Shown here in pieces: positions 1-64,000 of a DNA stretch of 64,000 nucleotides. Position numbers and translations under genes: made by a program. Location: contig NZ_JAEINN010000004.1 of the NCBI RefSeq assembly GCF_016342405.1, forward strand, positions 124,001 through 188,000, written 5' to 3'. Every line of letters starts with the position of its first letter. The stretch's first letter is position 1. Below the pieces are notes generated by a model that saw only the letters and a program-made list of their open reading frames with translations, was not told the origin of the DNA and did no database searches. This DNA is from Maridesulfovibrio ferrireducens. Lineage in GTDB: Bacteria; Desulfobacterota; Desulfovibrionia; Desulfovibrionales; Desulfovibrionaceae.

Positions 1-660
1 CCAACCAACGCGGGTATTCTTCGTCCTCTCGAAATAATCACTCGCAAAGGTTCTATTCTTGATGCAAATTTCCCTGCCGCAGTCGCAGGCGGCAATGTCG
101 AAACTTCCCAGCGGGTTGTGGATGTTGTTTTAGGTGCGCTGGCAGAAGCCATTCCGCAGAGAATTCCCGCTGCCAGTCAGGGAACGATGAACAACATGAC
201 CATCGGCGGTATGGATGAACGCACGGGCAAACCTTTTGCCTATTACGAGACACTAGCCGGAGGTATGGGCGGTTCCGTATCCTGTCGAGGTGAGCATGCG
301 GTCCATTCACACATGACCAATACACTTAATACACCCGTGGAAGCTCTTGAGTATAGCTATCCGTTTCGCGTAAAGACTTACTGCGTGCGTAAAAACACTG
401 GCGGAAAGGGGCAGTTCCCCGGTGGTGACGGTCTTGTGCGTGAGATTGAATTATTATCGAGTTGTGAAATAACAGTACTTTCCGAGCGCAGAACGAATGC
501 TCCGTACGGTTTGCAAGGTGGCGGAAACGGTACGCCTGGTCGCAATGTTCTCATTAGTGCTGGTAAGGAAATCGAGAAGCCCGGTAAGTTTCACACGCCG
601 CTCAAAAAGGGCGATATTATACGCATAGAAACTCCGGGCGGAGGCGGCTGGGGGAAGTAG
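1..660 (+). CDS. Hydantoinase B / 5-oxoprolinase-type subunit, C-terminal part
   Basis: The reading frame is open from base 1, so the start lies outside the window and only the last 219 residues are seen. The visible part opens with PTNAGILRPLEI and goes on to FPAAVAGGNVETSQR, which is the conserved core of the HyuB family (N-methylhydantoinase B, also acetone carboxylase and 5-oxoprolinase subunits). These enzymes work with a HyuA-type partner in ATP-dependent opening of hydantoin or oxoproline rings. The protein ends in a glycine-rich TPGGGGWGK tail, as is usual for the family. The substrate cannot be told from this piece. Family assignment is firm; exact function is inferred. Confidence 0.88.
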   Translation, partial: PTNAGILRPLEIITRKGSILDANFPAAVAGGNVETSQRVVDVVLGALAEAIPQRIPAASQGTMNNMTIGGMDERTGKPFAYYETLAGGMGGSVSCRGEHAVHSHMTNTLNTPVEALEYSYPFRVKTYCVRKNTGGKGQFPGGDGLVREIELLSSCEITVLSERRTNAPYGLQGGGNGTPGRNVLISAGKEIEKPGKFHTPLKKGDIIRIETPGGGGWGK

Positions 661-831
661 ATTTTAGTGAGTTTTATTATAAATTTATGGAGTTAGTTGA
701 TAATACAGCTTTGAAAATAAATGATAAAAATATTAAGGTGCAACCTTGTTACTAACTTAATAAAAGTTTTGGGAGAGCCACGAGACCCTTTTTTCAAAAA
801 GGTTCTCGTGCCGCCGGAGGCCTAAAAAAAA
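661..831 (+). other. Intergenic region with a long hairpin (779-810)
   Basis: The arms CACGAGA at 779-785 and TCTCGTG at 804-810 pair, and the inner CCTTTTT and AAAAAGG extend the stem. The block CCGCCGGAGG follows it. This looks like an intergenic repeat-type hairpin rather than a simple terminator, because it has no T-run after the stem. The GGAGG at 815-819 may act as the ribosome site of the next gene, although its 12-base spacing to the ATG is long. Confidence 0.5.
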
Positions 832-1617
832 ATGAAAAATATATTTAGTAAAGCGATAGTCAGAACTCCGGCTCATAATTTGGGACATGGTTTGACCGAG
901 GCAGGACTCGGTTGTCCTGATATGGAACTTACTCATGTTCAGCACCGGAATTATATAAAATATTTCGAGAGCAAAGGAATTGCGGTGACGGTTCTTGATG
1001 CGGTGGAGGATTTTCCTGATTCGGTTTTTGTCGAAGATACGGCTGTAATGATACCTATAGATGGCGGAGTTGCGGCCTTTTTGACTTGTCCGGGGGCGAA
1101 GTCCCGTCGCGGAGAAGTGGAAAGGATTAAGCCTGTTCTCGCGTCGACAGCTGATGAAATTTTTCAGATGGAAGGGGACGGACTCATGGAGGGCGGTGAT
1201 ATCCTGCTCATGGGGAATATTTTTTTTGTGGGTATAGATTCGCGTACTAATTATGCCGGATTTGAGCAGTTTGAAAAAGTTGCTCGTAAATTCGGTTATA
1301 AATGTGTTCCTGTTCCGTTTGATAACGGAATGCCGCATCTTAAGACTGAATTGTCCACTCTGGATGATGAAACTCTTATTATGAGCAACCGTTTTTCCAT
1401 GCGGGATGAGTTCTCAGGGTATAGAAGGATGGTTGTTCCCACTGGAGAGGAATATGCCGCCAATTGCTTATATATGGGTAATTGCTTGCTGGCCCCGGCA
1501 GGTTTCCCTGCCTCAGCTGAAATGCTTGATAAAAACGGGTTCAGTCCCGACTATATTGATATGTCGGAATTCAGAAAGATGGACGGTGGACTGACCTGCC
1601 TCTCGTTGCGTTGGTAG
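832..1617 (+). CDS. Dimethylarginine dimethylaminohydrolase (DDAH)-like amidinohydrolase
   Basis: This 261-residue protein belongs to the guanidino-group-modifying pentein superfamily. The substrate-binding FVEDT lies at residues 66-70, EGGD at 120-123, the catalytic His at about 169 (MPH) and the nucleophile Cys at 256 in GGLTC close to the C terminus. This order and the roughly 260-residue length match DDAH, which hydrolyses N-methylated arginine to citrulline and methylamines, more closely than the larger arginine deiminases. Some bacterial members instead use other guanidines, so the substrate is not certain. The gene stands alone, facing the gene at 1627-2148. Confidence 0.8.
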   Translation: MKNIFSKAIVRTPAHNLGHGLTEAGLGCPDMELTHVQHRNYIKYFESKGIAVTVLDAVEDFPDSVFVEDTAVMIPIDGGVAAFLTCPGAKSRRGEVERIKPVLASTADEIFQMEGDGLMEGGDILLMGNIFFVGIDSRTNYAGFEQFEKVARKFGYKCVPVPFDNGMPHLKTELSTLDDETLIMSNRFSMRDEFSGYRRMVVPTGEEYAANCLYMGNCLLAPAGFPASAEMLDKNGFSPDYIDMSEFRKMDGGLTCLSLRW

Positions 1618-1626
1618 CCTGAAAGG

Positions 1627-2148
1627 TTAGAGCACTATTTTTACAAGAGCGTCCTGTAAAATTTCTTCATAACTTTGATCTGAACGGACAATGTGATGCG
1701 CTGCGTTCATAAAGCTCGGCTCAAATCTGTTGAGCATGAGAGAGATTTGTTCGCGTGCATCTTCTGATCTGTCTGAAGCGTTTAGCAAGGTTAGGAAATC
1801 AGACATGATGTAGAGTACTTTTCCGTTATCTTTCAGGAGATTACGATTTTTTTCTGAAAGAGCGGCTCCGCGGGGAAGACTTACAATCTGGTTGTCTTTA
1901 GCAGCCGCTTCTATGATGGCAGGATTCCCGTCATTTCTTTTAATGATAACAACTTCTCTGCCCAGTTTTTTAGCAATATCCGCCGCTATGGATTTTCTCA
2001 GGTCATCATTCAGCGAAAAAATGAAAACGTTTCCAGATTCTCGACCGCCTATAACTATGTCTTTATCCTTTCCGGAAAAAAGAACTTTTTCCCTTTTAGG
2101 CTCACCTATTTGGTATTCAATATCGATCATTTCATTTGGTGTTGTCAT
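1627..2148 (-). CDS. Shikimate-kinase-like protein lacking the P-loop
   Basis: The 173-residue product has the outline of AroK: a beta strand and helix ending in AKKLGREV (the segment that follows the P-loop in shikimate kinases), then IVSLPRGAALSEKNRNLL where real enzymes have the GGG substrate loop, then LKDNGKVLYI and a C-terminal SYEEILQDA. The Walker A motif expected around residues 43-52 is replaced by FSLNDDLRKS, and the GGG loop by LPRG, so ATP and shikimate binding are unlikely. It may be a retired kinase fold with a structural or regulatory job. The relation to AroK is inferred from pattern and spacing only. Confidence 0.55.
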   Translation of the reverse strand: MTTPNEMIDIEYQIGEPKREKVLFSGKDKDIVIGGRESGNVFIFSLNDDLRKSIAADIAKKLGREVVIIKRNDGNPAIIEAAAKDNQIVSLPRGAALSEKNRNLLKDNGKVLYIMSDFLTLLNASDRSEDAREQISLMLNRFEPSFMNAAHHIVRSDQSYEEILQDALVKIVL

Positions 2149-2240
2149 GGTATGGCTCCTGATGCGGATTATTTTTGTTTGCTCGCAACTGACTAATCAT
2201 TTCACTTAGGCGCGGCAAGACTGATATTCTATTTAAGGGG

Positions 2241-2975
2241 TTACGCTTTACGGATGAAATGTACCGTGCGTTTGTATTGTTCGTCATCAGGAAGTTCTTT
2301 TGACAGATAAGTTACCTTCCATTTTTCGGCAAAAAAGTTTTGTGCGAAATCAAGCAGACTGAAAAATCCGTTTTTGATTTGTGCCTGCGGGTACAGTTTC
2401 AGAAATTCGTCTTCAGACATGCCGAAATGTCTTTTCACCAGATACAACGGGCGGAAAGTTAAAAGCATTTCTGACTTGCTTCTACTTTCAAGCCCTTTGA
2501 GTATGGGGATTAAAAAGCCATTTGAAATATTAATCTTGCCGAGAATGTCGATAAGCATACCCATATCAAAAGTGCGCGTAGCCGGTTCGGAAGCGAAGTT
2601 GCATGTTTCAAATTCTACATTTTCAATATTATAGAGAGCAGCGAGTTTTTTTGCTCCCTTAATAACCTTGGGTTCCATATCGTAACCCACGACTTCTTTT
2701 GCGCCTCGCTCGTGTGCATAGAAAGTGAAATGTCCAAGGTTGCACCCTAGATCGCATACTGTTTTTCCTGTGAAATCAAGCTCAGTAAATTCAGGGTCTA
2801 TCCCGTCAATATCATGCCCGACTCCTCCGCTCAGTTTGTTTCTTTCAAAGTCGTAAAGAGGTCTCCAGATTATGTCCTGTCCCACTTCTTCTACAATTTT
2901 TTTAATTTCGGCATTTGGAGTCATATATAATCTCTGTTTTTTAGCTGAGGTGCGTGCTTTTTTAATAGAACTCAA
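2241..2975 (-). CDS. Class I SAM-dependent methyltransferase
   Basis: The protein has 244 residues. Motif I, VCDLGCNLGHFT, is at 73-84 and is followed by the acidic residue of motif II in VVGYDM at about 99; this is the SAM-binding Rossmann fold. Residues 1-70 are an extra N-terminal segment with a basic start (KKARTSAKKQR). The C-terminal half contains a long loop and helices that may bind the substrate. Nothing nearby shows what is methylated. It is transcribed away from the ECF transporter genes. Confidence 0.8.
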   Translation of the reverse strand: MSSIKKARTSAKKQRLYMTPNAEIKKIVEEVGQDIIWRPLYDFERNKLSGGVGHDIDGIDPEFTELDFTGKTVCDLGCNLGHFTFYAHERGAKEVVGYDMEPKVIKGAKKLAALYNIENVEFETCNFASEPATRTFDMGMLIDILGKINISNGFLIPILKGLESRSKSEMLLTFRPLYLVKRHFGMSEDEFLKLYPQAQIKNGFFSLLDFAQNFFAEKWKVTYLSKELPDDEQYKRTVHFIRKA

Positions 2976-3109
2976 GGCAGTTGCCTCTTGTTCTGTTTAA
3001 TTTTCGATTCTGGGTATAACTGTATTGCAATAGTAACTCAAGAACCTGATTCGGATTGCATGGTTTTTTAATGCGTGCTACTCCAAATTCCCTAATCAGG
3101 AGATGTTTT

Positions 3110-3883
3110 TTGCAACATATCAGTGAACCTTTTGTTTCAGGTGAATCTTTAATTCATGCTTCTCATCCCGGATTCCGGGTTATTTGTGCATTGCTTTTTT
3201 CCCTTGTCGGGGCATTGGTTATGACGATTCCTGCTGCGATAATGGTTTTTATCTCCGGTATTCTTTTCGTATTTTCTGCCCGTCTGCCCATGTTCAGCCT
3301 TATGAAACGTTTGCTTTATGTGAACGGATTTATTTTTTTCCTGTGGCTGTTTCTACCTTTCTCCCGTCCCGGCGATCCTGTTTTTTATGTGGGACCTTTC
3401 ACAGCTACTGCCGAGGGCATCTTATATGCCGCAGTTATCACCTTGAAATCGAACGGGATTGTTCTGGCGGTCACATCACTTATTTCAACCATGCCTGTGC
3501 AGTTGATGGGGGCAGGTATGCAGTCTGTGAAGTTTCCAGATAAACTTTGTCGACTGTTTTTATTCACATGGCGATATGTGCACGTCATGGGTGAAGAGTA
3601 TGACAAGATGAAGCGCGCTGCCATTATGCGCGGTTTTGCCCCGCGTAACAGCATGAGGACTTACCGCACCTATGCATGGCTTCTGGGGATGCTACTGGTG
3701 CGAAGCTGGGACAGGGCGCAGGTTGTATGGCAGGCAATGCTTTGCCGGGGATTTACCGGAAAATTTTATACTCTTAATGTTTTTCAAGTCAGGGCTTCTG
3801 ATTGGTGTCTTTTGGGGATGACCGTTCTATTTGCATGTGCTTCTATTGTTTTTGAGCTGTATAAAGTTGAGGTGTTTTGGTGA
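3110..3883 (+). CDS. ECF transporter T component (CbiQ/EcfT family)
   Basis: This membrane protein has several hydrophobic segments and two Arg-Gly coupling sites, MRGF and CRGF, in the cytoplasmic loops near its C-terminal half. EcfT proteins use these to touch the ATPases. The frame runs upstream, but a TTG at 3110 lies seven bases after AGGAG (3098-3102), while the ATG codons further upstream lack a ribosome site; the chosen start gives 257 residues. The stop overlaps the start of the ATPase gene (GTGA). No substrate-binding S component is encoded next to it, so the transported vitamin or metal (cobalt or nickel in many CbiQ systems) is unknown. Confidence 0.82.
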   Translation: MQHISEPFVSGESLIHASHPGFRVICALLFSLVGALVMTIPAAIMVFISGILFVFSARLPMFSLMKRLLYVNGFIFFLWLFLPFSRPGDPVFYVGPFTATAEGILYAAVITLKSNGIVLAVTSLISTMPVQLMGAGMQSVKFPDKLCRLFLFTWRYVHVMGEEYDKMKRAAIMRGFAPRNSMRTYRTYAWLLGMLLVRSWDRAQVVWQAMLCRGFTGKFYTLNVFQVRASDWCLLGMTVLFACASIVFELYKVEVFW

Positions 3884-4581
3884 GTTATCAGATTTTTTCT
3901 TTGCGTGACATAAATTTTGTCTACCCTGGCGGGAACGAAGTTTTAAAGGGCGTAAATTTTGATTTGCACAGCGGCGAAAAAGTTGCGCTTACCGGACATA
4001 ACGGAAGCGGTAAAACAACTATGCTTCATATTATTATGGGGCTGTTGAAGCCTACATCGGGGCAGGTTCTTTTTAAAGATCGCGAAATGAAAAGCGAGAA
4101 AAATTTCAGAGAACTGCGCAAAGGTGTGGGGCTTCTTTTTCAGCAGGCGGATGATCAGCTTTTTTGTCCTACAGTTATTGAAGACGTTGCATTCGGTCCC
4201 TTAAATTTGGGTAAAAGTCCGGACGAAGCGCGCGAAATTGCAAAATATGTGCTTTGCCTGCTTGGTCTTTCGGGGTATGAAGAAAGAGTAGCTTATCGTT
4301 TGTCCGGCGGTGAAAAGAAACTGGTATCGCTTGCGACGGTTCTTGCCATGCAGCCTGAAGCTTTGGTGCTCGATGAACCGACAAATGATCTTGATCCTTC
4401 GATGCGGGACAGGCTTGCTGATATATTATGTTCGCTGGATGTTGCTATGCTAGTTGTTTCGCATGATCTTAATTTTTTGAAGAAAGTTACCAGTCTGGAA
4501 TATTCTTGTCATGATGGTGCCGTACTTAAGGAAGCATCGGTATTCAGCAAAGATAAGAGTTATATGAAGTGCAAGGTGTAG
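3880..4581 (+). CDS. ECF transporter ATPase (CbiO/EcfA family)
   Basis: This is an ABC ATPase of 233 residues from a GTG start that overlaps the T-component stop and has GAGG seven bases upstream. The Walker A GHNGSGKTT is at 39-47, the Q-loop in LLFQQADDQLF near 88, the signature LSGGEKK at 141-147 and Walker B LVLDEP at 162-167, followed by TNDLD and the switch His in VSHDL. QQADDQLF with VAFGP is typical of ECF-type ATPases. It would energise uptake together with the T component. Only one ATPase gene is present, so a homodimer is likely. Confidence 0.88.
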   Translation: MSYQIFSLRDINFVYPGGNEVLKGVNFDLHSGEKVALTGHNGSGKTTMLHIIMGLLKPTSGQVLFKDREMKSEKNFRELRKGVGLLFQQADDQLFCPTVIEDVAFGPLNLGKSPDEAREIAKYVLCLLGLSGYEERVAYRLSGGEKKLVSLATVLAMQPEALVLDEPTNDLDPSMRDRLADILCSLDVAMLVVSHDLNFLKKVTSLEYSCHDGAVLKEASVFSKDKSYMKCKV

Positions 4582-4608
4582 TTTTAGTTTTATTTAAGGG
4601 AGAAATGT

Positions 4609-5001
4609 ATGTCCAAGTTTAAATTGTTGCTATTAGTTGCTGTAGCTTTTTTGTTTGTATCCGGTTGTTCCGATGGTAAAAAAGTAACTATGAAAGTTGC
4701 TGCAACCGCATATACTTCACATGTTGCGCAAACTTCTTCTACTCCTTTTATCGGTGCGTGGGGCGATGAACTGAAACCGGGTATGAAGGCTATTGCAGTT
4801 TCAAGGGATTTGATTAAAAAAGGATTGGTTCGCGGAACGGCTGTTAAAATTGAAGGTCTCGAAGGCAAGTATTTAGTTAAAGATAAAATGAATAAGCGCT
4901 GGACTGATAAGATAGATATATACATGGGACTTGATACCAAAGCCGCGAAGGATTGGGGCAAAAGGGAAGTTACTATTGAATGGGAAAACATCAAAAGTTA
5001 A
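4609..5001 (+). CDS. 3D-domain lipoprotein
   Basis: This is a 130-residue lipoprotein: a signal peptide ends in the lipobox VSGC near residue 20. The mature part carries the pattern of the 3D domain, a double-psi barrel named for conserved aspartates and found in MltA-like lytic transglycosylases and related cell-wall proteins: ATAYTS near the start, AVSRDLIKKGLVRGT, LVKDKM, DKIDIYMG and AKDWGKREV. Only the small domain is present, without a partner catalytic domain. A role in peptidoglycan is an inference. AAGGGAG lies before the ATG and a terminator follows the gene. Confidence 0.72.
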   Translation: MSKFKLLLLVAVAFLFVSGCSDGKKVTMKVAATAYTSHVAQTSSTPFIGAWGDELKPGMKAIAVSRDLIKKGLVRGTAVKIEGLEGKYLVKDKMNKRWTDKIDIYMGLDTKAAKDWGKREVTIEWENIKS

Positions 5002-5036
5002 CGAGAATATTTTTTCAGATAACGTTAGAATATGAA

Positions 5037-5066
5037 GCGTGTTCCGGTTGCGGAGCACGTTTTTTA
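5037..5066 (+). terminator. Rho-independent terminator
   Basis: The stem CGTGTTCCG / CGGAGCACG (one G-T pair) has a GTTG loop and is followed by a run of T. It closes the lipoprotein gene. Confidence 0.8.
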
Positions 5067-5221
5067 TATGAAAAAGTAGCATAGGCTTAATTAATCAAGA
5101 AATACTTTTTGAATCCTCTCTCAACCTCTTTATTTTTTCAGATGATTTACGTAAGGATGAGCTTCGCGACGAATTTTTGATTTTTTTCACATTACTAACC
5201 GTATGATTCATGGAGCCTTAC

Positions 5222-5557
5222 TTGAGCGAGCGTAAAAGAAATCCTCAGCAGAGCATTCGAGCACACTGTTTGTGGTGCATGGGTGGAAGTTCTCAGCTTG
5301 TCAGAGAATGTCTGGACGAGAGTTGCGCACTTTATCGGCTCAGAGGACCTAAGTCCGATGAAGCTGAGCGAGTTTGTCTGCGTACAATAAGAAGGCATTG
5401 TCTTGCTTGCACTGTGGGAGACAGGCAGGCTATTCGAGCATGTCCTGAAAAGGAATGTGTTCTCCGTCCTTACCGGTTCGGGGTTCATCCCAGAACGATT
5501 AAGAGAAGGAGAAAAAGGCAGGTTGAGAAAAATCATCTGATGCTACCAGGTATGTAG
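5222..5557 (+). CDS. Small protein with two tandem four-cysteine (zinc-ribbon-like) repeats
   Basis: The product has about 111 residues. Two halves repeat the same pattern: HCLWCMGGSSQLVRECLDESC and, 30 residues later, HCLACTVGDRQAIRACPEKEC, each C-x2-C-x(8-9)-C-x4-C. Each half probably binds one zinc. The tail HPRTIKRRRKRQ is strongly basic, which suggests nucleic-acid binding. The TTG at 5222 has GGAG (5212-5215) six bases upstream, whereas the ATG at 5210 has no ribosome site, so the TTG is preferred. I do not recognise a named family. Confidence 0.65.
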   Translation: MSERKRNPQQSIRAHCLWCMGGSSQLVRECLDESCALYRLRGPKSDEAERVCLRTIRRHCLACTVGDRQAIRACPEKECVLRPYRFGVHPRTIKRRRKRQVEKNHLMLPGM

Positions 5558-5576
5558 GCGGGCAAGCTGTTGTCTG

Positions 5577-5969
5577 TTAAAGCAGGCCGAAAAGAGTCAT
5601 TTCTTCCACAATCTTGTCTTTAGTGAGAGGCTTAATTATAAAGCTTGTTGAGTTTCCTCGCAGATATGTTTCCGATATCTGTTCTTCGTCATCCAGAACG
5701 GTCATGATTATTGGAATTTCTTTGCTTAATTCTAAACCTTCTTTTTGTTCTATTTCTCTTATCTTACGCAAAGCATGCGGTCCGTCCATTGAGCCTATTT
5801 TAGATTTTATAAAAATAGCGCTGAAAAAATCATTTTTTTTTAAAGAATCTGTGAAAGCTTTAACCGCTTCATTTCCATCACTGACAATATGACATTTACC
5901 GTGATTCTGTATTGTTTTTGTAATGAGCTCACGGTGTAATTCATTGTCGTCTGCAATGAGAAATTTCAT
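5577..5969 (-). CDS. Receiver-domain protein without the phospho-acceptor aspartate
   Basis: This is a single CheY-like receiver of 130 residues. The acidic pair DD is at 7-8, Thr at 90 and the conserved Lys at 113 (IIKPL). The strand that should carry the phosphorylated Asp reads AIFIKSKIGSMDG: aligned on MDG, the Asp position is Lys 55. Phosphorylation by a kinase is therefore not expected. Such pseudo-receivers act through binding alone or stay in one state; a Lys there could mimic a fixed state. The gene stands alone next to tex and no partner kinase is adjacent. Confidence 0.8.
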   Translation of the reverse strand: MKFLIADDNELHRELITKTIQNHGKCHIVSDGNEAVKAFTDSLKKNDFFSAIFIKSKIGSMDGPHALRKIREIEQKEGLELSKEIPIIMTVLDDEEQISETYLRGNSTSFIIKPLTKDKIVEEMTLFGLL

Positions 5970-6077
5970 ACCCAGCCTCCGGCAGTTCCTGTTAAAAATT
6001 GTTAACAGTGTTTTAAAGATGCGTGCAGGTTATATAGCACACGCCGCAGACTGGGTCTAGCTGTGATTGTTTTTAGT

Positions 6078-8228
6078 TTATCTGTCTGATTCTTTCATGG
6101 ACAGGGCTATTCTTTTACGTGCGAGATCTACTTCCATGACTTTAACCAGAACGGCCTGACCGGGGTAGACTACATCGGAAGGGTTGCGCACGAAGTCATC
6201 GGTTAATCTGCTGATATGCACTAGTCCATCCTGATGTACTCCCACATCAACAAAAGCTCCGAAGTTTGTTACATTAGTAATAATGCCATTCAGCATCATG
6301 CCTTCTTTGAGATCTTGAACTTCTTTTACGTCATCATCAAACTGGACAAGTTCGAATTGCTTGCGTGGATCGCGGCCCGGTTTTTCAAGTTCTTTCAGAA
6401 TGTCTTCGAGAGTTGGCAGTCCCAGATCGTCCGAGATATATTTTTCAAGATTGATCTGTTTTCTGAGTTCCGGTGATGTTATAAGGTCGGATACGCTGGC
6501 ATCAAGATCTTTAGCCATAAGCGCGACAGTCTTATATCGTTCAGGGTGAACGGCGGTTTCATCAAGTGGGTTTTCAGCATTTCTGATGCGCAGGAATCCG
6601 GCGCATTGTTCATAAGCCTTAGGTCCGAGTCTCGGGACTTTCATAAGAGCCTTGCGGGAAGCAAAAGGTCCGTTCTCGTTTCTCCATTTGATAATATTCG
6701 CGGCAATGGTTGCGCCGAGTCCGGAAACTGATTCCAGAAGTTTGGCGCTGGCAGTGTTTAATTCAACCCCGACCATATTTACGCTGGATTCAACAACTCT
6801 GGTGAGACTTTCAGCCAGCTTTTTCTGATCAACATCATGCTGATACTGTCCGACCCCGATGGATTTAGGATCAATTTTAACCAGTTCAGCCAGCGGGTCC
6901 ATAAGTCTGCGTCCGATGGATACCGCGCCGCGCACTGTGATATCATAATCAGGAAATTCTTCACGCGCTATGGGCGAGGCTGAATATACGGATGCACCGG
7001 ATTCGTTAACCATTATGATCGGTAGAGATTCAGGTAGATCCAGCCCTTTGATGAATTGCTCAGTTTCGCGTCCTGCTGTGCCGTTGCCTATGGCGATTGC
7101 TTCGATGGAATATTTTTTAACAAGAGCTACAACTTTTTCACCCGCCTCTTTCTTTTTGCCTTCTGAAGTCACGGGGTAGATTGTATCGTTGTGCTTAAGA
7201 CCGCCCTGTGCATCCAGACAGACAAGCTTTGCGCCTGTTCTGAATCCGGGATCGAGAGCAAGAATATTTTTACTGCCGAGCGGAGGGGCGATCAATATTT
7301 CTTTAAGATTTGAGGCAAAAACTTTGATGGCCTCGGTTTCAGCTTTTTCCAGAAGATTGGAACGAAGCTCTGTCTCCATCTGCGGAGCAAGCAATCGTTT
7401 ATAGCTGTCGACAGCGGCTTTTTCCACCTGTTTTGATGCAGCAGAAGTAGACTTTACAATATTGCGGCTAAGGGTATCAAACCCTTCTTCTTCGGGGGGA
7501 CGGAAGGATACTTTTAAAAATTTGTCTCTTTCACCGCGAAGCATGGCAAGGATTCTGTGTCCAGCCGCCTTTCGTGCAGGTTCGTGCCAGTTAAACCAGT
7601 CTCTGAATTTGGAAGCTTTATCTGCTGATTCAGCCGCAAGTGCTATCTTCGTAGCGTGGGATTCAAGTGTAGCCTTGCTTTCAAAAAGAGAACGTATAGA
7701 TTGTCGCAATCCCATATTTTCGGCTATTCGTTCAGCTATTATGTCCCGTGCTCCGGCTAATGCGTCTTCAATGCTTTCAACCCCTTTCTCGGCGGATATG
7801 TAGCTTTCCGCTTCTTTTTCGGGATCACATTTTTGCGCAAAAACTTTAACAGCGAGAGGTTCAAGACCTTTTTCAATAGCAGCCTGCCCTTTTGTTTTAC
7901 GCTTGGGCTTGTAAGGCATATACAAATCTTCTAATTGCCGCATACTCTTGGCTGCATTAATTTTACTGCGTAACTCGTCAGTAAGCTTTCCTTGCTCTTC
8001 AATCGAATTAAGAACGGTTTCACGTCTTTTATCAAGTTCATTAAGCTTACCTAGAAGATCGCTGACAGCCTCAACTGCGACTTCATCCATACTGCCCGTA
8101 GCCTCTTTACGGTAGCGGGAGATGAATGGGATAGTAGCGCCTTCCTCGAGAAGAGAGGCAGCCGCTTGTACATTTTTAACAGGTAGATTCAGTTCGGAAG
8201 CGATGCGAGATATATTAGCAGTGGTCAT
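6078..8228 (-). CDS. tex: Tex family RNA-binding transcription accessory protein
   Basis: The 716-residue protein has the Tex plan: an N-terminal helical region (GATIPFISRYRKEATG near the start), a YqgF-like RNase H fold with ALDPGFRTG, helix-hairpin-helix repeats (LESVSGLGATIAANI, LMKVPRLGPKAYEQCAGFLRI), and an S1 RNA-binding domain at about 642-710 (GAFVDVGVHQDGLVHIS). Tex proteins bind nucleic acid and affect transcription and toxin or stress gene expression. Length is slightly short of the roughly 770 seen in enterobacteria but all domains are present. Confidence 0.95.
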   Translation of the reverse strand: MTTANISRIASELNLPVKNVQAAASLLEEGATIPFISRYRKEATGSMDEVAVEAVSDLLGKLNELDKRRETVLNSIEEQGKLTDELRSKINAAKSMRQLEDLYMPYKPKRKTKGQAAIEKGLEPLAVKVFAQKCDPEKEAESYISAEKGVESIEDALAGARDIIAERIAENMGLRQSIRSLFESKATLESHATKIALAAESADKASKFRDWFNWHEPARKAAGHRILAMLRGERDKFLKVSFRPPEEEGFDTLSRNIVKSTSAASKQVEKAAVDSYKRLLAPQMETELRSNLLEKAETEAIKVFASNLKEILIAPPLGSKNILALDPGFRTGAKLVCLDAQGGLKHNDTIYPVTSEGKKKEAGEKVVALVKKYSIEAIAIGNGTAGRETEQFIKGLDLPESLPIIMVNESGASVYSASPIAREEFPDYDITVRGAVSIGRRLMDPLAELVKIDPKSIGVGQYQHDVDQKKLAESLTRVVESSVNMVGVELNTASAKLLESVSGLGATIAANIIKWRNENGPFASRKALMKVPRLGPKAYEQCAGFLRIRNAENPLDETAVHPERYKTVALMAKDLDASVSDLITSPELRKQINLEKYISDDLGLPTLEDILKELEKPGRDPRKQFELVQFDDDVKEVQDLKEGMMLNGIITNVTNFGAFVDVGVHQDGLVHISRLTDDFVRNPSDVVYPGQAVLVKVMEVDLARKRIALSMKESDR

Positions 8229-8323
8229 TTATTTAGCCGTTTTTAGTTGTTTATATTGAGTATTGATACAGAATCAGTCAACACGGTCACTTTCGCTTGT
8301 TAACCGTTTTCAGTCAATGTTGT

Positions 8324-8575
8324 TTATACATCCACATCCCCGCCAGCAAAGCCAATCGGGTCGGGGGTTATGAATCTGCCGATAGCGGGATCATATTCAC
8401 GATATCCAAAGTGAACCAAGCCAGTATCTTTCTCCGTCAATCCTGCTGAAAAACCCACGCAAGTATCAAATTTTTCATTACTATCGAATAATAAATTACC
8501 AAACGAATCATATATAATCCGCTTTACCTCATTACCCCTTTCATCCGCAACCATGAAAATTGAAACGACTTGATC
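8324..8575 (-). pseudogene. RHS repeat core fragment
   Basis: About 84 residues match the RHS/YD core region: YDSFGN, then AGLTEKDTGLVHFGYREYDPA and GRFITPDPIGFAGGD. In full RHS toxins this core is followed by a variable C-terminal toxin and preceded by well over 1,000 residues of repeats. Here the frame stops right after GGDVDV, and upstream it runs directly into a terminator hairpin at 8582-8621. It is a remnant of an RHS polymorphic-toxin locus and is unlikely to be expressed as a functional protein. Confidence 0.75.
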
Positions 8576-8581
8576 GCCAAA

Positions 8582-8621
8582 AAAACAGCCCCGACACATA
8601 ATGCGTCGGGGCTGTTTTTTT
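8582..8621 (-). terminator. Rho-independent terminator
   Basis: A 12-base stem, AACAGCCCCGAC / GTCGGGGCTGTT, has A and T runs on both sides. It ends the two-gene minus-strand set at 8646-9739 and cuts into the RHS remnant. Confidence 0.85.
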
Positions 8622-8645
8622 TGAAAGTGGTTTAAATATTGAGAT

Positions 8646-9134
8646 CTATTCTATGTCAGATTCTTCTTTTGCCAACTCTTCCGGACTAAGAGACCAGAAG
8701 GGTGCGCCATCCTTTGTTAGGCGGAATTTATATTTACGTTCTTCTCCGGCCTTGAGCTTTGCGGCTACGTATTCAAATTCACCGTCGATTTCTATTAACA
8801 CTCCGTAAACTTTTACAGTTACGCCCGGTCTCAGATCCGTGATTCTTGGTTTTACGAAGTCTTTAGGTCCAAGATGGACAAGAACCTCTTCTCCGTCTTC
8901 TTTGTCTTTGACTAATATTCCGATCCCTTCTGCCATTCCGTCCAAAGGCGTAATGTCGACGATTTTAAGTAATCTTCCTTTGAAAACGTCACGATCTGTA
9001 TTGTCGTAAAGCTTGTCGTATTTTCCGTCTTTTTCCCATCCTTTGATGTTCATATCGGAAGCACATGCCGCAGTGGCTGCCAGAATGGTCAGGCAGAGTA
9101 ATGTTAATAATTTCAAACTGACTTTCTTAAGCAC
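8646..9134 (-). CDS. Exported protein of unknown function, possible OB-fold
   Basis: The product has 162 residues. A signal peptide (basic MLKKVSLK, hydrophobic stretch, ATAACA) ends near residue 25. The mature part is rich in beta strands: FKGRLLKIVDI, GIGILVKDKEDGEEVLVHLGP, GVTVKVYGVLIEIDGEFEYVAAKL. This alternation suggests a small OB-fold-like barrel such as those in periplasmic stress proteins. There are no cysteines beyond the signal region and no heme motifs. It lies just downstream of the 9155 gene and probably shares its transcript. The function is unknown. Confidence 0.6.
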   Translation of the reverse strand: MLKKVSLKLLTLLCLTILAATAACASDMNIKGWEKDGKYDKLYDNTDRDVFKGRLLKIVDITPLDGMAEGIGILVKDKEDGEEVLVHLGPKDFVKPRITDLRPGVTVKVYGVLIEIDGEFEYVAAKLKAGEERKYKFRLTKDGAPFWSLSPEELAKEESDIE

Positions 9135-9154
9135 TTAAAAGCTCCTTTTTAGGT

Positions 9155-9739
9155 CTATTTTTTTTCAGACAACCACTTGCTGAATGCAAGTAGATTGATT
9201 TTTTTCGCATCAGCATAAGCTTGTCCACGCATAAAATCTGTCTTGATAAATTCGACTATCATTTGTTTTGATTTTCTATTGATCAAAAAGGCTCTGATGT
9301 AGTCCGATCTGGAATATGAAGAACCTGGATCTACAGCGCCGCCGTTATCTGCGCTGATAACATAGAGCAACGCAAAGTCTGCATCTGTATTGCTGAGAAC
9401 TTTTAAAACTTCATCAATATCCGGTTCATATTTACCGTATTTTTTTCTCACCCACAACTTTTGGTTATTCACGTTTTCAAGAACAGGAATGTTGCCCCCG
9501 TTAACTGAATAGGCTGAGTCGGAGAAAATAAAAGCACCGGATTGTTTACAAGCCTCTTTCAAAGCCTGCGTCATCGTCCAGCGGTGTTTCATTGTAAAGT
9601 CCATAGTGTCTGCCCGCCACGGCAGAAGGGCGACCTTATATGTTTTACCACCTGTCTCGAAGGGAGTGTCATACCCGGCTGCGGCAGTGCAGGAGATAAA
9701 CGTCATTGACGCGAGCAGCATTAGTAGTAATTTTTTCAT
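9155..9739 (-). CDS. Putative lipoprotein or periplasmic protein of unknown function
   Basis: The frame is open further upstream, but the ATG at 9739 begins MKKLLLMLLASM, a classical signal sequence, and has AAGGA upstream. The product is then about 194 residues. TFISC before the cleavage point resembles a weak lipobox. The mature part contains YKVALLPWRADTMDF and a stretch about a level held in a cell compartment (NTDADFALLYVISAD), like the GNA1162/LpoB-type periplasmic folds that begin with VALLPF, but the match is too loose to name. It sits upstream of the 8646 gene and divergent from the TPR gene. Confidence 0.6.
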   Translation of the reverse strand: MKKLLLMLLASMTFISCTAAAGYDTPFETGGKTYKVALLPWRADTMDFTMKHRWTMTQALKEACKQSGAFIFSDSAYSVNGGNIPVLENVNNQKLWVRKKYGKYEPDIDEVLKVLSNTDADFALLYVISADNGGAVDPGSSYSRSDYIRAFLINRKSKQMIVEFIKTDFMRGQAYADAKKINLLAFSKWLSEKK

Positions 9740-9880
9740 CGGTAATCCTTTGTATAGATAGTGATATCTGCAATTTACATTGAGGATTAAAATAAGTCTA
9801 CTGCTGACACTAATATTAGGCTTGGCCCCGAATGGATTTGTCGTTACACTCCGATTTGTTATAAAATTGGAGGTATTTAG

Positions 9881-10420
9881 ATGTCCGGAGTTAAAAAGCC
9901 TCAAAAGCTGTCCCGAAGGGGGTTTCTTTTCGGCGGATTCAGGCCCAAGGATGATAAGGAACAGATTCAGAGTGCGGCAAAGCCTATTGCTGCGACTGAA
10001 GTTGACCTTGATGTTCTTGCTGCCGCTAATGTTGCTTATGAATGCAAAAGGTATTCTGAAGCGGCAGATAAATATAAAGATTTTATTAAGTCAGAGCCTC
10101 ATAACGCAAATGCCAGAAAAAGATACGGGCACAGTCTGTATCTGTGCGGAAAGTTTATTCAGGCGAAGGTGGAGCTTGAGCGGACTATTAAAATATTAGG
10201 TGAAGATAATTTTTCTTCACTATATTTAGGTTTAGTTTTCTGCCGTATCGGCAACGGGGATAAAGTTCTGTCTGTGTGGAAAGGATATTTTAATCCCGAA
10301 AAAATTGATGTGCAGCGCGAAGTCAATTTGCAGATGGCACTAATTGAAAGTGATCCTGAATTTTCGCTGGAAGAAGCCGCAGATATGGTTGAAAAAGTCT
10401 TAAGCGAAAGTGCTGCATAG
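9881..10420 (+). CDS. TPR-containing protein with an N-terminal SRRGFLFGGF motif
   Basis: The 179-residue product starts after GGAGG at a good distance. Residues 11-20, SRRGFLFGGF, resemble the twin-arginine motif of Tat substrates, but no long hydrophobic segment follows, so export is doubtful. Two or three TPR-like helical pairs follow (ANVAYECKRYSEAADKYKDFIK, ANARKRYGHSLYLCGKFIQAK, FSSLYLGLVFCRIGNGDK). The function is unknown. The gene ends two bases before the stop of the convergent MocR gene. Confidence 0.65.
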   Translation: MSGVKKPQKLSRRGFLFGGFRPKDDKEQIQSAAKPIAATEVDLDVLAAANVAYECKRYSEAADKYKDFIKSEPHNANARKRYGHSLYLCGKFIQAKVELERTIKILGEDNFSSLYLGLVFCRIGNGDKVLSVWKGYFNPEKIDVQREVNLQMALIESDPEFSLEEAADMVEKVLSESAA

Positions 10421-10422
10421 TT

Positions 10423-11853
10423 TTACTTTGTGGCAAGTTCTCCTAACCGTTTAAGACCTTTTTGAATTTTATCGCTCCAGAGAGCTCCGCTGCTAAGTCT
10501 GATGTAATTTGAAAAAGCATCGCGGGTTGAAAATACAGAGCCGGGTATTATTCCGATTCCTTCTTCTCTGGCCTTGAAAAAAAGCTCTATGCCGTCTGTT
10601 CCGGCAGGAAGTTCTACCCATAGAACAGAACCTCCTTTCGGATCGGTGACCTTTGTTCCTTTAGGGAATGATAAGGCTATCTCCGAGCGCATTTTATTCA
10701 TTTGTTCTTTCATGGCCGCGCGTAATTTTTTGAGATGGCGGTCAAAATGAGCTTCCCTCAGGTATCTGGCTATAGCCATCTGAGTAGGAGAGGCGCAGGA
10801 TACGTTTGTGGTGGCTTTTATTTCCATGGCCTTCTCGAGATAACGGCCCGGAGCCAGCCAGCCTACACGGTATCCCGGGGCAATGGTTTTGGAAAAAGAT
10901 GAACAAAGCAGTACTCCGCCCTTGCAATCAAAAGATTTGAAAGTTCGCGGTCTGGTATCTCCGAAATAAATATCTCCGTAAACATCATCTTCAACCAGCG
11001 GAATGTTTTTATCAGCGAGCAGTTCAACTATTTCTTTTTTTGCATGGTCGGGGGTAAGGCCGCCATCAGGATTATTGAAATTGGGTGAAAGAATGCAGGC
11101 TTTAAGGTCGAATTTTTTAACCGCCGCGGAGAACTTTTTCGTGTTGATTCCGTTTTTAGGGCACGAAGGTATTTCTATTGCTCGCAGTCCAAGGCTTTCT
11201 ACCAGTTGCAGGAAGCAATAATATGTGGGCGACTGAATAAGGACCAAATCACCGGGCCGGGTGAGCGAGCGCAGGGATATATATAGCGCTTCCATTGCTC
11301 CGGTGGTGATCATCAGGTCTTCGGCTGTTAAATTGGAACCGCAGTCCACCGAGCGGAAGGCAATCTGTCTGCGCAGTTGCATATTACCGGAAATGGATTC
11401 GTAATTTATTGAGAGATCCGGGTTTTCTCTGATTACAGCGCTCATTATTTTCGAGAGGTGTTTTGTTGGTAACAGCTCACTGCTGGGACAGACAACACCC
11501 AGCGGTAACAAATTTTTATTCCCTACAGTTTCAAGAGCGGTTTGAATCAATTTATTTTTGGTGACGGTGTGCGGTTCAAGTTTTTGGGCTGTGTTAACCA
11601 ACGGCGTAGAAATTTTACGAAATTCGCTGCGTACAAAATATCCTGATCTGGGGCGGGATTCTATGAATCCTCTTTTTTCCAGCTCTTCATAAGCATGGCT
11701 GACCGTTGAAATTGATACTTTGAGGTTTGCACTCATCTGTCTCAGAGAAGGAAGCTTGTCTCCGGGAACTAAATCTCCAGCAATGATATGTTTGGATATT
11801 TCCTGCTCAACCTTTTTGTATCTGTATTCGTCTTCGCCAAGCTGACTTGTCAT
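10423..11853 (-). CDS. MocR-type regulator (GntR HTH fused to class I aminotransferase)
   Basis: The 476-residue protein has an N-terminal GntR winged helix (KLPSLRQMSANLKVSISTVSHAY, about 37-60) and a fold type I PLP domain. The PLP lysine is in SSFSKTIAPGYRVGW and the PLP-contacting region is SPNFNNPDGG. MocR regulators sense PLP or an amino compound and control a neighbouring gene. Here they face azlCD, a branched-chain amino-acid exporter, so a link to that exporter is likely. The shared intergenic region carries repeats that could be its operator. Confidence 0.92.
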   Translation of the reverse strand: MTSQLGEDEYRYKKVEQEISKHIIAGDLVPGDKLPSLRQMSANLKVSISTVSHAYEELEKRGFIESRPRSGYFVRSEFRKISTPLVNTAQKLEPHTVTKNKLIQTALETVGNKNLLPLGVVCPSSELLPTKHLSKIMSAVIRENPDLSINYESISGNMQLRRQIAFRSVDCGSNLTAEDLMITTGAMEALYISLRSLTRPGDLVLIQSPTYYCFLQLVESLGLRAIEIPSCPKNGINTKKFSAAVKKFDLKACILSPNFNNPDGGLTPDHAKKEIVELLADKNIPLVEDDVYGDIYFGDTRPRTFKSFDCKGGVLLCSSFSKTIAPGYRVGWLAPGRYLEKAMEIKATTNVSCASPTQMAIARYLREAHFDRHLKKLRAAMKEQMNKMRSEIALSFPKGTKVTDPKGGSVLWVELPAGTDGIELFFKAREEGIGIIPGSVFSTRDAFSNYIRLSSGALWSDKIQKGLKRLGELATK

Positions 11854-11887
11854 ATTTTGAGTCCTGTTTTATTAATCTGTTATGATT

Positions 11888-11929
11888 CAGATTTGTATAA
11901 ACTGTATCTGTACTGATTACAGATTGTAT
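11888..11929. promoter_or_regulatory. Candidate MocR operator between the regulator and azlC
   Basis: ATCTGTA (11906-11912) and TACAGAT (11918-11924) form a perfect inverted repeat with a 5-base centre. CAGATTTGTAT at 11888-11898 and CAGATTGTAT at 11920-11929 form a direct repeat. MocR proteins commonly bind repeats of this kind in the region they share with the target. The assignment is inferred from position. Confidence 0.5.
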
Positions 11930-12001
11930 GTTCTTTTACAGTTGTCTTCAAGGGAAATTTTAGTTTGGATTTTTTGAGTATTAATGTTGCTGGAGGTAAG
12001 T

Positions 12002-12712
12002 GTGGAATCCGTAATGAGTTCCCGTAAAATGAGATTTAATGATGTACTGATGTCGGCAATGAAGCAGGCTCTACCTATTGTGCTTGGCTATTTGCCCGTC
12101 GGGTTTGCTTATGGAGTTCTGGCCCGCAAGACTGGAATTTCGGTTGATAACACTGTGCTGATGTCCCTTTTGGTTTTTGCCGGTTCAGCACAGTTTATTG
12201 CGGTCGGGCTGTTTGCATCCGGCGCTTCAGCCATTTCTATTATAGTAACAACCTTTGTAGTTAATCTTAGACATCTCCTTATGTCGGCGGCTCTCTCTCC
12301 ATACTTACGTAAGTGGAGTAAGCTGGAGCTGGTTGCATTCAGTTTTCAGCTTACCGATGAAACTTTTGCAGTGAATTCGATCAGATTCGGCAAAGGGGAG
12401 ACTGGAAAAAGTGAAACTTATCTTATTAACAGTATTTCCCAGTTGGCTTGGGTTGGCGGGACTGTTCTGGGAGTTCTTTCAAGTTCGTTGATTGCCGACA
12501 TTAAACCTATGGGGCTTGATTACGCGCTTCCAGCAATGTTTATTGCTTTGCTAATATTTCAGATTAAAGACAGAAGTCATGTCATAGTCGGGGTGATCAC
12601 GGGGCTGCTTTCCACAGCACTTGCTCTTGGCGGAGCAGGGCAGTGGAATGTTATAATCGCAACGCTTATCGGCGCAAGTCTGGGAGTGGCATTGTCATGG
12701 ATCAAAAAATAG
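12002..12712 (+). CDS. azlC: AzlC-family branched-chain amino-acid exporter, large subunit
   Basis: This is a membrane protein of about 236 residues. LPIVLGYLPVGFAYGVLA, FAGSAQFIAVGLF and TTFVVNLRHLLMSAALSPYL are hallmark AzlC segments. Together with AzlD it exports branched-chain amino acids in characterised relatives. A GTG at 12002 has GGAGG (11992-11996) five bases upstream, which makes it the better start than the ATG at 11984. The 3' end overlaps the start of azlD by 16 bases. Confidence 0.88.
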   Translation: MESVMSSRKMRFNDVLMSAMKQALPIVLGYLPVGFAYGVLARKTGISVDNTVLMSLLVFAGSAQFIAVGLFASGASAISIIVTTFVVNLRHLLMSAALSPYLRKWSKLELVAFSFQLTDETFAVNSIRFGKGETGKSETYLINSISQLAWVGGTVLGVLSSSLIADIKPMGLDYALPAMFIALLIFQIKDRSHVIVGVITGLLSTALALGGAGQWNVIIATLIGASLGVALSWIKK

Positions 12713-13020
12713 TTTTACTTATAATTGTCGGTATGATGGTCGTGACTTACGGGCCGCGTCTGCTTCCTGTTCTGACCTTAAGTTCGAGAGAACTTTCACC
12801 CGTAGTTACGCGCTGGTTGGGATATGTACCGACTGCGGTACTGTCTGCAATGCTCGTCCCTTCGCTTTTAGCTCCCGAAGGAGTGATAAATTTAGGGTTC
12901 GACAATATATATTTGTGGGTTGCGGTCCCTACTTTTGCTCTGGCAATGTTCACACGAAATTTTTTCGGAACAGTTGCATTCGGTATGGGGATGGTCGCGG
13001 CGGTTCGGTACTTTTTTTAG
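12697..13020 (+). CDS. azlD: AzlD-family exporter, small subunit
   Basis: This small membrane protein has 107 residues and three to four hydrophobic segments, including MVVTYGPRLLPVLTL and LWVAVPTFALAMF. The ATG at 12697 has GGGAG upstream inside the azlC end and gives the usual AzlD length of about 105 residues. It is translationally coupled to azlC. Confidence 0.87.
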   Translation: MDQKIVLLIIVGMMVVTYGPRLLPVLTLSSRELSPVVTRWLGYVPTAVLSAMLVPSLLAPEGVINLGFDNIYLWVAVPTFALAMFTRNFFGTVAFGMGMVAAVRYFF

Positions 13021-13055
13021 AAGCAGAGATAAGTATAATAGATTTAATATATTAA

Positions 13056-13097
13056 AAAAGAGCAGCCTGTGTTTTTGCACGGACTGCTCTTTTTTTA
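13056..13097. terminator. Rho-independent terminator, bidirectional
   Basis: The stem AGAGCAG / CTGCTCT has A and T runs on both sides. It lies between azlD and the convergent gene at 13138. Confidence 0.8.
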
Positions 13098-13137
13098 TGT
13101 AGAGATATAACACTGTCTTACAATGTTTGTTTTTACG

Positions 13138-13602
13138 CTATTGAACCGGAGTCCCTTTTTTATCCTTTTCCTGATCAGCGGCAATCTGCGAAAGTTTTGC
13201 GCGGATATAGTCGCTGGCAATGTTTCCCTGTTCATCATTCTGGGTGGGGGCGTAGGTGGAAATATCTTCGGCAATCTGCTTTTCCATGCGCTCTGATTCC
13301 ATGAACATTATATATACAAGGACTAGTGCAGAATTGTTTTCAGTGGTTCCGCTGCAAAGCTCTTCAATCTGATTTTTGGGTACAGTTTCAAGCAGCCTGT
13401 CGATGAACATGACAGCCCATTTGTCGTATAGTTCGGCAATGGTGGGGATCATTAATTTTATATTATTAGCAGATTTTTCATCAATATTGGGCATGGTCAT
13501 AGTTATGAATTCACCGATGGCATTCTGTCTGGCAGATTCATCGTGAGTACATTTTTTCATTATGATCGCGTGAATATATTCTCTGATTTTTGCTTCTTCC
13601 AT
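13138..13602 (-). CDS. Hypothetical cytoplasmic helical protein
   Basis: The 154-residue protein has no signal peptide and no membrane segment. It is almost entirely predicted helix, with acidic and polar stretches such as MFMESERMEKQIAED, and ends in a charged DQEKDKKGTP tail. No catalytic motif is seen and I do not recognise the family. The gene is alone between a terminator and a 240-base gap. Confidence 0.6.
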   Translation of the reverse strand: MEEAKIREYIHAIIMKKCTHDESARQNAIGEFITMTMPNIDEKSANNIKLMIPTIAELYDKWAVMFIDRLLETVPKNQIEELCSGTTENNSALVLVYIMFMESERMEKQIAEDISTYAPTQNDEQGNIASDYIRAKLSQIAADQEKDKKGTPVQ

Positions 13603-13682
13603 TTCTATATTACCTCATGCTGCAAAATTACTATTGCGGTTCCTTATTTGTTCTGCGGACTGATTACTAGAAAGCTTCCTTA

Positions 13683-13706
13683 CAGGCAACCGCGCAGGCA
13701 ACCGCA
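13683..13706 (+). repeat. Two-copy 12-bp tandem repeat
   Basis: CAGGCAACCGCG is followed directly by CAGGCAACCGCA. It lies in the gap before the glycosyltransferase gene. Its role is unknown and it may be chance. Confidence 0.5.
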
Positions 13707-13843
13707 GTGATAGCTGTTGATTGAGTCTGTGTTTTGGTGGTAAGGCCCTTGAAGTTGTAATCAACTATAGTAATTTTTCGAAATTTATACTGATAGATAT
13801 TCGGATGCGTAAAGCTGTTTTATTCAAAGGAGATAATGAACAG

Positions 13844-14605
13844 ATGGTTAATGGAAAAAAAGTTGTAATGGTAATGCCTGCTTATAACGCAGCATCAACA
13901 TTAAAGAGAACCTTGGATGAATTGCCTGGCGGCGTTATTGATGAAATTTTGCTGGTAGACGATTGCAGCAGAGACGACACTGTTTCTCAGGCTGAAAGTC
14001 TTGGCCTTAAAATAGTTGCTCACACGTGTAATACTGGTTACGGCGGCAATCAGAAAACTTGTTATAACACCGCTCTTAAAATGGGTGCGGATGTTGTTGT
14101 TATGGTTCACCCGGATTACCAGTATACTCCGCTTATTATTTCAGCCATGGTTTCTCCCATTGCAAACGGTGTTTTCGACTGTATGCTGGGGTCACGTATT
14201 CTCGGAACCGGAGCGCGCAAGGGGGGAATGCCTTTTTATAAATATGTTTCAAATCGCTTTCTTACCTTTTTTCAGAATGTAATGGTCGGTTACCATCTCT
14301 CCGAATATCATACCGGCTATCGTGCTTTTTCCCGCGAACTGCTGGAAAAGATTCCGTACGATGTAAACAGTGATGACTTTATTTTTGATAATCAGATGCT
14401 TTGTCAGATTATTTACGCCGGTTACGATATCGGAGAAGTGACTTGTCCCACACGCTATATGGATGATTCTTCCTCCATAAGTTTTAAGCGTTCGGTTAAA
14501 TACGGAATAGGAGTGCTCAGGTGTTCCGTTGAAACGGCTCTGCACAGGCTGGGCTGGATGAAAAGTGAGTTTCTTAAGTCTGTAGACTTTCGTAAGGACA
14601 GATAG
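13844..14605 (+). CDS. Family 2 glycosyltransferase, polyprenyl-phosphate-sugar synthase type
   Basis: The product has about 253 residues. It begins KKVVMVMPAYNAASTLKRTLDEL, then LLVDDCSRDDT with the first metal-binding acidic pair, and VVMVHPDYQYTP with the DxD-like site. The fold and length match soluble dolichol-phosphate-mannose-synthase-like GT2 enzymes, which load a sugar on a lipid phosphate. The ATG at 13844 is preferred because AAAGGAG precedes it; the upstream open frame lacks one. It is eight bases upstream of the TMTC-like gene and the two probably form one pathway. Confidence 0.8.
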   Translation: MVNGKKVVMVMPAYNAASTLKRTLDELPGGVIDEILLVDDCSRDDTVSQAESLGLKIVAHTCNTGYGGNQKTCYNTALKMGADVVVMVHPDYQYTPLIISAMVSPIANGVFDCMLGSRILGTGARKGGMPFYKYVSNRFLTFFQNVMVGYHLSEYHTGYRAFSRELLEKIPYDVNSDDFIFDNQMLCQIIYAGYDIGEVTCPTRYMDDSSSISFKRSVKYGIGVLRCSVETALHRLGWMKSEFLKSVDFRKDR

Positions 14606-14613
14606 GCCCAGAT

Positions 14614-16329
14614 ATGCCCGGTTTCATAGCGGATAATGATTTCAGGAAAGGGATTGCTACGGCAGTTATTCTGGTTGCGCTTGTTTTGATTGTATATTCC
14701 CAGTGCGGAAATTTCGAACTGGTTACTTATGACGACACAAGTTACGTCACCGATAATGAAAGAGTTATGCAGGGCGTTTCAGCTGAAAATGTCAGTTGGG
14801 CGTTTAGTTCTTTTCAGCTTTCCAATTATCATCCGCTGACCGTTGTTTCGCATATGATTGATACCTCGCTTTTCGGCGATTCTGCCGGAGCGCGTCATCT
14901 GGTGAGTGTTTTTCTCCATCTGGTCAATGTGTTGCTGCTTTTCTTTTTTCTGCTTAAAGCAACATCCGGGCTTGAGGAAGGCGGACTTGTTCCGTCTTTT
15001 TTTGTTGCCGCGCTTTTTGCCGTGCATCCGGTTCATGTTGAATCTGTAGCATGGGTTTCTGAGCGAAAGGACGTGCTTTGTACCTTTTTCTGGCTGCTGA
15101 GCATGATCAGTTGGCTTGATTGGGTGAAGTCTAAAAAGATGAGCAGTTACGCTTTGACATTTTTCTTTACCGGTATGGGGATACTCGCCAAGCCGATGGT
15201 TGTAACTCTGCCTGCCGTATTGCTGCTTTTAGATTTCTGGCCTCTCGGCAGGATTGATCTGAAAAAAAATCCCGTTGCAAAATTTATTAAACTCGCCATT
15301 GAAAAGCTGCCTCTGGTCCTTCTTTCGGTGTTGTCCTCTGTTCTTACTTTTATGGCTCAGAAAGGCGGCGGAGCGATGCAGTCCAGTGAATCATTTCCTC
15401 TGGGCTTACGATTTTCCAATGCGCTTGTTTCGTGGTGTTCCTACTTGCGGGAGCTTGTGTTTCCCCTTGATCTGGCCGTTTTTTATCCTTATCCGCAGGA
15501 CATTGCGATATGGAAACCAGTTTCTGCCGCACTTTTTATTATAGCTGTTTCAGTCGTTTGCATCCGTTATATAAAGAATGCTCCTTTTGTCGCAGTGGGC
15601 TGGTTCTGGTATGTGGGAACGCTTGTTCCTGTTATCGGACTGGTGCAAGTCGGTGATCAGGCTATGGCTGATCGTTATGCGTATATCCCTTTTATCGGGC
15701 TTTATATGGCGACCTGTTTCGGTGTTGCTTGTCTGGTAAAAAAAGGGTGCATACCTGCGAAATTTGCAGTGTCTGCCGGAGTCGTGGTTGTTTTAGTTCT
15801 GCTGGCAGGGGCATATACTCAGGCCGGATATTGGCAGAACAGTGAATCTCTTTATGAGCGTGCGTTGTCCGTGACCGAAAATAACCATCATATGCATTAC
15901 AACTACGCAAATCTTCTTGAGCGTAAAAACGAATCCGGTAAGGCTGCGCAGCATTTCAGAGCTGCAATAAAAGCCGATCCCTCGCACTACAAAGCCATGA
16001 CAAATCTTGCGAATATTTATAGCAAACGCGGAGAGCTGGTCAGCGCTATGGAGCTTTATCACAGGGCTTTGCAGGTTAATCCTGATTATTCTACTGCCTA
16101 TGCAAATCGGGGGATTGTTAATCATAAACAGGGAAAATTGGATGAAGCTTTGCGCGATTACAAGAAGGCTTTGGAGCTTGCCCCCCGTTTGGCTGATTCA
16201 ATGGTGAATATGGGAATACTTTATTACATGCGTGGAGAAAATTCGGCAGCACGTGCGATGTTCCGTAAGGCTCTTGATATAGATCCTGATAATAAAGCTG
16301 CCCGGAAAAATTTGAGCTTAGTTCAGTAG
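14614..16329 (+). CDS. TMTC-like membrane glycosyltransferase with C-terminal TPRs
   Basis: The 571-residue protein has about ten membrane segments over residues 15-420 and four TPRs at the end (NYANLLERKNESGKAAQHFRAAI and following copies). The luminal loop YDDTSYV carries the acidic pair, and SNYHPLTVVSHMID, HPVHVESVAWVSERKDV and LAKPMVVTLPAVLLLLDFWPL are landmarks of the TMTC/DUF1736 type. Animal TMTC proteins are O-mannosyltransferases that use dolichol-phosphate-mannose. A polyprenyl-phosphate sugar made by the upstream GT2 would be the donor; this is inferred from the family and the pairing. Confidence 0.78.
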   Translation: MPGFIADNDFRKGIATAVILVALVLIVYSQCGNFELVTYDDTSYVTDNERVMQGVSAENVSWAFSSFQLSNYHPLTVVSHMIDTSLFGDSAGARHLVSVFLHLVNVLLLFFFLLKATSGLEEGGLVPSFFVAALFAVHPVHVESVAWVSERKDVLCTFFWLLSMISWLDWVKSKKMSSYALTFFFTGMGILAKPMVVTLPAVLLLLDFWPLGRIDLKKNPVAKFIKLAIEKLPLVLLSVLSSVLTFMAQKGGGAMQSSESFPLGLRFSNALVSWCSYLRELVFPLDLAVFYPYPQDIAIWKPVSAALFIIAVSVVCIRYIKNAPFVAVGWFWYVGTLVPVIGLVQVGDQAMADRYAYIPFIGLYMATCFGVACLVKKGCIPAKFAVSAGVVVVLVLLAGAYTQAGYWQNSESLYERALSVTENNHHMHYNYANLLERKNESGKAAQHFRAAIKADPSHYKAMTNLANIYSKRGELVSAMELYHRALQVNPDYSTAYANRGIVNHKQGKLDEALRDYKKALELAPRLADSMVNMGILYYMRGENSAARAMFRKALDIDPDNKAARKNLSLVQ

Positions 16330-16437
16330 TTATTGGTTTTTATGTGTGGTTGCTGTTCAGTAGCCTGATCAGGATGTGCTATCTTCACGTGAGTTATAAC
16401 AACTATTATTTACGCACTTTTTTATTGGAGACACTTC

Positions 16438-17721
16438 ATGGATTCCCTCATTAACATGCTGCCTTTATTCAAAATTATGTTTGTTTTTATTTGTATGCTG
16501 ATAGGCATCAGATTTAAATTAGGGGTGGGATTGTCGGTGCTTATCGGTGGATTTGTTCTGGCGCTTGTAACGGATATGAAAATGGACGCGTTGTTACAGA
16601 CTGTCCAGTCCGCGGTGACAGACGAAAAAACTATATATCTGGCTTTAATTGTTGCCTTGATCATGCTTCTCAGCGGATTGCTCGAGCGTACCGGGCAGGC
16701 CGGAAGAATTATGGACTCTTTGACAGGATACCTTAAAAGTCCCCGCTTGCGGCTGGTCTTTTTTCCGGCTTTGATCGGATTGCTTCCTATGCCGGGCGGA
16801 GCAATTTTTTCTGCACCTATGATTCGTGAAGCCGCAGAAGGGCTTGATGTTACTGATAAAGATAAAGTCGTAATTAATTACTGGTTCAGGCATGTGTGGG
16901 AATTAGCATGGCCGCTGTATCCCGGAATGCTTCTCGGGGCGGCCTTAAGTGGAATGCCGGTGTTTAAATTTATCAGTTATACTGCTCCCGGATCGTTAGC
17001 TTGTATCCTGTTAGGGTATTTCTTTTTTTTAAGACCTTCCATTTTACCTCTTAAAAACGGCGTTCACGATAATGTAGAAATTAAACCGGGCAGCGCCTTA
17101 ATAGCTGTAAAAGAAGGATTGCCCCTTCTTATGGCAATTGGTGGGGCATTATGTTTTGAAGGTATTTTTTCTCTTATATCTCCAAACATTCCATTCGAAG
17201 CAGGGATTGTTGTTGCATTATTTTTAGCTGTAATTTGTGCGGCATTTTCTAATTCAGGATCATTTGCAATTATTTGCTCTTTGCTGGTTCAAAAAAGATT
17301 TATAAGCATGATCTTTTTGATACTATGCGTGTTTATATTTAAAGATGTGCTCGGTGATTGCGGGTTGGTCGGGGAACTTTCGCGCCTTGCAGGCGGAGAG
17401 GCAGCTTTGATTGCCGCTGCGGTTTTTGTTCCGTTTTTGATAGGCTTTATTGCAGGTATTACGATGGCTTTTGTAGGGGCTGCAATGCCGCTCGTTGTGG
17501 GACTGGTTGATTCGATGGGGATTACATCACAACTTCCGGCATGGGCTATGCTTTGCATGTTCTCCGGTTTTGCCGGCTTGATGGCCTCTCCACTTCATAT
17601 ATGTTTTCTTTTGACCTGTGAGTATTTTAAGGTAGATTTGTTTTCAGCATGGAAAAGGGTCTTGGTTCCAAGCCTTGCCTTGCTGTGTCTGGGAGTAGCG
17701 TACTTTTTCGTTTTGGTGTAG
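16438..17721 (+). CDS. DUF401-family permease
   Basis: This is an integral membrane protein of 427 residues with about ten hydrophobic segments. LIGLLPMPGGAIFSAPMI and the tail region SPLHICFLLTCEYF are typical of the DUF401 transport family, which belongs to the ion-transporter superfamily and has no established substrate. The gene begins after TTGGAG. It lies just before ppi with 50 bases between them, which may reflect separate promoters. Confidence 0.75.
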   Translation: MDSLINMLPLFKIMFVFICMLIGIRFKLGVGLSVLIGGFVLALVTDMKMDALLQTVQSAVTDEKTIYLALIVALIMLLSGLLERTGQAGRIMDSLTGYLKSPRLRLVFFPALIGLLPMPGGAIFSAPMIREAAEGLDVTDKDKVVINYWFRHVWELAWPLYPGMLLGAALSGMPVFKFISYTAPGSLACILLGYFFFLRPSILPLKNGVHDNVEIKPGSALIAVKEGLPLLMAIGGALCFEGIFSLISPNIPFEAGIVVALFLAVICAAFSNSGSFAIICSLLVQKRFISMIFLILCVFIFKDVLGDCGLVGELSRLAGGEAALIAAAVFVPFLIGFIAGITMAFVGAAMPLVVGLVDSMGITSQLPAWAMLCMFSGFAGLMASPLHICFLLTCEYFKVDLFSAWKRVLVPSLALLCLGVAYFFVLV

Positions 17722-17771
17722 TACACTCAGACCTTACGAGGTTAAGAAATAAAAAATTGGAGGAATACGAT

Positions 17772-18281
17772 ATGGCTAATCCTATGGTAATGATGGAAAC
17801 ACCTGAAGGTGACGTTTTAATTGAGCTTTACGAAGATAAGGCTCCTAAAACTGTTGCAAACTTTCTGAAATATGTGGACGAAGATTTTTACGCTGGAACA
17901 ATTTTTCATAGAGTTATTAATAACTTCATGGTTCAGGGCGGCGGTTTTGACTTTTCAATGAAAGAAAAGAAAACTAATCCTCCTGTTGAAAATGAAGCTG
18001 ATAACGGTTTGAAAAATGAAGTAGGAACTCTTGCTATGGCTCGCACCATGGATCCTCATTCCGCTTCATCGCAGTTTTTTATTAACGTGAAAGATAACGG
18101 TTTCCTGAATCACACCGCAAAGAACCCTCAGGGTTGGGGATATTGTGTATTCGGTAAGGTTGTCGATGGAATGGAAGCTATAGACAAAATTAAAAAAGTG
18201 CGTACCCGCAGTCACGGCCCTATGGACGATGTTCCAGTTGAGCCTATCAGCATCATTTCTATGGTTCGTTTTGAAGATTAA
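17772..18281 (+). CDS. Cyclophilin-type peptidyl-prolyl cis-trans isomerase
   Basis: The 169-residue cyclophilin starts at the ATG after GGAGG (17759-17763). FHRVINNFMVQGG, LAMARTMDPHSASSQFFIN and VFGKVVDGMEAIDKI are the catalytic and binding segments, and the active-site Arg is in FHR. There is no signal peptide, so it is cytoplasmic, like PpiB. It catalyses proline isomerisation during folding. A terminator follows. Confidence 0.93.
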   Translation: MANPMVMMETPEGDVLIELYEDKAPKTVANFLKYVDEDFYAGTIFHRVINNFMVQGGGFDFSMKEKKTNPPVENEADNGLKNEVGTLAMARTMDPHSASSQFFINVKDNGFLNHTAKNPQGWGYCVFGKVVDGMEAIDKIKKVRTRSHGPMDDVPVEPISIISMVRFED

Positions 18282-18311
18282 TTCTTTATTACTGACAAGT
18301 TTGTTTTTATC

Positions 18312-18347
18312 GCCGAAAAGGAATATCCTTTTCGGCGTTTTTTTTTT
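18312..18347 (+). terminator. Rho-independent terminator
   Basis: The stem CGCCGAAAAGG / CCTTTTCGGCG has a long T run after it, and closes the cyclophilin gene. Confidence 0.9.
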
Positions 18348-18465
18348 ACGGTGTTCTAAAGTGGACGTATAAAGATACTATTTGAAAAGTTTCCTTTTTT
18401 TGGTATGAGTCTTGATACTGGTCTCAAGCGTAATTATTAAGTCTTATAAGTCGCAGAGGTAGAAG

Positions 18466-19572
18466 TTGGATAATTCTGAATTGACAATCCTGGTTATTGA
18501 TGACGAAACGTTTGTGCGTGAAACAATCAGCGATTATCTCAGCGATTCCGGTTTTAATATATTAAATGCCGGAGATGGTGAGGAAGGACTTGAAGTCTTC
18601 AGGGAAAAGAAACCTGACGCCGTCCTCGTTGATTTAAATATGCCTCGTGTTGACGGATTCGAAGTTCTTAAAGCCGTGCGCGAAGAACAGCCTGATGTTC
18701 CGATCCTTGTTGTTTCCGGTGCGGGTCTTATTCAGGATGCCATAAAAGCTGTGCGTCTCGGAGCCTGGGATTTTGTCACCAAGCCTATTGTAGATCTCAG
18801 TATCCTTGAACATGCTTTGAAACAGGGACTTGAGAGAGCCGCTTTAATCAAAGAAAATAAATTATACAAAGAGCATCTCGAGTCAGAAGTTCTTAAAAGA
18901 ACTGAAGATCTGCGCAGTGAAATAAAGGTTAGAAAAGAAACTCAAGATGCCTTGATGGCTTTACAGGTTGAAGTCATTGAGACTCAGAAAGAAATTATTA
19001 TGACTCTTGGTGAAGTTGTTGAAACCCGTTCAAATGAAACAGCTAAACACGTTCGCAGAGTCGCTGAATATACTGGAATTCTGGCACTGCGGGCTGGACT
19101 TGGTCCTGAAGAGGCAAATCTGCTCAAGCTTGCCGCTCCTATGCATGATGTAGGAAAGATAGGCATCCCGGATACTGTGCTTAACAAACCCGGTAAGTTA
19201 ACTTCAGAAGAATTTGATCTGATTAAAACGCATACCACTATCGGCCATGAAATTTTGAAGCATTCCGAAAGGCCTATTATCCGAGCCGCTGCAATCGTTG
19301 CTTATGAGCATCACGAACGCTGGGATGGTAAGGGTTATCCTCGCGGACTTGCCGGAGAAGATATAAATATTTACGGGCGGATAACCGGAATTGCCGACGT
19401 TTTTGATGCTCTGGGCTGTGACCGGGTATACAAGAAGGCGTGGTCAATAGATAAGATCAAAGGTTATTTTCAGCAAGAAAAGGGTAAACAGTTTGATCCC
19501 GTTTTAACGGATCTCTTTTTTGAAAATCTTGATGAAATTCTTGAGCTTCGTAAGATGTATCCAGATGGTTAA
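18466..19572 (+). CDS. Response regulator with HD-GYP c-di-GMP phosphodiesterase output
   Basis: The 368-residue protein has a receiver with the expected residues: DDE near residue 10, phospho-Asp in VLVDLNMPRVDG near 49 and Lys in TKPI. A coiled-coil linker (about 130-180) leads to an intact HD-GYP domain with HDVGKIGIPD and HHERWDGKGYPRG. HD-GYP enzymes hydrolyse cyclic di-GMP to GMP or pGpG. A TTG start follows AGAGG. The gene is between two terminators, so it is transcribed alone. The cognate kinase is unknown. Confidence 0.92.
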   Translation: MDNSELTILVIDDETFVRETISDYLSDSGFNILNAGDGEEGLEVFREKKPDAVLVDLNMPRVDGFEVLKAVREEQPDVPILVVSGAGLIQDAIKAVRLGAWDFVTKPIVDLSILEHALKQGLERAALIKENKLYKEHLESEVLKRTEDLRSEIKVRKETQDALMALQVEVIETQKEIIMTLGEVVETRSNETAKHVRRVAEYTGILALRAGLGPEEANLLKLAAPMHDVGKIGIPDTVLNKPGKLTSEEFDLIKTHTTIGHEILKHSERPIIRAAAIVAYEHHERWDGKGYPRGLAGEDINIYGRITGIADVFDALGCDRVYKKAWSIDKIKGYFQQEKGKQFDPVLTDLFFENLDEILELRKMYPDG

Positions 19573-19594
19573 TTTTTGTATTTATATAAATTTT

Positions 19595-19629
19595 AAAAGG
19601 CATTGAAATAATTTCAATGCCTTTTTTTT
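19595..19629 (+). terminator. Rho-independent terminator
   Basis: The stem AGGCATTGAAAT / ATTTCAATGCCT is followed by eight T. It lies after the HD-GYP gene and before the convergent ferredoxin gene. Confidence 0.9.
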
Positions 19630-19642
19630 GAGAAAACAGTAG

Positions 19643-20569
19643 TCAGGATGATTTGAGCAGTTTTTCCACGAGAAACGGTTCGGGATGTTTTTTATTTCTC
19701 GCCAAATGCAGCGAGCTTTTTCGACATTTATTAACACAAACACCGCATCCCATACATTTATTCGGGTCAACGTGCATACGCTTGTCGCGGACCTTCATAG
19801 CTCCGAATGGGCAATATTCCATACATTGACCGCATCCGATACATTTGTGCGGGTCGACAATGGCGATGTATCCCGACGGGGCCAGCATAGGAATACCGTT
19901 TCTCATTGCCTCCATTGCGCCGCAGCAGCAAGGACAGCAGTTGCAGATTGCATAAAATCTACCGAGCATTACATCCTTGAAAAATGCGTGATGCACATGG
20001 CCTCGTGCGTTTTCCGCCTCAAGAATTCTTTCAGCTTCATCTATTGTTATGCTTCGTGCTTTATCTGGATGATTTTCTACAACAAATGAAGCAAAAGGTT
20101 CTCCAATAATTAAACATACATCCAGTGGATGGCACGGGTTCTTTCTGGACGCGCGGCAAGGACATTCAAGGGCTACAATATGATCGGGGTCACTAAGCAC
20201 GATGTCTCTGGCCTTGCTGTAGGGCAAAACTCTCTCAGGCAGGGTTGTCGAAACTTCGCGTCCGATATGTATAAGTTTAATGGCTTCTTCAGTTATAATG
20301 ATTTTGCCGTGATATGTGTCTGCAAAGTCTTTTTTTAACTGCTCTCTTTTTGTCTTATCGGCAGGGTTGGCAATAAGACTTGAAATAAAGTCCGCAATCG
20401 GGGCAAGATTGTTTTCACCCAAAGCGGCACCGATATATGCTTTAGGCCAGCGTATATACATATAACCATGAAGAACATCTTTGATGGTCATATTTTTATC
20501 CTCAAGGGCTTTCTTGAGGAATTTTCCGGTTCCAGTGTCCGGAATAAATTTATTTATAACTTTCTTCAT
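19643..20569 (-). CDS. 4Fe-4S ferredoxin-type iron-sulfur protein with extra cysteine clusters
   Basis: The 308-residue protein has two bacterial ferredoxin motifs in its C-terminal third, CIGCGQCMEYCPFGA and CMGCGVCVNKCRKSS. Upstream are two further cysteine groups, ECPCRASRKNPCHPLDVC and CNCCPCCCGAM, so more than two clusters or a metal site are possible. There is no export signal, so it is cytoplasmic. The N-terminal 100 residues resemble no electron-transfer domain that I recognise. It may pass electrons to or from an unidentified partner. Confidence 0.85.
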   Translation of the reverse strand: MKKVINKFIPDTGTGKFLKKALEDKNMTIKDVLHGYMYIRWPKAYIGAALGENNLAPIADFISSLIANPADKTKREQLKKDFADTYHGKIIITEEAIKLIHIGREVSTTLPERVLPYSKARDIVLSDPDHIVALECPCRASRKNPCHPLDVCLIIGEPFASFVVENHPDKARSITIDEAERILEAENARGHVHHAFFKDVMLGRFYAICNCCPCCCGAMEAMRNGIPMLAPSGYIAIVDPHKCIGCGQCMEYCPFGAMKVRDKRMHVDPNKCMGCGVCVNKCRKSSLHLARNKKHPEPFLVEKLLKSS

Positions 20570-20717
20570 GTCTGGTCCTCTTATAAACTAAATTAGCAGA
20601 GCCTGAAAAAATAGTACAGGTTTTCTCGAAGTAACTTCACAAGATGAACGGGTTATGCCTATGTTGCACTTGTACCTGATATCATAAGAGATAAGGATAT
20701 TTTGCAGGAGTGATAGA

Positions 20718-22196
20718 ATGGAAATTACAGTTCGCAGACACGGTGAGAGTGTTGTCGTCAGCATAGGAGAAAGGATCGATGCTTACGGCGCAGTAGAGCT
20801 CGATAAAGTACTTGCAGATCTTTTAGCGGAAGAATCGCTGGCTTGTATGGCGTTTGATATGAGCGATGTCCGTTATTTAAGCAGTGCCGGAATTCGCAGC
20901 ATAGTGAGAACTCTTAAAATTTTACGCCTTAGAAAAGGGGCGTTAGCTCTTTGCGGTCTGCGTTCATATTGTAAAAATGTTCTTGATACTGCCGGTATGA
21001 CTCGTTCTTTAGATATTTTTGTCTCAAAAAGTGAAGCCATGAATTTTTTGCAATCCGTGCAATGGGAACGGCAGGCTCTTGAAAATTGGGACAATCTCGA
21101 AAGTATGGATTCTCCCATCGGAGGGTTCAGGTTTATTCCGGGCGATAACAGTCAAACTGAAATTAAAGTTATAGGCTCGGTGGCGGAGGTTCTGCATTCA
21201 AGGGTAACTGAAAAACGCATGTTCTCCCGTAGATTTTCACAGACCGAATATTCTCTCGGAGTAGGCGGACTCGGAGATGTTCCAGAAGATTATATGAAGG
21301 TTCTCGGCGCGATGATTACTATCGGCGGAACTATGGCCTGGCTCCCGACAGATGGACATGATCTGGCAGATTTTCTGGTCCCTCAAAACGATACGGGGTC
21401 CGTGCTTATCAGAACTCCTTTCAATCTGACTATCGCCGGGGGATTTAACGAGTATGTGATGTTTAATTCCACAGAAGAAGGCGGCACAACTCTGGATAAG
21501 CTTTATAGAGGGCTTTTTTTACTGGCCAGAAGACGGCGCCGGGATTTCAAAGGGATAATAGGTGTAGCGGCGTGGACGCAGGTAAGCGAGTTGATGGCAG
21601 GAACTTTGATGCGTTCTCCTATAGATGAATTTGCCCCTGCGAACGGCAGGACTATCATTGATCCACTTAATAGCGGGGAGTGGTGGAGTCGGGACAGCAT
21701 TCCGAGACACCGGAACGTTACCTGTCTTACTTGCGGGGTCGGTGTTGATTTGTCGTGTGATCTTTCAGTTTTTGATCCAGCCGGATTGTATGCCGGTTTT
21801 TATATCGATCCTGCCACAGCCGGAGACAAAGGGCATATTTTAAATAATCATGGTGCTGTTTTCGAGCCGCTTCAAATGCCGGAAAAAATGGTTTCACTTG
21901 ATAAATCAATCCGGCAGGTTTCGGCAAAGGCTGAATTTAAAGATATGCGTAAATTACGTGATAATACTAAAATCACCCGTGCTTTTATGGGGATAAGTTA
22001 TATTCAAAAATTTTCTCAGGACACTTCGGGCTGGCAGGGGCTTGGTGCTGAAGCCGCAGTCAGTCGAGGTCTCGCGGATAAAAGATATCGTCAGGAAGCA
22101 GACTCCCCGACTGTTCCTGAAAAAAGAGAAGAAGAAATAAACAAATTCCAGCGATTTCTTGAAGCTCAACAAGCCAAGCTCGGCACAAAGAATTAA
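20718..22196 (+). CDS. STAS-domain protein with a long uncharacterised C-terminal region
   Basis: Residues 1-110 form a STAS domain like anti-sigma-factor antagonists: FDMSDVRYLSSAGIRSI holds the usual phosphorylatable Ser at 55 or 56. The remaining 380 residues are a separate globular region with GVGGLGDVPEDYMKV, IGGTMAWLPTDGHDLADF and GLFLLARRRRRDFKGIIGVAA, with no membrane segment and no catalytic motif I can name. GxGGxGD patterns recall phosphatase or ATP-binding loops but this is not firm. It may act in a partner-switching pathway. Confidence 0.7.
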   Translation: MEITVRRHGESVVVSIGERIDAYGAVELDKVLADLLAEESLACMAFDMSDVRYLSSAGIRSIVRTLKILRLRKGALALCGLRSYCKNVLDTAGMTRSLDIFVSKSEAMNFLQSVQWERQALENWDNLESMDSPIGGFRFIPGDNSQTEIKVIGSVAEVLHSRVTEKRMFSRRFSQTEYSLGVGGLGDVPEDYMKVLGAMITIGGTMAWLPTDGHDLADFLVPQNDTGSVLIRTPFNLTIAGGFNEYVMFNSTEEGGTTLDKLYRGLFLLARRRRRDFKGIIGVAAWTQVSELMAGTLMRSPIDEFAPANGRTIIDPLNSGEWWSRDSIPRHRNVTCLTCGVGVDLSCDLSVFDPAGLYAGFYIDPATAGDKGHILNNHGAVFEPLQMPEKMVSLDKSIRQVSAKAEFKDMRKLRDNTKITRAFMGISYIQKFSQDTSGWQGLGAEAAVSRGLADKRYRQEADSPTVPEKREEEINKFQRFLEAQQAKLGTKN

Positions 22197-22339
22197 GCTT
22201 GTCGGTTAAATTATAGCTGCTAAATTTGCTGAGTTTGTAATACAGTTGCAATGTTGGGAAAATATCATGTGTATATCTGCTATTTATGTGGGCAGTAAAA
22301 ACAGGTGTGGCTTTCGCATTGTAAATATTTGGAGGCAAT

Positions 22340-23467
22340 ATGAAAAAAATAGTACTTTTATGTCTGACTACTCTGGGGCTTTGTTTCGGTAGCGCATTCG
22401 CAGCCGATGATACCGTTAAAATCGGAGTTCTTTATAATCTTACGGGAGCTATGGCGGCAGTTGATCAGCCCGGCCTGCACGGCATGGAGCTCGCAAGGGA
22501 TGTGATAAACAGTGAAGGCGGTGTGCTTGGTAAAAAATTAAGTTTAATAATCTCAGATTGCCGTTCGAATCTTGATTCAACTGCAACCGCAGCTGAATCT
22601 ATAGCTGATGAGGATGGAATCGTTGCGGTTTTAGGACTTAATGATACTGACTATGTCACAGCGGCGGCTCCTGCTGTAACAACTAAAGGGCTTGTGTTCA
22701 TCACGGCGGGCGCCACGATGCAAAATTTACCCTATATGTACGGCAAAAACTTTTTTATGACTGCTTTTGGTGACAATATGCAGGCCCGTGCTATTGCTAA
22801 GTTTGCAAAGCGCAGACTGAAAACTGAACGCTGTTTTGTCGGGACAAATGTTTCCAGCGAGTTTGCCAAAACTCTTTCTAAGTATTTTAAGCGCAGATAT
22901 CGCAAATATGGTGGAGTTGTCGTTGACGAGGTCTGGTATAATGCCGGAGACACCACTTATCCGCTACCAAAGGAAGGGGATAAGCCTGACCTGCTTTTTA
23001 TGTCCATCACACCGCCTGATGCGGCGGGGTATGTGACAGAAGCCCGTAAAGCCGGATTTAACCAGCCGATTGTTTCCGGTGACGGATTTGATACTCCGGG
23101 CTTATTGAAGATTCCTGAAGAGTATGCTCATTCAATTTATTTTGCGACCCATGTTGCGTTTGATAATCCTGATCCTGAAGTCCGTGATTTTGTGGATAGC
23201 TACAAAAGGATGTTCGGAGTTGCGCCGGAGAGCGGTTTTGCCGCACTTGGATACGACACCGTCATGCTGCTTGCTCAGGCTATTACAAGAGCCGGTTCTA
23301 CCAATACGGAAGCAATCAGGTCCGCTTTATCGGCAACTGTCGGATTTAAGGGTGTTACTGGAGAGATCAGCTATCCTGAAGGCGTAAGGGTTCCCAATAA
23401 AACTGTTGATATTGTACGTTTTACCAATGGAACTTTTTCTTTTGTTGAGCAGGTTTCTCCCAATTAA
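22340..23467 (+). CDS. ABC transporter periplasmic binding protein, LivJ-like
   Basis: The 375-residue protein has a signal peptide (MKKIVLLCLTTLGLCFGSAFA) and a mature type I periplasmic-binding fold: VKIGVLYNLTGAMAAVDQPGLHGMELARDVINSEGGVLGKKL is the family's opening. Such proteins deliver branched-chain amino acids, amides or short-chain ligands to an ABC permease, but no permease genes are adjacent. GGAGG precedes the ATG. It may instead feed a sensor or a distant Liv transporter. Confidence 0.88.
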   Translation: MKKIVLLCLTTLGLCFGSAFAADDTVKIGVLYNLTGAMAAVDQPGLHGMELARDVINSEGGVLGKKLSLIISDCRSNLDSTATAAESIADEDGIVAVLGLNDTDYVTAAAPAVTTKGLVFITAGATMQNLPYMYGKNFFMTAFGDNMQARAIAKFAKRRLKTERCFVGTNVSSEFAKTLSKYFKRRYRKYGGVVVDEVWYNAGDTTYPLPKEGDKPDLLFMSITPPDAAGYVTEARKAGFNQPIVSGDGFDTPGLLKIPEEYAHSIYFATHVAFDNPDPEVRDFVDSYKRMFGVAPESGFAALGYDTVMLLAQAITRAGSTNTEAIRSALSATVGFKGVTGEISYPEGVRVPNKTVDIVRFTNGTFSFVEQVSPN

Positions 23468-23511
23468 AATGGATTTTTTGTTCACTCATCAAATAAATGC
23501 CGGAGAGGGAA

Positions 23512-25017
23512 ATGGAATTTAATATTGTAGTTGAACCAGCGTCCGCATGGTCTGCTGATGCTGTAATTTTTTTCGCATTTAAGGGTTCAGAAGAGTTTCT
23601 GCCCGGATTTTCCAAATGGATAACGACGCAGGCAGACTGGGTGGCAGGTTCTCCAGGGCTCACTGATTTTACTGGAGAACTCGGCAGTACAACTGTAATT
23701 TACGGTTCTTCCACTTCAATTCAGCGGGTTATGATTGTAGGGCTTGGCGATAAGAATGAGTTTGGAATTGAGCAGTTCAGTCAGGCTGTGTCCTCGGCTT
23801 TTTGTAAATGCCGGGAGTTGAAATTCAGAATTGTCGGTGCTCCGCTGTCCGCTTTTGAAGGTATCGTTCTTGAGGATATGCACGAACATTTCGTCGCTGC
23901 TGCAATGAGCGGGCTTTATTCATATGATGAGTTTAAGACTAAAAAAGAAGAGAATGCCGCGCTGCCCGAAGTCGTTAAAATGTTGACAGACGCTGAACCT
24001 TCCGAGACTTTTATTGAAGCTATTCATAAAGGACAGACTGTTGGAGAGGCGGTCTCTTATGCCCGTGATTTGGTTAATTCTCCTCCGAATATTGCAAATC
24101 CGGTTTTTCTTGCCGAAGAAGCAAAGAAGCTTGCAAAAAAGTACGGCTTTAAATTCAAGGCCATGAAACGCAAGGAAATCATTGATAAGGGGATGGGGGC
24201 TTATGCTTCTGTTTTTAAAGGAAGTATTGATGAACCTCGCCTGATTACTCTTGAATATTGCCCTAAAGGAAGAGAAGGGGATAAACCTCTGGTGCTGGTC
24301 GGTAAAGGGGTAACTTTTGATACCGGCGGAATCTCGCTAAAGCCTACCGGACACATTGAAGACATGAAATGTGATATGGCAGGAGCTGCGGCTATATTCG
24401 GATTTTTTCATGCCTTGGGCGAGCTTAATCCTGATTTGCCGGTTGTTGGGATACTACCTTGCGCGGATAATATGCCGGATGGATTAGCAACCCGCCCCGG
24501 CGAAGTTGTGACTTCTTTATCCGGTAAGACTATCGAAATTTTAAATACTGATGCCGAGGGCCGCCTTTTACTCTGCGATGCTCTGGCATATTCTAAACAG
24601 TTTGAACCCGCCGCTATAATAGACCTTGCGACTCTTACAGGGGGGTGCATAGTTGCGTTCGGCTGGAATGTTGCCGCTGTGATGGACAATTCACCTAAGC
24701 TTGAAAATATTATTATTGAATCGGGCATGAGAGTAGGTGAAAGATTCTGGCCCATGCCGCTGTGGGATATTTATAAAGAAGAGCTTAAAAGTGATGTAGC
24801 GGATTTGAAAAATATCGGTTCACGGGAAGGTATGACCATTCATGCCGGAATGTTTTTGAAAGAGTTCGTGCCCGAAAATGTACCTTGGGCACATCTGGAT
24901 ATTGCCGGACCGGCCTGGAGAAAGAAGAAGACTACAACTTTGACCGCCGGCGGAACGGGGTTCGGAGTCAGAACTTTAATAGAAATTATTTCGCGAATCG
25001 ATTTGGAAGATATTTAA
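23512..25017 (+). CDS. pepA: Leucyl aminopeptidase (M17)
   Basis: The protein has about 501 residues from the ATG at 23512, which has GGAGAGGG just upstream. The M17 signature NTDAEGRLLLCDAL, VGKGVTFDTGGISLKP and DMKCDMAGAA supply the two-metal site and the catalytic residues. The N-terminal 160 residues form the variable domain. The enzyme releases N-terminal residues from peptides in the cytoplasm; PepA can also bind DNA in some bacteria. It is followed by a terminator. Confidence 0.95.
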   Translation: MEFNIVVEPASAWSADAVIFFAFKGSEEFLPGFSKWITTQADWVAGSPGLTDFTGELGSTTVIYGSSTSIQRVMIVGLGDKNEFGIEQFSQAVSSAFCKCRELKFRIVGAPLSAFEGIVLEDMHEHFVAAAMSGLYSYDEFKTKKEENAALPEVVKMLTDAEPSETFIEAIHKGQTVGEAVSYARDLVNSPPNIANPVFLAEEAKKLAKKYGFKFKAMKRKEIIDKGMGAYASVFKGSIDEPRLITLEYCPKGREGDKPLVLVGKGVTFDTGGISLKPTGHIEDMKCDMAGAAAIFGFFHALGELNPDLPVVGILPCADNMPDGLATRPGEVVTSLSGKTIEILNTDAEGRLLLCDALAYSKQFEPAAIIDLATLTGGCIVAFGWNVAAVMDNSPKLENIIIESGMRVGERFWPMPLWDIYKEELKSDVADLKNIGSREGMTIHAGMFLKEFVPENVPWAHLDIAGPAWRKKKTTTLTAGGTGFGVRTLIEIISRIDLEDI

Positions 25018-25021
25018 TAAA

Positions 25022-25056
25022 AAAAGCGCTGCAGAATTACCTGCGGCGCTTTTTTT
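25022..25056 (+). terminator. Rho-independent terminator
   Basis: The stem AAGCGCTGCAG / CTGCGGCGCTT is followed by a T run and lies right after pepA. Confidence 0.88.
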
Positions 25057-25120
25057 CGCCTTCGGCTGGACCAAAGGGCTTGCGGCCCTCTGGACTCCCT
25101 TTCAAGGGAAGAGGGGGATT
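25057..25120. repeat. Intergenic hairpin element
   Basis: The block begins CGCCTTCGGC and contains two hairpins: CCAAAGGGC / GCCCTCTGG and TCCCTT / AAGGGA. In this genome type such CGCC-rich blocks recur next to gene ends; the inverted form CCGCCGGAGG occurs at 811-820 beside another hairpin. The function is unknown. Confidence 0.5.
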
Positions 25121-25144
25121 ATAAATATTTTTTTGTTTTAGTAT

Positions 25145-26155
25145 TTAAACGCTTTCTTCTGCGAAAATGGTTTTAATTTGATCTATCGGGCAGTTGCTGC
25201 CGATCAGCAATTGTAACAGTAGTGTCGCTTTCAGCGCGGAAAGACCTCCGGCTGTTATGACACCTTTTTGTTTTAAATTTGCGGCTCCTCCGGGATAAGC
25301 ATAGATAGGCCATACTCCGCCTTCCACGCATCTGGTGCATAGAATTACAAGTACACCTGCCTCAATACATTTTTCAATGCCTACGACCAGTTCGGGAGGT
25401 GTGTTACCTGCTCCGAATCCTTCAAGCACGATTCCTTTCACATCCGTTTCTAGTAATTTTTCTAAAATGGTGGAGTTCATTCCCGGATGGCAGCCGACCA
25501 GATGTACGTTTTTACTTACGCCTGTGACCGGAAAAGAGAATCTCGGTCTTCTGTAGGAGTCGGCTCTTGTCAGGATTACTGATTCTCCGGCTATAAAACC
25601 TATTCTGCCTGTGTTTTGACCTATAAACGGGTCGACGTTAAGGGAACTTGATTTGATTGCGTTCTTGGCTGCAAAAAGTTTGTCCGCCATTTGGATGATA
25701 ACGTCTGTTCCTTTGGGCGGCGGCAGCAGACATACTCTGACGGCATCTACCAGATTACGTATTCCGTCATATCCTGATTCGTTGAAATAGCGCATGGCTC
25801 CGGTTAGAATTACCGGCTTCGGGGAGTTTACGGTCAGGTCGAGTGCATATGCTGTTTCAGCCATAAGATCTGTGCCGTGCAGAATGACAGCTCCAAGCAC
25901 TTGGTCTTCGGAAAGGTATGAGTCTACGTCATGCGCCAGTTTAAGCATCATTTCCGGTGACATGTGCGGGCTGGGAACATCGGACCACAGCACAGGACGG
26001 ATTTTAATGTCTTTATCGTCAGGAGTTATTTCTGAAAGTAATTTGTTGAAGTTGTCGTCGGGAACAACTCCTCCGGCATCAGGCTTTTCACTCATTCCAA
26101 TTGTTCCGCCGGTGAATATGAGGACAACTTCGCCTGAAATATTATTCGCAACCAT
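25145..26155 (-). CDS. Type I L-asparaginase / asparaginase-like amidohydrolase
   Basis: The 336-residue protein has the catalytic first Thr in IFTGGTIGMSE and the second active-site motif in ILHGTDLMAETAYAL, where the Lys-Asp relay starts. No signal peptide is present, so it is cytoplasmic (type I) and would hydrolyse asparagine, or perhaps glutamine, to the acid and ammonia. The minus-strand gene lies downstream of bipA, but a terminator separates the two. Confidence 0.88.
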   Translation of the reverse strand: MVANNISGEVVLIFTGGTIGMSEKPDAGGVVPDDNFNKLLSEITPDDKDIKIRPVLWSDVPSPHMSPEMMLKLAHDVDSYLSEDQVLGAVILHGTDLMAETAYALDLTVNSPKPVILTGAMRYFNESGYDGIRNLVDAVRVCLLPPPKGTDVIIQMADKLFAAKNAIKSSSLNVDPFIGQNTGRIGFIAGESVILTRADSYRRPRFSFPVTGVSKNVHLVGCHPGMNSTILEKLLETDVKGIVLEGFGAGNTPPELVVGIEKCIEAGVLVILCTRCVEGGVWPIYAYPGGAANLKQKGVITAGGLSALKATLLLQLLIGSNCPIDQIKTIFAEESV

Positions 26156-26223
26156 TTTTTATCTCCGGAAATGTATTTAGACTTTGAGCAAGTCAGGTAG
26201 CGTACCAAACTTTAATTGGCAAT

Positions 26224-26263
26224 AAAAAAGCCTCTCAGACTTATTAGTCCAAGAGGCTTTTTG
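26224..26263 (-). terminator. Rho-independent terminator
   Basis: The stem AAAAAGCCTCT / AGAGGCTTTTT has a 17-base loop and A/T runs on both sides. It ends bipA, read on the minus strand. Confidence 0.85.
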
Positions 26264-26286
26264 AGTGATTTTAATAGTTCAGCTGA

Positions 26287-28140
26287 CTATTTCTTTTTCA
26301 GTTCTTTACCGCGTTCCATGTGACGTTTGGCAGAACTCAGTTCTGTTTTACGCAGACGGATTGAAAGCGGAGTGACTTCGATTACTTCATCGTCGGTGAT
26401 GAAGTGCATAGCTCTTTCCAGACTCATAGGTTTGCATGGAGTCAGGATAACAGCTTCATCTTTACCGGATGCACGCATGTTGGTGAGCTTTTTTTCTTTG
26501 GTAGGATTGATATTGATATCAGTATCCTTGTTGTGCTCACCTACAATCATTCCTTCGTATACAGGGTCGCCTGGTCTAACGAACATTTCACCGCGAGGTT
26601 CCAGGTTAAAGATTGCGTAAGCAACACCTTTTCCTGCGCGGTCAGAAATTAAGGAACCTGTGTAACGTGCTGGGAAATCGCCTCTGTAATCGTCGTATCC
26701 GGCGAACAGAGTGTTCATGATTCCAGTACCTTTAGTGTCGGTAAGGAACTCATCGCGGTAACCGATAAGTGAACGTGATGGTGCAGAAAATTCCATGCGA
26801 ACACGGCCCTTGCCGTTGTTAACGAGGTTGGTCATTTTTGCTTTTCTGGAAGAAAGTTTTTCAGTTACAACACCCATAAAGGCGTCTTCACAGTCGATGA
26901 AAACCTGTTCCATCGGCTCAAGTTTTTTGCCGTCAACTTTTTTGAAGATAACTTCAGGTCTTCCAACAGTAAGCTCAAAACCTTCACGGCGCATAGTTTC
27001 AATAAGGATAGCGAGCTGAAATTCACCGCGTCCTTTAACTATGAAACTATCTCTGTATTCGCTTTCTTCGATCTTAACAGCAACGTTCAACAGAGTTTCT
27101 TTTTCGAGTCTTTCACGAATTTTAGAAGACTGAACGAGTTTACCTTCAAGTCCGGCCATTGGGGAAGTATTGATTCCAAAGCGCATGGATACTGTTGGTT
27201 CATCAACAGTGATTCTTGGAAGAGCTTTAGGAGCTTCTCTTGTACAGATTGTGTCACCGATAGTGATTCCTTCGATACCGGAAACAACAACGATATCACC
27301 AGGGTGAGCGATGTCTGTTTCGGTGAAAGTTACACCTTCGTAGGTCTGAACTTTGGTCAGCTTAAGAGGGACGACTTGATTATCTTCATTGATACAAGCA
27401 AGAGGCACATTTTGTTTAGTGGAGCCGTGAATTACTTTACCGATTGCAAGACGACCGAGGTAGTCGGAGTATCCGAGGTCGGAAACAAGCATCTGGAAAG
27501 GTTCGTTTTCATCATAAGAAGGCCCGGGGATATGCTCAATAACGATATCCATGAGAGGGTGAAGATTTTCGCCTTTTTCTTCGAGAGTATGCTGTGCAAT
27601 TCCGTCTCTGCCGATTGCGTACATGACAGGGAATTCAAGCTGTTCTTCGTTTGCGTCTAGATCGATGAAGAGGTCATAAATTTCGTCAAGAACTTCTTCA
27701 GGGCGAGCATCACTACGGTCAATTTTGTTGACAACAACAATGACTTTCAGACCGGCTTCAAGAGCTTTTTTCAATACGAATCTTGTCTGCGGCAGAGGAC
27801 CTTCAGAAGCATCAACTAAAAGGATTGCTCCATCAGCCATGCTTAAGGAACGTTCAACTTCTCCACCAAAGTCGGCATGGCCGGGGGTGTCGATGATGTT
27901 GATTTTTGTGCCTTTCCAGTCAACTGCACAGTTTTTAGCTGCAATGGTAATACCACGTTCGCGCTCAAGGTCCATGCTGTCCATGAGTCTGTCATCGACT
28001 TTCTGGCCTTCACGGAAGAGTCCGCTTTGCTTGAACATTCCGTCAACCAGTGTGGTTTTACCATGGTCAACGTGGGCTATGATTGCGATATTTCTGATTT
28101 TATCATTAATAGTAAGTTTGTTCACGGATTCCTCCGGCAC
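26287..28140 (-). CDS. typA: Translational GTPase BipA/TypA
   Basis: The 617-residue GTPase has G1 AHVDHGKTT, the switch I region [12 protein letters not shown]3 DTPGHADF and G4 VVNKIDR, then domain II, EF-G-like domains III and V and the BipA-specific C-terminal domain ([27 protein letters not shown]). BipA binds the ribosome, helps 50S assembly under stress and low temperature, and is conserved in length at about 600 residues. The gene is alone between terminators. Confidence 0.96.
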
Positions 28141-28442
28141 ATTACTGCCGCAAGCTTAGTTTCCCCGTAACGGGTTACAATGCTAAAAAAGGATGCGGAA
28201 GATCAGCGGTCGGTTTGATTTATAGAGTTGGTTTGATAAGGGATGGTTAGTTAGGGTATATTAACGATTATGGCAAGTAAAAAAAAAGTTAATTTTGTGA
28301 TAGATGTGTAACTTCTTGATTTTATTTCTAATTTATAGTGTAGATTTGAGTATAAATTTCTAAGTAATTTTTGATCCATTATTGCTGTCTTGCACCCATA
28401 GATCTTTTACTTTATGAAGAGCCATAAATTGAAGGAGCTCAT

Positions 28443-29186
28443 ATGCCTGAGAAAGATTTACGAGTAGAGTTGTTATCCATGACCCCTAATGCCCTTGAAC
28501 TGATATACGCATCGTTCAGGCAGTGCTATCATGCAGGGTTTACTGCCGATATGTGGCCAAGACTTATAAGCGGCGAGATTGCTAAGGATAAGCAGGATGC
28601 TTTTGTTTCCGCTATTCTTGAATCAGGGCATGACAGTCCTATTGAACATGTCAGCTTTACGTTTGCAATTGAGGGTATCTCGAGGGCTTGTTCCCATCAG
28701 ATAGTCAGACATCGCATAGCGTCCTATTCGCAGCAGAGCCAGCGCTACGTTACTGAGAATGATATGGATTACATAATTCCTCCGGCAATAAAGAAAATTC
28801 CCGAAGCTCGTGAACGTTTTGAAAAGTTTATGGAAGAAGTCGGCAGCGCATATAAAGATTTGCGCGAGATTCTCGTTGCATCCGGGCGTGAAAGCAAAGC
28901 TAATGAAGATGCTAGATTTGTGCTTCCTCAGGCTGCTGAAACGAAAATTGTGATAACCATGAATTGCCGTTCGCTTATGCACTTTTTTAATTTGCGCTGT
29001 TGCCAGAGGGCGCAGTGGGAAGTTCGCATTATGGCCGATAAAATGCTGAAACTTTGCAAAGAAAGCCTTCCTGCAATATTCCGCAACGGCGGGGCAAGAT
29101 GTGAGCAGCTGGGGTATTGCCCAGAGGCTGAAAAGTTTGCTTGCGGTAAGTATCCAACATTAAAAGAGCTGACTGCGAAAAAATAA
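28443..29186 (+). CDS. thyX: Flavin-dependent thymidylate synthase
   Basis: The 247-residue protein holds the ThyX motif RHRIASYSQQSQRYV, where FAD and dUMP bind. It makes dTMP from dUMP with methylenetetrahydrofolate and NADPH and replaces ThyA. GGAG precedes the ATG. It stands next to the AT-rich region before dnaA, which links nucleotide supply to replication only by position. Confidence 0.93.
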   Translation: MPEKDLRVELLSMTPNALELIYASFRQCYHAGFTADMWPRLISGEIAKDKQDAFVSAILESGHDSPIEHVSFTFAIEGISRACSHQIVRHRIASYSQQSQRYVTENDMDYIIPPAIKKIPEARERFEKFMEEVGSAYKDLREILVASGRESKANEDARFVLPQAAETKIVITMNCRSLMHFFNLRCCQRAQWEVRIMADKMLKLCKESLPAIFRNGGARCEQLGYCPEAEKFACGKYPTLKELTAKK

Positions 29187-30051
29187 TCACTACATTATAT
29201 ATAGCATGCCTAAAAAAATAAAAGGCATATAGCTTATACTGAACCTGCCCATATTTTTGGGCAGGTTTTTTTGTTTTGGAGTGTTTTCATTTTTAATTAA
29301 ATATTTTTGATTATTATTTGCAAAAGAGAATCAAACGCCATTTTTTTAATTTTTTAGCAATTTTGTTAGTTGAAATGCCATTTTTGTCGTTTTAATCATA
29401 CTGTATGGGTGTGCAATCGCAGCATAATGTTATCTAAATAAAATTTATGGTGTGGATAGACTTTTGTTTAAAATTGATTGGTGTAAATCTATATGGACCT
29501 GATCCTTTGATTTGTATGCCTTTAGCGATGTCAAGCGAATGTAAATCCAATTAAATCAGCAAGTTGACAAATGTTCTAAAGTCCGAAATCTGTCAGGCCT
29601 TTGTTTTATTGGGTTTAGCTCACTGTTATTTAAAGATTGTTTTTTATAAGATATGCTGATTTATGGCGTTATTTTCTAATTATGACATTATATTAATATG
29701 TTACAAGGTGATAAAATGTTTTATCAGTATAAGTTCAAAATGATAATAATGAGAAGATATTTTACCTACAACGAGAGAAAAAGCGAAATTCTTTGAAAAA
29801 TCGAGATAAATTAATTTGATACTGTTTAAAAAGTTTTCAACAGGTGTTAATAAAAACGATGTTGACACTCGGGAGTCTTAGAAACACGCAGGTTTTCAGA
29901 ATTTTAAATATCCAGCCATAAACGCTTGAATAGTCAAAAACACTCAATAATACAGTGGTTTATCTTGTAGAAAAAGAAGACTCAAACATCGGGTGACCAG
30001 TGCTATATTGCGAGTTGATGTATTGATGTCCTTTGTCTTAGTTATCGCTCC
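29187..30051 (+). other. AT-rich gap before dnaA, possible replication origin
   Basis: No gene is seen in this 865-base stretch. It begins with a terminator (29243-29273) for thyX. A TGTGGATAG at 29451-29459 differs from the DnaA box TGTGGATAA by one base. At 29834-29853 TTTTCAACA and TGTTAATAA face each other across GG and look like two weak DnaA-box variants in opposite orientation. Two copies of a (A/G)CCATTTTT motif lie near 29338 and 29379. The region is long runs of A and T. An origin is possible but no dnaN or gyrB is adjacent; only the position upstream of dnaA supports it. Confidence 0.35.
29243..29273 (+). terminator. Rho-independent terminator after thyX
   Basis: The stem ACCTGCCCA / TGGGCAGGT surrounds a short T-rich loop and is followed by a run of seven T. 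Confidence 0.88.
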
Positions 30052-31401
30052 ATGATGACAGACAGCTGGAATAAAATTTTAAATTTTCTTGAGAAGGGTC
30101 TTAACCCCGGTCTATTCAAAGTTTGGATCAAACCTTTGAAGGCTGAAGTAAGTAACAACTCCATTAAGCTATATGCTCCTAATGAATTTGTTGCTGCATG
30201 GGTTAGAGACCGTCTTATAGACAATATTACTGAAGCCGGGACTCAGGTCCTAGGGGCTCGTCCGAAGGTTGAAGTCGGCGTTAAAAAATCTGCTGAGAAA
30301 CCAGCAGGTTTAGTACGTCCTAAAACCCCTCGACAGGTCCAAACAAGCATGGGGCTTCCCATGATGCACCCAGCTGTAACCAAAAAGATGCCGCGCTGGC
30401 GTTTTTCCTTCGATGACTTTATCGTTGGAGATTCTAACCAGTTGGCATGTGCCGCTTCGAGAAGTCTTTGCGATAACTCGTTGCCCGGTGATCAGCTTTT
30501 CCTGAGTTCAACTCCTGGACTGGGAAAAACACATTTACTGCATTCTATAGGTAAGGGGCTTTGTGCGACAAGTAATAAACAGCACGTTTCCATTGCCTGC
30601 CTTACAGCAGAAGAATTTGCAAACAGAATGGTAATGGCTCTTAAAGCAGGTGAGATATCAAGATTTAAATCTGAATTCAGAGATAATGTTGACTGTCTTC
30701 TTCTTGAAGATGTTCATTTCTTTCAGGGCAAGCATAAGATGCAGGACGAGATTCTCGAAACTCTGAAATGCCTCCAATTGCGCGGTTCAAAAGTCGTTAT
30801 GACAAGTTCTTTTCTGCCTCGTGAACTTGAAAAAGTTGATCCTCAGCTTGTATCCAGATTTTGTTCAGGACTTCTCGCGGTAATAGCCACTCCTGATTTT
30901 GAGACCAGAAAACGCATTGTACAAAGCAAAGCTATCCGTCTTGGTACTCAGGTCCCGGATTCTATCTCGGAACTGCTGGCAGACCGAATTACGACCGATG
31001 TAAGACAGTTGGAAAGCTGTTTGCAGAACCTCGTACTTAAAGCAAGACTGCTTAATAAAAATTTGACTCAGGATTTAGCTTGGCAGGTTCTTGAAAATTA
31101 TTCTTTGGAAAATAAAAATCCAAGTTACGATTCAATTGTAGACCATATCTGTCGTTCTTATGAACTTTCAGCCGACCAGTTGCGTTCCAAAAGTCGGAAA
31201 CGTCAGATTGTTCTTGCCAGAAACACAGCTTTCTTTCTCGCCCGCAAATATACCGAACTCTCTTTGAAAGATATCGGAGTCCGGCTTTGTCGCAGACATT
31301 CCACAGTCATTAAAGGCATTACTAATATTGAACGGGAAATTTCTCTGCAAACTCCTTTGGGAAGGCAGTTGCAGGATACCGTAGCTCGCTTGACTCCATA
31401 G
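30052..31401 (+). CDS. dnaA: DnaA-type replication initiator with altered motifs
   Basis: This 449-residue protein has domain I (about 5-62, with APNEFV at 42-47), a low-complexity linker, an AAA+ domain and domain IV. Walker A is STPGLGKT (153-160); the first Gly of the usual GGTGLGKT is Ser. Walker B is LLLED, not LIDD. Sensor II Arg is in VRQLES at 318. The DNA-recognition signature GGRDHTTV is changed to LCRRHSTV at 412-419, so Asp is replaced by Arg. No ribosome site is obvious before the ATG pair at 30052. It may be a true initiator with a changed box preference, or a second DnaA paralogue. Confidence 0.85.
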   Translation: MMTDSWNKILNFLEKGLNPGLFKVWIKPLKAEVSNNSIKLYAPNEFVAAWVRDRLIDNITEAGTQVLGARPKVEVGVKKSAEKPAGLVRPKTPRQVQTSMGLPMMHPAVTKKMPRWRFSFDDFIVGDSNQLACAASRSLCDNSLPGDQLFLSSTPGLGKTHLLHSIGKGLCATSNKQHVSIACLTAEEFANRMVMALKAGEISRFKSEFRDNVDCLLLEDVHFFQGKHKMQDEILETLKCLQLRGSKVVMTSSFLPRELEKVDPQLVSRFCSGLLAVIATPDFETRKRIVQSKAIRLGTQVPDSISELLADRITTDVRQLESCLQNLVLKARLLNKNLTQDLAWQVLENYSLENKNPSYDSIVDHICRSYELSADQLRSKSRKRQIVLARNTAFFLARKYTELSLKDIGVRLCRRHSTVIKGITNIEREISLQTPLGRQLQDTVARLTP

Positions 31402-31518
31402 CAGAACAGCGCTTTATGCGTTTTTTGTTGCTAAAGGATATTCATTGCATCCGGCTTTGATTTGTCGTAATACCAGCCCCCTTGTTTTAAACTGAAACGA
31501 AACTTTCAGGGGTAGGAA

Positions 31519-32223
31519 ATGAATTCCGATTTGTGGCATTCGATTAAAAAGAAATTAAAGGTCCGCATAAATCCGATTTTGGTTCGGGTATGGGTTGATC
31601 CCTTATCCGCCAGATATGAAGATGGTGTGGTTCAAATTACTGCGCCTAATGAATTTGTTATGAACTGGGTGCAGGAACATCTTCTGGGGTCGATTAAAGA
31701 TGCCGCGCAGGAAGTGCTTTCCGCTGAGGTTGGAGTTACAATCGCACTTAGTACGGATGATGAAGGTGTGCCGAATAGGCGTGAATTCATTACAGATGTG
31801 ACCGCTTATTACGCTGTTGAAGATATTTTAAGCAGTATTAACCGATTGCGAACTATTGTTCATAATCGGTATGGTCTTGAGTCCATAAATGTATCTGGTT
31901 CGATTGAGGTTGATCCATTGCCGGCGCTTGAACTTGAAGCACAAACCTTTGATTCAATTCTTGATGCTGTTCTAGAGGCTTTTGCTGTAAGCTTCAGGGA
32001 AATTATGGTGCAGGAAACTGACCATGCTGTTTTGGCCAGACGGGCCTTGTACTACCTGTGTGCCAGATATGACATCCCTCCTGAAGAGGTTGCTTTGAAT
32101 ATGGATTGTACTGTCTCAGAAGTGAAAGCCGGTGCGGCTGAACTTGAAGAAGAAATTGAATTTGCAATAGACAACGGTGATAATTTAGACGAGCTGCTTT
32201 TGAGGCTCTTCCGAAAAGATTAA
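31519..32223 (+). CDS. DnaA-like protein without the AAA+ ATPase domain
   Basis: The product has 234 residues. Domain I (4-62) aligns with DnaA: LWHSIKKKL at the start, NPILVRVWVDPL and APNEFVMNWV, with APNEFV at the same place (42-47) as in the gene upstream. The end (about 143-215) resembles domain IV: TFDSILDAVLEAF, VLARRALYYLCARYDIPPEEVAL, then MDCTVSEVKAGAAELEEEIE where DnaA has GGRDHTTV. The middle 80 residues contain no Walker motifs. It could bind domain I of DnaA and regulate initiation. CAGGGGTAGG precedes the ATG. It lies 117 bases after dnaA in the same direction. Confidence 0.7.
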   Translation: MNSDLWHSIKKKLKVRINPILVRVWVDPLSARYEDGVVQITAPNEFVMNWVQEHLLGSIKDAAQEVLSAEVGVTIALSTDDEGVPNRREFITDVTAYYAVEDILSSINRLRTIVHNRYGLESINVSGSIEVDPLPALELEAQTFDSILDAVLEAFAVSFREIMVQETDHAVLARRALYYLCARYDIPPEEVALNMDCTVSEVKAGAAELEEEIEFAIDNGDNLDELLLRLFRKD

Positions 32224-32253
32224 TATTTTATTTTAAAATTTAAGTCGATATTT

Positions 32254-32290
32254 AAAAGGCCTGACTACTTTTAGTCAGGCCTTTTCTTTT
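32254..32290. terminator. Rho-independent terminator, bidirectional
   Basis: AAAAGGCCTGAC / GTCAGGCCTTTT flanks a short loop between the mini-DnaA gene and the convergent moeA. Confidence 0.9.
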
Positions 32291-32311
32291 GATGTAATAA
32301 AGTTGTTGCGG

Positions 32312-33553
32312 CTAACCGGTTTTGATAATTTTAACAAGTTCCCCTGCATTAAGTTTTCCTGAATTCGGGGCGATTGTGATGATGCCGTTTGCGAGGCACA
32401 TTAATTTTCTTGAAGATAAGTTGCGGTTATTCAGTGGGGTCGCTTTAATTGAACCGTTTTCTTCAATAATATAGCAGAGAATTAGTTTTTCGCGTTCCTC
32501 GGCTCCTTTTACAGAGGCTCCAAGTATTGCGAAAGTCGAGCTGATGATGTCCGGTAGTCCCAGAAGAATATTGAGAGTTGGTTTTATAACCGTATGGAAA
32601 GCTAATTGAACCGCATTCGGCGGTCCCGGAAGTCCTAATATGGCAGTGTCTTGAAGCTTGAAAGCAAAAATTGATTTGGCCGGGTGTATGGACAGTCCTT
32701 TGAATAGTGGTGTGCCGCCCGCGTTGCATATTGAATCAAAAACAAAATCTCTGTTCCCCGGACCTGTTCCCCCTGTGGTGATGATCAGGTCGCAGGCTGA
32801 GTGTTTTTTTATTGCTTCGGCAATTGCTTCAGGTGAATTTTCACAAGTGGAGATGGACACTTCGGCAGTGCCGCAACTTTCACATAATGCTTTCATTAAA
32901 ATGAGATTGTCAGCGGGGATTAATCCTTCCGGGCCTGTTTTAGTTGGATCGCAAAGTTCGTTGCCGACAGCTAAGACCGCGATTGATGGAGCCTGACGCA
33001 CACGTATATGGTTTTTTCCGGCATATGCCAGAAGAGCTGCTGCGCATGCTGAAATATAGGTGTTTTCAGCAATGAGGGTTTCTCCGGGGAGAACATCTGA
33101 ACCAGCCGGACGAATGAAATTTCCTTCTTGGACGGGAGAGAATATTGAAATTTTATTACTTGAAACAGTCACCTGCTCAAAGGGGATGACCGAATCACAG
33201 CCTTGAGGGATGATCCCACCTGTCAAAATTTTTATTGCACCGTTCGGACGTGTTTTTTCAGATCCGCTGGATGATGGCCTTATTTCTCCTGAAACCGTGA
33301 AAACGATAGGCGAATCAACTGACGCTGAAGATGTTTCGGATGCTGTGAGAGCAAAACCGTCCATGGCAGAACGGTCATGTTCAGGCATGGATATCTCGGA
33401 ACAGATGGTTTGGGCCGCCACACTTCCGCAACAATCGATCACGGGGATGGTTTTTTCAATAATCGGCGAAAGTTGTGTTTTAAGAATTTCGAGGGCTTTT
33501 TGGCGGGTGATGTTTTGCGGATAATTTGCGTTTTTTTCTAAATCTTGTTGCAT
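32312..33553 (-). CDS. moeA: Molybdopterin molybdotransferase MoeA
   Basis: The 413-residue protein has the MoeA landmarks MDGFAL near residue 65, the molybdopterin-binding TTGGTGPGNRDF and GLPGPPNAVQLAF. MoeA inserts molybdate into adenylated molybdopterin. The gene follows mobA with 16 bases of overlap, so both work on molybdenum cofactor maturation, which fits a lifestyle using formate dehydrogenases and other Mo/W enzymes. Confidence 0.93.
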   Translation of the reverse strand: MQQDLEKNANYPQNITRQKALEILKTQLSPIIEKTIPVIDCCGSVAAQTICSEISMPEHDRSAMDGFALTASETSSASVDSPIVFTVSGEIRPSSSGSEKTRPNGAIKILTGGIIPQGCDSVIPFEQVTVSSNKISIFSPVQEGNFIRPAGSDVLPGETLIAENTYISACAAALLAYAGKNHIRVRQAPSIAVLAVGNELCDPTKTGPEGLIPADNLILMKALCESCGTAEVSISTCENSPEAIAEAIKKHSACDLIITTGGTGPGNRDFVFDSICNAGGTPLFKGLSIHPAKSIFAFKLQDTAILGLPGPPNAVQLAFHTVIKPTLNILLGLPDIISSTFAILGASVKGAEEREKLILCYIIEENGSIKATPLNNRNLSSRKLMCLANGIITIAPNSGKLNAGELVKIIKTG

Positions 33554-34173
33554 TTTTTTGCTCTCTCACACGCTTTGCTGAGTTCTTCCGGGGTGTTTAC
33601 GTTGATAAATGATTCAAGATCCTGATCATGTTGCTTAAGAATTTCGGCATCTACCGCATGTACTTTTATTTCAGGGAAAAATCTGATGATTTGAAAAATT
33701 TCGTTATTAAGATTCTCTTCAATGAAGGGGAGGCAGCGTTTTGAGTATATGGCGCAAAGGGGCTCATATCTCCAGTTATCATGTATAGGAATCAGGACAT
33801 CGTCCGAAGGGGAAAGAAGTGAGAGCATCTTTGTTACGAGAGCTTTATTCAGAAAAGGTGAGTCGCAGGCTGTTATGAAAACATGTTCAGTTTCAGCATG
33901 GCTTATGGCAGCATGTATTCCTGTAAGAGAGCTTCTATGCTGATAGATATCGCCGACAAGTCTGACGCCTAAATTCGGATGATGTTCAGGAGTTCGGGTA
34001 ATGACAAAAATTTCGCTAAAAAGTCCTGACATTTGACGAATTATTCTGCTGACTATTTTTTCACCGGATATCTCAAGGCACGATTTGTCCTTGTAGCCCA
34101 TCCGGCTTCCTTCTCCGCCAGCTAAAATGGCAGCGCTTACTTTATTCTCTGTAGGTAACTTTTTCGAGGGCAT
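33538..34173 (-). CDS. mobA: Molybdenum cofactor guanylyltransferase MobA
   Basis: The product has about 211 residues from the ATG at 34173; an ATG at 34191 is also open and neither has a clear ribosome site. The nucleotide-binding AAILAGGEGSRMGYKDKSCLEI is the MobA signature and TACDSPFLNK carries the metal-binding Asp. MobA attaches GMP to molybdopterin to make the bis-MGD form. It overlaps the end of the HD-GYP gene upstream and moeA downstream. Confidence 0.9.
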   Translation of the reverse strand: MPSKKLPTENKVSAAILAGGEGSRMGYKDKSCLEISGEKIVSRIIRQMSGLFSEIFVITRTPEHHPNLGVRLVGDIYQHRSSLTGIHAAISHAETEHVFITACDSPFLNKALVTKMLSLLSPSDDVLIPIHDNWRYEPLCAIYSKRCLPFIEENLNNEIFQIIRFFPEIKVHAVDAEILKQHDQDLESFINVNTPEELSKACERAKKCNKI

Positions 34174-35134
34174 AAATAATGTTCGGATCATATAGGGCTG
34201 ATTCTTTGTATAGCATTTTTAGAGCGTTGACAGTGGTCATACTCTTTTTCCCGGGACGCTCCATTGTCATTGCCACAAAAGAATCAACAGCGCCACACAG
34301 TTTTCCCAGCCATGAAATTTGGTCGCATGTCACGCCGCGCGGGTAGCCTGAACCGTCCATTCTTTCATGATGTTCAAGTATTGCTCTGAGAGATGTTTTA
34401 GTAAGAGAATGTGTCAGGCTGAGAATTTCAACGGAGTTAATAGGATGATTCCGAATGCGTTTTTGTTCGTCTATGCTCAAGGAAAACTCTTTACCAAGCA
34501 CAAAGTCCGGCAGACAGATCATTCCTATGTCACATAAGAATAAGGCTATAAGTGATTCCATAAAAGAATCCATATCAGGTTTACCTTCTCTGCCATGCAG
34601 GCATATCCCTGCGCCTATTATGCCGTTTGAAATGGATTTGTTTGTTAGAGAGTGGTCTTTGCACAGAAGCGGGAGCATGTCCCAAATAATGTCAGGGTTT
34701 TTATATACAAGTTCCCCTGCTGCAGTCAGTGTTGTATGAAAATATTCAAAGTTTTTTTTAAGAGAGTCTTTAAAAATTTTAACGGAAGAATCCTTGAGCC
34801 CTTCAATAATGATCTGGGCCATATCTTCATCTGAGATCGAATGTGACATGTCGGTAATAACTGTTTCTAAATTTGTGGCGAAATACGGCTTACAGTCAGA
34901 AATGTCAGTACTTTTTATAAAAATAAGATCTTTTTCACAGTCATTGAATATACTTAGTTTTTCAGCAGAAATGATTGTTTTTCCCGCAGTTGTCGCAGGT
35001 GAAAACTGCCCGGTTTGCGGGTTCATTCGATATAAGCAGAAAGGAAGTCCTGTTTTAGGTAGAAATTTGAAAATAGCGCTTGAAATTGAGCAGTAACTTT
35101 CTTCTATCGTCGAGTTGCTTTTTACCTTATTCAT
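34142..35134 (-). CDS. HD-GYP-like protein with a degenerate HD metal site
   Basis: The protein has 330 residues. The C-terminal half holds the GYP part, HHERMDGSGYPRG, and follow-on helices of the family. The HD part reads LFLCDIGMICLPD where active enzymes have LHDxGKIGIPD, so His and Lys are replaced by Cys and Met. The N-terminal 130 residues have no domain I can name. The product may bind cyclic di-GMP but is unlikely to hydrolyse it normally. It overlaps mobA by 32 bases, and so is probably expressed with the molybdenum genes. Confidence 0.78.
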   Translation of the reverse strand: MNKVKSNSTIEESYCSISSAIFKFLPKTGLPFCLYRMNPQTGQFSPATTAGKTIISAEKLSIFNDCEKDLIFIKSTDISDCKPYFATNLETVITDMSHSISDEDMAQIIIEGLKDSSVKIFKDSLKKNFEYFHTTLTAAGELVYKNPDIIWDMLPLLCKDHSLTNKSISNGIIGAGICLHGREGKPDMDSFMESLIALFLCDIGMICLPDFVLGKEFSLSIDEQKRIRNHPINSVEILSLTHSLTKTSLRAILEHHERMDGSGYPRGVTCDQISWLGKLCGAVDSFVAMTMERPGKKSMTTVNALKMLYKESALYDPNIIYALEKVTYRE

Positions 35135-35516
35135 ATTTTGACTCTCTTTAGCTGAGTATATTCTTTGCTAAGAAATATTTTATATGCGCATCGTGTTTTT
35201 ATAATTATTAATTTTATTATCATCAAATGGTACCTAAGGGCAATGGGGGGAAGCTTGAATAAATATGAATCTGTTATAAAATCAGTATAGATTCATATTT
35301 TATTAATTTTTTACCTATTCTATCGGGTTGGAGTGCGTTCAATTCTTGCAATGACCACCGTACTCTGACTATATTCATCCTCTGTAAGGATTAAATGATC
35401 GATATTGCACTGGATGAGTGCTAAACTTCAGCAGGAATAAGTTCTGTTGCCGTATCATTTTCCTCAGGAAACGCATATCCCCTCTTATTATATTTCAAGA
35501 GGTTTCGGGAGAAAGT
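35135..35516. other. Intergenic region before the acyl-CoA synthetase
   Basis: This 382-base region is AT-rich. It contains an 11-base inverted repeat, AATATGAATCT at 35262-35272 and AGATTCATATT at 35289-35299, with 16 bases between the arms, which may be an operator. No gene or RNA is recognised. Confidence 0.45.
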
Positions 35517-37664
35517 TTGGATAGTCTTTTTACTCCATCATCAATTGCCGTTGTAGGCGCTTCGGCTGTTTCCGGTAAAATCGGGAATACGATTCTTACG
35601 AATCTTCAAAATGCCGGATACAAGGGAGAGCTGTGTCCGGTGAACCCCCGCGGGGGAACAATATGCGGCCTGAAAGCTTTTAAGAGTGCTTCTGAAATAG
35701 GTCATCCTGTGGACTTAGCTGTTATAGCTGTTCCGCGAGACTCTGTACTCGGAGTTTTAAAGGACTTGATTGAAACAGGAGTTCGTTCGGTTGCAGTTAT
35801 TTCTGCCGGTTTCAGTGAAGTAGGCCGGGAAGGATGGCTGCTTGAAAAACAAATTACGGAATTGGCTGAAAAGAACGGAATTTCTCTGCTTGGCCCCAAT
35901 TGTCTGGGGCTTATTAATTCATCAGGAGGGGTAAACGCTTCCTTTGCCACCGGCAATCCTTTGCCCGGAACAACCGCATTTTTTTCGCAGTCCGGCGCAT
36001 TATGCGTAGCTATTCTTGATTGGGCGCTGGAGGCTGGAGTCGGGTTTTCCAAGTTTGTAAGTCTTGGCAACAAGGCTGTTATAAATGAAGTCTCAATTAT
36101 TGAATATCTGGGGAATGACCCGGAAACTAAAGTAATTCTGGGGTACGTGGAAAATATTGCTGACGGGCGTAACTTTATGGAGCAGGCCGTCAAGGTTTCT
36201 ATGAAGAAGCCTATTATTATGATGAAGGCCGGGATAACTGCCGCCGGAGCAAGAGCCGCTTCATCTCATACAGGAGCCATTGCCGGATCTGATCAGGCTT
36301 GCGACGCGGCGTTTCGTCAGTCCGGGATTATCAGAGTTGACAGGCTGGAAGAACTCTTCAATCTGGCTAAAGCCTTTTCCTGTCAGGAGCTGCCTTTCGG
36401 TCCTAATTTAGGAATAGTCACAAATGCCGGCGGTCCCGGTATACTTGCGGCTGACGCTTGTGGCGAATATGGTCTGCGTATGCCTTCTTTTTCATCCTCG
36501 ACCATCGCAGAATTGCAACCCATGCTGCCGGGTTATGCTTCAATTTATAACCCTGTCGATTTATTGCGGGGAGCTGATGCGGACCGTTATCGCAAGGCCA
36601 TAAAAGTTGTCGGTCATGATCCGGTTATTAACAGTGTTCTGGTAATTATTGCCCCGTCAGAGAATATGAATCTCAAAGAAGTTGCTGAAACAGTTGCAAC
36701 TTGTGCTTCTGAAATCTGCAAACCTGTTTTTTGCTGTCTTATGGGGCGCAAAAACAGTGAAGAAGCCAGAAGTGTTTTTGCTGCAGCCGGGGTTCCGGTT
36801 TATGATTTTCCGAAGCAGGCGGTCAGGGCTATGGACAGCATGTACCGATATGCCGTCTGGAAAGGGCGCGCCTCAAGAACCTTTGAAATTCCTGACCGGG
36901 ACTATGAAGCTGCACGCGAGGTTGTTGATTCTGCGTTAAGTTCCGGACGTTCAGAACTTGTGGAATTTCAGGCCCGGGATATTGTTACTGCATATGGTCT
37001 GCCCACTCCTGAATCTGATTTGGCCCGTTCCGGTGATGAGGCTGCTCTTTTGGCTGAAAGACTAGGTTTTCCTGTAGTTCTTAAGATTGCTTCACCGGAT
37101 ATTTCGCATAAGTCGGATGTAAACGGAGTTTGGCTGAATCTTAAAACTGCGGAAGAAGTCCGTAATGCTTTCTGGCAGATAACGGCACAGGCGCAGCGGC
37201 TAAAACCCAATGCGTATATTGCTGGGTGTCTGGTTCAACAGATGGCATCAAAAGACGCACGGGAAGTTATTATCGGCTTTCGCAGGGATGACCAGTTCGG
37301 ACCTTTATTGATGTTCGGACTTGGTGGCGTTTATGTTGAGATTTTAAAAGATATTTCGTTTCGTCTCGCACCTCTTTCGGTTGAAGATGCCGGAGATATG
37401 GTGCGCGAAATTCGTTCATATATGTTGTTGAAAGGAGTCAGAGGGAGCGAGCCTGCTGATTTCGATGCAATAACTGATGTTTTGATCAGAATGTCTTGTC
37501 TGGCTGATGATTTTCCTGAGATATATGAAGCTGAATTTAATCCTGTGCTTGTAAGCTCGGACGAAGCGCTGGTCGCGGACGCCCGCATGACTATCGTCGA
37601 GCTTCCGTCAGCCGGGGAAAAATCAGATTTGATCATAGATGAAGACCTTTCAAAGGAGGCATAA
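35517..37664 (+). CDS. ADP-forming acetyl/acyl-CoA synthetase (fused alpha and beta)
   Basis: The frame is open from 35418, but a TTG at 35517 has GGGAG five bases upstream and begins MDSLFTPSSIAVVGAS, as relatives do; this gives 715 residues. The order is CoA-binding domain with VVGASAVSGKIG, ligase domain with SQSGAL and the His in SSHTGAIAG that is phosphorylated, then an ATP-grasp domain (GFPVVLKIASPDISHKSDVNGVWL). Such enzymes turn acetyl-CoA, ADP and phosphate to acetate, CoA and ATP, conserving energy. The substrate is inferred. It overlaps in expression with the DRTGG gene, which starts at the next base. Confidence 0.9.
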   Translation: MDSLFTPSSIAVVGASAVSGKIGNTILTNLQNAGYKGELCPVNPRGGTICGLKAFKSASEIGHPVDLAVIAVPRDSVLGVLKDLIETGVRSVAVISAGFSEVGREGWLLEKQITELAEKNGISLLGPNCLGLINSSGGVNASFATGNPLPGTTAFFSQSGALCVAILDWALEAGVGFSKFVSLGNKAVINEVSIIEYLGNDPETKVILGYVENIADGRNFMEQAVKVSMKKPIIMMKAGITAAGARAASSHTGAIAGSDQACDAAFRQSGIIRVDRLEELFNLAKAFSCQELPFGPNLGIVTNAGGPGILAADACGEYGLRMPSFSSSTIAELQPMLPGYASIYNPVDLLRGADADRYRKAIKVVGHDPVINSVLVIIAPSENMNLKEVAETVATCASEICKPVFCCLMGRKNSEEARSVFAAAGVPVYDFPKQAVRAMDSMYRYAVWKGRASRTFEIPDRDYEAAREVVDSALSSGRSELVEFQARDIVTAYGLPTPESDLARSGDEAALLAERLGFPVVLKIASPDISHKSDVNGVWLNLKTAEEVRNAFWQITAQAQRLKPNAYIAGCLVQQMASKDAREVIIGFRRDDQFGPLLMFGLGGVYVEILKDISFRLAPLSVEDAGDMVREIRSYMLLKGVRGSEPADFDAITDVLIRMSCLADDFPEIYEAEFNPVLVSSDEALVADARMTIVELPSAGEKSDLIIDEDLSKEA

Positions 37665-38729
37665 ATGGTAGGTATTTATATAGGTTCTACGACCGGATAT
37701 TCGGGTAAGAATCTTTTGGCCATGTCTTTAGGATTGAAGTTTCGCAACAGCGGCTTCAATGTCGGCTATATGAAACCTGTGGGAGCTGTTCCGCATATGG
37801 ATGGAAACAGGCCGGGAGATGCCGATGCAGCTTTTATTCAGGAAGTGCTGGGCCTTGAGCAGGACCCCGGAAAAGTTACCCCTGTACTGGTCACCAGAGA
37901 TTTTACGATAAAAGCTTTTACCGAAGATCTTGGAGATTTGAAGCCGTCAATTGTAGAATCATATGAAGAGCTGAGTCAGGACAAAGATGTCATGATTATC
38001 GGCGGGTCAGGAAGTTTTTTAAGTTCTGGAAATTATTGCGGAGTCAGCGGTCCGGATGTGGCAAGTGCGCTCGGGGCCAAGACCATTCTTGTTGACCGGT
38101 ATTCAAAAGAACTGAAGTATGATTATGTGCTCCGTGTTCAGAAGGACCTCGGAGATGATTTCCTCGGAGTTGTCTTTAATGATGTGCCTGAACACTATAT
38201 GGATGAACTTAAATCTCTGCTCATTCCTTTTCTTGAAAAGAAAGGTGTTAAAGTTCTGGGCGTGATTCCTCGCGATCCTCTTATGGGAGCGATTAAAGTA
38301 AGCGACCTTGCGGAGCGTTTGTTCGGAAAAATTATTTCTGCCCATACTAAGGCGGACAGGGTTGTTGAAAATTTCCTGATCGGTACTATGCAGGTTGAAA
38401 ATTTTATTACTCACTTCAGGCGGCATAAAAATTCTGCAGTAATTGTCGGTGGAGACAGGGCAGACGTTCAACTTGTCGCACTGGAAGGAAATTGTCCTTG
38501 TCTTATTCTTACAGGGAATCTTTATCCTAATGATATTATATTGACCCGTTCTGAGGTGCTTGAGATTCCTGTTATTGTTGTTCGGGATGATACCTATTCT
38601 GTGGCAAAGAAAATGGAAGCAATTCAGGAAAGCTACAAACTCAGAGACATGATTAAGATTAATCATGGAGCCAGTTTGGTTAATTCAGAGCTTGATTATG
38701 ACTATATTTTTGAGAAATTGGAACTCTAA
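37665..38729 (+). CDS. BioD-like / DRTGG-domain protein (phosphotransacetylase N-terminal type)
   Basis: The 354-residue protein opens MVGIYIGSTTGYSGKNLLAM, a P-loop like that of dethiobiotin and cobyrinate synthases. A DRTGG-like domain fills the second half, with GGDRADVQLVAL and ILTGNLYPNDIIL. The same two-part layout forms the regulatory N-terminal half of long phosphotransacetylases. GGAGG precedes the ATG, which starts directly after the synthetase stop. It may sense or regulate acetyl-CoA metabolism together with the upstream synthetase. Confidence 0.83.
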   Translation: MVGIYIGSTTGYSGKNLLAMSLGLKFRNSGFNVGYMKPVGAVPHMDGNRPGDADAAFIQEVLGLEQDPGKVTPVLVTRDFTIKAFTEDLGDLKPSIVESYEELSQDKDVMIIGGSGSFLSSGNYCGVSGPDVASALGAKTILVDRYSKELKYDYVLRVQKDLGDDFLGVVFNDVPEHYMDELKSLLIPFLEKKGVKVLGVIPRDPLMGAIKVSDLAERLFGKIISAHTKADRVVENFLIGTMQVENFITHFRRHKNSAVIVGGDRADVQLVALEGNCPCLILTGNLYPNDIILTRSEVLEIPVIVVRDDTYSVAKKMEAIQESYKLRDMIKINHGASLVNSELDYDYIFEKLEL

Positions 38730-39120
38730 TAGTATACCGTTAGAGTCTGAATAAAAATATATCTTTTACTTTTATGATTATTGTTTTGAGTTACTTTTTG
38801 TAAGGTAAATAGCACTAACATATTGTTTTTTATGTGTTTACATGTGGGGCGACTGCGGTTTACAGCCGTAGTTGTCCTGTTTTTTTTGAAGGATTAGAGA
38901 GACAATCCTCATGGTTACTATTGTCCTGTTTTATAAAATATGCGATTTAACCACCAGTTATAAGTTCAGTAGGGTCTTTGGGCTTATGTGGTGAGGTTAG
39001 TTTCGACCAATAGATGTGACTAGATTTGGTTAGAAAACAGGGTGCGAGGCACCCGAAAAACCGAGCGTGATTTGGCAGTGTTGGCGGACACACCAAATTT
39101 TCGGAATGAGGAGGCATAAG
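38730..39120 (+). other. Leader region of the tmc operon
   Basis: This 391-base gap has no gene. It contains a small hairpin GGGTGC / GCACCC at 39040-39054, a hairpin near 38857-38875 (CTGCGG / CCGTAG), and two copies of TTGTCCTGTTTT near 38873 and 38922. GAGGAGG lies just before tmcD. The promoter cannot be fixed with confidence. Confidence 0.5.
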
Positions 39121-40374
39121 ATGCCTAATGCGTCCACGTGGGATTGGAATCCCGGTAGGCGAGAGGTCCAAGACGTTAGTTCTTGGTCCAGTAAATTTGA
39201 GAGAGTGGAAGAATTCTATGCCAGTTCCGACGGTGAAAAGGTCGGAGCAGTCGTAAAGACAGGCGAAGGAGAATTTACTGCTTGCGTTAACGGTCAAGCC
39301 TGGGAAGATAGATACGAAAGGGTTTTTTACCTTAAATTTTCTCCAGACGGTAGATTGACTGGTATTACTCAGCAGGATGGTGAATGGACTTTAGCTGTTG
39401 ACGGCGTGAGTTGGCCTGAAACGTACGGCTATATCTGGAGAACTATGTTTGGTTCCAACGGTTCCATCAACTGTGCTGTTCAGCAGGACGGGGAATATGG
39501 AATGGGAACTGATGGTGTTCTCTGGGAAAATTTATTTGCTAATGGTAACAATTTTACAATTAGTGGCGACGGCACGAAGACTGCCGCTGTCGTTCAGGTG
39601 ACACCTATTTCTCAGGCTGATATTGAGACCTTCGATAAGGGTATCTATACAGTTGCTGTGAACGGTGAAGCTTGGGACAGTGTCTTCATGAACTGCTATT
39701 CTCCTGTGTTTGACGCAAAAAGTGAAAGAGTCGCCTGTGAAGTCAGAAGGACTCTTTACGATTACACTATCGCTGTTGACGGAAAAATCTGGCAACGTGA
39801 ATTCCAGTGTGTATGGGACCCTTGCTTCAACCCTGTAACTGGTGCAATCGCAGCTCCTGTCCGTCTTGGCGGAAAATGGGGAATGGCTCAGGATGGAGAA
39901 GTTATCTGGCCGACTGAGTTTGCTCAGTGTTGGCATCAGCAGTTCAGCGCTGACGGCAATAAGCTTTGGGCTATCGTTGCTACCAGCTTAGGTAAGTTTA
40001 CTGTTGCCAAGGATGGAACTCCTTGGAATATGACTGTGCCTGTTGTTCTTGATCTGGCTGTAAGTCCTGATGGAAATCGCGCAGCAGCTCTCGGAAAGAC
40101 TGACTATGTTTACACAGTAATGTGTGACGACAAGGCTTGGAACGACTCTTATGATATGGCTTGGAAGCCTGTTTTCAGTCCTGACAGTACTAAAGTTGCT
40201 GCCAAGGTTGAAAAGAAGGGCCGCTTTACAGTCGTTCTTGATGGTAAGCCTTATGGGCAGGATTTTGAACAATGCTGGGAGCCTGTTTTCAGTCCTTGTT
40301 CCACCAAGGTTCTTATCCGCGCAGTTGATGGCGGAAAGTTTGTCCGCATTGTAGCTGATGTGAGCGATTTTTAA
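39121..40374 (+). CDS. tmcD: TmcD, beta-propeller-like subunit of the Tmc complex
   Basis: The 417-residue protein has no signal peptide or membrane segment, so it is cytoplasmic. A repeat of about 45 residues with a VDG(V/K)xW element recurs through the protein (VNGQAWEDRYERVFYLKFSPDGR, VDGVSWPETYGYIW, VNGEAWDSVFMNCYSPVFDAKSE, DDKAWNDSYDMAWKPVFSPDS), which suggests a WD40/beta-propeller fold. Its position at the head of a Tmc operon supports TmcD, a subunit of unclear role in D. vulgaris. Confidence 0.86.
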   Translation: MPNASTWDWNPGRREVQDVSSWSSKFERVEEFYASSDGEKVGAVVKTGEGEFTACVNGQAWEDRYERVFYLKFSPDGRLTGITQQDGEWTLAVDGVSWPETYGYIWRTMFGSNGSINCAVQQDGEYGMGTDGVLWENLFANGNNFTISGDGTKTAAVVQVTPISQADIETFDKGIYTVAVNGEAWDSVFMNCYSPVFDAKSERVACEVRRTLYDYTIAVDGKIWQREFQCVWDPCFNPVTGAIAAPVRLGGKWGMAQDGEVIWPTEFAQCWHQQFSADGNKLWAIVATSLGKFTVAKDGTPWNMTVPVVLDLAVSPDGNRAAALGKTDYVYTVMCDDKAWNDSYDMAWKPVFSPDSTKVAAKVEKKGRFTVVLDGKPYGQDFEQCWEPVFSPCSTKVLIRAVDGGKFVRIVADVSDF

Positions 40375-40392
40375 CAGCCGGAGGCAATACGC

Positions 40393-41052
40393 ATGAACAC
40401 TCTTTATGCATTCGTTGTAGGCCCTCTGGCGTGGATCGCCTGGGGCGTGTTTATTTTTGGTTCCTTATACAAGATGGTTTCAATGTACCAGCTTGCTAAA
40501 AAAAAGGACGCTTCGTCCTTGCATTACATGAGCTTTAAGTATGGAATGCGTTCAATTCTGCACTGGCTCAATCCTGTAGGAACCCTCGGTTGGCAGAGCA
40601 GTCCTTATACTGCGATGGTAACTTTTGTTTTTCACATCTGTCTTGTTATTGTTCCTTTGTTCCTTCTGGGACACGTGGTTCTCTGGGATCAGTTTTTCGG
40701 CATCACCTGGCCGACTCTCCCGGACACTGTTGCCGACATCATGTCCATCGTATTCGTAGCTTGCTGCATTTATTTTGGACTGCGCCGCTTTTTGCAGCCT
40801 GATGTTCGTTTTCTTACCACCGGTAAAGATTGGGTAGCTCTGGCTATTCCTTCTTTAACTTTCCTTTTCGGTGTTCTGGCATACCACCAGATCGGAAACG
40901 ATAAGGTAATGCTTGTACTGCATATCCTCTGTGGAGAAATCATGCTTATCAGCATTCCTTTCTCCCGTCTCAGCCATATGTTGTTCGGCTTTTTCACTAG
41001 AGCCTACATGGGGTCTGAGTTCGGTGGCGTTCGCCGTACAAAGGATTGGTAA
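40393..41052 (+). CDS. tmcC: TmcC, membrane subunit of the Tmc complex
   Basis: This 219-residue protein has about five membrane segments (GPLAWIAWGVFIFGSLY, TAMVTFVFHICLVIVPLFLLGHVVL, VALAIPSLTFLFGVLAYH) and conserved His residues in them (FHICL, LGHVV, YHQIG, LHILCGE, LSHML) that could hold b hemes, as in the NarI-like family. It carries electrons across the membrane between periplasmic TmcA and cytoplasmic TmcB. Confidence 0.9.
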   Translation: MNTLYAFVVGPLAWIAWGVFIFGSLYKMVSMYQLAKKKDASSLHYMSFKYGMRSILHWLNPVGTLGWQSSPYTAMVTFVFHICLVIVPLFLLGHVVLWDQFFGITWPTLPDTVADIMSIVFVACCIYFGLRRFLQPDVRFLTTGKDWVALAIPSLTFLFGVLAYHQIGNDKVMLVLHILCGEIMLISIPFSRLSHMLFGFFTRAYMGSEFGGVRRTKDW

Positions 41053-41077
41053 CCACATCCCCACAAGGAGTATTCAA

Positions 41078-42394
41078 ATGACTTTTGACAGGAAAATTGC
41101 GGATGCCGGGCTCGAACGGGGTGTGTCCCGTCTGACTCCTCAACGCATCGAAGAAACTCTTAGGCAGGTTCTCGAAGGAGAAACCGGCGCCAAGCTAAAG
41201 GTGTATGCAGAAACCTGCATGCGTTGCGGTTTGTGCTCTGAAGCCTGCCATTATTATATGTCCCATGACAAAGATCCTTCCTACTCTCCAGCAGGTAAGG
41301 TTCACATGACTTTGGGCGAAATATTACGTAAAGATTGTAAGGTCTCTCCTGAGTTTGTTTATCAGATGGCTCAGATTGCCTATACAGAGTGTAATCTCTG
41401 TCGTCGTTGTGTCCATTACTGTCCAATAGGAATTGATACTGGTTACATCATGAGCACTGTGCGTCGTATGTGTCACAAGCTCGGTGTAACTCCTCAGTAC
41501 CTTCAGGATACTGCAAACAGTCATTCCGCCACTATGAACCAGATGTGGCTGAAAGATGATGAGTGGATGGATACCCTGCAATGGCAGGAAGATGAAGCCA
41601 GAGACGAAATGCCGGATCTTCGCATTCCTCTTGATAAGGAAGGCGCGGAAATCTATTATTCAGTTATCGCTCCTGAACCTAAGTTCCGTACTCAGTTAAT
41701 CTATCAGGCTGCATATATTATGAATGAAGCCGGAGTTGATTTCACCATGCCTACCGAACCAGGCTGGGATAACTCCGATATGTGTATGTACTCCGGTGAC
41801 TTTGAAATGATGGGACGATTGAAGAAACGTCATTTCGAATCAGCTCTTGATCTCAAGGTTAAAAAGATTGTTATGGGTGAGTGCGGTCACGCATTCCGCT
41901 CAGTTTATGATCAGGGTAACCGTTGGGACGGATGGGAAATGTATCCCATTGAAGTAATCCATTCCGTGGAATTCTTCTGGGAACTAATCAGTTCCGGTAA
42001 AATTAAAATTCGTGAAAAGTTTAAAGAGCCTATCACCATACACGATCCTTGCAATATTATTCGCGGACGTGGTTTGATGGAACAGTCTCGTAATCTTGCT
42101 CATGCACTTTGTGAAAACGTAGTGGAAATGCACCCTAACCTTGAGCATAACTATTGTTGTACTGCAGGTGGTGGTGTTATCAACTGTGGTCCTCCATTTA
42201 AAAATGTCAGAATGAAAGGTAACAGAGTTAAGGCTGAGCAGTTAAAAGCTACCGGCGTAAAGACTATCCTTGCACCTTGTCATAACTGTCACGGTGGGCT
42301 TGAAGATATAGTCCATTACTATGAACTTGGCATGGACATTAAATTCTTCGGCGATCTTATCTATGAACTCATGGAAAAGCCTGAAGTGGAATAG
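41078..42394 (+). CDS. tmcB: TmcB, HdrD/DsrK-like iron-sulfur subunit
   Basis: The protein has 438 residues from an ATG behind AAGGAG. Two 4Fe-4S motifs lie at Cys 47-57 ([11 protein letters not shown]) and Cys 105-115 ([11 protein letters not shown]). The second half has the CCG-type cysteine-rich regions of heterodisulfide reductases: [20 protein letters not shown] and [10 protein letters not shown]. Its partners in related complexes are DsrK and HmcF, which face the cytoplasm. In Tmc it would pass electrons to a cytoplasmic acceptor of sulfate reduction. Confidence 0.93.
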
Positions 42395-42407
42395 GAGGAA
42401 GATTACA

Positions 42408-42812
42408 ATGTTAAAAAGAGTATTAACTATCGCGGCAGTTGTCGCCTGTGTCTTTCTCTATATGGTTCCCGCATTCTGTCAGGATGATATAACATTCCTG
42501 CTGGATCCGGCTTTTGTTCATCCCGAAAGACCTGCTGCTGTGTTCGCTCATGATGGGCACAACGAAAAGGCCGGTATCGAAGATTGCGCAACTTGTCATC
42601 ATGTATGGGCAGACGGAAAGATTGTTGAAGACGAAAGTTCCGAAGACCAGAAATGTTCATCCTGCCATCAGGTTAAACCTGAAGCGGGAAAAACAGGACT
42701 TCGTAATGGTTATCACAAACTTTGCTCAAACTGTCATATTGAGAAAGATAAAGGACCTGTAACTTGCGCCGGATGTCATCCAGACGGCGGAGCTGCTCCT
42801 GCCGGACATTAG
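42408..42812 (+). CDS. tmcA: TmcA, acidic type II tetraheme cytochrome c3
   Basis: The 134-residue protein has a signal peptide ending near residue 24 and four CxxCH motifs: 60-64, 83-87, 106-110 and 120-124. Extra histidines (48, 51, 65, 103) can provide the second axial ligands. The mature part is periplasmic and receives electrons from hydrogenases through type I cytochrome c3 in D. vulgaris. It closes the operon and is followed by a terminator. Confidence 0.95.
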
Positions 42813-42838
42813 TCCAGAGTCAGCTTAATTGTTAATTA

Positions 42839-42876
42839 AAAAAGCCGCCCCTCCATATGGAAGGGCGGCTTTTATT
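42839..42876 (+). terminator. Rho-independent terminator of the tmc operon
   Basis: AAAAAGCCGCCC / GGGCGGCTTTT has a strong GC stem and a T run. Confidence 0.92.
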
Positions 42877-42976
42877 TTTTTTGAGGCAGCTCCGGTTGAA
42901 TAAAATGTAGATAGTGACTTATTGAGAATGCCATCAAAGACTTTAAAGTTGATGATCATTGGAGTATAGGCCTTAC

Positions 42977-44629
42977 ATGAAGAAATTGTTTTTAATCAAT
43001 TGTCGCAAGCCGATGATCGACGCGTTTAAAGCCGCGGGGCATGACGTTCGTTATATTTTTACTGCTGAACGTGATGTAGATGTTTCCTGTGAGCTGGAGA
43101 AGATCAAGTTTCATCCTGATATTCTTTTGCAGCAGGAGTCACTTGGCAGCAGAGTTTTTTTACACGGTTTAGCTTCAGTTAACTGCGTACGCTTGTTCTG
43201 GTCAGTTGATACTCATATGAATATGCACTGGCATGGTTTGTATGGATCAATGTTCGATGGCGTGCTGACCACTCAGAAGAAATATGTTTCACAGCTTGAG
43301 AAAGTCTGCACCTCGAAAATCTGTTGGGTTCCGTGGATGGGGGGGCGCCTTGGGCCGGAGACGGGTACTGAGACTGGGCTTATTCCTTATACTAAGCGTG
43401 AGCACGAGCTTACTTTTGTAGGGCGGGTGTCACCGCAACGGCCTTCGCGGAAGTGGTTTGTTGATTTTTTGAAGACCAATTACAATTTGAATATGGTAGA
43501 TGGTTTGAATTATTCCCAGATGATGTCTCTTTATAAACAGACTCGGATTGTTCCGAATGAGGCTCTTTTCGGAGAAGTTAACTTTAGGTTGTTTGAGGGC
43601 TGTTCCTGCGGGTGCGCTGTCGTTACACCGTTTGTGGGTGATGAGTTGGAAGAGCTTTTTGAGGACGGTAAAGAAATTGCGGTTTATAATGATGTTTTAG
43701 AACTGAAAGATATACTTGACCGTTTGAAGGATAATCCTAAGTTGGTAGCTTCAATGGGGCTGGCTGCGTATGAACGTGTTTTGCGAGATCATATGCCGGC
43801 AAACAGAGTTGCGAAGATTTTAGATTTTGCTCAGGAAATTCTTCCTCGAAGTATTCATGAATCGGAAGCCTATTTTTATTATTATCAGGCGCTGGCAGTT
43901 CTTGGAGAAACCGGAGGAGGAACTGTTTCATGGGATAATGTAATCGAAGGTTTAAAGAGATCCTTTTCCGGAATACAGAGAGATGCAGCCTTGCTTCGTA
44001 TTTTTGCGAAAGGGCGGATGGTGAAAGAGTTTATGGATACCGCTAAGTTATATTTAAACAGTGAAACGGGGCACGACGACTGTTATTTCAACATGTCTGC
44101 TTCCGTAGGTAGTAATAAAATTGGAAACTGGGATCTGGCTAAATATTTTTGGTATCGTTATTGTGCAAAGGTCAGGCCTGGTAAAGAAGAGAAGCCATTA
44201 GGCATAGTTCATTTGCTTATGCTTTGGGGGCAGGAATTATCTCGAGTCGGAACAGATATAAGATCCGGTGTGCTTTTTAACGAAGATAAAGATTTGCCGG
44301 CCTGTGCAGCTGATTGTTATCTTGTAGCGTTACATCTTGATCCTGAGAATCTTGAAGTCTATAGAAGTCTTGAATCATTACTTTCCGGAATCGCCGGGGC
44401 AGAGTCTATGCGACTGGGATTTTTGTCTCATTTGTCCCTGCACCATCCTGATGACTGGAGAATCAGCGCAGAACTGGGAATAGTTAATTTGAAGGTTTTT
44501 AGGTTAAATGAGGGGCTTGCTGAATTGAAAAATTCGAAAAAGAAAGCGATGGTTGCAGGGTGCGAACGATTTTGGTCCCGTAAAATTGAAAAAGAAGTTA
44601 ATATAAATTTTGAAATAGTTGGTTCTTGA
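42977..44629 (+). CDS. CgeB-like glycosyltransferase with a C-terminal TPR-like region
   Basis: The product has about 550 residues from the ATG at 42977. The N-terminal half matches the CgeB/DUF3880 type of glycosyltransferase (FHPDILLQQES, LFWSVDTHMNMHWHGLY, ELTFVGRVSPQRPSRKW, VNFRLFEGCSCGCAVVTPFV). The second half is made of helical pairs like TPRs (ACAADCYLVALHLDPENLEVYRSLES). Such proteins in Desulfovibrio often sit near flagellar or surface glycan genes. The acceptor is unknown. GGAG precedes the ATG at a longer than usual spacing. Confidence 0.72.
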   Translation: MKKLFLINCRKPMIDAFKAAGHDVRYIFTAERDVDVSCELEKIKFHPDILLQQESLGSRVFLHGLASVNCVRLFWSVDTHMNMHWHGLYGSMFDGVLTTQKKYVSQLEKVCTSKICWVPWMGGRLGPETGTETGLIPYTKREHELTFVGRVSPQRPSRKWFVDFLKTNYNLNMVDGLNYSQMMSLYKQTRIVPNEALFGEVNFRLFEGCSCGCAVVTPFVGDELEELFEDGKEIAVYNDVLELKDILDRLKDNPKLVASMGLAAYERVLRDHMPANRVAKILDFAQEILPRSIHESEAYFYYYQALAVLGETGGGTVSWDNVIEGLKRSFSGIQRDAALLRIFAKGRMVKEFMDTAKLYLNSETGHDDCYFNMSASVGSNKIGNWDLAKYFWYRYCAKVRPGKEEKPLGIVHLLMLWGQELSRVGTDIRSGVLFNEDKDLPACAADCYLVALHLDPENLEVYRSLESLLSGIAGAESMRLGFLSHLSLHHPDDWRISAELGIVNLKVFRLNEGLAELKNSKKKAMVAGCERFWSRKIEKEVNINFEIVGS

Positions 44630-44703
44630 AATATATGGTAAATTCAGTCTTAAGTTTAACAGTGATGATTTAATATTTAACTTGTTGCAAATGGTAGATA
44701 ATT

Positions 44704-45060
44704 ATGATGTCGAGTGAAGTTTTTAATGAGGTTGCGTTTTTTAATCATCTTGGTGGTGATAGAGATTTGGGCGCTGAAATACTTGAAGTTTATTTGATTG
44801 ATGCTCCAGACCGACTCAGTTCTCTTTCAAAGGCCGTTGAGAATAACGAACAAAATCTTGTGATTAAATATTCTCATGCTCTTAAAGGAATATCTGCAAC
44901 AATACGTGCTGAAAAAATTGCCCGCATTTCTGAGATAATTGAATTGGCAGCAAGACAAGGCGACTTTGAGAAAGTGAGAGATTGCTTTCCGGATATTGTA
45001 AATGAGTTGGAAAAAACTTTAAAATTGCTGAAAGAATATTTGAGCGTACACAAAAACTGA
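44704..45060 (+). CDS. Hpt-domain phosphotransfer protein (intact copy)
   Basis: The 118-residue protein consists of one Hpt domain. The phosphorylated His is residue 58 in SHALKGISATI. Such proteins move phosphate from a hybrid kinase receiver to another receiver. It lies upstream of an MCP-CheW pair and a hybrid kinase (51439) with a receiver domain lies 6.4 kb downstream, which could be the partner. A second copy is broken at 48109. Confidence 0.87.
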   Translation: MMSSEVFNEVAFFNHLGGDRDLGAEILEVYLIDAPDRLSSLSKAVENNEQNLVIKYSHALKGISATIRAEKIARISEIIELAARQGDFEKVRDCFPDIVNELEKTLKLLKEYLSVHKN

Positions 45061-45092
45061 TTTTTGAAAATTTTGTGAATTTAGATTTTGTA

Positions 45093-45125
45093 AAAACCTT
45101 CCGATTGTTTCGGAAGGTTTTTTTA
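45093..45125 (+). terminator. Rho-independent terminator
   Basis: AAACCTTCCGA / TCGGAAGGTTT with T run; it ends the Hpt gene and recurs in changed form at 48250-48282. Confidence 0.85.
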
Positions 45126-45280
45126 CGATATGGTTTAGGGAAATTAAAAATTTGAATAATTAAGTTTGATAAGCAAACTATTAAATTGTTTCAGATAAAT
45201 AGCAGGTATGGTAAAGAATAAAAACGCGACGTAGTTATTTTATCTATTATTTTAGCGCTGAGATGGCGCAGGGGTCAGGT

Positions 45281-47329
45281 ATGTTTAAGAATATGAGATT
45301 GGGACTAAAACTTGGGTTAAGCTTTGCGTTGATGATTTTATTGACCGCTATAATGGCTTTTGTCGGATTCAATGGAATGACAGGGGTTCAAGAGCGGGTC
45401 GACAAAGCAGATGATGTTAATCGTATGGTTAGATCTCTTCTTGAAGTAAGAATTAACGAAAAGAATTTTATGCTTCGCGGTGATGAAAAATTTTTAAAAG
45501 AGCATCAGAATAATATTTCTGACATTAAAGCTCTGATTGCAGCGACAGATAAAAAGTTTAATCAGAAAATAAATCATGATCAGATGGCTGCAGTTAATGG
45601 AGCTGTAACTGAATATGAAAAAGCTTTTTCTGATTATGTTTCACTTGTCACCGAGCGAACTAAAACTATGGAGATGATGAGATCTGAAGCTCGTTCAGCG
45701 CTTAAGGAACTTGAGCAGATTAGATCTGATCAGAAAAAACAGCTTGATGGAATCATGACTGATACCAGATCTCACATTGCAAGTGCAATGCAGAGTGGCC
45801 AAATAGATCAGGTTGGGGGTCTTTATCAGAAAGGGCAAGCCGGTATTGATGATAAGCTCCAAAAAGCTGATGATGCCAATAGATCTATCAAGTGGTTTAT
45901 TACAACCCGTAAGAATGAGAAAGAGTACATAATTTCTTCCGACAGTAAATATTTAGATATGGTCAAAAATGATGTGGCAAACATTGTTGAACTTATGAAA
46001 GATCTGTCTGGAAGATTTTCAAATCCAGTCAATGTTGCTCAGGTTCAGTCCATTTTAAAAGCAATTACTGGTTATGAAGAGAATTTTATAAGTTATACAA
46101 ATTTAATGAATGATCAAGTGCAGGCAGAGAAACAGATGGTTATCGCTGCACGTAAAGCTGAAAATGAATGCCGTGACGCCCGCGCTGATCAGAAAGCAAA
46201 GATGCTTAGTCAAATGGATTTCTCAAATATGATTTTGGTGGTTGGAGCCTGTATAGCTCTGGTTCTCGGAGTTATTACTGCAATCCTTCTGACAAGAGGG
46301 ATTACCGGACCTATTGGTATGGGTGTAACTTTTGCACAACGTATGGCTCAAGGAGATTTCACAAGAACTCTGGATATAGATCAGAAGGATGAAATCGGAA
46401 TACTTGCAACCGCCTTGAATGATATGGTGAGCAAACTTTCTTCCGTTGTTACTGAAGTTGGCAGTTCTACTGAAAATGTTGCCGCGGGAAGTGAGGAATT
46501 GTCTGCAACCGCTGAAAGTCTTTCACAGGCATCAACGGAACAGGCTGCTAATGTTGAAGAAGTTTCTTCATCTATCGAAGAAATGACCGCGAATATCAGG
46601 CAGAACGCTGAAAATGCTCATGAGACTGAGCGGATTGCGTTGCAGTCTGCAAAGCAGGCAGAAGATGGCGGGGCCGCAGTCACTCAGGCTGTCGTTGCAA
46701 TGAAAAATATTGCGGAAAAAATATCTATTATTGAAGAAATTGCCCGTCAAACCAATTTGCTTGCTCTTAATGCTGCAATTGAAGCCGCTCGCGCAGGTGA
46801 GCATGGTAAAGGGTTTGCGGTAGTTGCTGCAGAAGTGAGGAAGCTGGCGGAAAGAAGTGGAGAAGCCGCCGGAGAAATAGGTGATCTTTCTTCAACAACC
46901 GTGAATGTTGCTGAAAAAGCCGGAGAAATGCTTAACCAGCTGGTTCCGGATATCAAGCGGACATCAGAATTAGTTCAGGAGATAGCGGCTGGAAGCAATG
47001 AGCAACTTTCCGGGGCAGAGCAGATCAATAAGGCGGTTCAGCAGCTTGATCAGGTGACTCAGCAAAATGCTTCTGCTTCCGAGGAAATGGCTTCCACTTC
47101 AGAAGAATTATCGAGTCAGGCAGAGCAGCTTCAGCAAGTAATGAGCTTCTTCAGGGTTGGTTCGCAATCTTCAGCACCAATGAGAGCATTGCCTTCCCAT
47201 CGTCCTCCTGTACGTAAGGTTCCTGAGTTTAAGACTGTGGCGACTGAAAAGCCGGCCAGAGATAATTCATCAGGAGTCGCACTTGATATGAGCGGAGATT
47301 TTTCAGATTCAGATTTTGAAAAATTCTAA
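45281..47329 (+). CDS. Methyl-accepting chemotaxis protein, copy A
   Basis: The MCP has about 682 residues. A membrane helix at the N terminus ([20 protein letters not shown]) is followed by two helical halves in the periplasm: [10 protein letters not shown] and [10 protein letters not shown] carry the same signature, as in the helical bimodular sensor type. A second membrane helix, HAMP and the conserved signalling tip [36 protein letters not shown] follow. The ATG at 45281 has AGGGG upstream and is preferred over 45263. No difference from copy B at 48438 was seen over the whole gene. The ligand is unknown. Confidence 0.9.
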
Positions 47330-47415
47330 TAAATACTGGATGAAGACTTGTTCTTTAATTGGTATATGCTGAGTTGAAATATGATTGATTATTATCAAAA
47401 CAAAGCAGGTGAGTG

Positions 47416-47961
47416 ATGGGCGATGAAATGAACAGCACAATGAATCAGTATCTGACCTTTACCTTGAATAAAGATATCTATGCCCTTGATATCTCGAGTG
47501 TCAGGGAAGTTCTGGAATTGACTCCTATAACTCGTATTCCAAGAACTCCGAAGTTTATGAGGGGAGTTATTAATCTACGTGGACATGCTGTACCTGTCGT
47601 CGATATGCGGCTTAAATTCGGTATGAGCAAGACTGAAGATACAATAAACACTTGTATCATCATTGTTGAAGTCCTTTTTGATGGTGATAGCACTGTTATG
47701 GGCGCTCTTGCGGATTCAGTCAGGGAAGTTATTGAGTTTACGGAGGATATGATTGAAGAGCCTCCTAGAATGGGCACGACGATCAAGACTGATTTTATTC
47801 GCGGAATGGGTAAACAGGATGATGATTTTGTCATAATCCTTGATATTAATAAGATCTTATCCGTGGAAGAGCTTGCTATGCTTAAGAGTGCACATCAGGA
47901 GTCTTCCGCTGAAGCTGTTCCCGAGGTAAATCCGGAGCAAGGCATGACTCTTAATCTTTAA
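47416..47961 (+). CDS. cheW: CheW coupling protein, copy A
   Basis: The product has about 181 residues. It carries CheW motifs FTLNKDIYALDISSVREVLE, TRIPRTPKFMRGVINLRGHAVPVVDMRLKFGM and a C-terminal DDFVIILDINKIL. CheW links receptors to CheA. The same translation is found at 50573. A GTG sits three bases before the ATG and the start could be either. It is 86 bases after the MCP and probably co-transcribed. Confidence 0.9.
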   Translation: MGDEMNSTMNQYLTFTLNKDIYALDISSVREVLELTPITRIPRTPKFMRGVINLRGHAVPVVDMRLKFGMSKTEDTINTCIIIVEVLFDGDSTVMGALADSVREVIEFTEDMIEEPPRMGTTIKTDFIRGMGKQDDDFVIILDINKILSVEELAMLKSAHQESSAEAVPEVNPEQGMTLNL

Positions 47962-48015
47962 ATTAATCACATCTATTTAATTATACGGTATTTTATCCTT
48001 ACAATGGTCAGTATA

Positions 48016-48050
48016 AGGCCCGCCCTCGTTTTTTCGGGGGTGGGCTTTAA
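48016..48050 (+). terminator. Rho-independent terminator after cheW copy A
   Basis: GCCCGCCC / GGGTGGGC is followed by TTTAATTTT. An exact copy is at 51173-51207. Confidence 0.8.
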
Positions 48051-48108
48051 TTTTGTTCTCTAATAAACTGATGACGAATGTTTATTGATTTGCAAATGGT
48101 AGATAGCG

Positions 48109-48211
48109 ATGATGTCGACTGAAGTTATTAATAAGGCGGCGTTTTTTTGTCATCTTTGTGGTGATAGAAAGTTGGGAGCTGAAAGAATAATTGGGCATAC
48201 ACGAAAACTGA
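48109..48211 (+). pseudogene. Hpt gene remnant, copy B
   Basis: The first 24 codons match the intact Hpt at 44704 (MMSTEVINKAAFFCHLCGDRKLGAE). A 254-base deletion then joins it to the end of the gene: GCTGAAA at 44773-44779 and at 45027-45033 in copy A appears once at 48178-48184 in copy B. The length is not a multiple of three, so the rest is out of frame and the phosphorylated His is lost. Confidence 0.88.
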
Positions 48212-48249
48212 TTTTTGAAATTCTTGTGAATTCAGGTTTTGTTAAAAAA

Positions 48250-48282
48250 AATCCTTCCGATTGTATCGAAAGGATTTTTTTT
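48250..48282 (+). terminator. Rho-independent terminator after the Hpt remnant
   Basis: AATCCTTCCGA / TCGAAAGGATT with a T run; a diverged copy of the terminator at 45093-45125. Confidence 0.75.
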
Positions 48283-48437
48283 ATGATATTCTTCAGGGTA
48301 ATTTCAAATTCGAATAATTAAGTTTGATAAGCAACCTATTAAAGTGTTTCAGACAAATGGCAGGTATGTTAAAGAAGAAAACAGAGGCAGAGTTATTTTA
48401 TCTATTATTTAGCGCTGAGATGGCGCAGGGGTCAGGT

Positions 48438-50486
48438 ATGTTTAAGAATATGAGATTGGGACTAAAACTTGGGTTAAGCTTTGCGTTGATGATTTTATTG
48501 ACCGCTATAATGGCTTTTGTCGGATTCAATGGAATGACAGGGGTTCAAGAGCGGGTCGACAAAGCAGATGATGTTAATCGTATGGTTAGATCTCTTCTTG
48601 AAGTAAGAATTAACGAAAAGAATTTTATGCTTCGCGGTGATGAAAAATTTTTAAAAGAGCATCAGAATAATATTTCTGACATTAAAGCTCTGATTGCAGC
48701 GACAGATAAAAAGTTTAATCAGAAAATAAATCATGATCAGATGGCTGCAGTTAATGGAGCTGTAACTGAATATGAAAAAGCTTTTTCTGATTATGTTTCA
48801 CTTGTCACCGAGCGAACTAAAACTATGGAGATGATGAGATCTGAAGCTCGTTCAGCGCTTAAGGAACTTGAGCAGATTAGATCTGATCAGAAAAAACAGC
48901 TTGATGGAATCATGACTGATACCAGATCTCACATTGCAAGTGCAATGCAGAGTGGCCAAATAGATCAGGTTGGGGGTCTTTATCAGAAAGGGCAAGCCGG
49001 TATTGATGATAAGCTCCAAAAAGCTGATGATGCCAATAGATCTATCAAGTGGTTTATTACAACCCGTAAGAATGAGAAAGAGTACATAATTTCTTCCGAC
49101 AGTAAATATTTAGATATGGTCAAAAATGATGTGGCAAACATTGTTGAACTTATGAAAGATCTGTCTGGAAGATTTTCAAATCCAGTCAATGTTGCTCAGG
49201 TTCAGTCCATTTTAAAAGCAATTACTGGTTATGAAGAGAATTTTATAAGTTATACAAATTTAATGAATGATCAAGTGCAGGCAGAGAAACAGATGGTTAT
49301 CGCTGCACGTAAAGCTGAAAATGAATGCCGTGACGCCCGCGCTGATCAGAAAGCAAAGATGCTTAGTCAAATGGATTTCTCAAATATGATTTTGGTGGTT
49401 GGAGCCTGTATAGCTCTGGTTCTCGGAGTTATTACTGCAATCCTTCTGACAAGAGGGATTACCGGACCTATTGGTATGGGTGTAACTTTTGCACAACGTA
49501 TGGCTCAAGGAGATTTCACAAGAACTCTGGATATAGATCAGAAGGATGAAATCGGAATACTTGCAACCGCCTTGAATGATATGGTGAGCAAACTTTCTTC
49601 CGTTGTTACTGAAGTTGGCAGTTCTACTGAAAATGTTGCCGCGGGAAGTGAGGAATTGTCTGCAACCGCTGAAAGTCTTTCACAGGCATCAACGGAACAG
49701 GCTGCTAATGTTGAAGAAGTTTCTTCATCTATCGAAGAAATGACCGCGAATATCAGGCAGAACGCTGAAAATGCTCATGAGACTGAGCGGATTGCGTTGC
49801 AGTCTGCAAAGCAGGCAGAAGATGGCGGGGCCGCAGTCACTCAGGCTGTCGTTGCAATGAAAAATATTGCGGAAAAAATATCTATTATTGAAGAAATTGC
49901 CCGTCAAACCAATTTGCTTGCTCTTAATGCTGCAATTGAAGCCGCTCGCGCAGGTGAGCATGGTAAAGGGTTTGCGGTAGTTGCTGCAGAAGTGAGGAAG
50001 CTGGCGGAAAGAAGTGGAGAAGCCGCCGGAGAAATAGGTGATCTTTCTTCAACAACCGTGAATGTTGCTGAAAAAGCCGGAGAAATGCTTAACCAGCTGG
50101 TTCCGGATATCAAGCGGACATCAGAATTAGTTCAGGAGATAGCGGCTGGAAGCAATGAGCAACTTTCCGGGGCAGAGCAGATCAATAAGGCGGTTCAGCA
50201 GCTTGATCAGGTGACTCAGCAAAATGCTTCTGCTTCCGAGGAAATGGCTTCCACTTCAGAAGAATTATCGAGTCAGGCAGAGCAGCTTCAGCAAGTAATG
50301 AGCTTCTTCAGGGTTGGTTCGCAATCTTCAGCACCAATGAGAGCATTGCCTTCCCATCGTCCTCCTGTACGTAAGGTTCCTGAGTTTAAGACTGTGGCGA
50401 CTGAAAAGCCGGCCAGAGATAATTCATCAGGAGTCGCACTTGATATGAGCGGAGATTTTTCAGATTCAGATTTTGAAAAATTCTAA
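48438..50486 (+). CDS. Methyl-accepting chemotaxis protein, copy B
   Basis: The translation is the same as copy A over the whole gene, with two membrane helices, a two-part helical sensor, HAMP and the signalling tip. The frame is open further upstream, but the homologous start at 48438 with AGGGG before it is preferred. Since both copies are the same, either they arose very recently or gene conversion keeps them so; the flanking Hpt copies have diverged. Confidence 0.9.
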
Positions 50487-50572
50487 TAAATACTGGATGA
50501 AGACTTGTTCTTTAATTGGTATATGCTGAGTTGAAATATGATTGATTATTATCAAAACAAAGCAGGTGAGTG

Positions 50573-51118
50573 ATGGGCGATGAAATGAACAGCACAATGA
50601 ATCAGTATCTGACCTTTACCTTGAATAAAGATATCTATGCCCTTGATATCTCGAGTGTCAGGGAAGTTCTGGAATTGACTCCTATAACTCGTATTCCAAG
50701 AACTCCGAAGTTTATGAGGGGAGTTATTAATCTACGTGGACATGCTGTACCTGTCGTCGATATGCGGCTTAAATTCGGTATGAGCAAGACTGAAGATACA
50801 ATAAACACTTGTATCATCATTGTTGAAGTCCTTTTTGATGGTGATAGCACTGTTATGGGCGCTCTTGCGGATTCAGTCAGGGAAGTTATTGAGTTTACGG
50901 AGGATATGATTGAAGAGCCTCCTAGAATGGGCACGACGATCAAGACTGATTTTATTCGCGGAATGGGTAAACAGGATGATGATTTTGTCATAATCCTTGA
51001 TATTAATAAGATCTTATCCGTGGAAGAGCTTGCTATGCTTAAGAGTGCACATCAGGAGTCTTCCGCTGAAGCTGTTCCCGAGGTAAATCCGGAGCAAGGC
51101 ATGACTCTTAATCTTTAA
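50573..51118 (+). CDS. cheW: CheW coupling protein, copy B
   Basis: The translation matches copy A, with the same 86-base gap from the MCP and the same ribosome-site region. Together with copy A it doubles the dose of receptor and coupling protein. No CheA is encoded next to it. Confidence 0.9.
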   Translation: MGDEMNSTMNQYLTFTLNKDIYALDISSVREVLELTPITRIPRTPKFMRGVINLRGHAVPVVDMRLKFGMSKTEDTINTCIIIVEVLFDGDSTVMGALADSVREVIEFTEDMIEEPPRMGTTIKTDFIRGMGKQDDDFVIILDINKILSVEELAMLKSAHQESSAEAVPEVNPEQGMTLNL

Positions 51119-51438
51119 ATTAATCACATCTATTTAATTATACGGTATTTTATCCTTACAATGGTCAGTATAAGGCCCGCCCTCGTTTTTTCGGGGGTGG
51201 GCTTTAATTTTGTTCTCTAATAAACTAATGATGAATGTTTATTGAATTGTATTGCTTGATAAGACATAGCTAAGTGTATATATATTGTTTGATTATTTAT
51301 TCTAAGATGTGATAAATGCTTGCTATATAGCATGTAGTGAAATAGAGTGCTTTTTTAATATTGAGTGATTAAATTGATTTATAATTTATTAATAGTGTCT
51401 CAAAAATAATTACATGCAAGAGTAATGATAATTCTGCC
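51119..51438 (+). other. AT-rich gap before the hybrid kinase
   Basis: The first third, to about 51226, is the copied terminator region (terminator at 51173-51207). The remainder is AT-rich and shows no gene. A promoter for the kinase gene is expected here, but none can be named with confidence. Confidence 0.5.
51173..51207 (+). terminator. Rho-independent terminator after cheW copy B
   Basis: GCCCGCCC / GGGTGGGC followed by a T-rich tail; the same as the copy at 48016. Confidence 0.8.
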
Positions 51439-53388
51439 ATGCAACGTATCTTTTATAGTACCTTATTCGCAATTTCTCTCTTAGGAGCATTTATAGCAGG
51501 AATTCTGCATGCAGTGTATCCTGTTGCTGCATTAATTTGCGCAATTGGAGCGATAAGTGTTTTAATTTTTGGAATAATTCTTATTGGCAGAGCCTGGGGC
51601 CATAGAAATAAAGTAAATGAAGATTTCTATTCTGAGATAGTGCGTAATGCTGATGTCGGATTATATCGGGCGGATCTTAATGGTAAGTGTTTGTTTACAA
51701 ACGATTGTTTTGAAAATTTATTTAAACATTTTAAAAATTTATCTAAAAATAAAGAACAGGGGATTATAGTTCCTTTTTGTGAAGACTCCGAGAAGCGTAA
51801 GGCTTTTATGGATCAGCTTTTATCTGGTGGTGAAGTTCAAGGATTTGAGTCCAGTTTTTACGGTGCTGATGAGCAAATTATTCATATAGCCGAGGATGCT
51901 AAACTTCTATTCGATTTGAACGGGACCCCCTCAAGTTTTGTCGGAGTGGTAAAAAATATTTCGGATATTAAGAAAATTGAGAAAGAACTGGCGCTGGAAA
52001 AGAGGTATTTGACAGCAGTGATGGATAATTCCTCTGAAAGTGTTTTTATTGAAGACTTTGAAGGTAAATTTTTGAAAGTTAACCGTGTCTTTGCCGATTA
52101 TGCCGGGGTGGATAACCCTGATCTTTGTGTGGGCAGTAACGTTTATAATTATCTTTCTCCTCAGTTATCCGCAGCTCTTTTAGATGATATTTCAAATGTT
52201 GTATTAACGGGAGAGGATAGTTCTTTTATGCTCTCTGCAGATGATAGTCAGGGAAATGGTCTAAATCTTGTTGTTCAACACTCCTTATTTAGAAATTCAG
52301 AGGGAGAACCAGCCGCTATTATCGGGTACGCCAGAAAGGTTGAAAGCAAGGTAGAGAGTGTCTCAGACATTCCTTTTTGTTTAAGCAACCTGTGTCATGA
52401 ATTGAGAACTCCTTTCGTTGGGATAATTGGAAGTTTAAAGGCACTTAATGATGAAGATTTGCCGCAAAGTGCTAAGCCTTATGCTCTTAAGGCTTTGAAA
52501 TCAGCAGAAAGATTTAAGGATGCACTTAATGGTTTTTTGCACGATTTTTCAGGTGAAGAATCTGTTGTTTCGGGAAATAATTATTTTAATCCTGCTACTG
52601 TTTTTTCAAAGATATTGGATATATATATTCCCGCCGTTGAACTTGAAGGTAAGAGCCTTGAGCTTGTTGTTAATAAAAATATTCCAGAAAAATTTTTAGG
52701 AAAATGCCAAAAACTGTCACAGGCTCTTTTCGGCTTGATTGGTAACGGGCTATCCCTTATGGAGGGAACAAAGCTTGTCGCAGGAATTGATATGCAGAAC
52801 ATAGCTGTAAACAAAGCTATATTTTCTTTTTTTGTTACTGACAGTTTAAGTGGAAGTATTGAATTTAGCGACAATCAATTGTCGAATGGATTTAAGGATG
52901 CGGTCAATAAAATTGAGGGAGAAATTTATTCTCAATTGGATAACAATTTTACAATCGGGTTCAAAGTAGAAACCGGCTTTATTGTCGGTTCGGCAGACGA
53001 AGTAGAGAGTTTTGCAAGTATAAAGAAGAGCATTTTGCTGGCAGAAGACGATATAAGCAGCCAGTTTATGATGCGGAAAAAACTTGAGAAATGGGGCTAT
53101 ACTGTGCGCACTGCTTCTACAGGAATTGAGGTCTTAACGTGCTTAAAAGATAGGGCTTACGATCTTGTGCTGATGGATATCCAAATGCCGGAGATGGATG
53201 GTTTTGAAGCAATAAAAACTATTCGTGATAACGAGTCTGGCAAAGAGCGGGTACCAATTGTTGTGCTTAGTGCCTACGGCGCTGACATTAATACCGAGCA
53301 AATGGCTTTGCTGGGTATTAATGAATTTATTTCTAAGCCGATACGGATGGAAGTACTTAAAGATATAGTCTCTAAGTACTTAAATTGA
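51439..53388 (+). CDS. Hybrid histidine kinase with PAS domains, degenerate ATPase domain and receiver
   Basis: The 649-residue protein has two membrane helices near the N terminus (10-28 and 30-50) with little between them, two PAS-like domains (about 70-175 and 190-300), then a phosphoacceptor helix with HELRTP near 319. The ATPase-like region keeps LFGLIGNGLSLMEGT but has no recognisable DxGxG or G2 box, so ATP binding is doubtful. The C-terminal receiver is intact (AEDD, LVLMDIQMPEMDG near 580, SKPI). An Hpt protein upstream could be the partner in a relay. Confidence 0.85.
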   Translation: MQRIFYSTLFAISLLGAFIAGILHAVYPVAALICAIGAISVLIFGIILIGRAWGHRNKVNEDFYSEIVRNADVGLYRADLNGKCLFTNDCFENLFKHFKNLSKNKEQGIIVPFCEDSEKRKAFMDQLLSGGEVQGFESSFYGADEQIIHIAEDAKLLFDLNGTPSSFVGVVKNISDIKKIEKELALEKRYLTAVMDNSSESVFIEDFEGKFLKVNRVFADYAGVDNPDLCVGSNVYNYLSPQLSAALLDDISNVVLTGEDSSFMLSADDSQGNGLNLVVQHSLFRNSEGEPAAIIGYARKVESKVESVSDIPFCLSNLCHELRTPFVGIIGSLKALNDEDLPQSAKPYALKALKSAERFKDALNGFLHDFSGEESVVSGNNYFNPATVFSKILDIYIPAVELEGKSLELVVNKNIPEKFLGKCQKLSQALFGLIGNGLSLMEGTKLVAGIDMQNIAVNKAIFSFFVTDSLSGSIEFSDNQLSNGFKDAVNKIEGEIYSQLDNNFTIGFKVETGFIVGSADEVESFASIKKSILLAEDDISSQFMMRKKLEKWGYTVRTASTGIEVLTCLKDRAYDLVLMDIQMPEMDGFEAIKTIRDNESGKERVPIVVLSAYGADINTEQMALLGINEFISKPIRMEVLKDIVSKYLN

Positions 53389-53403
53389 AGAATAAATTTT
53401 TTT

Positions 53404-54015
53404 TTATTTCGTGAGTACATTTCTGATATAAAATTCAATACCGTCTTCAAGCATTTGCACTGAAAGAAGAATCAGAATCAGTCCCATAAGCCTTTCACAA
53501 GCCCTTAGTCCGCGCTTACCCAGAAAGCTGGCTAAAGTCGGCCCGATCATCATAATACCGAATGATACTCCCCACGCCAGCATTACTCCCGCCAGTACAG
53601 TCAGAGTTGCGCTTTCTTTGGAGCCGTAAACCATAACTGCTGCCAAAAGGGACGGACCGGCAAAGAGCGGAACAGCTATGGGAACAATGAAAGGGTCTTT
53701 TTCAGGTGTAATTTTTAAGTTGTCAGGCTGCGGGAAGACCATTTTCATGGAAATGATGAAGAGGATCACCCCTCCTGCGATACGCAGCGTCGACTGATGA
53801 ATATTGAGCATCTTCATGAGTCCTGATCCGAGGTACATGAAAAGGATGATGATACCCAGTGCAAATAGAAGTTCTCTTAAAAGTATTTTTCTCTGACGTG
53901 CAGGCGAAAAATCTTTCAGCATCGACAGGCACGTTGGAAGATTACCCAACGGGTCCATGATAAGAATGAGAGGAAAAGCGATTTCGATTATCGCGCGAAT
54001 TGTTTCGTACTGCAT
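53404..54015 (-). CDS. MarC-family membrane protein
   Basis: The 203-residue integral membrane protein has six hydrophobic segments. IAFPLILIMDPLGNLPTCLSML at the start and LFAGPSLLAAVMVYGS are MarC/YchE landmarks. Members are predicted transporters or channels of unknown substrate; the old link to antibiotic resistance was not confirmed. The start sits 16 bases after the stop of the aldolase gene upstream, which suggests a shared transcript. Confidence 0.88.
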   Translation of the reverse strand: MQYETIRAIIEIAFPLILIMDPLGNLPTCLSMLKDFSPARQRKILLRELLFALGIIILFMYLGSGLMKMLNIHQSTLRIAGGVILFIISMKMVFPQPDNLKITPEKDPFIVPIAVPLFAGPSLLAAVMVYGSKESATLTVLAGVMLAWGVSFGIMMIGPTLASFLGKRGLRACERLMGLILILLSVQMLEDGIEFYIRNVLTK

Positions 54016-54030
54016 GGGTAGGTTCCTTTC

Positions 54031-54684
54031 TTATCTTTTTCCGCCGGCTTGACCGTACGTTGAAAATTTTTCGATTACTTTATTCATTTCATTTTCGGGA
54101 ACGATTACAGGAGTGCCGACGGAAAGGGCCTGAATATAAATTCTGGCGACAAGCTCAAGCTCTTCGGCAGCATCAAATGCGTTCTGTATAGCGGCTCCTA
54201 CAGTAATCAGGCCGTGGTTTGCAAGCAGAACCGCGTTGTAATTTTTAATTGTATTGATGACGTTTTCAGCTAGTTCCGGAGAGCCGAAAGTTGCATATGG
54301 TGCAAGGGGAACTTTGTTACCTGCAAAACCTACGAGATAATGAACAGCAGGTAGTTCCATGTTTAGGCAAGCTACAGTTGAAGCATAGACTGAATGTGTA
54401 TGGACTACTGCATTTATGTCCGTGCGATGTTTGTATAGCGCAGTGTGAAATCCGGCTTCGCTAGAAGGCGTCCGGTTTGAATCGTGTATTTTCCCGTCAA
54501 GGTCCATAACAACAACATCGGCAGGTGTGGTTTCAAGGTAATTCAGTCCACTGGCGCTTATGGCTATTAACCCTTTTTCACGGTTTAAAACGCTTAGGTT
54601 TCCGCCTGTCCCAGTCGTTAATCCCGCTTCAATCATTTTGCGGCCATATTTTACAACGGAATTTCTTTCATCTTCGAGCAGCAT
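54031..54684 (-). CDS. Class II aldolase/adducin-family protein
   Basis: The 217-residue protein resembles L-fuculose-phosphate and related class II aldolases: GLTTGTGGNLSVLNRE binds phosphate, HTHSVYASTVACL and NHGLITVG provide the zinc-binding histidines, and SSEAGFHTALYKHRTDINAVVHTHS holds the catalytic Glu. Substrate is unknown: fuculose, rhamnulose, ribulose and methylthioribulose-phosphate enzymes are all possible. Confidence 0.85.
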   Translation of the reverse strand: MLLEDERNSVVKYGRKMIEAGLTTGTGGNLSVLNREKGLIAISASGLNYLETTPADVVVMDLDGKIHDSNRTPSSEAGFHTALYKHRTDINAVVHTHSVYASTVACLNMELPAVHYLVGFAGNKVPLAPYATFGSPELAENVINTIKNYNAVLLANHGLITVGAAIQNAFDAAEELELVARIYIQALSVGTPVIVPENEMNKVIEKFSTYGQAGGKR

Positions 54685-54720
54685 TGTAGTTGTCCTTATC
54701 TTTTTATTTGAAATAATTAA

Positions 54721-55959
54721 TTATGCATTGTGCGATTTTAAATTTTCAATTCGTTTTAAAACCGGTGGATGGCTGTATTCAAGCCAGACATAAAAAGGAT
54801 GCGGAGTAAGATTTGACAGATTGCTTGCAGATAATTTTTTCAAAGCTCCGATAAGTGCAGACGGAGTCTTAGTGGTTTTCGCTGCGAAATTATCCGCTTC
54901 AAATTCATGTTTACGAGATTTTGCATTGCTGAAAACAGAGAGTACCACTGATACAGGGGTGTACAGAAGTGCAAAGAATATCAAGCCGGCATGAATGGAA
55001 ATATTCTGCATGCCGAAGGCCGCAAATAAATCCTTATTGCCGAGAAAAAAAGACATAAGCAGAAAAACTATACCGGTATTTATTATGCTCATGATGATCA
55101 TTTTGCGGATATGGCCCAGTTTGCTGTGACCTATTTCGTGAGCAAGTACCGCAACAATTTCATCTGTTGAAAGTTCTTTGATAAGTGTGTCGAAAAGGGC
55201 AATGCGTTTCTTTTTACCGAATCCTGTGAAGTATGCGTTGGCTTTTGTGGAACGCTTAGAACCGTCAATCATGAAAATGCCGGAAATTTCAAATCCGTTA
55301 TTCTTTGCAAACTGCCCTATTTTATCTTTAAGTTCACCTTCTTCAAGAGGGGTGAATTTGTTGAACAGAGGGAGAATCCATGTGGGGGCTATATATTGAA
55401 TTGCAAGAGTTACAACGACAATGAACAGCCAGCACCAAGCCCATGCAAATTGTCCGGCAAGGCTGAAAAAGAGTAGGATTCCGCTTAAAAGAATTCCTCC
55501 GATAATTCCTCCGAGAAGGTATCCTTTTATTTTATCCATGAAGAATGTTTTTAAATTGGTTTTGTTGAACCCGAATTTCTCTTCGATCACAAAGGTTTGG
55601 TATAGTGAAAATGGCAATGATATCAAATCGCTGAGGATTGCCAGTCCTGCAAAAAAAATTAAGCCTGTGATAATTTCATTATATCCGAAACTGGTTGCCC
55701 ATATGTCGAGGATGTTAAATCCTCCGCAAATGATAAATAATAAAGTTACCAGAGTCATAAAAGTGCTGGATATGTTTTCGAAACCTATACCCGCTTTAGT
55801 ATAGTCTTGAGATTTACGATATTTATCAGCGTTGAATGTGCCTTTAAATTCCTCCGGAAGTTCTGGAGAAAGGGCGCTACGGTTCAGTTTTCTGGAAATC
55901 AGGCCTAAAAGGCAGACCGCAGTCAGAGAGAATATTATGATAAAAAAGTATATGTTCAT
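54721..55959 (-). CDS. M48-family membrane metalloprotease (Ste24-like)
   Basis: The 412-residue protein has about seven membrane segments and the zinc motif HEIGH in AVLAHEIGHSKLGH with the third ligand Glu in SRKHEFEADNFAA. The layout matches the CAAX prenyl protease 1 (Ste24) branch rather than the smaller HtpX. In bacteria it is expected to degrade or process membrane proteins. It is upstream of the aldolase and MarC genes and may share their transcript. Confidence 0.9.
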   Translation of the reverse strand: MNIYFFIIIFSLTAVCLLGLISRKLNRSALSPELPEEFKGTFNADKYRKSQDYTKAGIGFENISSTFMTLVTLLFIICGGFNILDIWATSFGYNEIITGLIFFAGLAILSDLISLPFSLYQTFVIEEKFGFNKTNLKTFFMDKIKGYLLGGIIGGILLSGILLFFSLAGQFAWAWCWLFIVVVTLAIQYIAPTWILPLFNKFTPLEEGELKDKIGQFAKNNGFEISGIFMIDGSKRSTKANAYFTGFGKKKRIALFDTLIKELSTDEIVAVLAHEIGHSKLGHIRKMIIMSIINTGIVFLLMSFFLGNKDLFAAFGMQNISIHAGLIFFALLYTPVSVVLSVFSNAKSRKHEFEADNFAAKTTKTPSALIGALKKLSASNLSNLTPHPFYVWLEYSHPPVLKRIENLKSHNA

Positions 55960-56262
55960 TTTTTTTTGTTTTTAGGGTTTAGATTTTATATCAAGGGCGT
56001 AAAACTACCTTGTAGGCAGTGGGGCGTCAATCTGCTAAATAGATATTGTGCGTGTAGTTTTTTTTAATTAAAAATAAGGGCGTTATAGCTTTCGTGAGTT
56101 GAGGTACTTGACAAGATCTGACAGAGAAGAAACAATTATAATGTTTCAAAATGGTTGCAAAAATAGTTCGTTTGTATTGAAAAGTTATTATCGTGTGTTA
56201 CTGGATAATTTAAGTATAGTGTTATATTGTTTTTATAAAGAATTTTGAGGGAGAAAGGCTGT
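55960..56262 (+). other. Intergenic region between the protease and TPR genes
   Basis: Bases 55960-56262 (303 bases) hold no gene. The two flanking genes diverge from here, so promoters for both are expected. GAGGGAGAAAGG at about 56247 is the ribosome site for the TPR gene. Confidence 0.5.
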
Positions 56263-57255
56263 ATGAGTTCACCTAAAAGTATCAAGGAAAATGTTGCACG
56301 CGCTAAAGCGTATGGACAGCGTAAGGACTATATGCGTTGTCTTTATGCGTTGAGTATTTCCCTTGAGGAACTGGCTGACAGTCAGGTTTTTGGTCGCGAA
56401 AAATTTGAAATTGGAATCCTTGTTGATGAAGTATTTCGGCAGCTTCTGGCTATGGATGAGCTTAAAAGTATTCTTCCACGCGGATTAAAATATACTCGTG
56501 GGCACGAAAAAAAATTATCGGCAGTCCTTCGTAAGATCCATGACACTATCAAAAATGCCATTGAAAAAGCTGCAGTAGATAAAGTTAGAAAGCAGAAAAA
56601 TCAGATAGATAAGTATACCTTGAGCGGGCAGAAATGTCTTGAAAGTAAAGATGCCAAGGAAGCTAAAAAGTATTTCCGCAAAATTACAGAGGCCTTCCCG
56701 GAAGAACGTGGGCTTTTGCAGGATGTTGGCGGGAGATTTGTTAAAGCGGGATTTGCTCAAGATGGTATTGAGTATCTTGAGAGAGCTATAGCGCAAAATC
56801 CTACCGACAGTCGTCCCTACATCTCATTGCTCCTCGCTTGGGAGATGCTTGCCGAACAGGATAAGGCTCTTGCGGTCATAAAAGATATAGTCCGGCGCTT
56901 CGGTGCGAACGAAAGTATTTTTGTTCGTCAGTCGAAGCTTTTTCTCGCAAAGAGAATGTATGCTGAAGCTTATGACGCCGCTGCCGCAGCTTTAAAGATT
57001 AATCCGCTTAGTCGTGAAGGAAAGAAGATTTCTGATCGTTTAGGACCTAAAATTTTCGGAAGAGGGTACAAACCCGGGGCAACTTCCAGCGATATGAAGT
57101 CTGCTAAAGCTAAAAGTGCAGGATCTTCAACTTCCGCGACTAAAGGGTCAATAAATCTTGATCTCGGTGGAGGCAGTTCAACTTCCAAGAAGTCTGCCCG
57201 TAAAGCGCCGGCGAAAAAGCCTAATGCATCCAAAGTTATTAAGCTTGATTTCTAA
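56263..57255 (+). CDS. TPR protein with a basic Lys/Ala-rich tail
   Basis: The product has 330 residues from the ATG at 56263 (a GAGGGAGAAAGG ribosome site lies upstream; the frame is also open from 56245). A coiled or helical first half is followed by TPR-like repeats (AKKYFRKITEAFPEERGLLQDVGGRF, AQDGIEYLERAIAQNPTDSRPYISL, YAEAYDAAAAALKINP). The last 60 residues are low complexity and strongly basic (SKKSARKAPAKKPNASKVIKLDF), which may bind nucleic acid or acidic partners. Function unknown. Confidence 0.75.
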   Translation: MSSPKSIKENVARAKAYGQRKDYMRCLYALSISLEELADSQVFGREKFEIGILVDEVFRQLLAMDELKSILPRGLKYTRGHEKKLSAVLRKIHDTIKNAIEKAAVDKVRKQKNQIDKYTLSGQKCLESKDAKEAKKYFRKITEAFPEERGLLQDVGGRFVKAGFAQDGIEYLERAIAQNPTDSRPYISLLLAWEMLAEQDKALAVIKDIVRRFGANESIFVRQSKLFLAKRMYAEAYDAAAAALKINPLSREGKKISDRLGPKIFGRGYKPGATSSDMKSAKAKSAGSSTSATKGSINLDLGGGSSTSKKSARKAPAKKPNASKVIKLDF

Positions 57256-57282
57256 TTTATAATTTCTACGTTTTCAAAAAAG

Positions 57283-57317
57283 AACCCCCGACATGCTTTT
57301 GCCTGTCGGGGGTTTTA
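57283..57317. terminator. Rho-independent terminator, bidirectional
   Basis: ACCCCCGACA / TGTCGGGGGT between the TPR gene and the convergent groEL, with T and A runs on either side. Confidence 0.88.
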
Positions 57318-57356
57318 TTTCGGTTTTTGAGCCGATGAATGGTTCGGGGGAAATGT

Positions 57357-59367
<2,011 letters not shown>

Positions 59368-59413
59368 TTTTCATCCTCCAATAAGATATTATTTTACATT
59401 ATGTTTGTAGTTC

Positions 59414-59483
59414 GGGCGAAAGCCCTTAATCCGTTTTGACAAAGATAAAATGTTATCTGATTAAAATAAGGTCTAAACGGATT
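59414..59483 (-). promoter_or_regulatory. Structured leader region of groES
   Basis: Read as transcript, AATCCGTTT (59483-59475) pairs with AAACGGATT (59436-59428), an inner AGATAA / TTATCT (59457-59442) pairs inside, and GGGC-TTTC-GCCC (59425-59414) follows. No CIRCE element was seen. A nested, AT-rich hairpin in a heat-shock leader could be a thermosensor, but this is only an inference. Confidence 0.45.
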
Positions 59484-59488
59484 GAATC

Positions 59489-59516
59489 TAAGTAAGACAT
59501 TATTGAAAACTGTCAA
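59489..59516 (-). promoter_or_regulatory. Possible sigma-70-type promoter of groESL
   Basis: TTGACA (59516-59511) and TACTTA (59494-59489) are separated by 16 bases, read on the minus strand. The -10 box is poor. Confidence 0.35.
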
Positions 59517-59557
59517 CAGCAGAGCTGTTTTTTTTTTGAAAATCCTGTCTCTTTTTT

Positions 59558-60205
59558 TTATCTTAAATCTTTGGATACATATAAGACTCTTCCGATTGGT
59601 TCCCAACTGAGAGACTGGTCTTTTAAATCAATCTCAATCCTCTTGGGCTGAGCATCAGGATTATCTGACATGAGAAGTATTTTGCCCGGTTCTTTAGCAA
59701 TTCTTTTTACAACAATTTCCTGATCAATACGAACAACGTAAATACGTCCTTCGTATAAGTCTTTTTGAGATTCATCGACTAATATATTGTCACCGTCTTC
59801 TATTCGGGGGGCCATTGATTCACCTGTTACTGCCATTAATTTCATGCAGTCAGGCCTTCCTTTTTTGTTTAACCAGTCAAGTTTGAAAGCATAGGTGTCT
59901 TCCACGGTATCGTCGGTCTGTAAACTGCCGCCTCCCCCGCTTGGACGCGCAAGAACTTTAGGCACATGGTGAAATTTATCCATATCATTATTGGTGCCAT
60001 CTGCCGGGAATATTATTTTTGCGCCAACTGTATCCAGAACTTTTGCAAGAACTTGTATATATTTTCCTCTTTCTTGATTGATGTAGCGAATAATTTGATT
60101 AGGAGCGACTCCACAGGCTTTAGCCATCTGAGTCGGGTTTGCATATTTTTTGTTATGACCAATCATGTTTTTCATCCCTTCAACAAGATCAAAATAAAAA
60201 CTCAT
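59558..60205 (-). CDS. Phage-type repressor with S24 peptidase domain
   Basis: The 215-residue protein has an N-terminal helix-turn-helix near 26-60 (PTQMAKACGVAPNQIIRYINQERG) and a C-terminal S24 domain with Ser in VTGESMAPRIEDGD and Lys in IVVKRIAKE, the catalytic pair of self-cleaving LexA/CI-like repressors. DNA damage could inactivate it by cleavage. The gene is divergent from a Mor-like regulator and the region between holds a perfect palindrome. It may be the immunity part of a prophage remnant. Confidence 0.85.
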   Translation of the reverse strand: MSFYFDLVEGMKNMIGHNKKYANPTQMAKACGVAPNQIIRYINQERGKYIQVLAKVLDTVGAKIIFPADGTNNDMDKFHHVPKVLARPSGGGGSLQTDDTVEDTYAFKLDWLNKKGRPDCMKLMAVTGESMAPRIEDGDNILVDESQKDLYEGRIYVVRIDQEIVVKRIAKEPGKILLMSDNPDAQPKRIEIDLKDQSLSWEPIGRVLYVSKDLR

Positions 60206-60290
60206 ATTCTCTCCTTATTGGTATTATGTATGTTATTTCTCTAAAAATGTCCTCTTTTAAATTGTTACTTAAAGCTTATTTGTTGTTTTT

Positions 60291-60330
60291 TTGTAAATAA
60301 TATTTACCAATTGGTAAATATTATTTACAA
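60291..60330. promoter_or_regulatory. Perfect 40-bp palindrome with two 15-bp operators
   Basis: The left half-site TTGTAAATAATATTTACCAA (60291-60310) is the exact reverse complement of 60311-60330. Inside it, GTAAATAATATTTAC (60293-60307) and GTAAATATTATTTAC (60314-60328) are each palindromic, separated by CCAATT. This looks like two binding sites for a dimeric repressor. Its position, 86 bases before the repressor start and 107 before the Mor-like gene, suggests autoregulation of the pair. Confidence 0.8.
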
Positions 60331-60437
60331 AATGGCTTGCTAAAAAATCAAGTTGTTAATATCTACACTCTTGTTGCTGTTGTTGAAGTCTCTTTTGTAA
60401 ACTGTTTTTTGATGTTCGTGATTCCTGGGGAGGTCTT

Positions 60438-60755
60438 ATGATATTAGGTTTCGGTTCGAATAGTTTAGATTTTCCAGATTTAAACGATAAGAGAGTTATG
60501 TCTGTAGAAGGACTTATAAGAGTTTTAGGGCATGAAGGAGCTGAGAGAATAATATATTACTGGGGTGGAACAAGGGTTTCGGTTCCTAATATTGAAGAAT
60601 TACAGAAAATCAGGGTTCGCGAGCGGGTAAAGCAGGCTTTTGAGCGGGGAGCAACTCCGTCTCAAGTTGCCGAACGATTTGGTGTTTCGGTCAGAACAGC
60701 GCAAAGAATGCGAATACCTTCAGCTTGTGTTGAGGATGATTCGAAAATGATATAA
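60438..60755 (+). CDS. Mor-like helix-turn-helix regulator
   Basis: The 105-residue protein resembles the Mu Mor/C-type transcription activators: a dimer part with IYYWGGTRVSVPNIEELQKIR and a helix-turn-helix ATPSQVAERFGVSVRTAQRM near the end. GGGAGG precedes the ATG. It is divergent from the S24 repressor, which suggests a lysogeny-type switch. No phage structural genes are seen nearby. Confidence 0.7.
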   Translation: MILGFGSNSLDFPDLNDKRVMSVEGLIRVLGHEGAERIIYYWGGTRVSVPNIEELQKIRVRERVKQAFERGATPSQVAERFGVSVRTAQRMRIPSACVEDDSKMI

Positions 60756-60881
60756 TAGTAAATGAGTGTGGAATATATCTAACTTGCCCAATTATTCCAA
60801 ATCGATTGATAGTCAGTATGGACCTGTGTTTGAAGCTATATGTTTGTCCGGTGTACCAACCGCTGAGAGAGTCTGATTATT

Positions 60882-63222
60882 ATGAATTCAAAAAATAGCC
60901 GTAACGCATTAAAACTATTTTTTAAAAGATATATTCTTGTTGCGGTTATTATTTTAGCTGTGGCAATTGGAGTGATGTTTACCCAGAAAAAACAGCATGT
61001 TGATCATATTAAAGAACATGAAACAAATCTAGTTAAGAATAGCTGCAAAGAGTTTAGTTTTTGGCTTGAAGCTGGAGTTGAGGACGTCGAGATTATTTGC
61101 AATTTATTAGAAAGACGTTTGAACCAAGGCGGTGATTTGGCTGCAAAACTTGACGATGTTGCTGATATGTTCGTTGCTTTTGGAGAGCAAAGGGATATTT
61201 GTCTTCAGTTACGATATATTTCTAAGGAAGGGAGAGAGTTAGTCCGCGTTAATATTAAAAACAATGTTGCGGAACGTCTTTATGGCGATTTTTTGCAGAA
61301 TAAAAGCGATCGTGAATATGTTAAAGACGCTTTGAATTTGGAAAAAGGCGTATATATTTCAAGTTTTGATCTTAATATAGAGCATGGGGAAATTGAGGTT
61401 CCGCATATCCCTGTTATAAGGTTTCTGAAAAAAGTATTTGGGCCGGATGGTGCCGAACTCGGGGTTGTTGCGATTAACTATTCCGGGAGGTTTTTGATCA
61501 GGATGCTTGAAGCACCTGCAGCGGAGTCTTTCGGGGAAATTTTCCTTATTAATAGCTCAGGGCAATGGATTATAGGTCCAAGTGAGGATTATAATTGGAG
61601 ATTTGTTTTTGGAAAGCAGGGGGGCTTTGTTGAAAGATCAGTTTCCTGCTGAATGGGAAATAATTTCGTCAGCTTCAGCAGGGCAATTTTTTGGTTCCAA
61701 TGGTCTTTATACATATAAATCAGTATACGAGGGAGCACCACCAGCGTTGCGTGATTCAGATGTAAGTTTTAATGAACACTGGAAAATTATTACTTATGTT
61801 CCGTCTGAAAACTTATTTGTTCCGCAGAACAAAATTACTGTTTTTTTGATTATAATTTTATTTCTTTGGAGCGGCTTTCTGTTTTGGCGCAGAACTCTTT
61901 TTTCCATTGAAAAAGATAGTATAAGCAATGCCCTGAAAGAAAGTGAAAAAAGATTTCTGGATATTACCGATGCTGCCGGCGAATTTATATGGGAAACCGG
62001 ACCGGATGGAAGTTTTATTTTTGTAACCGGACGGGCAGAGAATATTTTGGGATATAGCGCTGAAGAGCTGGTCGGCAGATCCCCGTTTGATTTTGTTGAC
62101 GAAGATTCTTCGTGGGAAGTTAGAAAAGAGTTTCTTGATGCAGCTCAGGAAGGCAGAAATTTTAATTCTTTGGTGTCTAAATTTGTTAATCGTGACGGTC
62201 ATAAGTTGTGGCTTGAGTTTAACGGTGTTCCTGTTATGGATGAAGCTGGAAATGTTACCGGATTTCGGGGAGCGACTTCTGATATAACAGCTCAGAGAAA
62301 AGCTTTGCAGGATTTACAGGATAGAGAAGATATGCTTCAGAGTATAAGTGATTCTGTTCAGGATGCTCTTATACTTATGGATGATAAAGGCCTTGTTCAT
62401 TTTTGGAATCCGGCTGCTGAAAAGATTTTCGGTTTTTCATCTGCTGAAATGATGGGCAAAGACTTGCGGGCTTGCGTGTGGCTTGAAGACAACGTCGATG
62501 GTTTAGAAGTTTCTCATGAGGAAAAAGAAGGTCAAAGCAGGTTATTTTCTTCGTATGGTTCTTTTACTGTAAATGTACGGCGAAAAGATGGGAATGTTTT
62601 TCCTGCGGAAGTTTTATTATCACCTTTGCGAAGAGATGACAGTTGGTGGGTCGTCGGGACAATCAGAGATGTTACGGAGCGTAAAGAAGCCGAAGATGCT
62701 CTGCGCAAGCTTGCCACAACTGATCCTTTGACAGGGTTAAGCAATCGTCGGTTTTTTATGGAAAGATCTGAGGAAGAACTTGAAAAAGCTCGAAGATACA
62801 ATAGAAGTTTATCGTTGTTGATGCTGGATATTGATTTCTTTAAAAAAGTTAATGACACCTATGGGCATGATGCCGGGGATGATGTTTTGAAAGCATTGTC
62901 TGTCGTTGGGCTTAAAGTTTTGCGAAATGTAGATGTGTTCGGTAGAATTGGCGGAGAAGAATTCTCCATACTTTTGCCGGATACAGATATTGACGGAGCT
63001 GTTCTGGTTGCTGAAAGAATCCGAAATGAGATTGAGCAAGCTAAAATGCAGACACGTTCTGGAGCTCTTACTATAACAGTGAGTATTGGTGTCGCTACTG
63101 TGAATGAACAAATATGTACCTTGGAGCATCTGCTAAAGGCGGCTGACCTTGGTCTTTATGCCGCAAAGGATGCCGGGCGTAATCTGGTGAAGGTTCAGCT
63201 TGCTCCTGATGAATTGGTATGA
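60882..63222 (+). pseudogene. Diguanylate cyclase gene interrupted by a +1 frameshift
   Basis: Two overlapping frames form one protein: 60882-61652 gives a membrane anchor and an extracellular sensor up to WRFVFGKQGG, and the other frame (open to 63222) continues ALLKDQFPAEWEI, then more sensor, a second membrane helix (LFLWSGFLFW), two PAS domains and a GGDEF domain with FGRIGGEEF. The break falls in a run of six G (61619-61624); with five, one frame of about 779 residues would result. If intact, it would make cyclic di-GMP on the inner face of the membrane. Sequencing error, phase variation or slippage are all possible. Confidence 0.82.
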
Positions 63223-63246
63223 TCTTAATAGGGCAGATATGTTTTA

Positions 63247-63276
63247 TAAAGCCCGAAAAGAAATCCGGGCTTTTTC
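63247..63276. terminator. Rho-independent terminator, bidirectional
   Basis: AAAGCCCG / CGGGCTTT between the convergent cyclase and cheX genes. Confidence 0.82.
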
Positions 63277-63282
63277 ACTTTT

Positions 63283-63741
63283 CTATTCAAAGCAGAATTC
63301 AATTGTGAATTTGCCGTTATCGGTTGTGAAGGGGATAGCCATAACAGCTGAGGATGTTACATGTGTGATAGTATGATTGTCACCTATGATAACGGTTGGG
63401 GTTGAACCCTGAAGTTTGTAGCCTTGTTCGGTTAAACCAGCTCTTGCCTGCCCTGAAACCATGTTGGTTATTTCACCCACAGCGTCTTTGACATCCTGCA
63501 TGAGATCTTGAATATCGTCTCCAAGCATGTTTTTTACTATCTGAACTGCACATTTTTTTTCGAATGAGATAGAGATGCTTCCGTTTACATTCCCTGTAAA
63601 TCCAACAACTCCAGTCACGTCTCCAGAAGCAATGTTTCCTTTTTTAACAAAGGGTTTTCCGGCCTTTGGGGTGACCATAGCCATCATAGAGAGAATATCT
63701 ATGGTTGCTTTTATGAAGGGCTTTGCCAGCTCAACGTTCAT
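63283..63741 (-). CDS. cheX: CheX-like chemotaxis phosphatase
   Basis: The 152-residue protein matches the CheC/CheX family. The catalytic pair E90 and N93 is in GEITNMVSGQAR. CheX removes phosphate from CheY-P and resets motility signalling. The GF-TGNVNGSISISF and MAIPF segments are usual for the family. No CheY is encoded next to it. An AAGGAG site precedes the start. Confidence 0.88.
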   Translation of the reverse strand: MNVELAKPFIKATIDILSMMAMVTPKAGKPFVKKGNIASGDVTGVVGFTGNVNGSISISFEKKCAVQIVKNMLGDDIQDLMQDVKDAVGEITNMVSGQARAGLTEQGYKLQGSTPTVIIGDNHTITHVTSSAVMAIPFTTDNGKFTIEFCFE

Positions 63742-64000
63742 TACAAGACTCCTTAAAAAAGTTCTTATTTAAAAAAATAAATAGTGATATTGAATTACTA
63801 TGAAATTGCCTCGCAATTAACGGAAGGCATTGTTTGCTTTTTGTTTTAATATAATTATAACTCAAGAAGTAAAAGTATTTTTATCCTTTTGGCAATAAAA
63901 AATGAATGCTTTATTTTAGCTATGTCCATAATTATATTTTTGCGGATAAACTTCTTACGAGGTTATTTTGTGTAAACGGAGTAACTCTTTGCTGTTCAAA
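63742..64000 (+). other. AT-rich end of the window
   Basis: No gene or RNA was recognised in the last 259 bases. The region probably holds the promoter of cheX, which reads away from it on the minus strand. Confidence 0.5.

Follow-up and report, generated by a model that had tools for sequence, protein, structure and literature searches.

The locus considered here lies in a window of 64,000 nucleotides (the whole stretch of DNA that was analysed) and consists of a full-length second dnaA, whose product we call DnaA-W, followed by a short gene for a protein that carries both ends of a DnaA without the ATPase between them, hereafter mini-DnaA (Table 1). The short gene lies directly 3' of dnaA-W and on the same strand throughout the window's genus (17/17 genomes), at a distance of 109-348 bp, and in the window its start falls 1467 bp past that of dnaA-W, in agreement with an initial annotation which had placed a full DnaA 1.5 kb upstream. 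On the other side, an AT-rich gap of 865 bp separates thyX from dnaA-W, and the gene that comes after mini-DnaA varies between the loci inspected, being moeA in the window and a PhoH-family gene in G128, a complete genome of the same genus. Given the weak terminator-like hairpin between the two genes and the variable length of the gap, it is possible that mini-DnaA is expressed separately from dnaA-W. In seven genomes (L014, L015, L016, L017, L018, L020 and L022) a long A/T-run hairpin can be seen by eye in this gap, and 3' of it, in the same seven mini-DnaA upstream regions, there is a conserved block near GATATTCATTGCA or a variant of it, which may belong to a promoter of the mini gene's own.

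Table 1. Features of the dnaA-W/mini-dnaA locus, numbered from the first position of the window
Feature	Position	Strand	Evidence
thyX, upstream neighbour of dnaA-W	28443..29186	+	Pfam Thy1; synteny in 5/5 genus loci inspected
Inverted pair of DnaA-box-like 9-mers, 20 bp, about 210 bp upstream of dnaA-W	29823..29842	.	Conserved alignment block
DnaA-W, full-length second DnaA, 449 aa, AAA+ and basic domain IV	30052..31401	+	ORF; Pfam; NCBIfam DnaA 334.3 bits (cut-off 343.9); charge
Gap between dnaA-W and mini-dnaA, 117 bp, with weak terminator-like hairpin (5 pairs) at 31408-31422	31402..31518	+	Sequence; gaps in 17/17 genomes
mini-DnaA, AAA-less, 234 aa, whole gene	31519..32223	+	ORF; alignment of 17 orthologues; AF2 model
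Domain I, residues 1-78, DnaA_N fold with W6, L21, W25, N44, F46, W50	31519..31752	+	Pfam; PDB sequence matches 2e0g, 4tps; Foldseek 4tps; residue table
Variable linker, residues 79-141, mostly low pLDDT, one predicted helix 100-118	31753..31941	+	pLDDT; linker dN/dS
Degenerate acidic domain IV, residues 142-234	31942..32220	+	hhalign; Pfam 17/17; AF2; Foldseek; charge; residues
Terminator-like hairpin 3' of mini-dnaA, 14 pairs, T-rich tail	32254..32285	+	

At its N-terminus, mini-DnaA matches the Pfam family DnaA_N (PF11638) over residues 4-65 with 53.9 bits (E 1.4e-14; cut-off 24.6), and the three PDB sequences that match this domain (2e0g, 4tps and 8btg) are all DnaA. The elements N18-P19-x-L21...V24-W25 and A42-P43-N44-E45-F46-V47 carry identical residue numbers in mini-DnaA and DnaA-W, so the shared positions of NP-x-L-x-VW and APNEFV that had been pointed out from the sequence hold exactly. 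The NCBIfam model for DnaA (TIGR00362) recognises residues 6-82 only, at 34.7 bits against a cut-off of 343.9, a cut-off under which the full DnaAs of the window's genome also fall (334.3 for DnaA-W and 290.9 for the other, DnaA-N). No AAA family was found in mini-DnaA by Pfam at E<=5 (HMMER filters drop most matches above about 0.1); only about 63 residues separate domain I from domain IV, and this linker of about 60 residues occupies the position of domains II and III in DnaA. A match of residues 103-159 to 4qtp, an anti-sigma factor antagonist, had an E of 0.72 and was taken as chance.

The C-terminal end is more diverged, with Bac_DnaA_C matching residues 145-190 of the whole protein at 15.3 bits (E 0.02), under the Pfam cut-off of 31.5. 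When the isolated C-terminal 92-93 residues of 17 orthologues were scanned, this family was found at E<=1 in 17/17 (best E 2.5e-5), the window's own end reaching E 0.008 at 16.6 bits (cut-off 31.5), and other families were each found in at most 3/17 ends, with a best E of 0.044. Profile comparison by hhalign of the mini-DnaA end with 22 DnaA-W domain IVs gave E 2.3e-9 and a probability of 96% over 89 columns, and within its own genome the end aligns with that of DnaA-W at E 0.014. The AF2 model of the full-length protein is of modest overall quality (mean pLDDT 65.9, pTM 0.41, with pLDDT below 50 over residues 86-140), and Foldseek matched it to DnaA through 4tps (domain I; E 1.4e-4, TMt 0.81) and 3pvp (DNA-binding domain; E 0.03, prob 1.00, TMt 0.74). 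Modelled alone, the C-terminal domain reaches a pLDDT of 88.9 and a pTM of 0.79, and its nine best PDB matches are DnaA chains (3pvp, 8btg, 1j1v, 3r8f and 2hcb; prob 0.93-1.00). The best of these has an E of 9.8e-3 (prob 1.00) and none reaches E 0.001, so the claim of a domain IV fold rests on the agreement of four tests. A sigma-factor-like C-terminal domain was considered and rejected: Sigma70_r4_2 was matched in 3/17 ends (best E 0.13) and Sigma70_r3 in 2/17 (best E 0.044), and sigma-E region 4 ranks tenth in Foldseek (prob 0.33), behind the nine DnaA chains. These analyses confirm mini-DnaA as a clear domain I, a variable linker and a diverged DnaA domain IV without AAA+. The initial annotation had described a DnaA domain I and a domain-IV-like end with no ATPase between them, built from DnaA itself. 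This description is borne out, the end being more than domain-IV-like, and the refuting outcome it had named, no structural match to DnaA domains I and IV, did not occur.

A profile built from the 17 orthologues was used to search 348 genomes of the order, 17 inside the window's genus and 331 outside. Full-length mini-DnaA was found in 17/17 genomes of the genus (53-99% identity to the window's protein) and, among the matches listed, in none of the other 331, the best listed match outside the genus reaching 77 bits over residues 6-91, where it covers domain I in a frame that encodes an ordinary DnaA. In G181, G317, G251 and G060, all outside the genus, the profile matched twice, and a strongly diverged relative of mini-DnaA is possible there. 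In a phylum sample of 297 genomes the one full-length match was the window's own, its genome being the sole member of the genus with a match in that sample. The suggestion that the gene is specific to its lineage therefore stands, and the concern that it might be a random fragment of one strain is answered by its presence throughout the genus. A mobile origin was also considered and rejected, since tblastn against 50,697 phage records and 72,556 plasmid records gave no match, and with none of the 44 stretches that matched a pattern in a profile scan of viral contigs confirmed as mini-DnaA.

As regards ancestry, mini-DnaA scores 52-75 bits against 33/33 DnaA-W, in two or three matched stretches each, and only 5-11 bits against 16 DnaA-N (16/17 genus genomes, all save G155), which rejects descent from the origin-linked DnaA-N. 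Genus DnaA-W was compared in 15/17 genomes (G172 and G096 left out). A tree of domains I and IV was built from 48 sequences (17 mini-DnaA, 15 DnaA-W of the genus and 16 of other genera; L027 and L029 left out), and mini-DnaA sits in it on a single long branch of 2.9 substitutions per site. The best tree places mini-DnaA apart from the DnaA-W of its own genus with a weak support of 34, and the AU test rejects neither a grouping of the two (p 0.39) nor a position of mini-DnaA outside all DnaA-W (p 0.32). Judged by its position beside dnaA-W, mini-DnaA probably arose when the genus dnaA-W was duplicated in tandem in recent times; the simplest reading would be that such a duplication led first to rapid change and later to constraint.

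Constraint is evident in the gene today. Across ten orthologue pairs chosen from 136 possible, dN/dS was 0.06-0.16 for the whole gene, 0.00-0.10 for domain I, 0.00-0.10 for domain IV (three of these values having a saturated dS and a ratio printed as 0) and 0.13-1.13 for the linker, and mini-DnaA is thus under purifying selection. In domain I, W6, L21, W25, F46 and W50 are present in 17/17 orthologues and N44 in 16/17, the same residues as in the DnaA-W of the genus. W6 of Escherichia coli DnaA serves domain I dimerisation, E21 and F46 bind DnaB, and E21, W25, N44, F46 and W50 bind DiaA (PMC5448010). In mini-DnaA and DnaA-W alike, L occupies the place of E21, so the DnaB/DiaA face is not transferable from E. 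coli as such. Judged by its residues, then, domain I of mini-DnaA would be able to self-associate and to present the face that partners of DnaA normally use.

The other end of the protein has been altered in a quite different way. In E. coli DnaA, R399 reads the minor groove and residues 434-451 form the recognition helix, and R399A and T435M are defective in box binding (PMC5742627). In mini-DnaA the R399-equivalent is T, N or L, the H434-equivalent is V (17/17) and the T436-equivalent is E or D (17/17), whereas DnaA-W retains R and H at the first two positions in 31/31. The T435-equivalent is S in all 48 sequences, so it does not separate mini-DnaA from DnaA-W and not every position of the recognition helix has changed. 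The net charge of domain IV lies between -13 and -7 in the 17 mini-DnaA (mean -10.6, pI 4.2-4.6), against +6 to +9 in 15 DnaA-W of the genus (mean +7.3, pI 10.1-10.9) and +5 to +9 in 16 DnaA-W of other genera. The earlier proposal that the DNA-recognition signature is lost is correct as far as the R399- and H434-equivalents are concerned, both replaced in 17/17, but speaking of loss is too weak for a domain whose whole charge is inverted in all 17 orthologues. Moreover, 45/93 columns of this C-terminal domain are invariant, and such strong conservation of an acidic domain argues for a separate function, which simple capping through domain I would leave unexplained.

The identity of the neighbouring dnaA also matters for what mini-DnaA might do. 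Each of the 17 genus genomes has exactly two Bac_DnaA_C matches (E<=0.001), and dnaN adjoins the other dnaA, that of DnaA-N, in 7/7 genomes searched of the 17. The two full-length DnaAs, at L069:8606-10006 and at the dnaA-W locus of Table 1, are divergent from one another. In the complete genome G128 the GC skew, as sampled, passes from minus to plus at 4.22-4.25 Mb, where DnaA-N lies (4.234 Mb), and returns to minus at 2.10-2.30 Mb, with DnaA-W (3.548 Mb) lying within the minus arm. G100, also complete, has a weaker skew (-0.008 at 2.9 Mb), whose turn at about 3.09 Mb again coincides with DnaA-N (3.088 Mb), DnaA-W being at 2.418 Mb. Because the skew switches at DnaA-N beside dnaN, the pair of DnaA-W and mini-DnaA lies off the origin, about 0.7 Mb away. 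A second chromosomal origin at dnaA-W is likewise not supported, there being no GC skew switch at that gene in G128 or G100. The initial annotation had implied that the neighbouring dnaA encodes the initiator of the main origin, and this is not supported; with DnaA-W off the origin, control of initiation is not implied by the neighbour of mini-DnaA.

Canonical DnaA boxes are not enriched in the window, where exact TTWTNCACA occurs 6 times against 7.0 expected. Upstream of dnaA-W there is an inverted pair of box-like 9-mers, found in 16/17 genus genomes at <=1 mismatch (the window's copy has 1 mismatch to the pattern), with one other copy in all 17 genomes together. As seven of the dnaA-W upstream regions served to design the pattern, finding it there is in part a matter of construction, which does not apply to its near absence elsewhere. 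Such a pair would suit autoregulation of dnaA-W. Near dnaA-N, exact TTWTNCACA was seen once in L069 (inside a called gene), not at all in L076 and three times within about 1.7 kb in L075; with so few exact copies in the skew-origin region, the origin-bound DnaA may use another box. Regarding other replication factors, DciA is present in 17/17 genus genomes. No genus genome (0/17) has an Hda (TIGR03420) over the cut-off, but only 1/14 control genomes passes it, so variants outside the model are possible. The leading hits to the Hda model in the genus are the two DnaA frames, the rest lying in other frames, and mini-DnaA itself has no match to it at E<=5.

We propose, tentatively, that mini-DnaA derives from DnaA and regulates DnaA-W, or the partners of DnaA-W, in trans and in a dominant-negative-like way; of the readings considered this is the likeliest, though somewhat short of probable. 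Its domain I would hetero-associate with domain I of DnaA-W or, alternatively, would occupy the partners of the alpha2-alpha3 face, which in E. coli are the DnaB helicase and DiaA. Without an ATPase mini-DnaA should be unable to extend or activate an ATP-DnaA filament, and with the DNA-contact residues gone it is not expected to stay bound to a DnaA box. If both are lacking, then the protein would cap, dilute or sequester, and so would amount to a natural dominant-negative form of DnaA. The partner bound, the sign of the effect (whether it inhibits or assists) and replication as the target, in place of DnaA-controlled transcription only, are parts of this proposal that we infer.

A positive role needs to be weighed against this. 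Mini-DnaA might bridge DnaA-W (or DnaA-N) to the helicase or a helicase operator in the manner of DiaA or HobA, using domain I for one contact and its acidic C-terminal module for the other. A variable linker between two folded, conserved modules gives the protein the anatomy of a bridge, the alpha2-alpha3 residues are retained, and DciA, found throughout the genus, provides a helicase operator of the DciA type that could be assisted. However, DiaA and HobA have no domain I themselves and instead bind that of DnaA (PMC5448010), and since the listed matches include no full-length mini-DnaA in the other 331 genomes, such help would be dispensable there. On balance we think an adaptor rather unlikely.

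A further reading takes its lead from the charge inversion. If domain I docks on DnaA-W, then the acidic domain IV could act as a DNA mimic that occupies the basic domain IV of DnaA-W and blocks box binding, and hence DnaA-W autoregulation or the control of its target genes. The two domains are complementary in mean charge (-10.6 vs +7.3), the C-terminal domain is strictly conserved, with about half of its columns (45/93) invariant, and the inverted box pair, almost confined to the region upstream of dnaA-W, provides a target to compete for. The complementarity seen is one of net charge, though, which need not mean a phosphate-like layout of the acidic residues, and acidic domains are common, so that we consider mimicry quite unlikely. 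In the same vein, mini-DnaA could be a DnaA-derived anti-DnaA whose own copy of domain I grips DnaA-W while its charge-inverted copy of domain IV blocks the DNA-binding domain of DnaA-W, which the sequences make conceivable but, in our estimate, improbable. If true, this anti-DnaA would be an ATP-independent brake on an off-origin second initiator, in genomes without an Hda over the cut-off.

It is also conceivable that mini-DnaA has been neofunctionalised outside replication, for example as a transcription or stress regulator that uses its inherited folds. The long branch between it and DnaA-W (about 2.1-2.9 substitutions per site) and the slight similarity of some members to regions of sigma factors (Sigma70_r4_2 in 3/17, Sigma70_r3 in 2/17) would be in keeping with such a change, but the gene is a fixed neighbour of dnaA-W in 17/17 genomes while the gene downstream varies between the loci inspected, and the interaction residues of domain I have been retained, and we hold the idea to be slightly less likely still. 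A decaying duplicate or chance fragment, to which the missing domain III and diverged domain IV might point, is refuted by the conservation of an open frame without stops in 17/17 genomes, by dN/dS values far below 1 in both folded domains and by the confident C-terminal fold, and we give it next to no credence.

Returning to the proposed dominant-negative-like regulator, comparison with known systems sets out what would be new about it. Relative to DnaA itself (TIGR00362), mini-DnaA shares the sequence and fold of domain I, the fold of domain IV, the domain order, a location beside a dnaA and a closest relationship to the DnaA-W lineage, but it is without domain III, has R399 and H434 replaced, carries an acidic and not a basic domain IV and has 234 residues vs about 450. 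Hda is a DnaA-derived regulator that arose by domain loss, keeping the AAA+ and dropping domains I and IV. In mini-DnaA (by comparison with TIGR03420) the content is the reverse, the ends being kept and the AAA+ gone. YabA is a regulator that binds DnaA from outside, and SirA is not known to be built from DnaA; mini-DnaA differs from the latter in itself containing a domain I. SirA, DiaA and HobA also bind DnaA from outside (PMC5448010), with SirA of Bacillus subtilis binding domain I and stopping helicase recruitment (PMC10201431). The logic proposed for mini-DnaA would resemble that of SirA in acting on the domain I partner face (PMC10201431) and that of DiaA and HobA in acting via DnaA domain I on oligomer assembly (PMC5448010). 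DiaA and HobA are separate proteins that contact domain I and were never the matched chain in the Pfam or listed Foldseek results for mini-DnaA. No SirA, DiaA or HobA family is among its Pfam or NCBIfam matches, and SirA and HobA occur in the Foldseek results only in the titles of entries that include DnaA domain I. The second NCBIfam match of mini-DnaA, NF005206 (PRK06672; E 7.5e-5), is a family of hypothetical proteins with a DnaA_N-like stretch, which differs in architecture: residues 5-97 of mini-DnaA correspond to positions 194-285 of 341, at 21.9 bits against a cut-off of 416.

Titles and the starts of abstracts, with subscription journals sparsely covered, describe no protein like mini-DnaA, and within the same scope of titles and abstract starts the two-DnaA state of this order is not addressed. 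Nor was literature found on DVU2252, the locus tag of a second Desulfovibrio dnaA. Elsewhere, Rickettsia felis plasmids carry 'DnaA-like' genes (PMC1800911), and Acidaminococcus is reported to have two dnaA genes in one cluster, in a different arrangement (PMC4403523).

Taken together, the features of mini-DnaA point to an unstudied regulator of DnaA. A regulator made from the two ends of DnaA, with inverted charge at the DNA-binding end and maintained by selection throughout a genus, would be a mirror image of Hda and, if true, would mean that initiator paralogues can become partners or brakes. With mini-DnaA the two-DnaA state of the order as a whole also comes into view: of the 120 genomes counted, 88 carry exactly two domain IV hits, 21 carry one, 9 carry three or four and 2 carry none. 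Eight sampled genomes of the genus g51 have three or four such hits.
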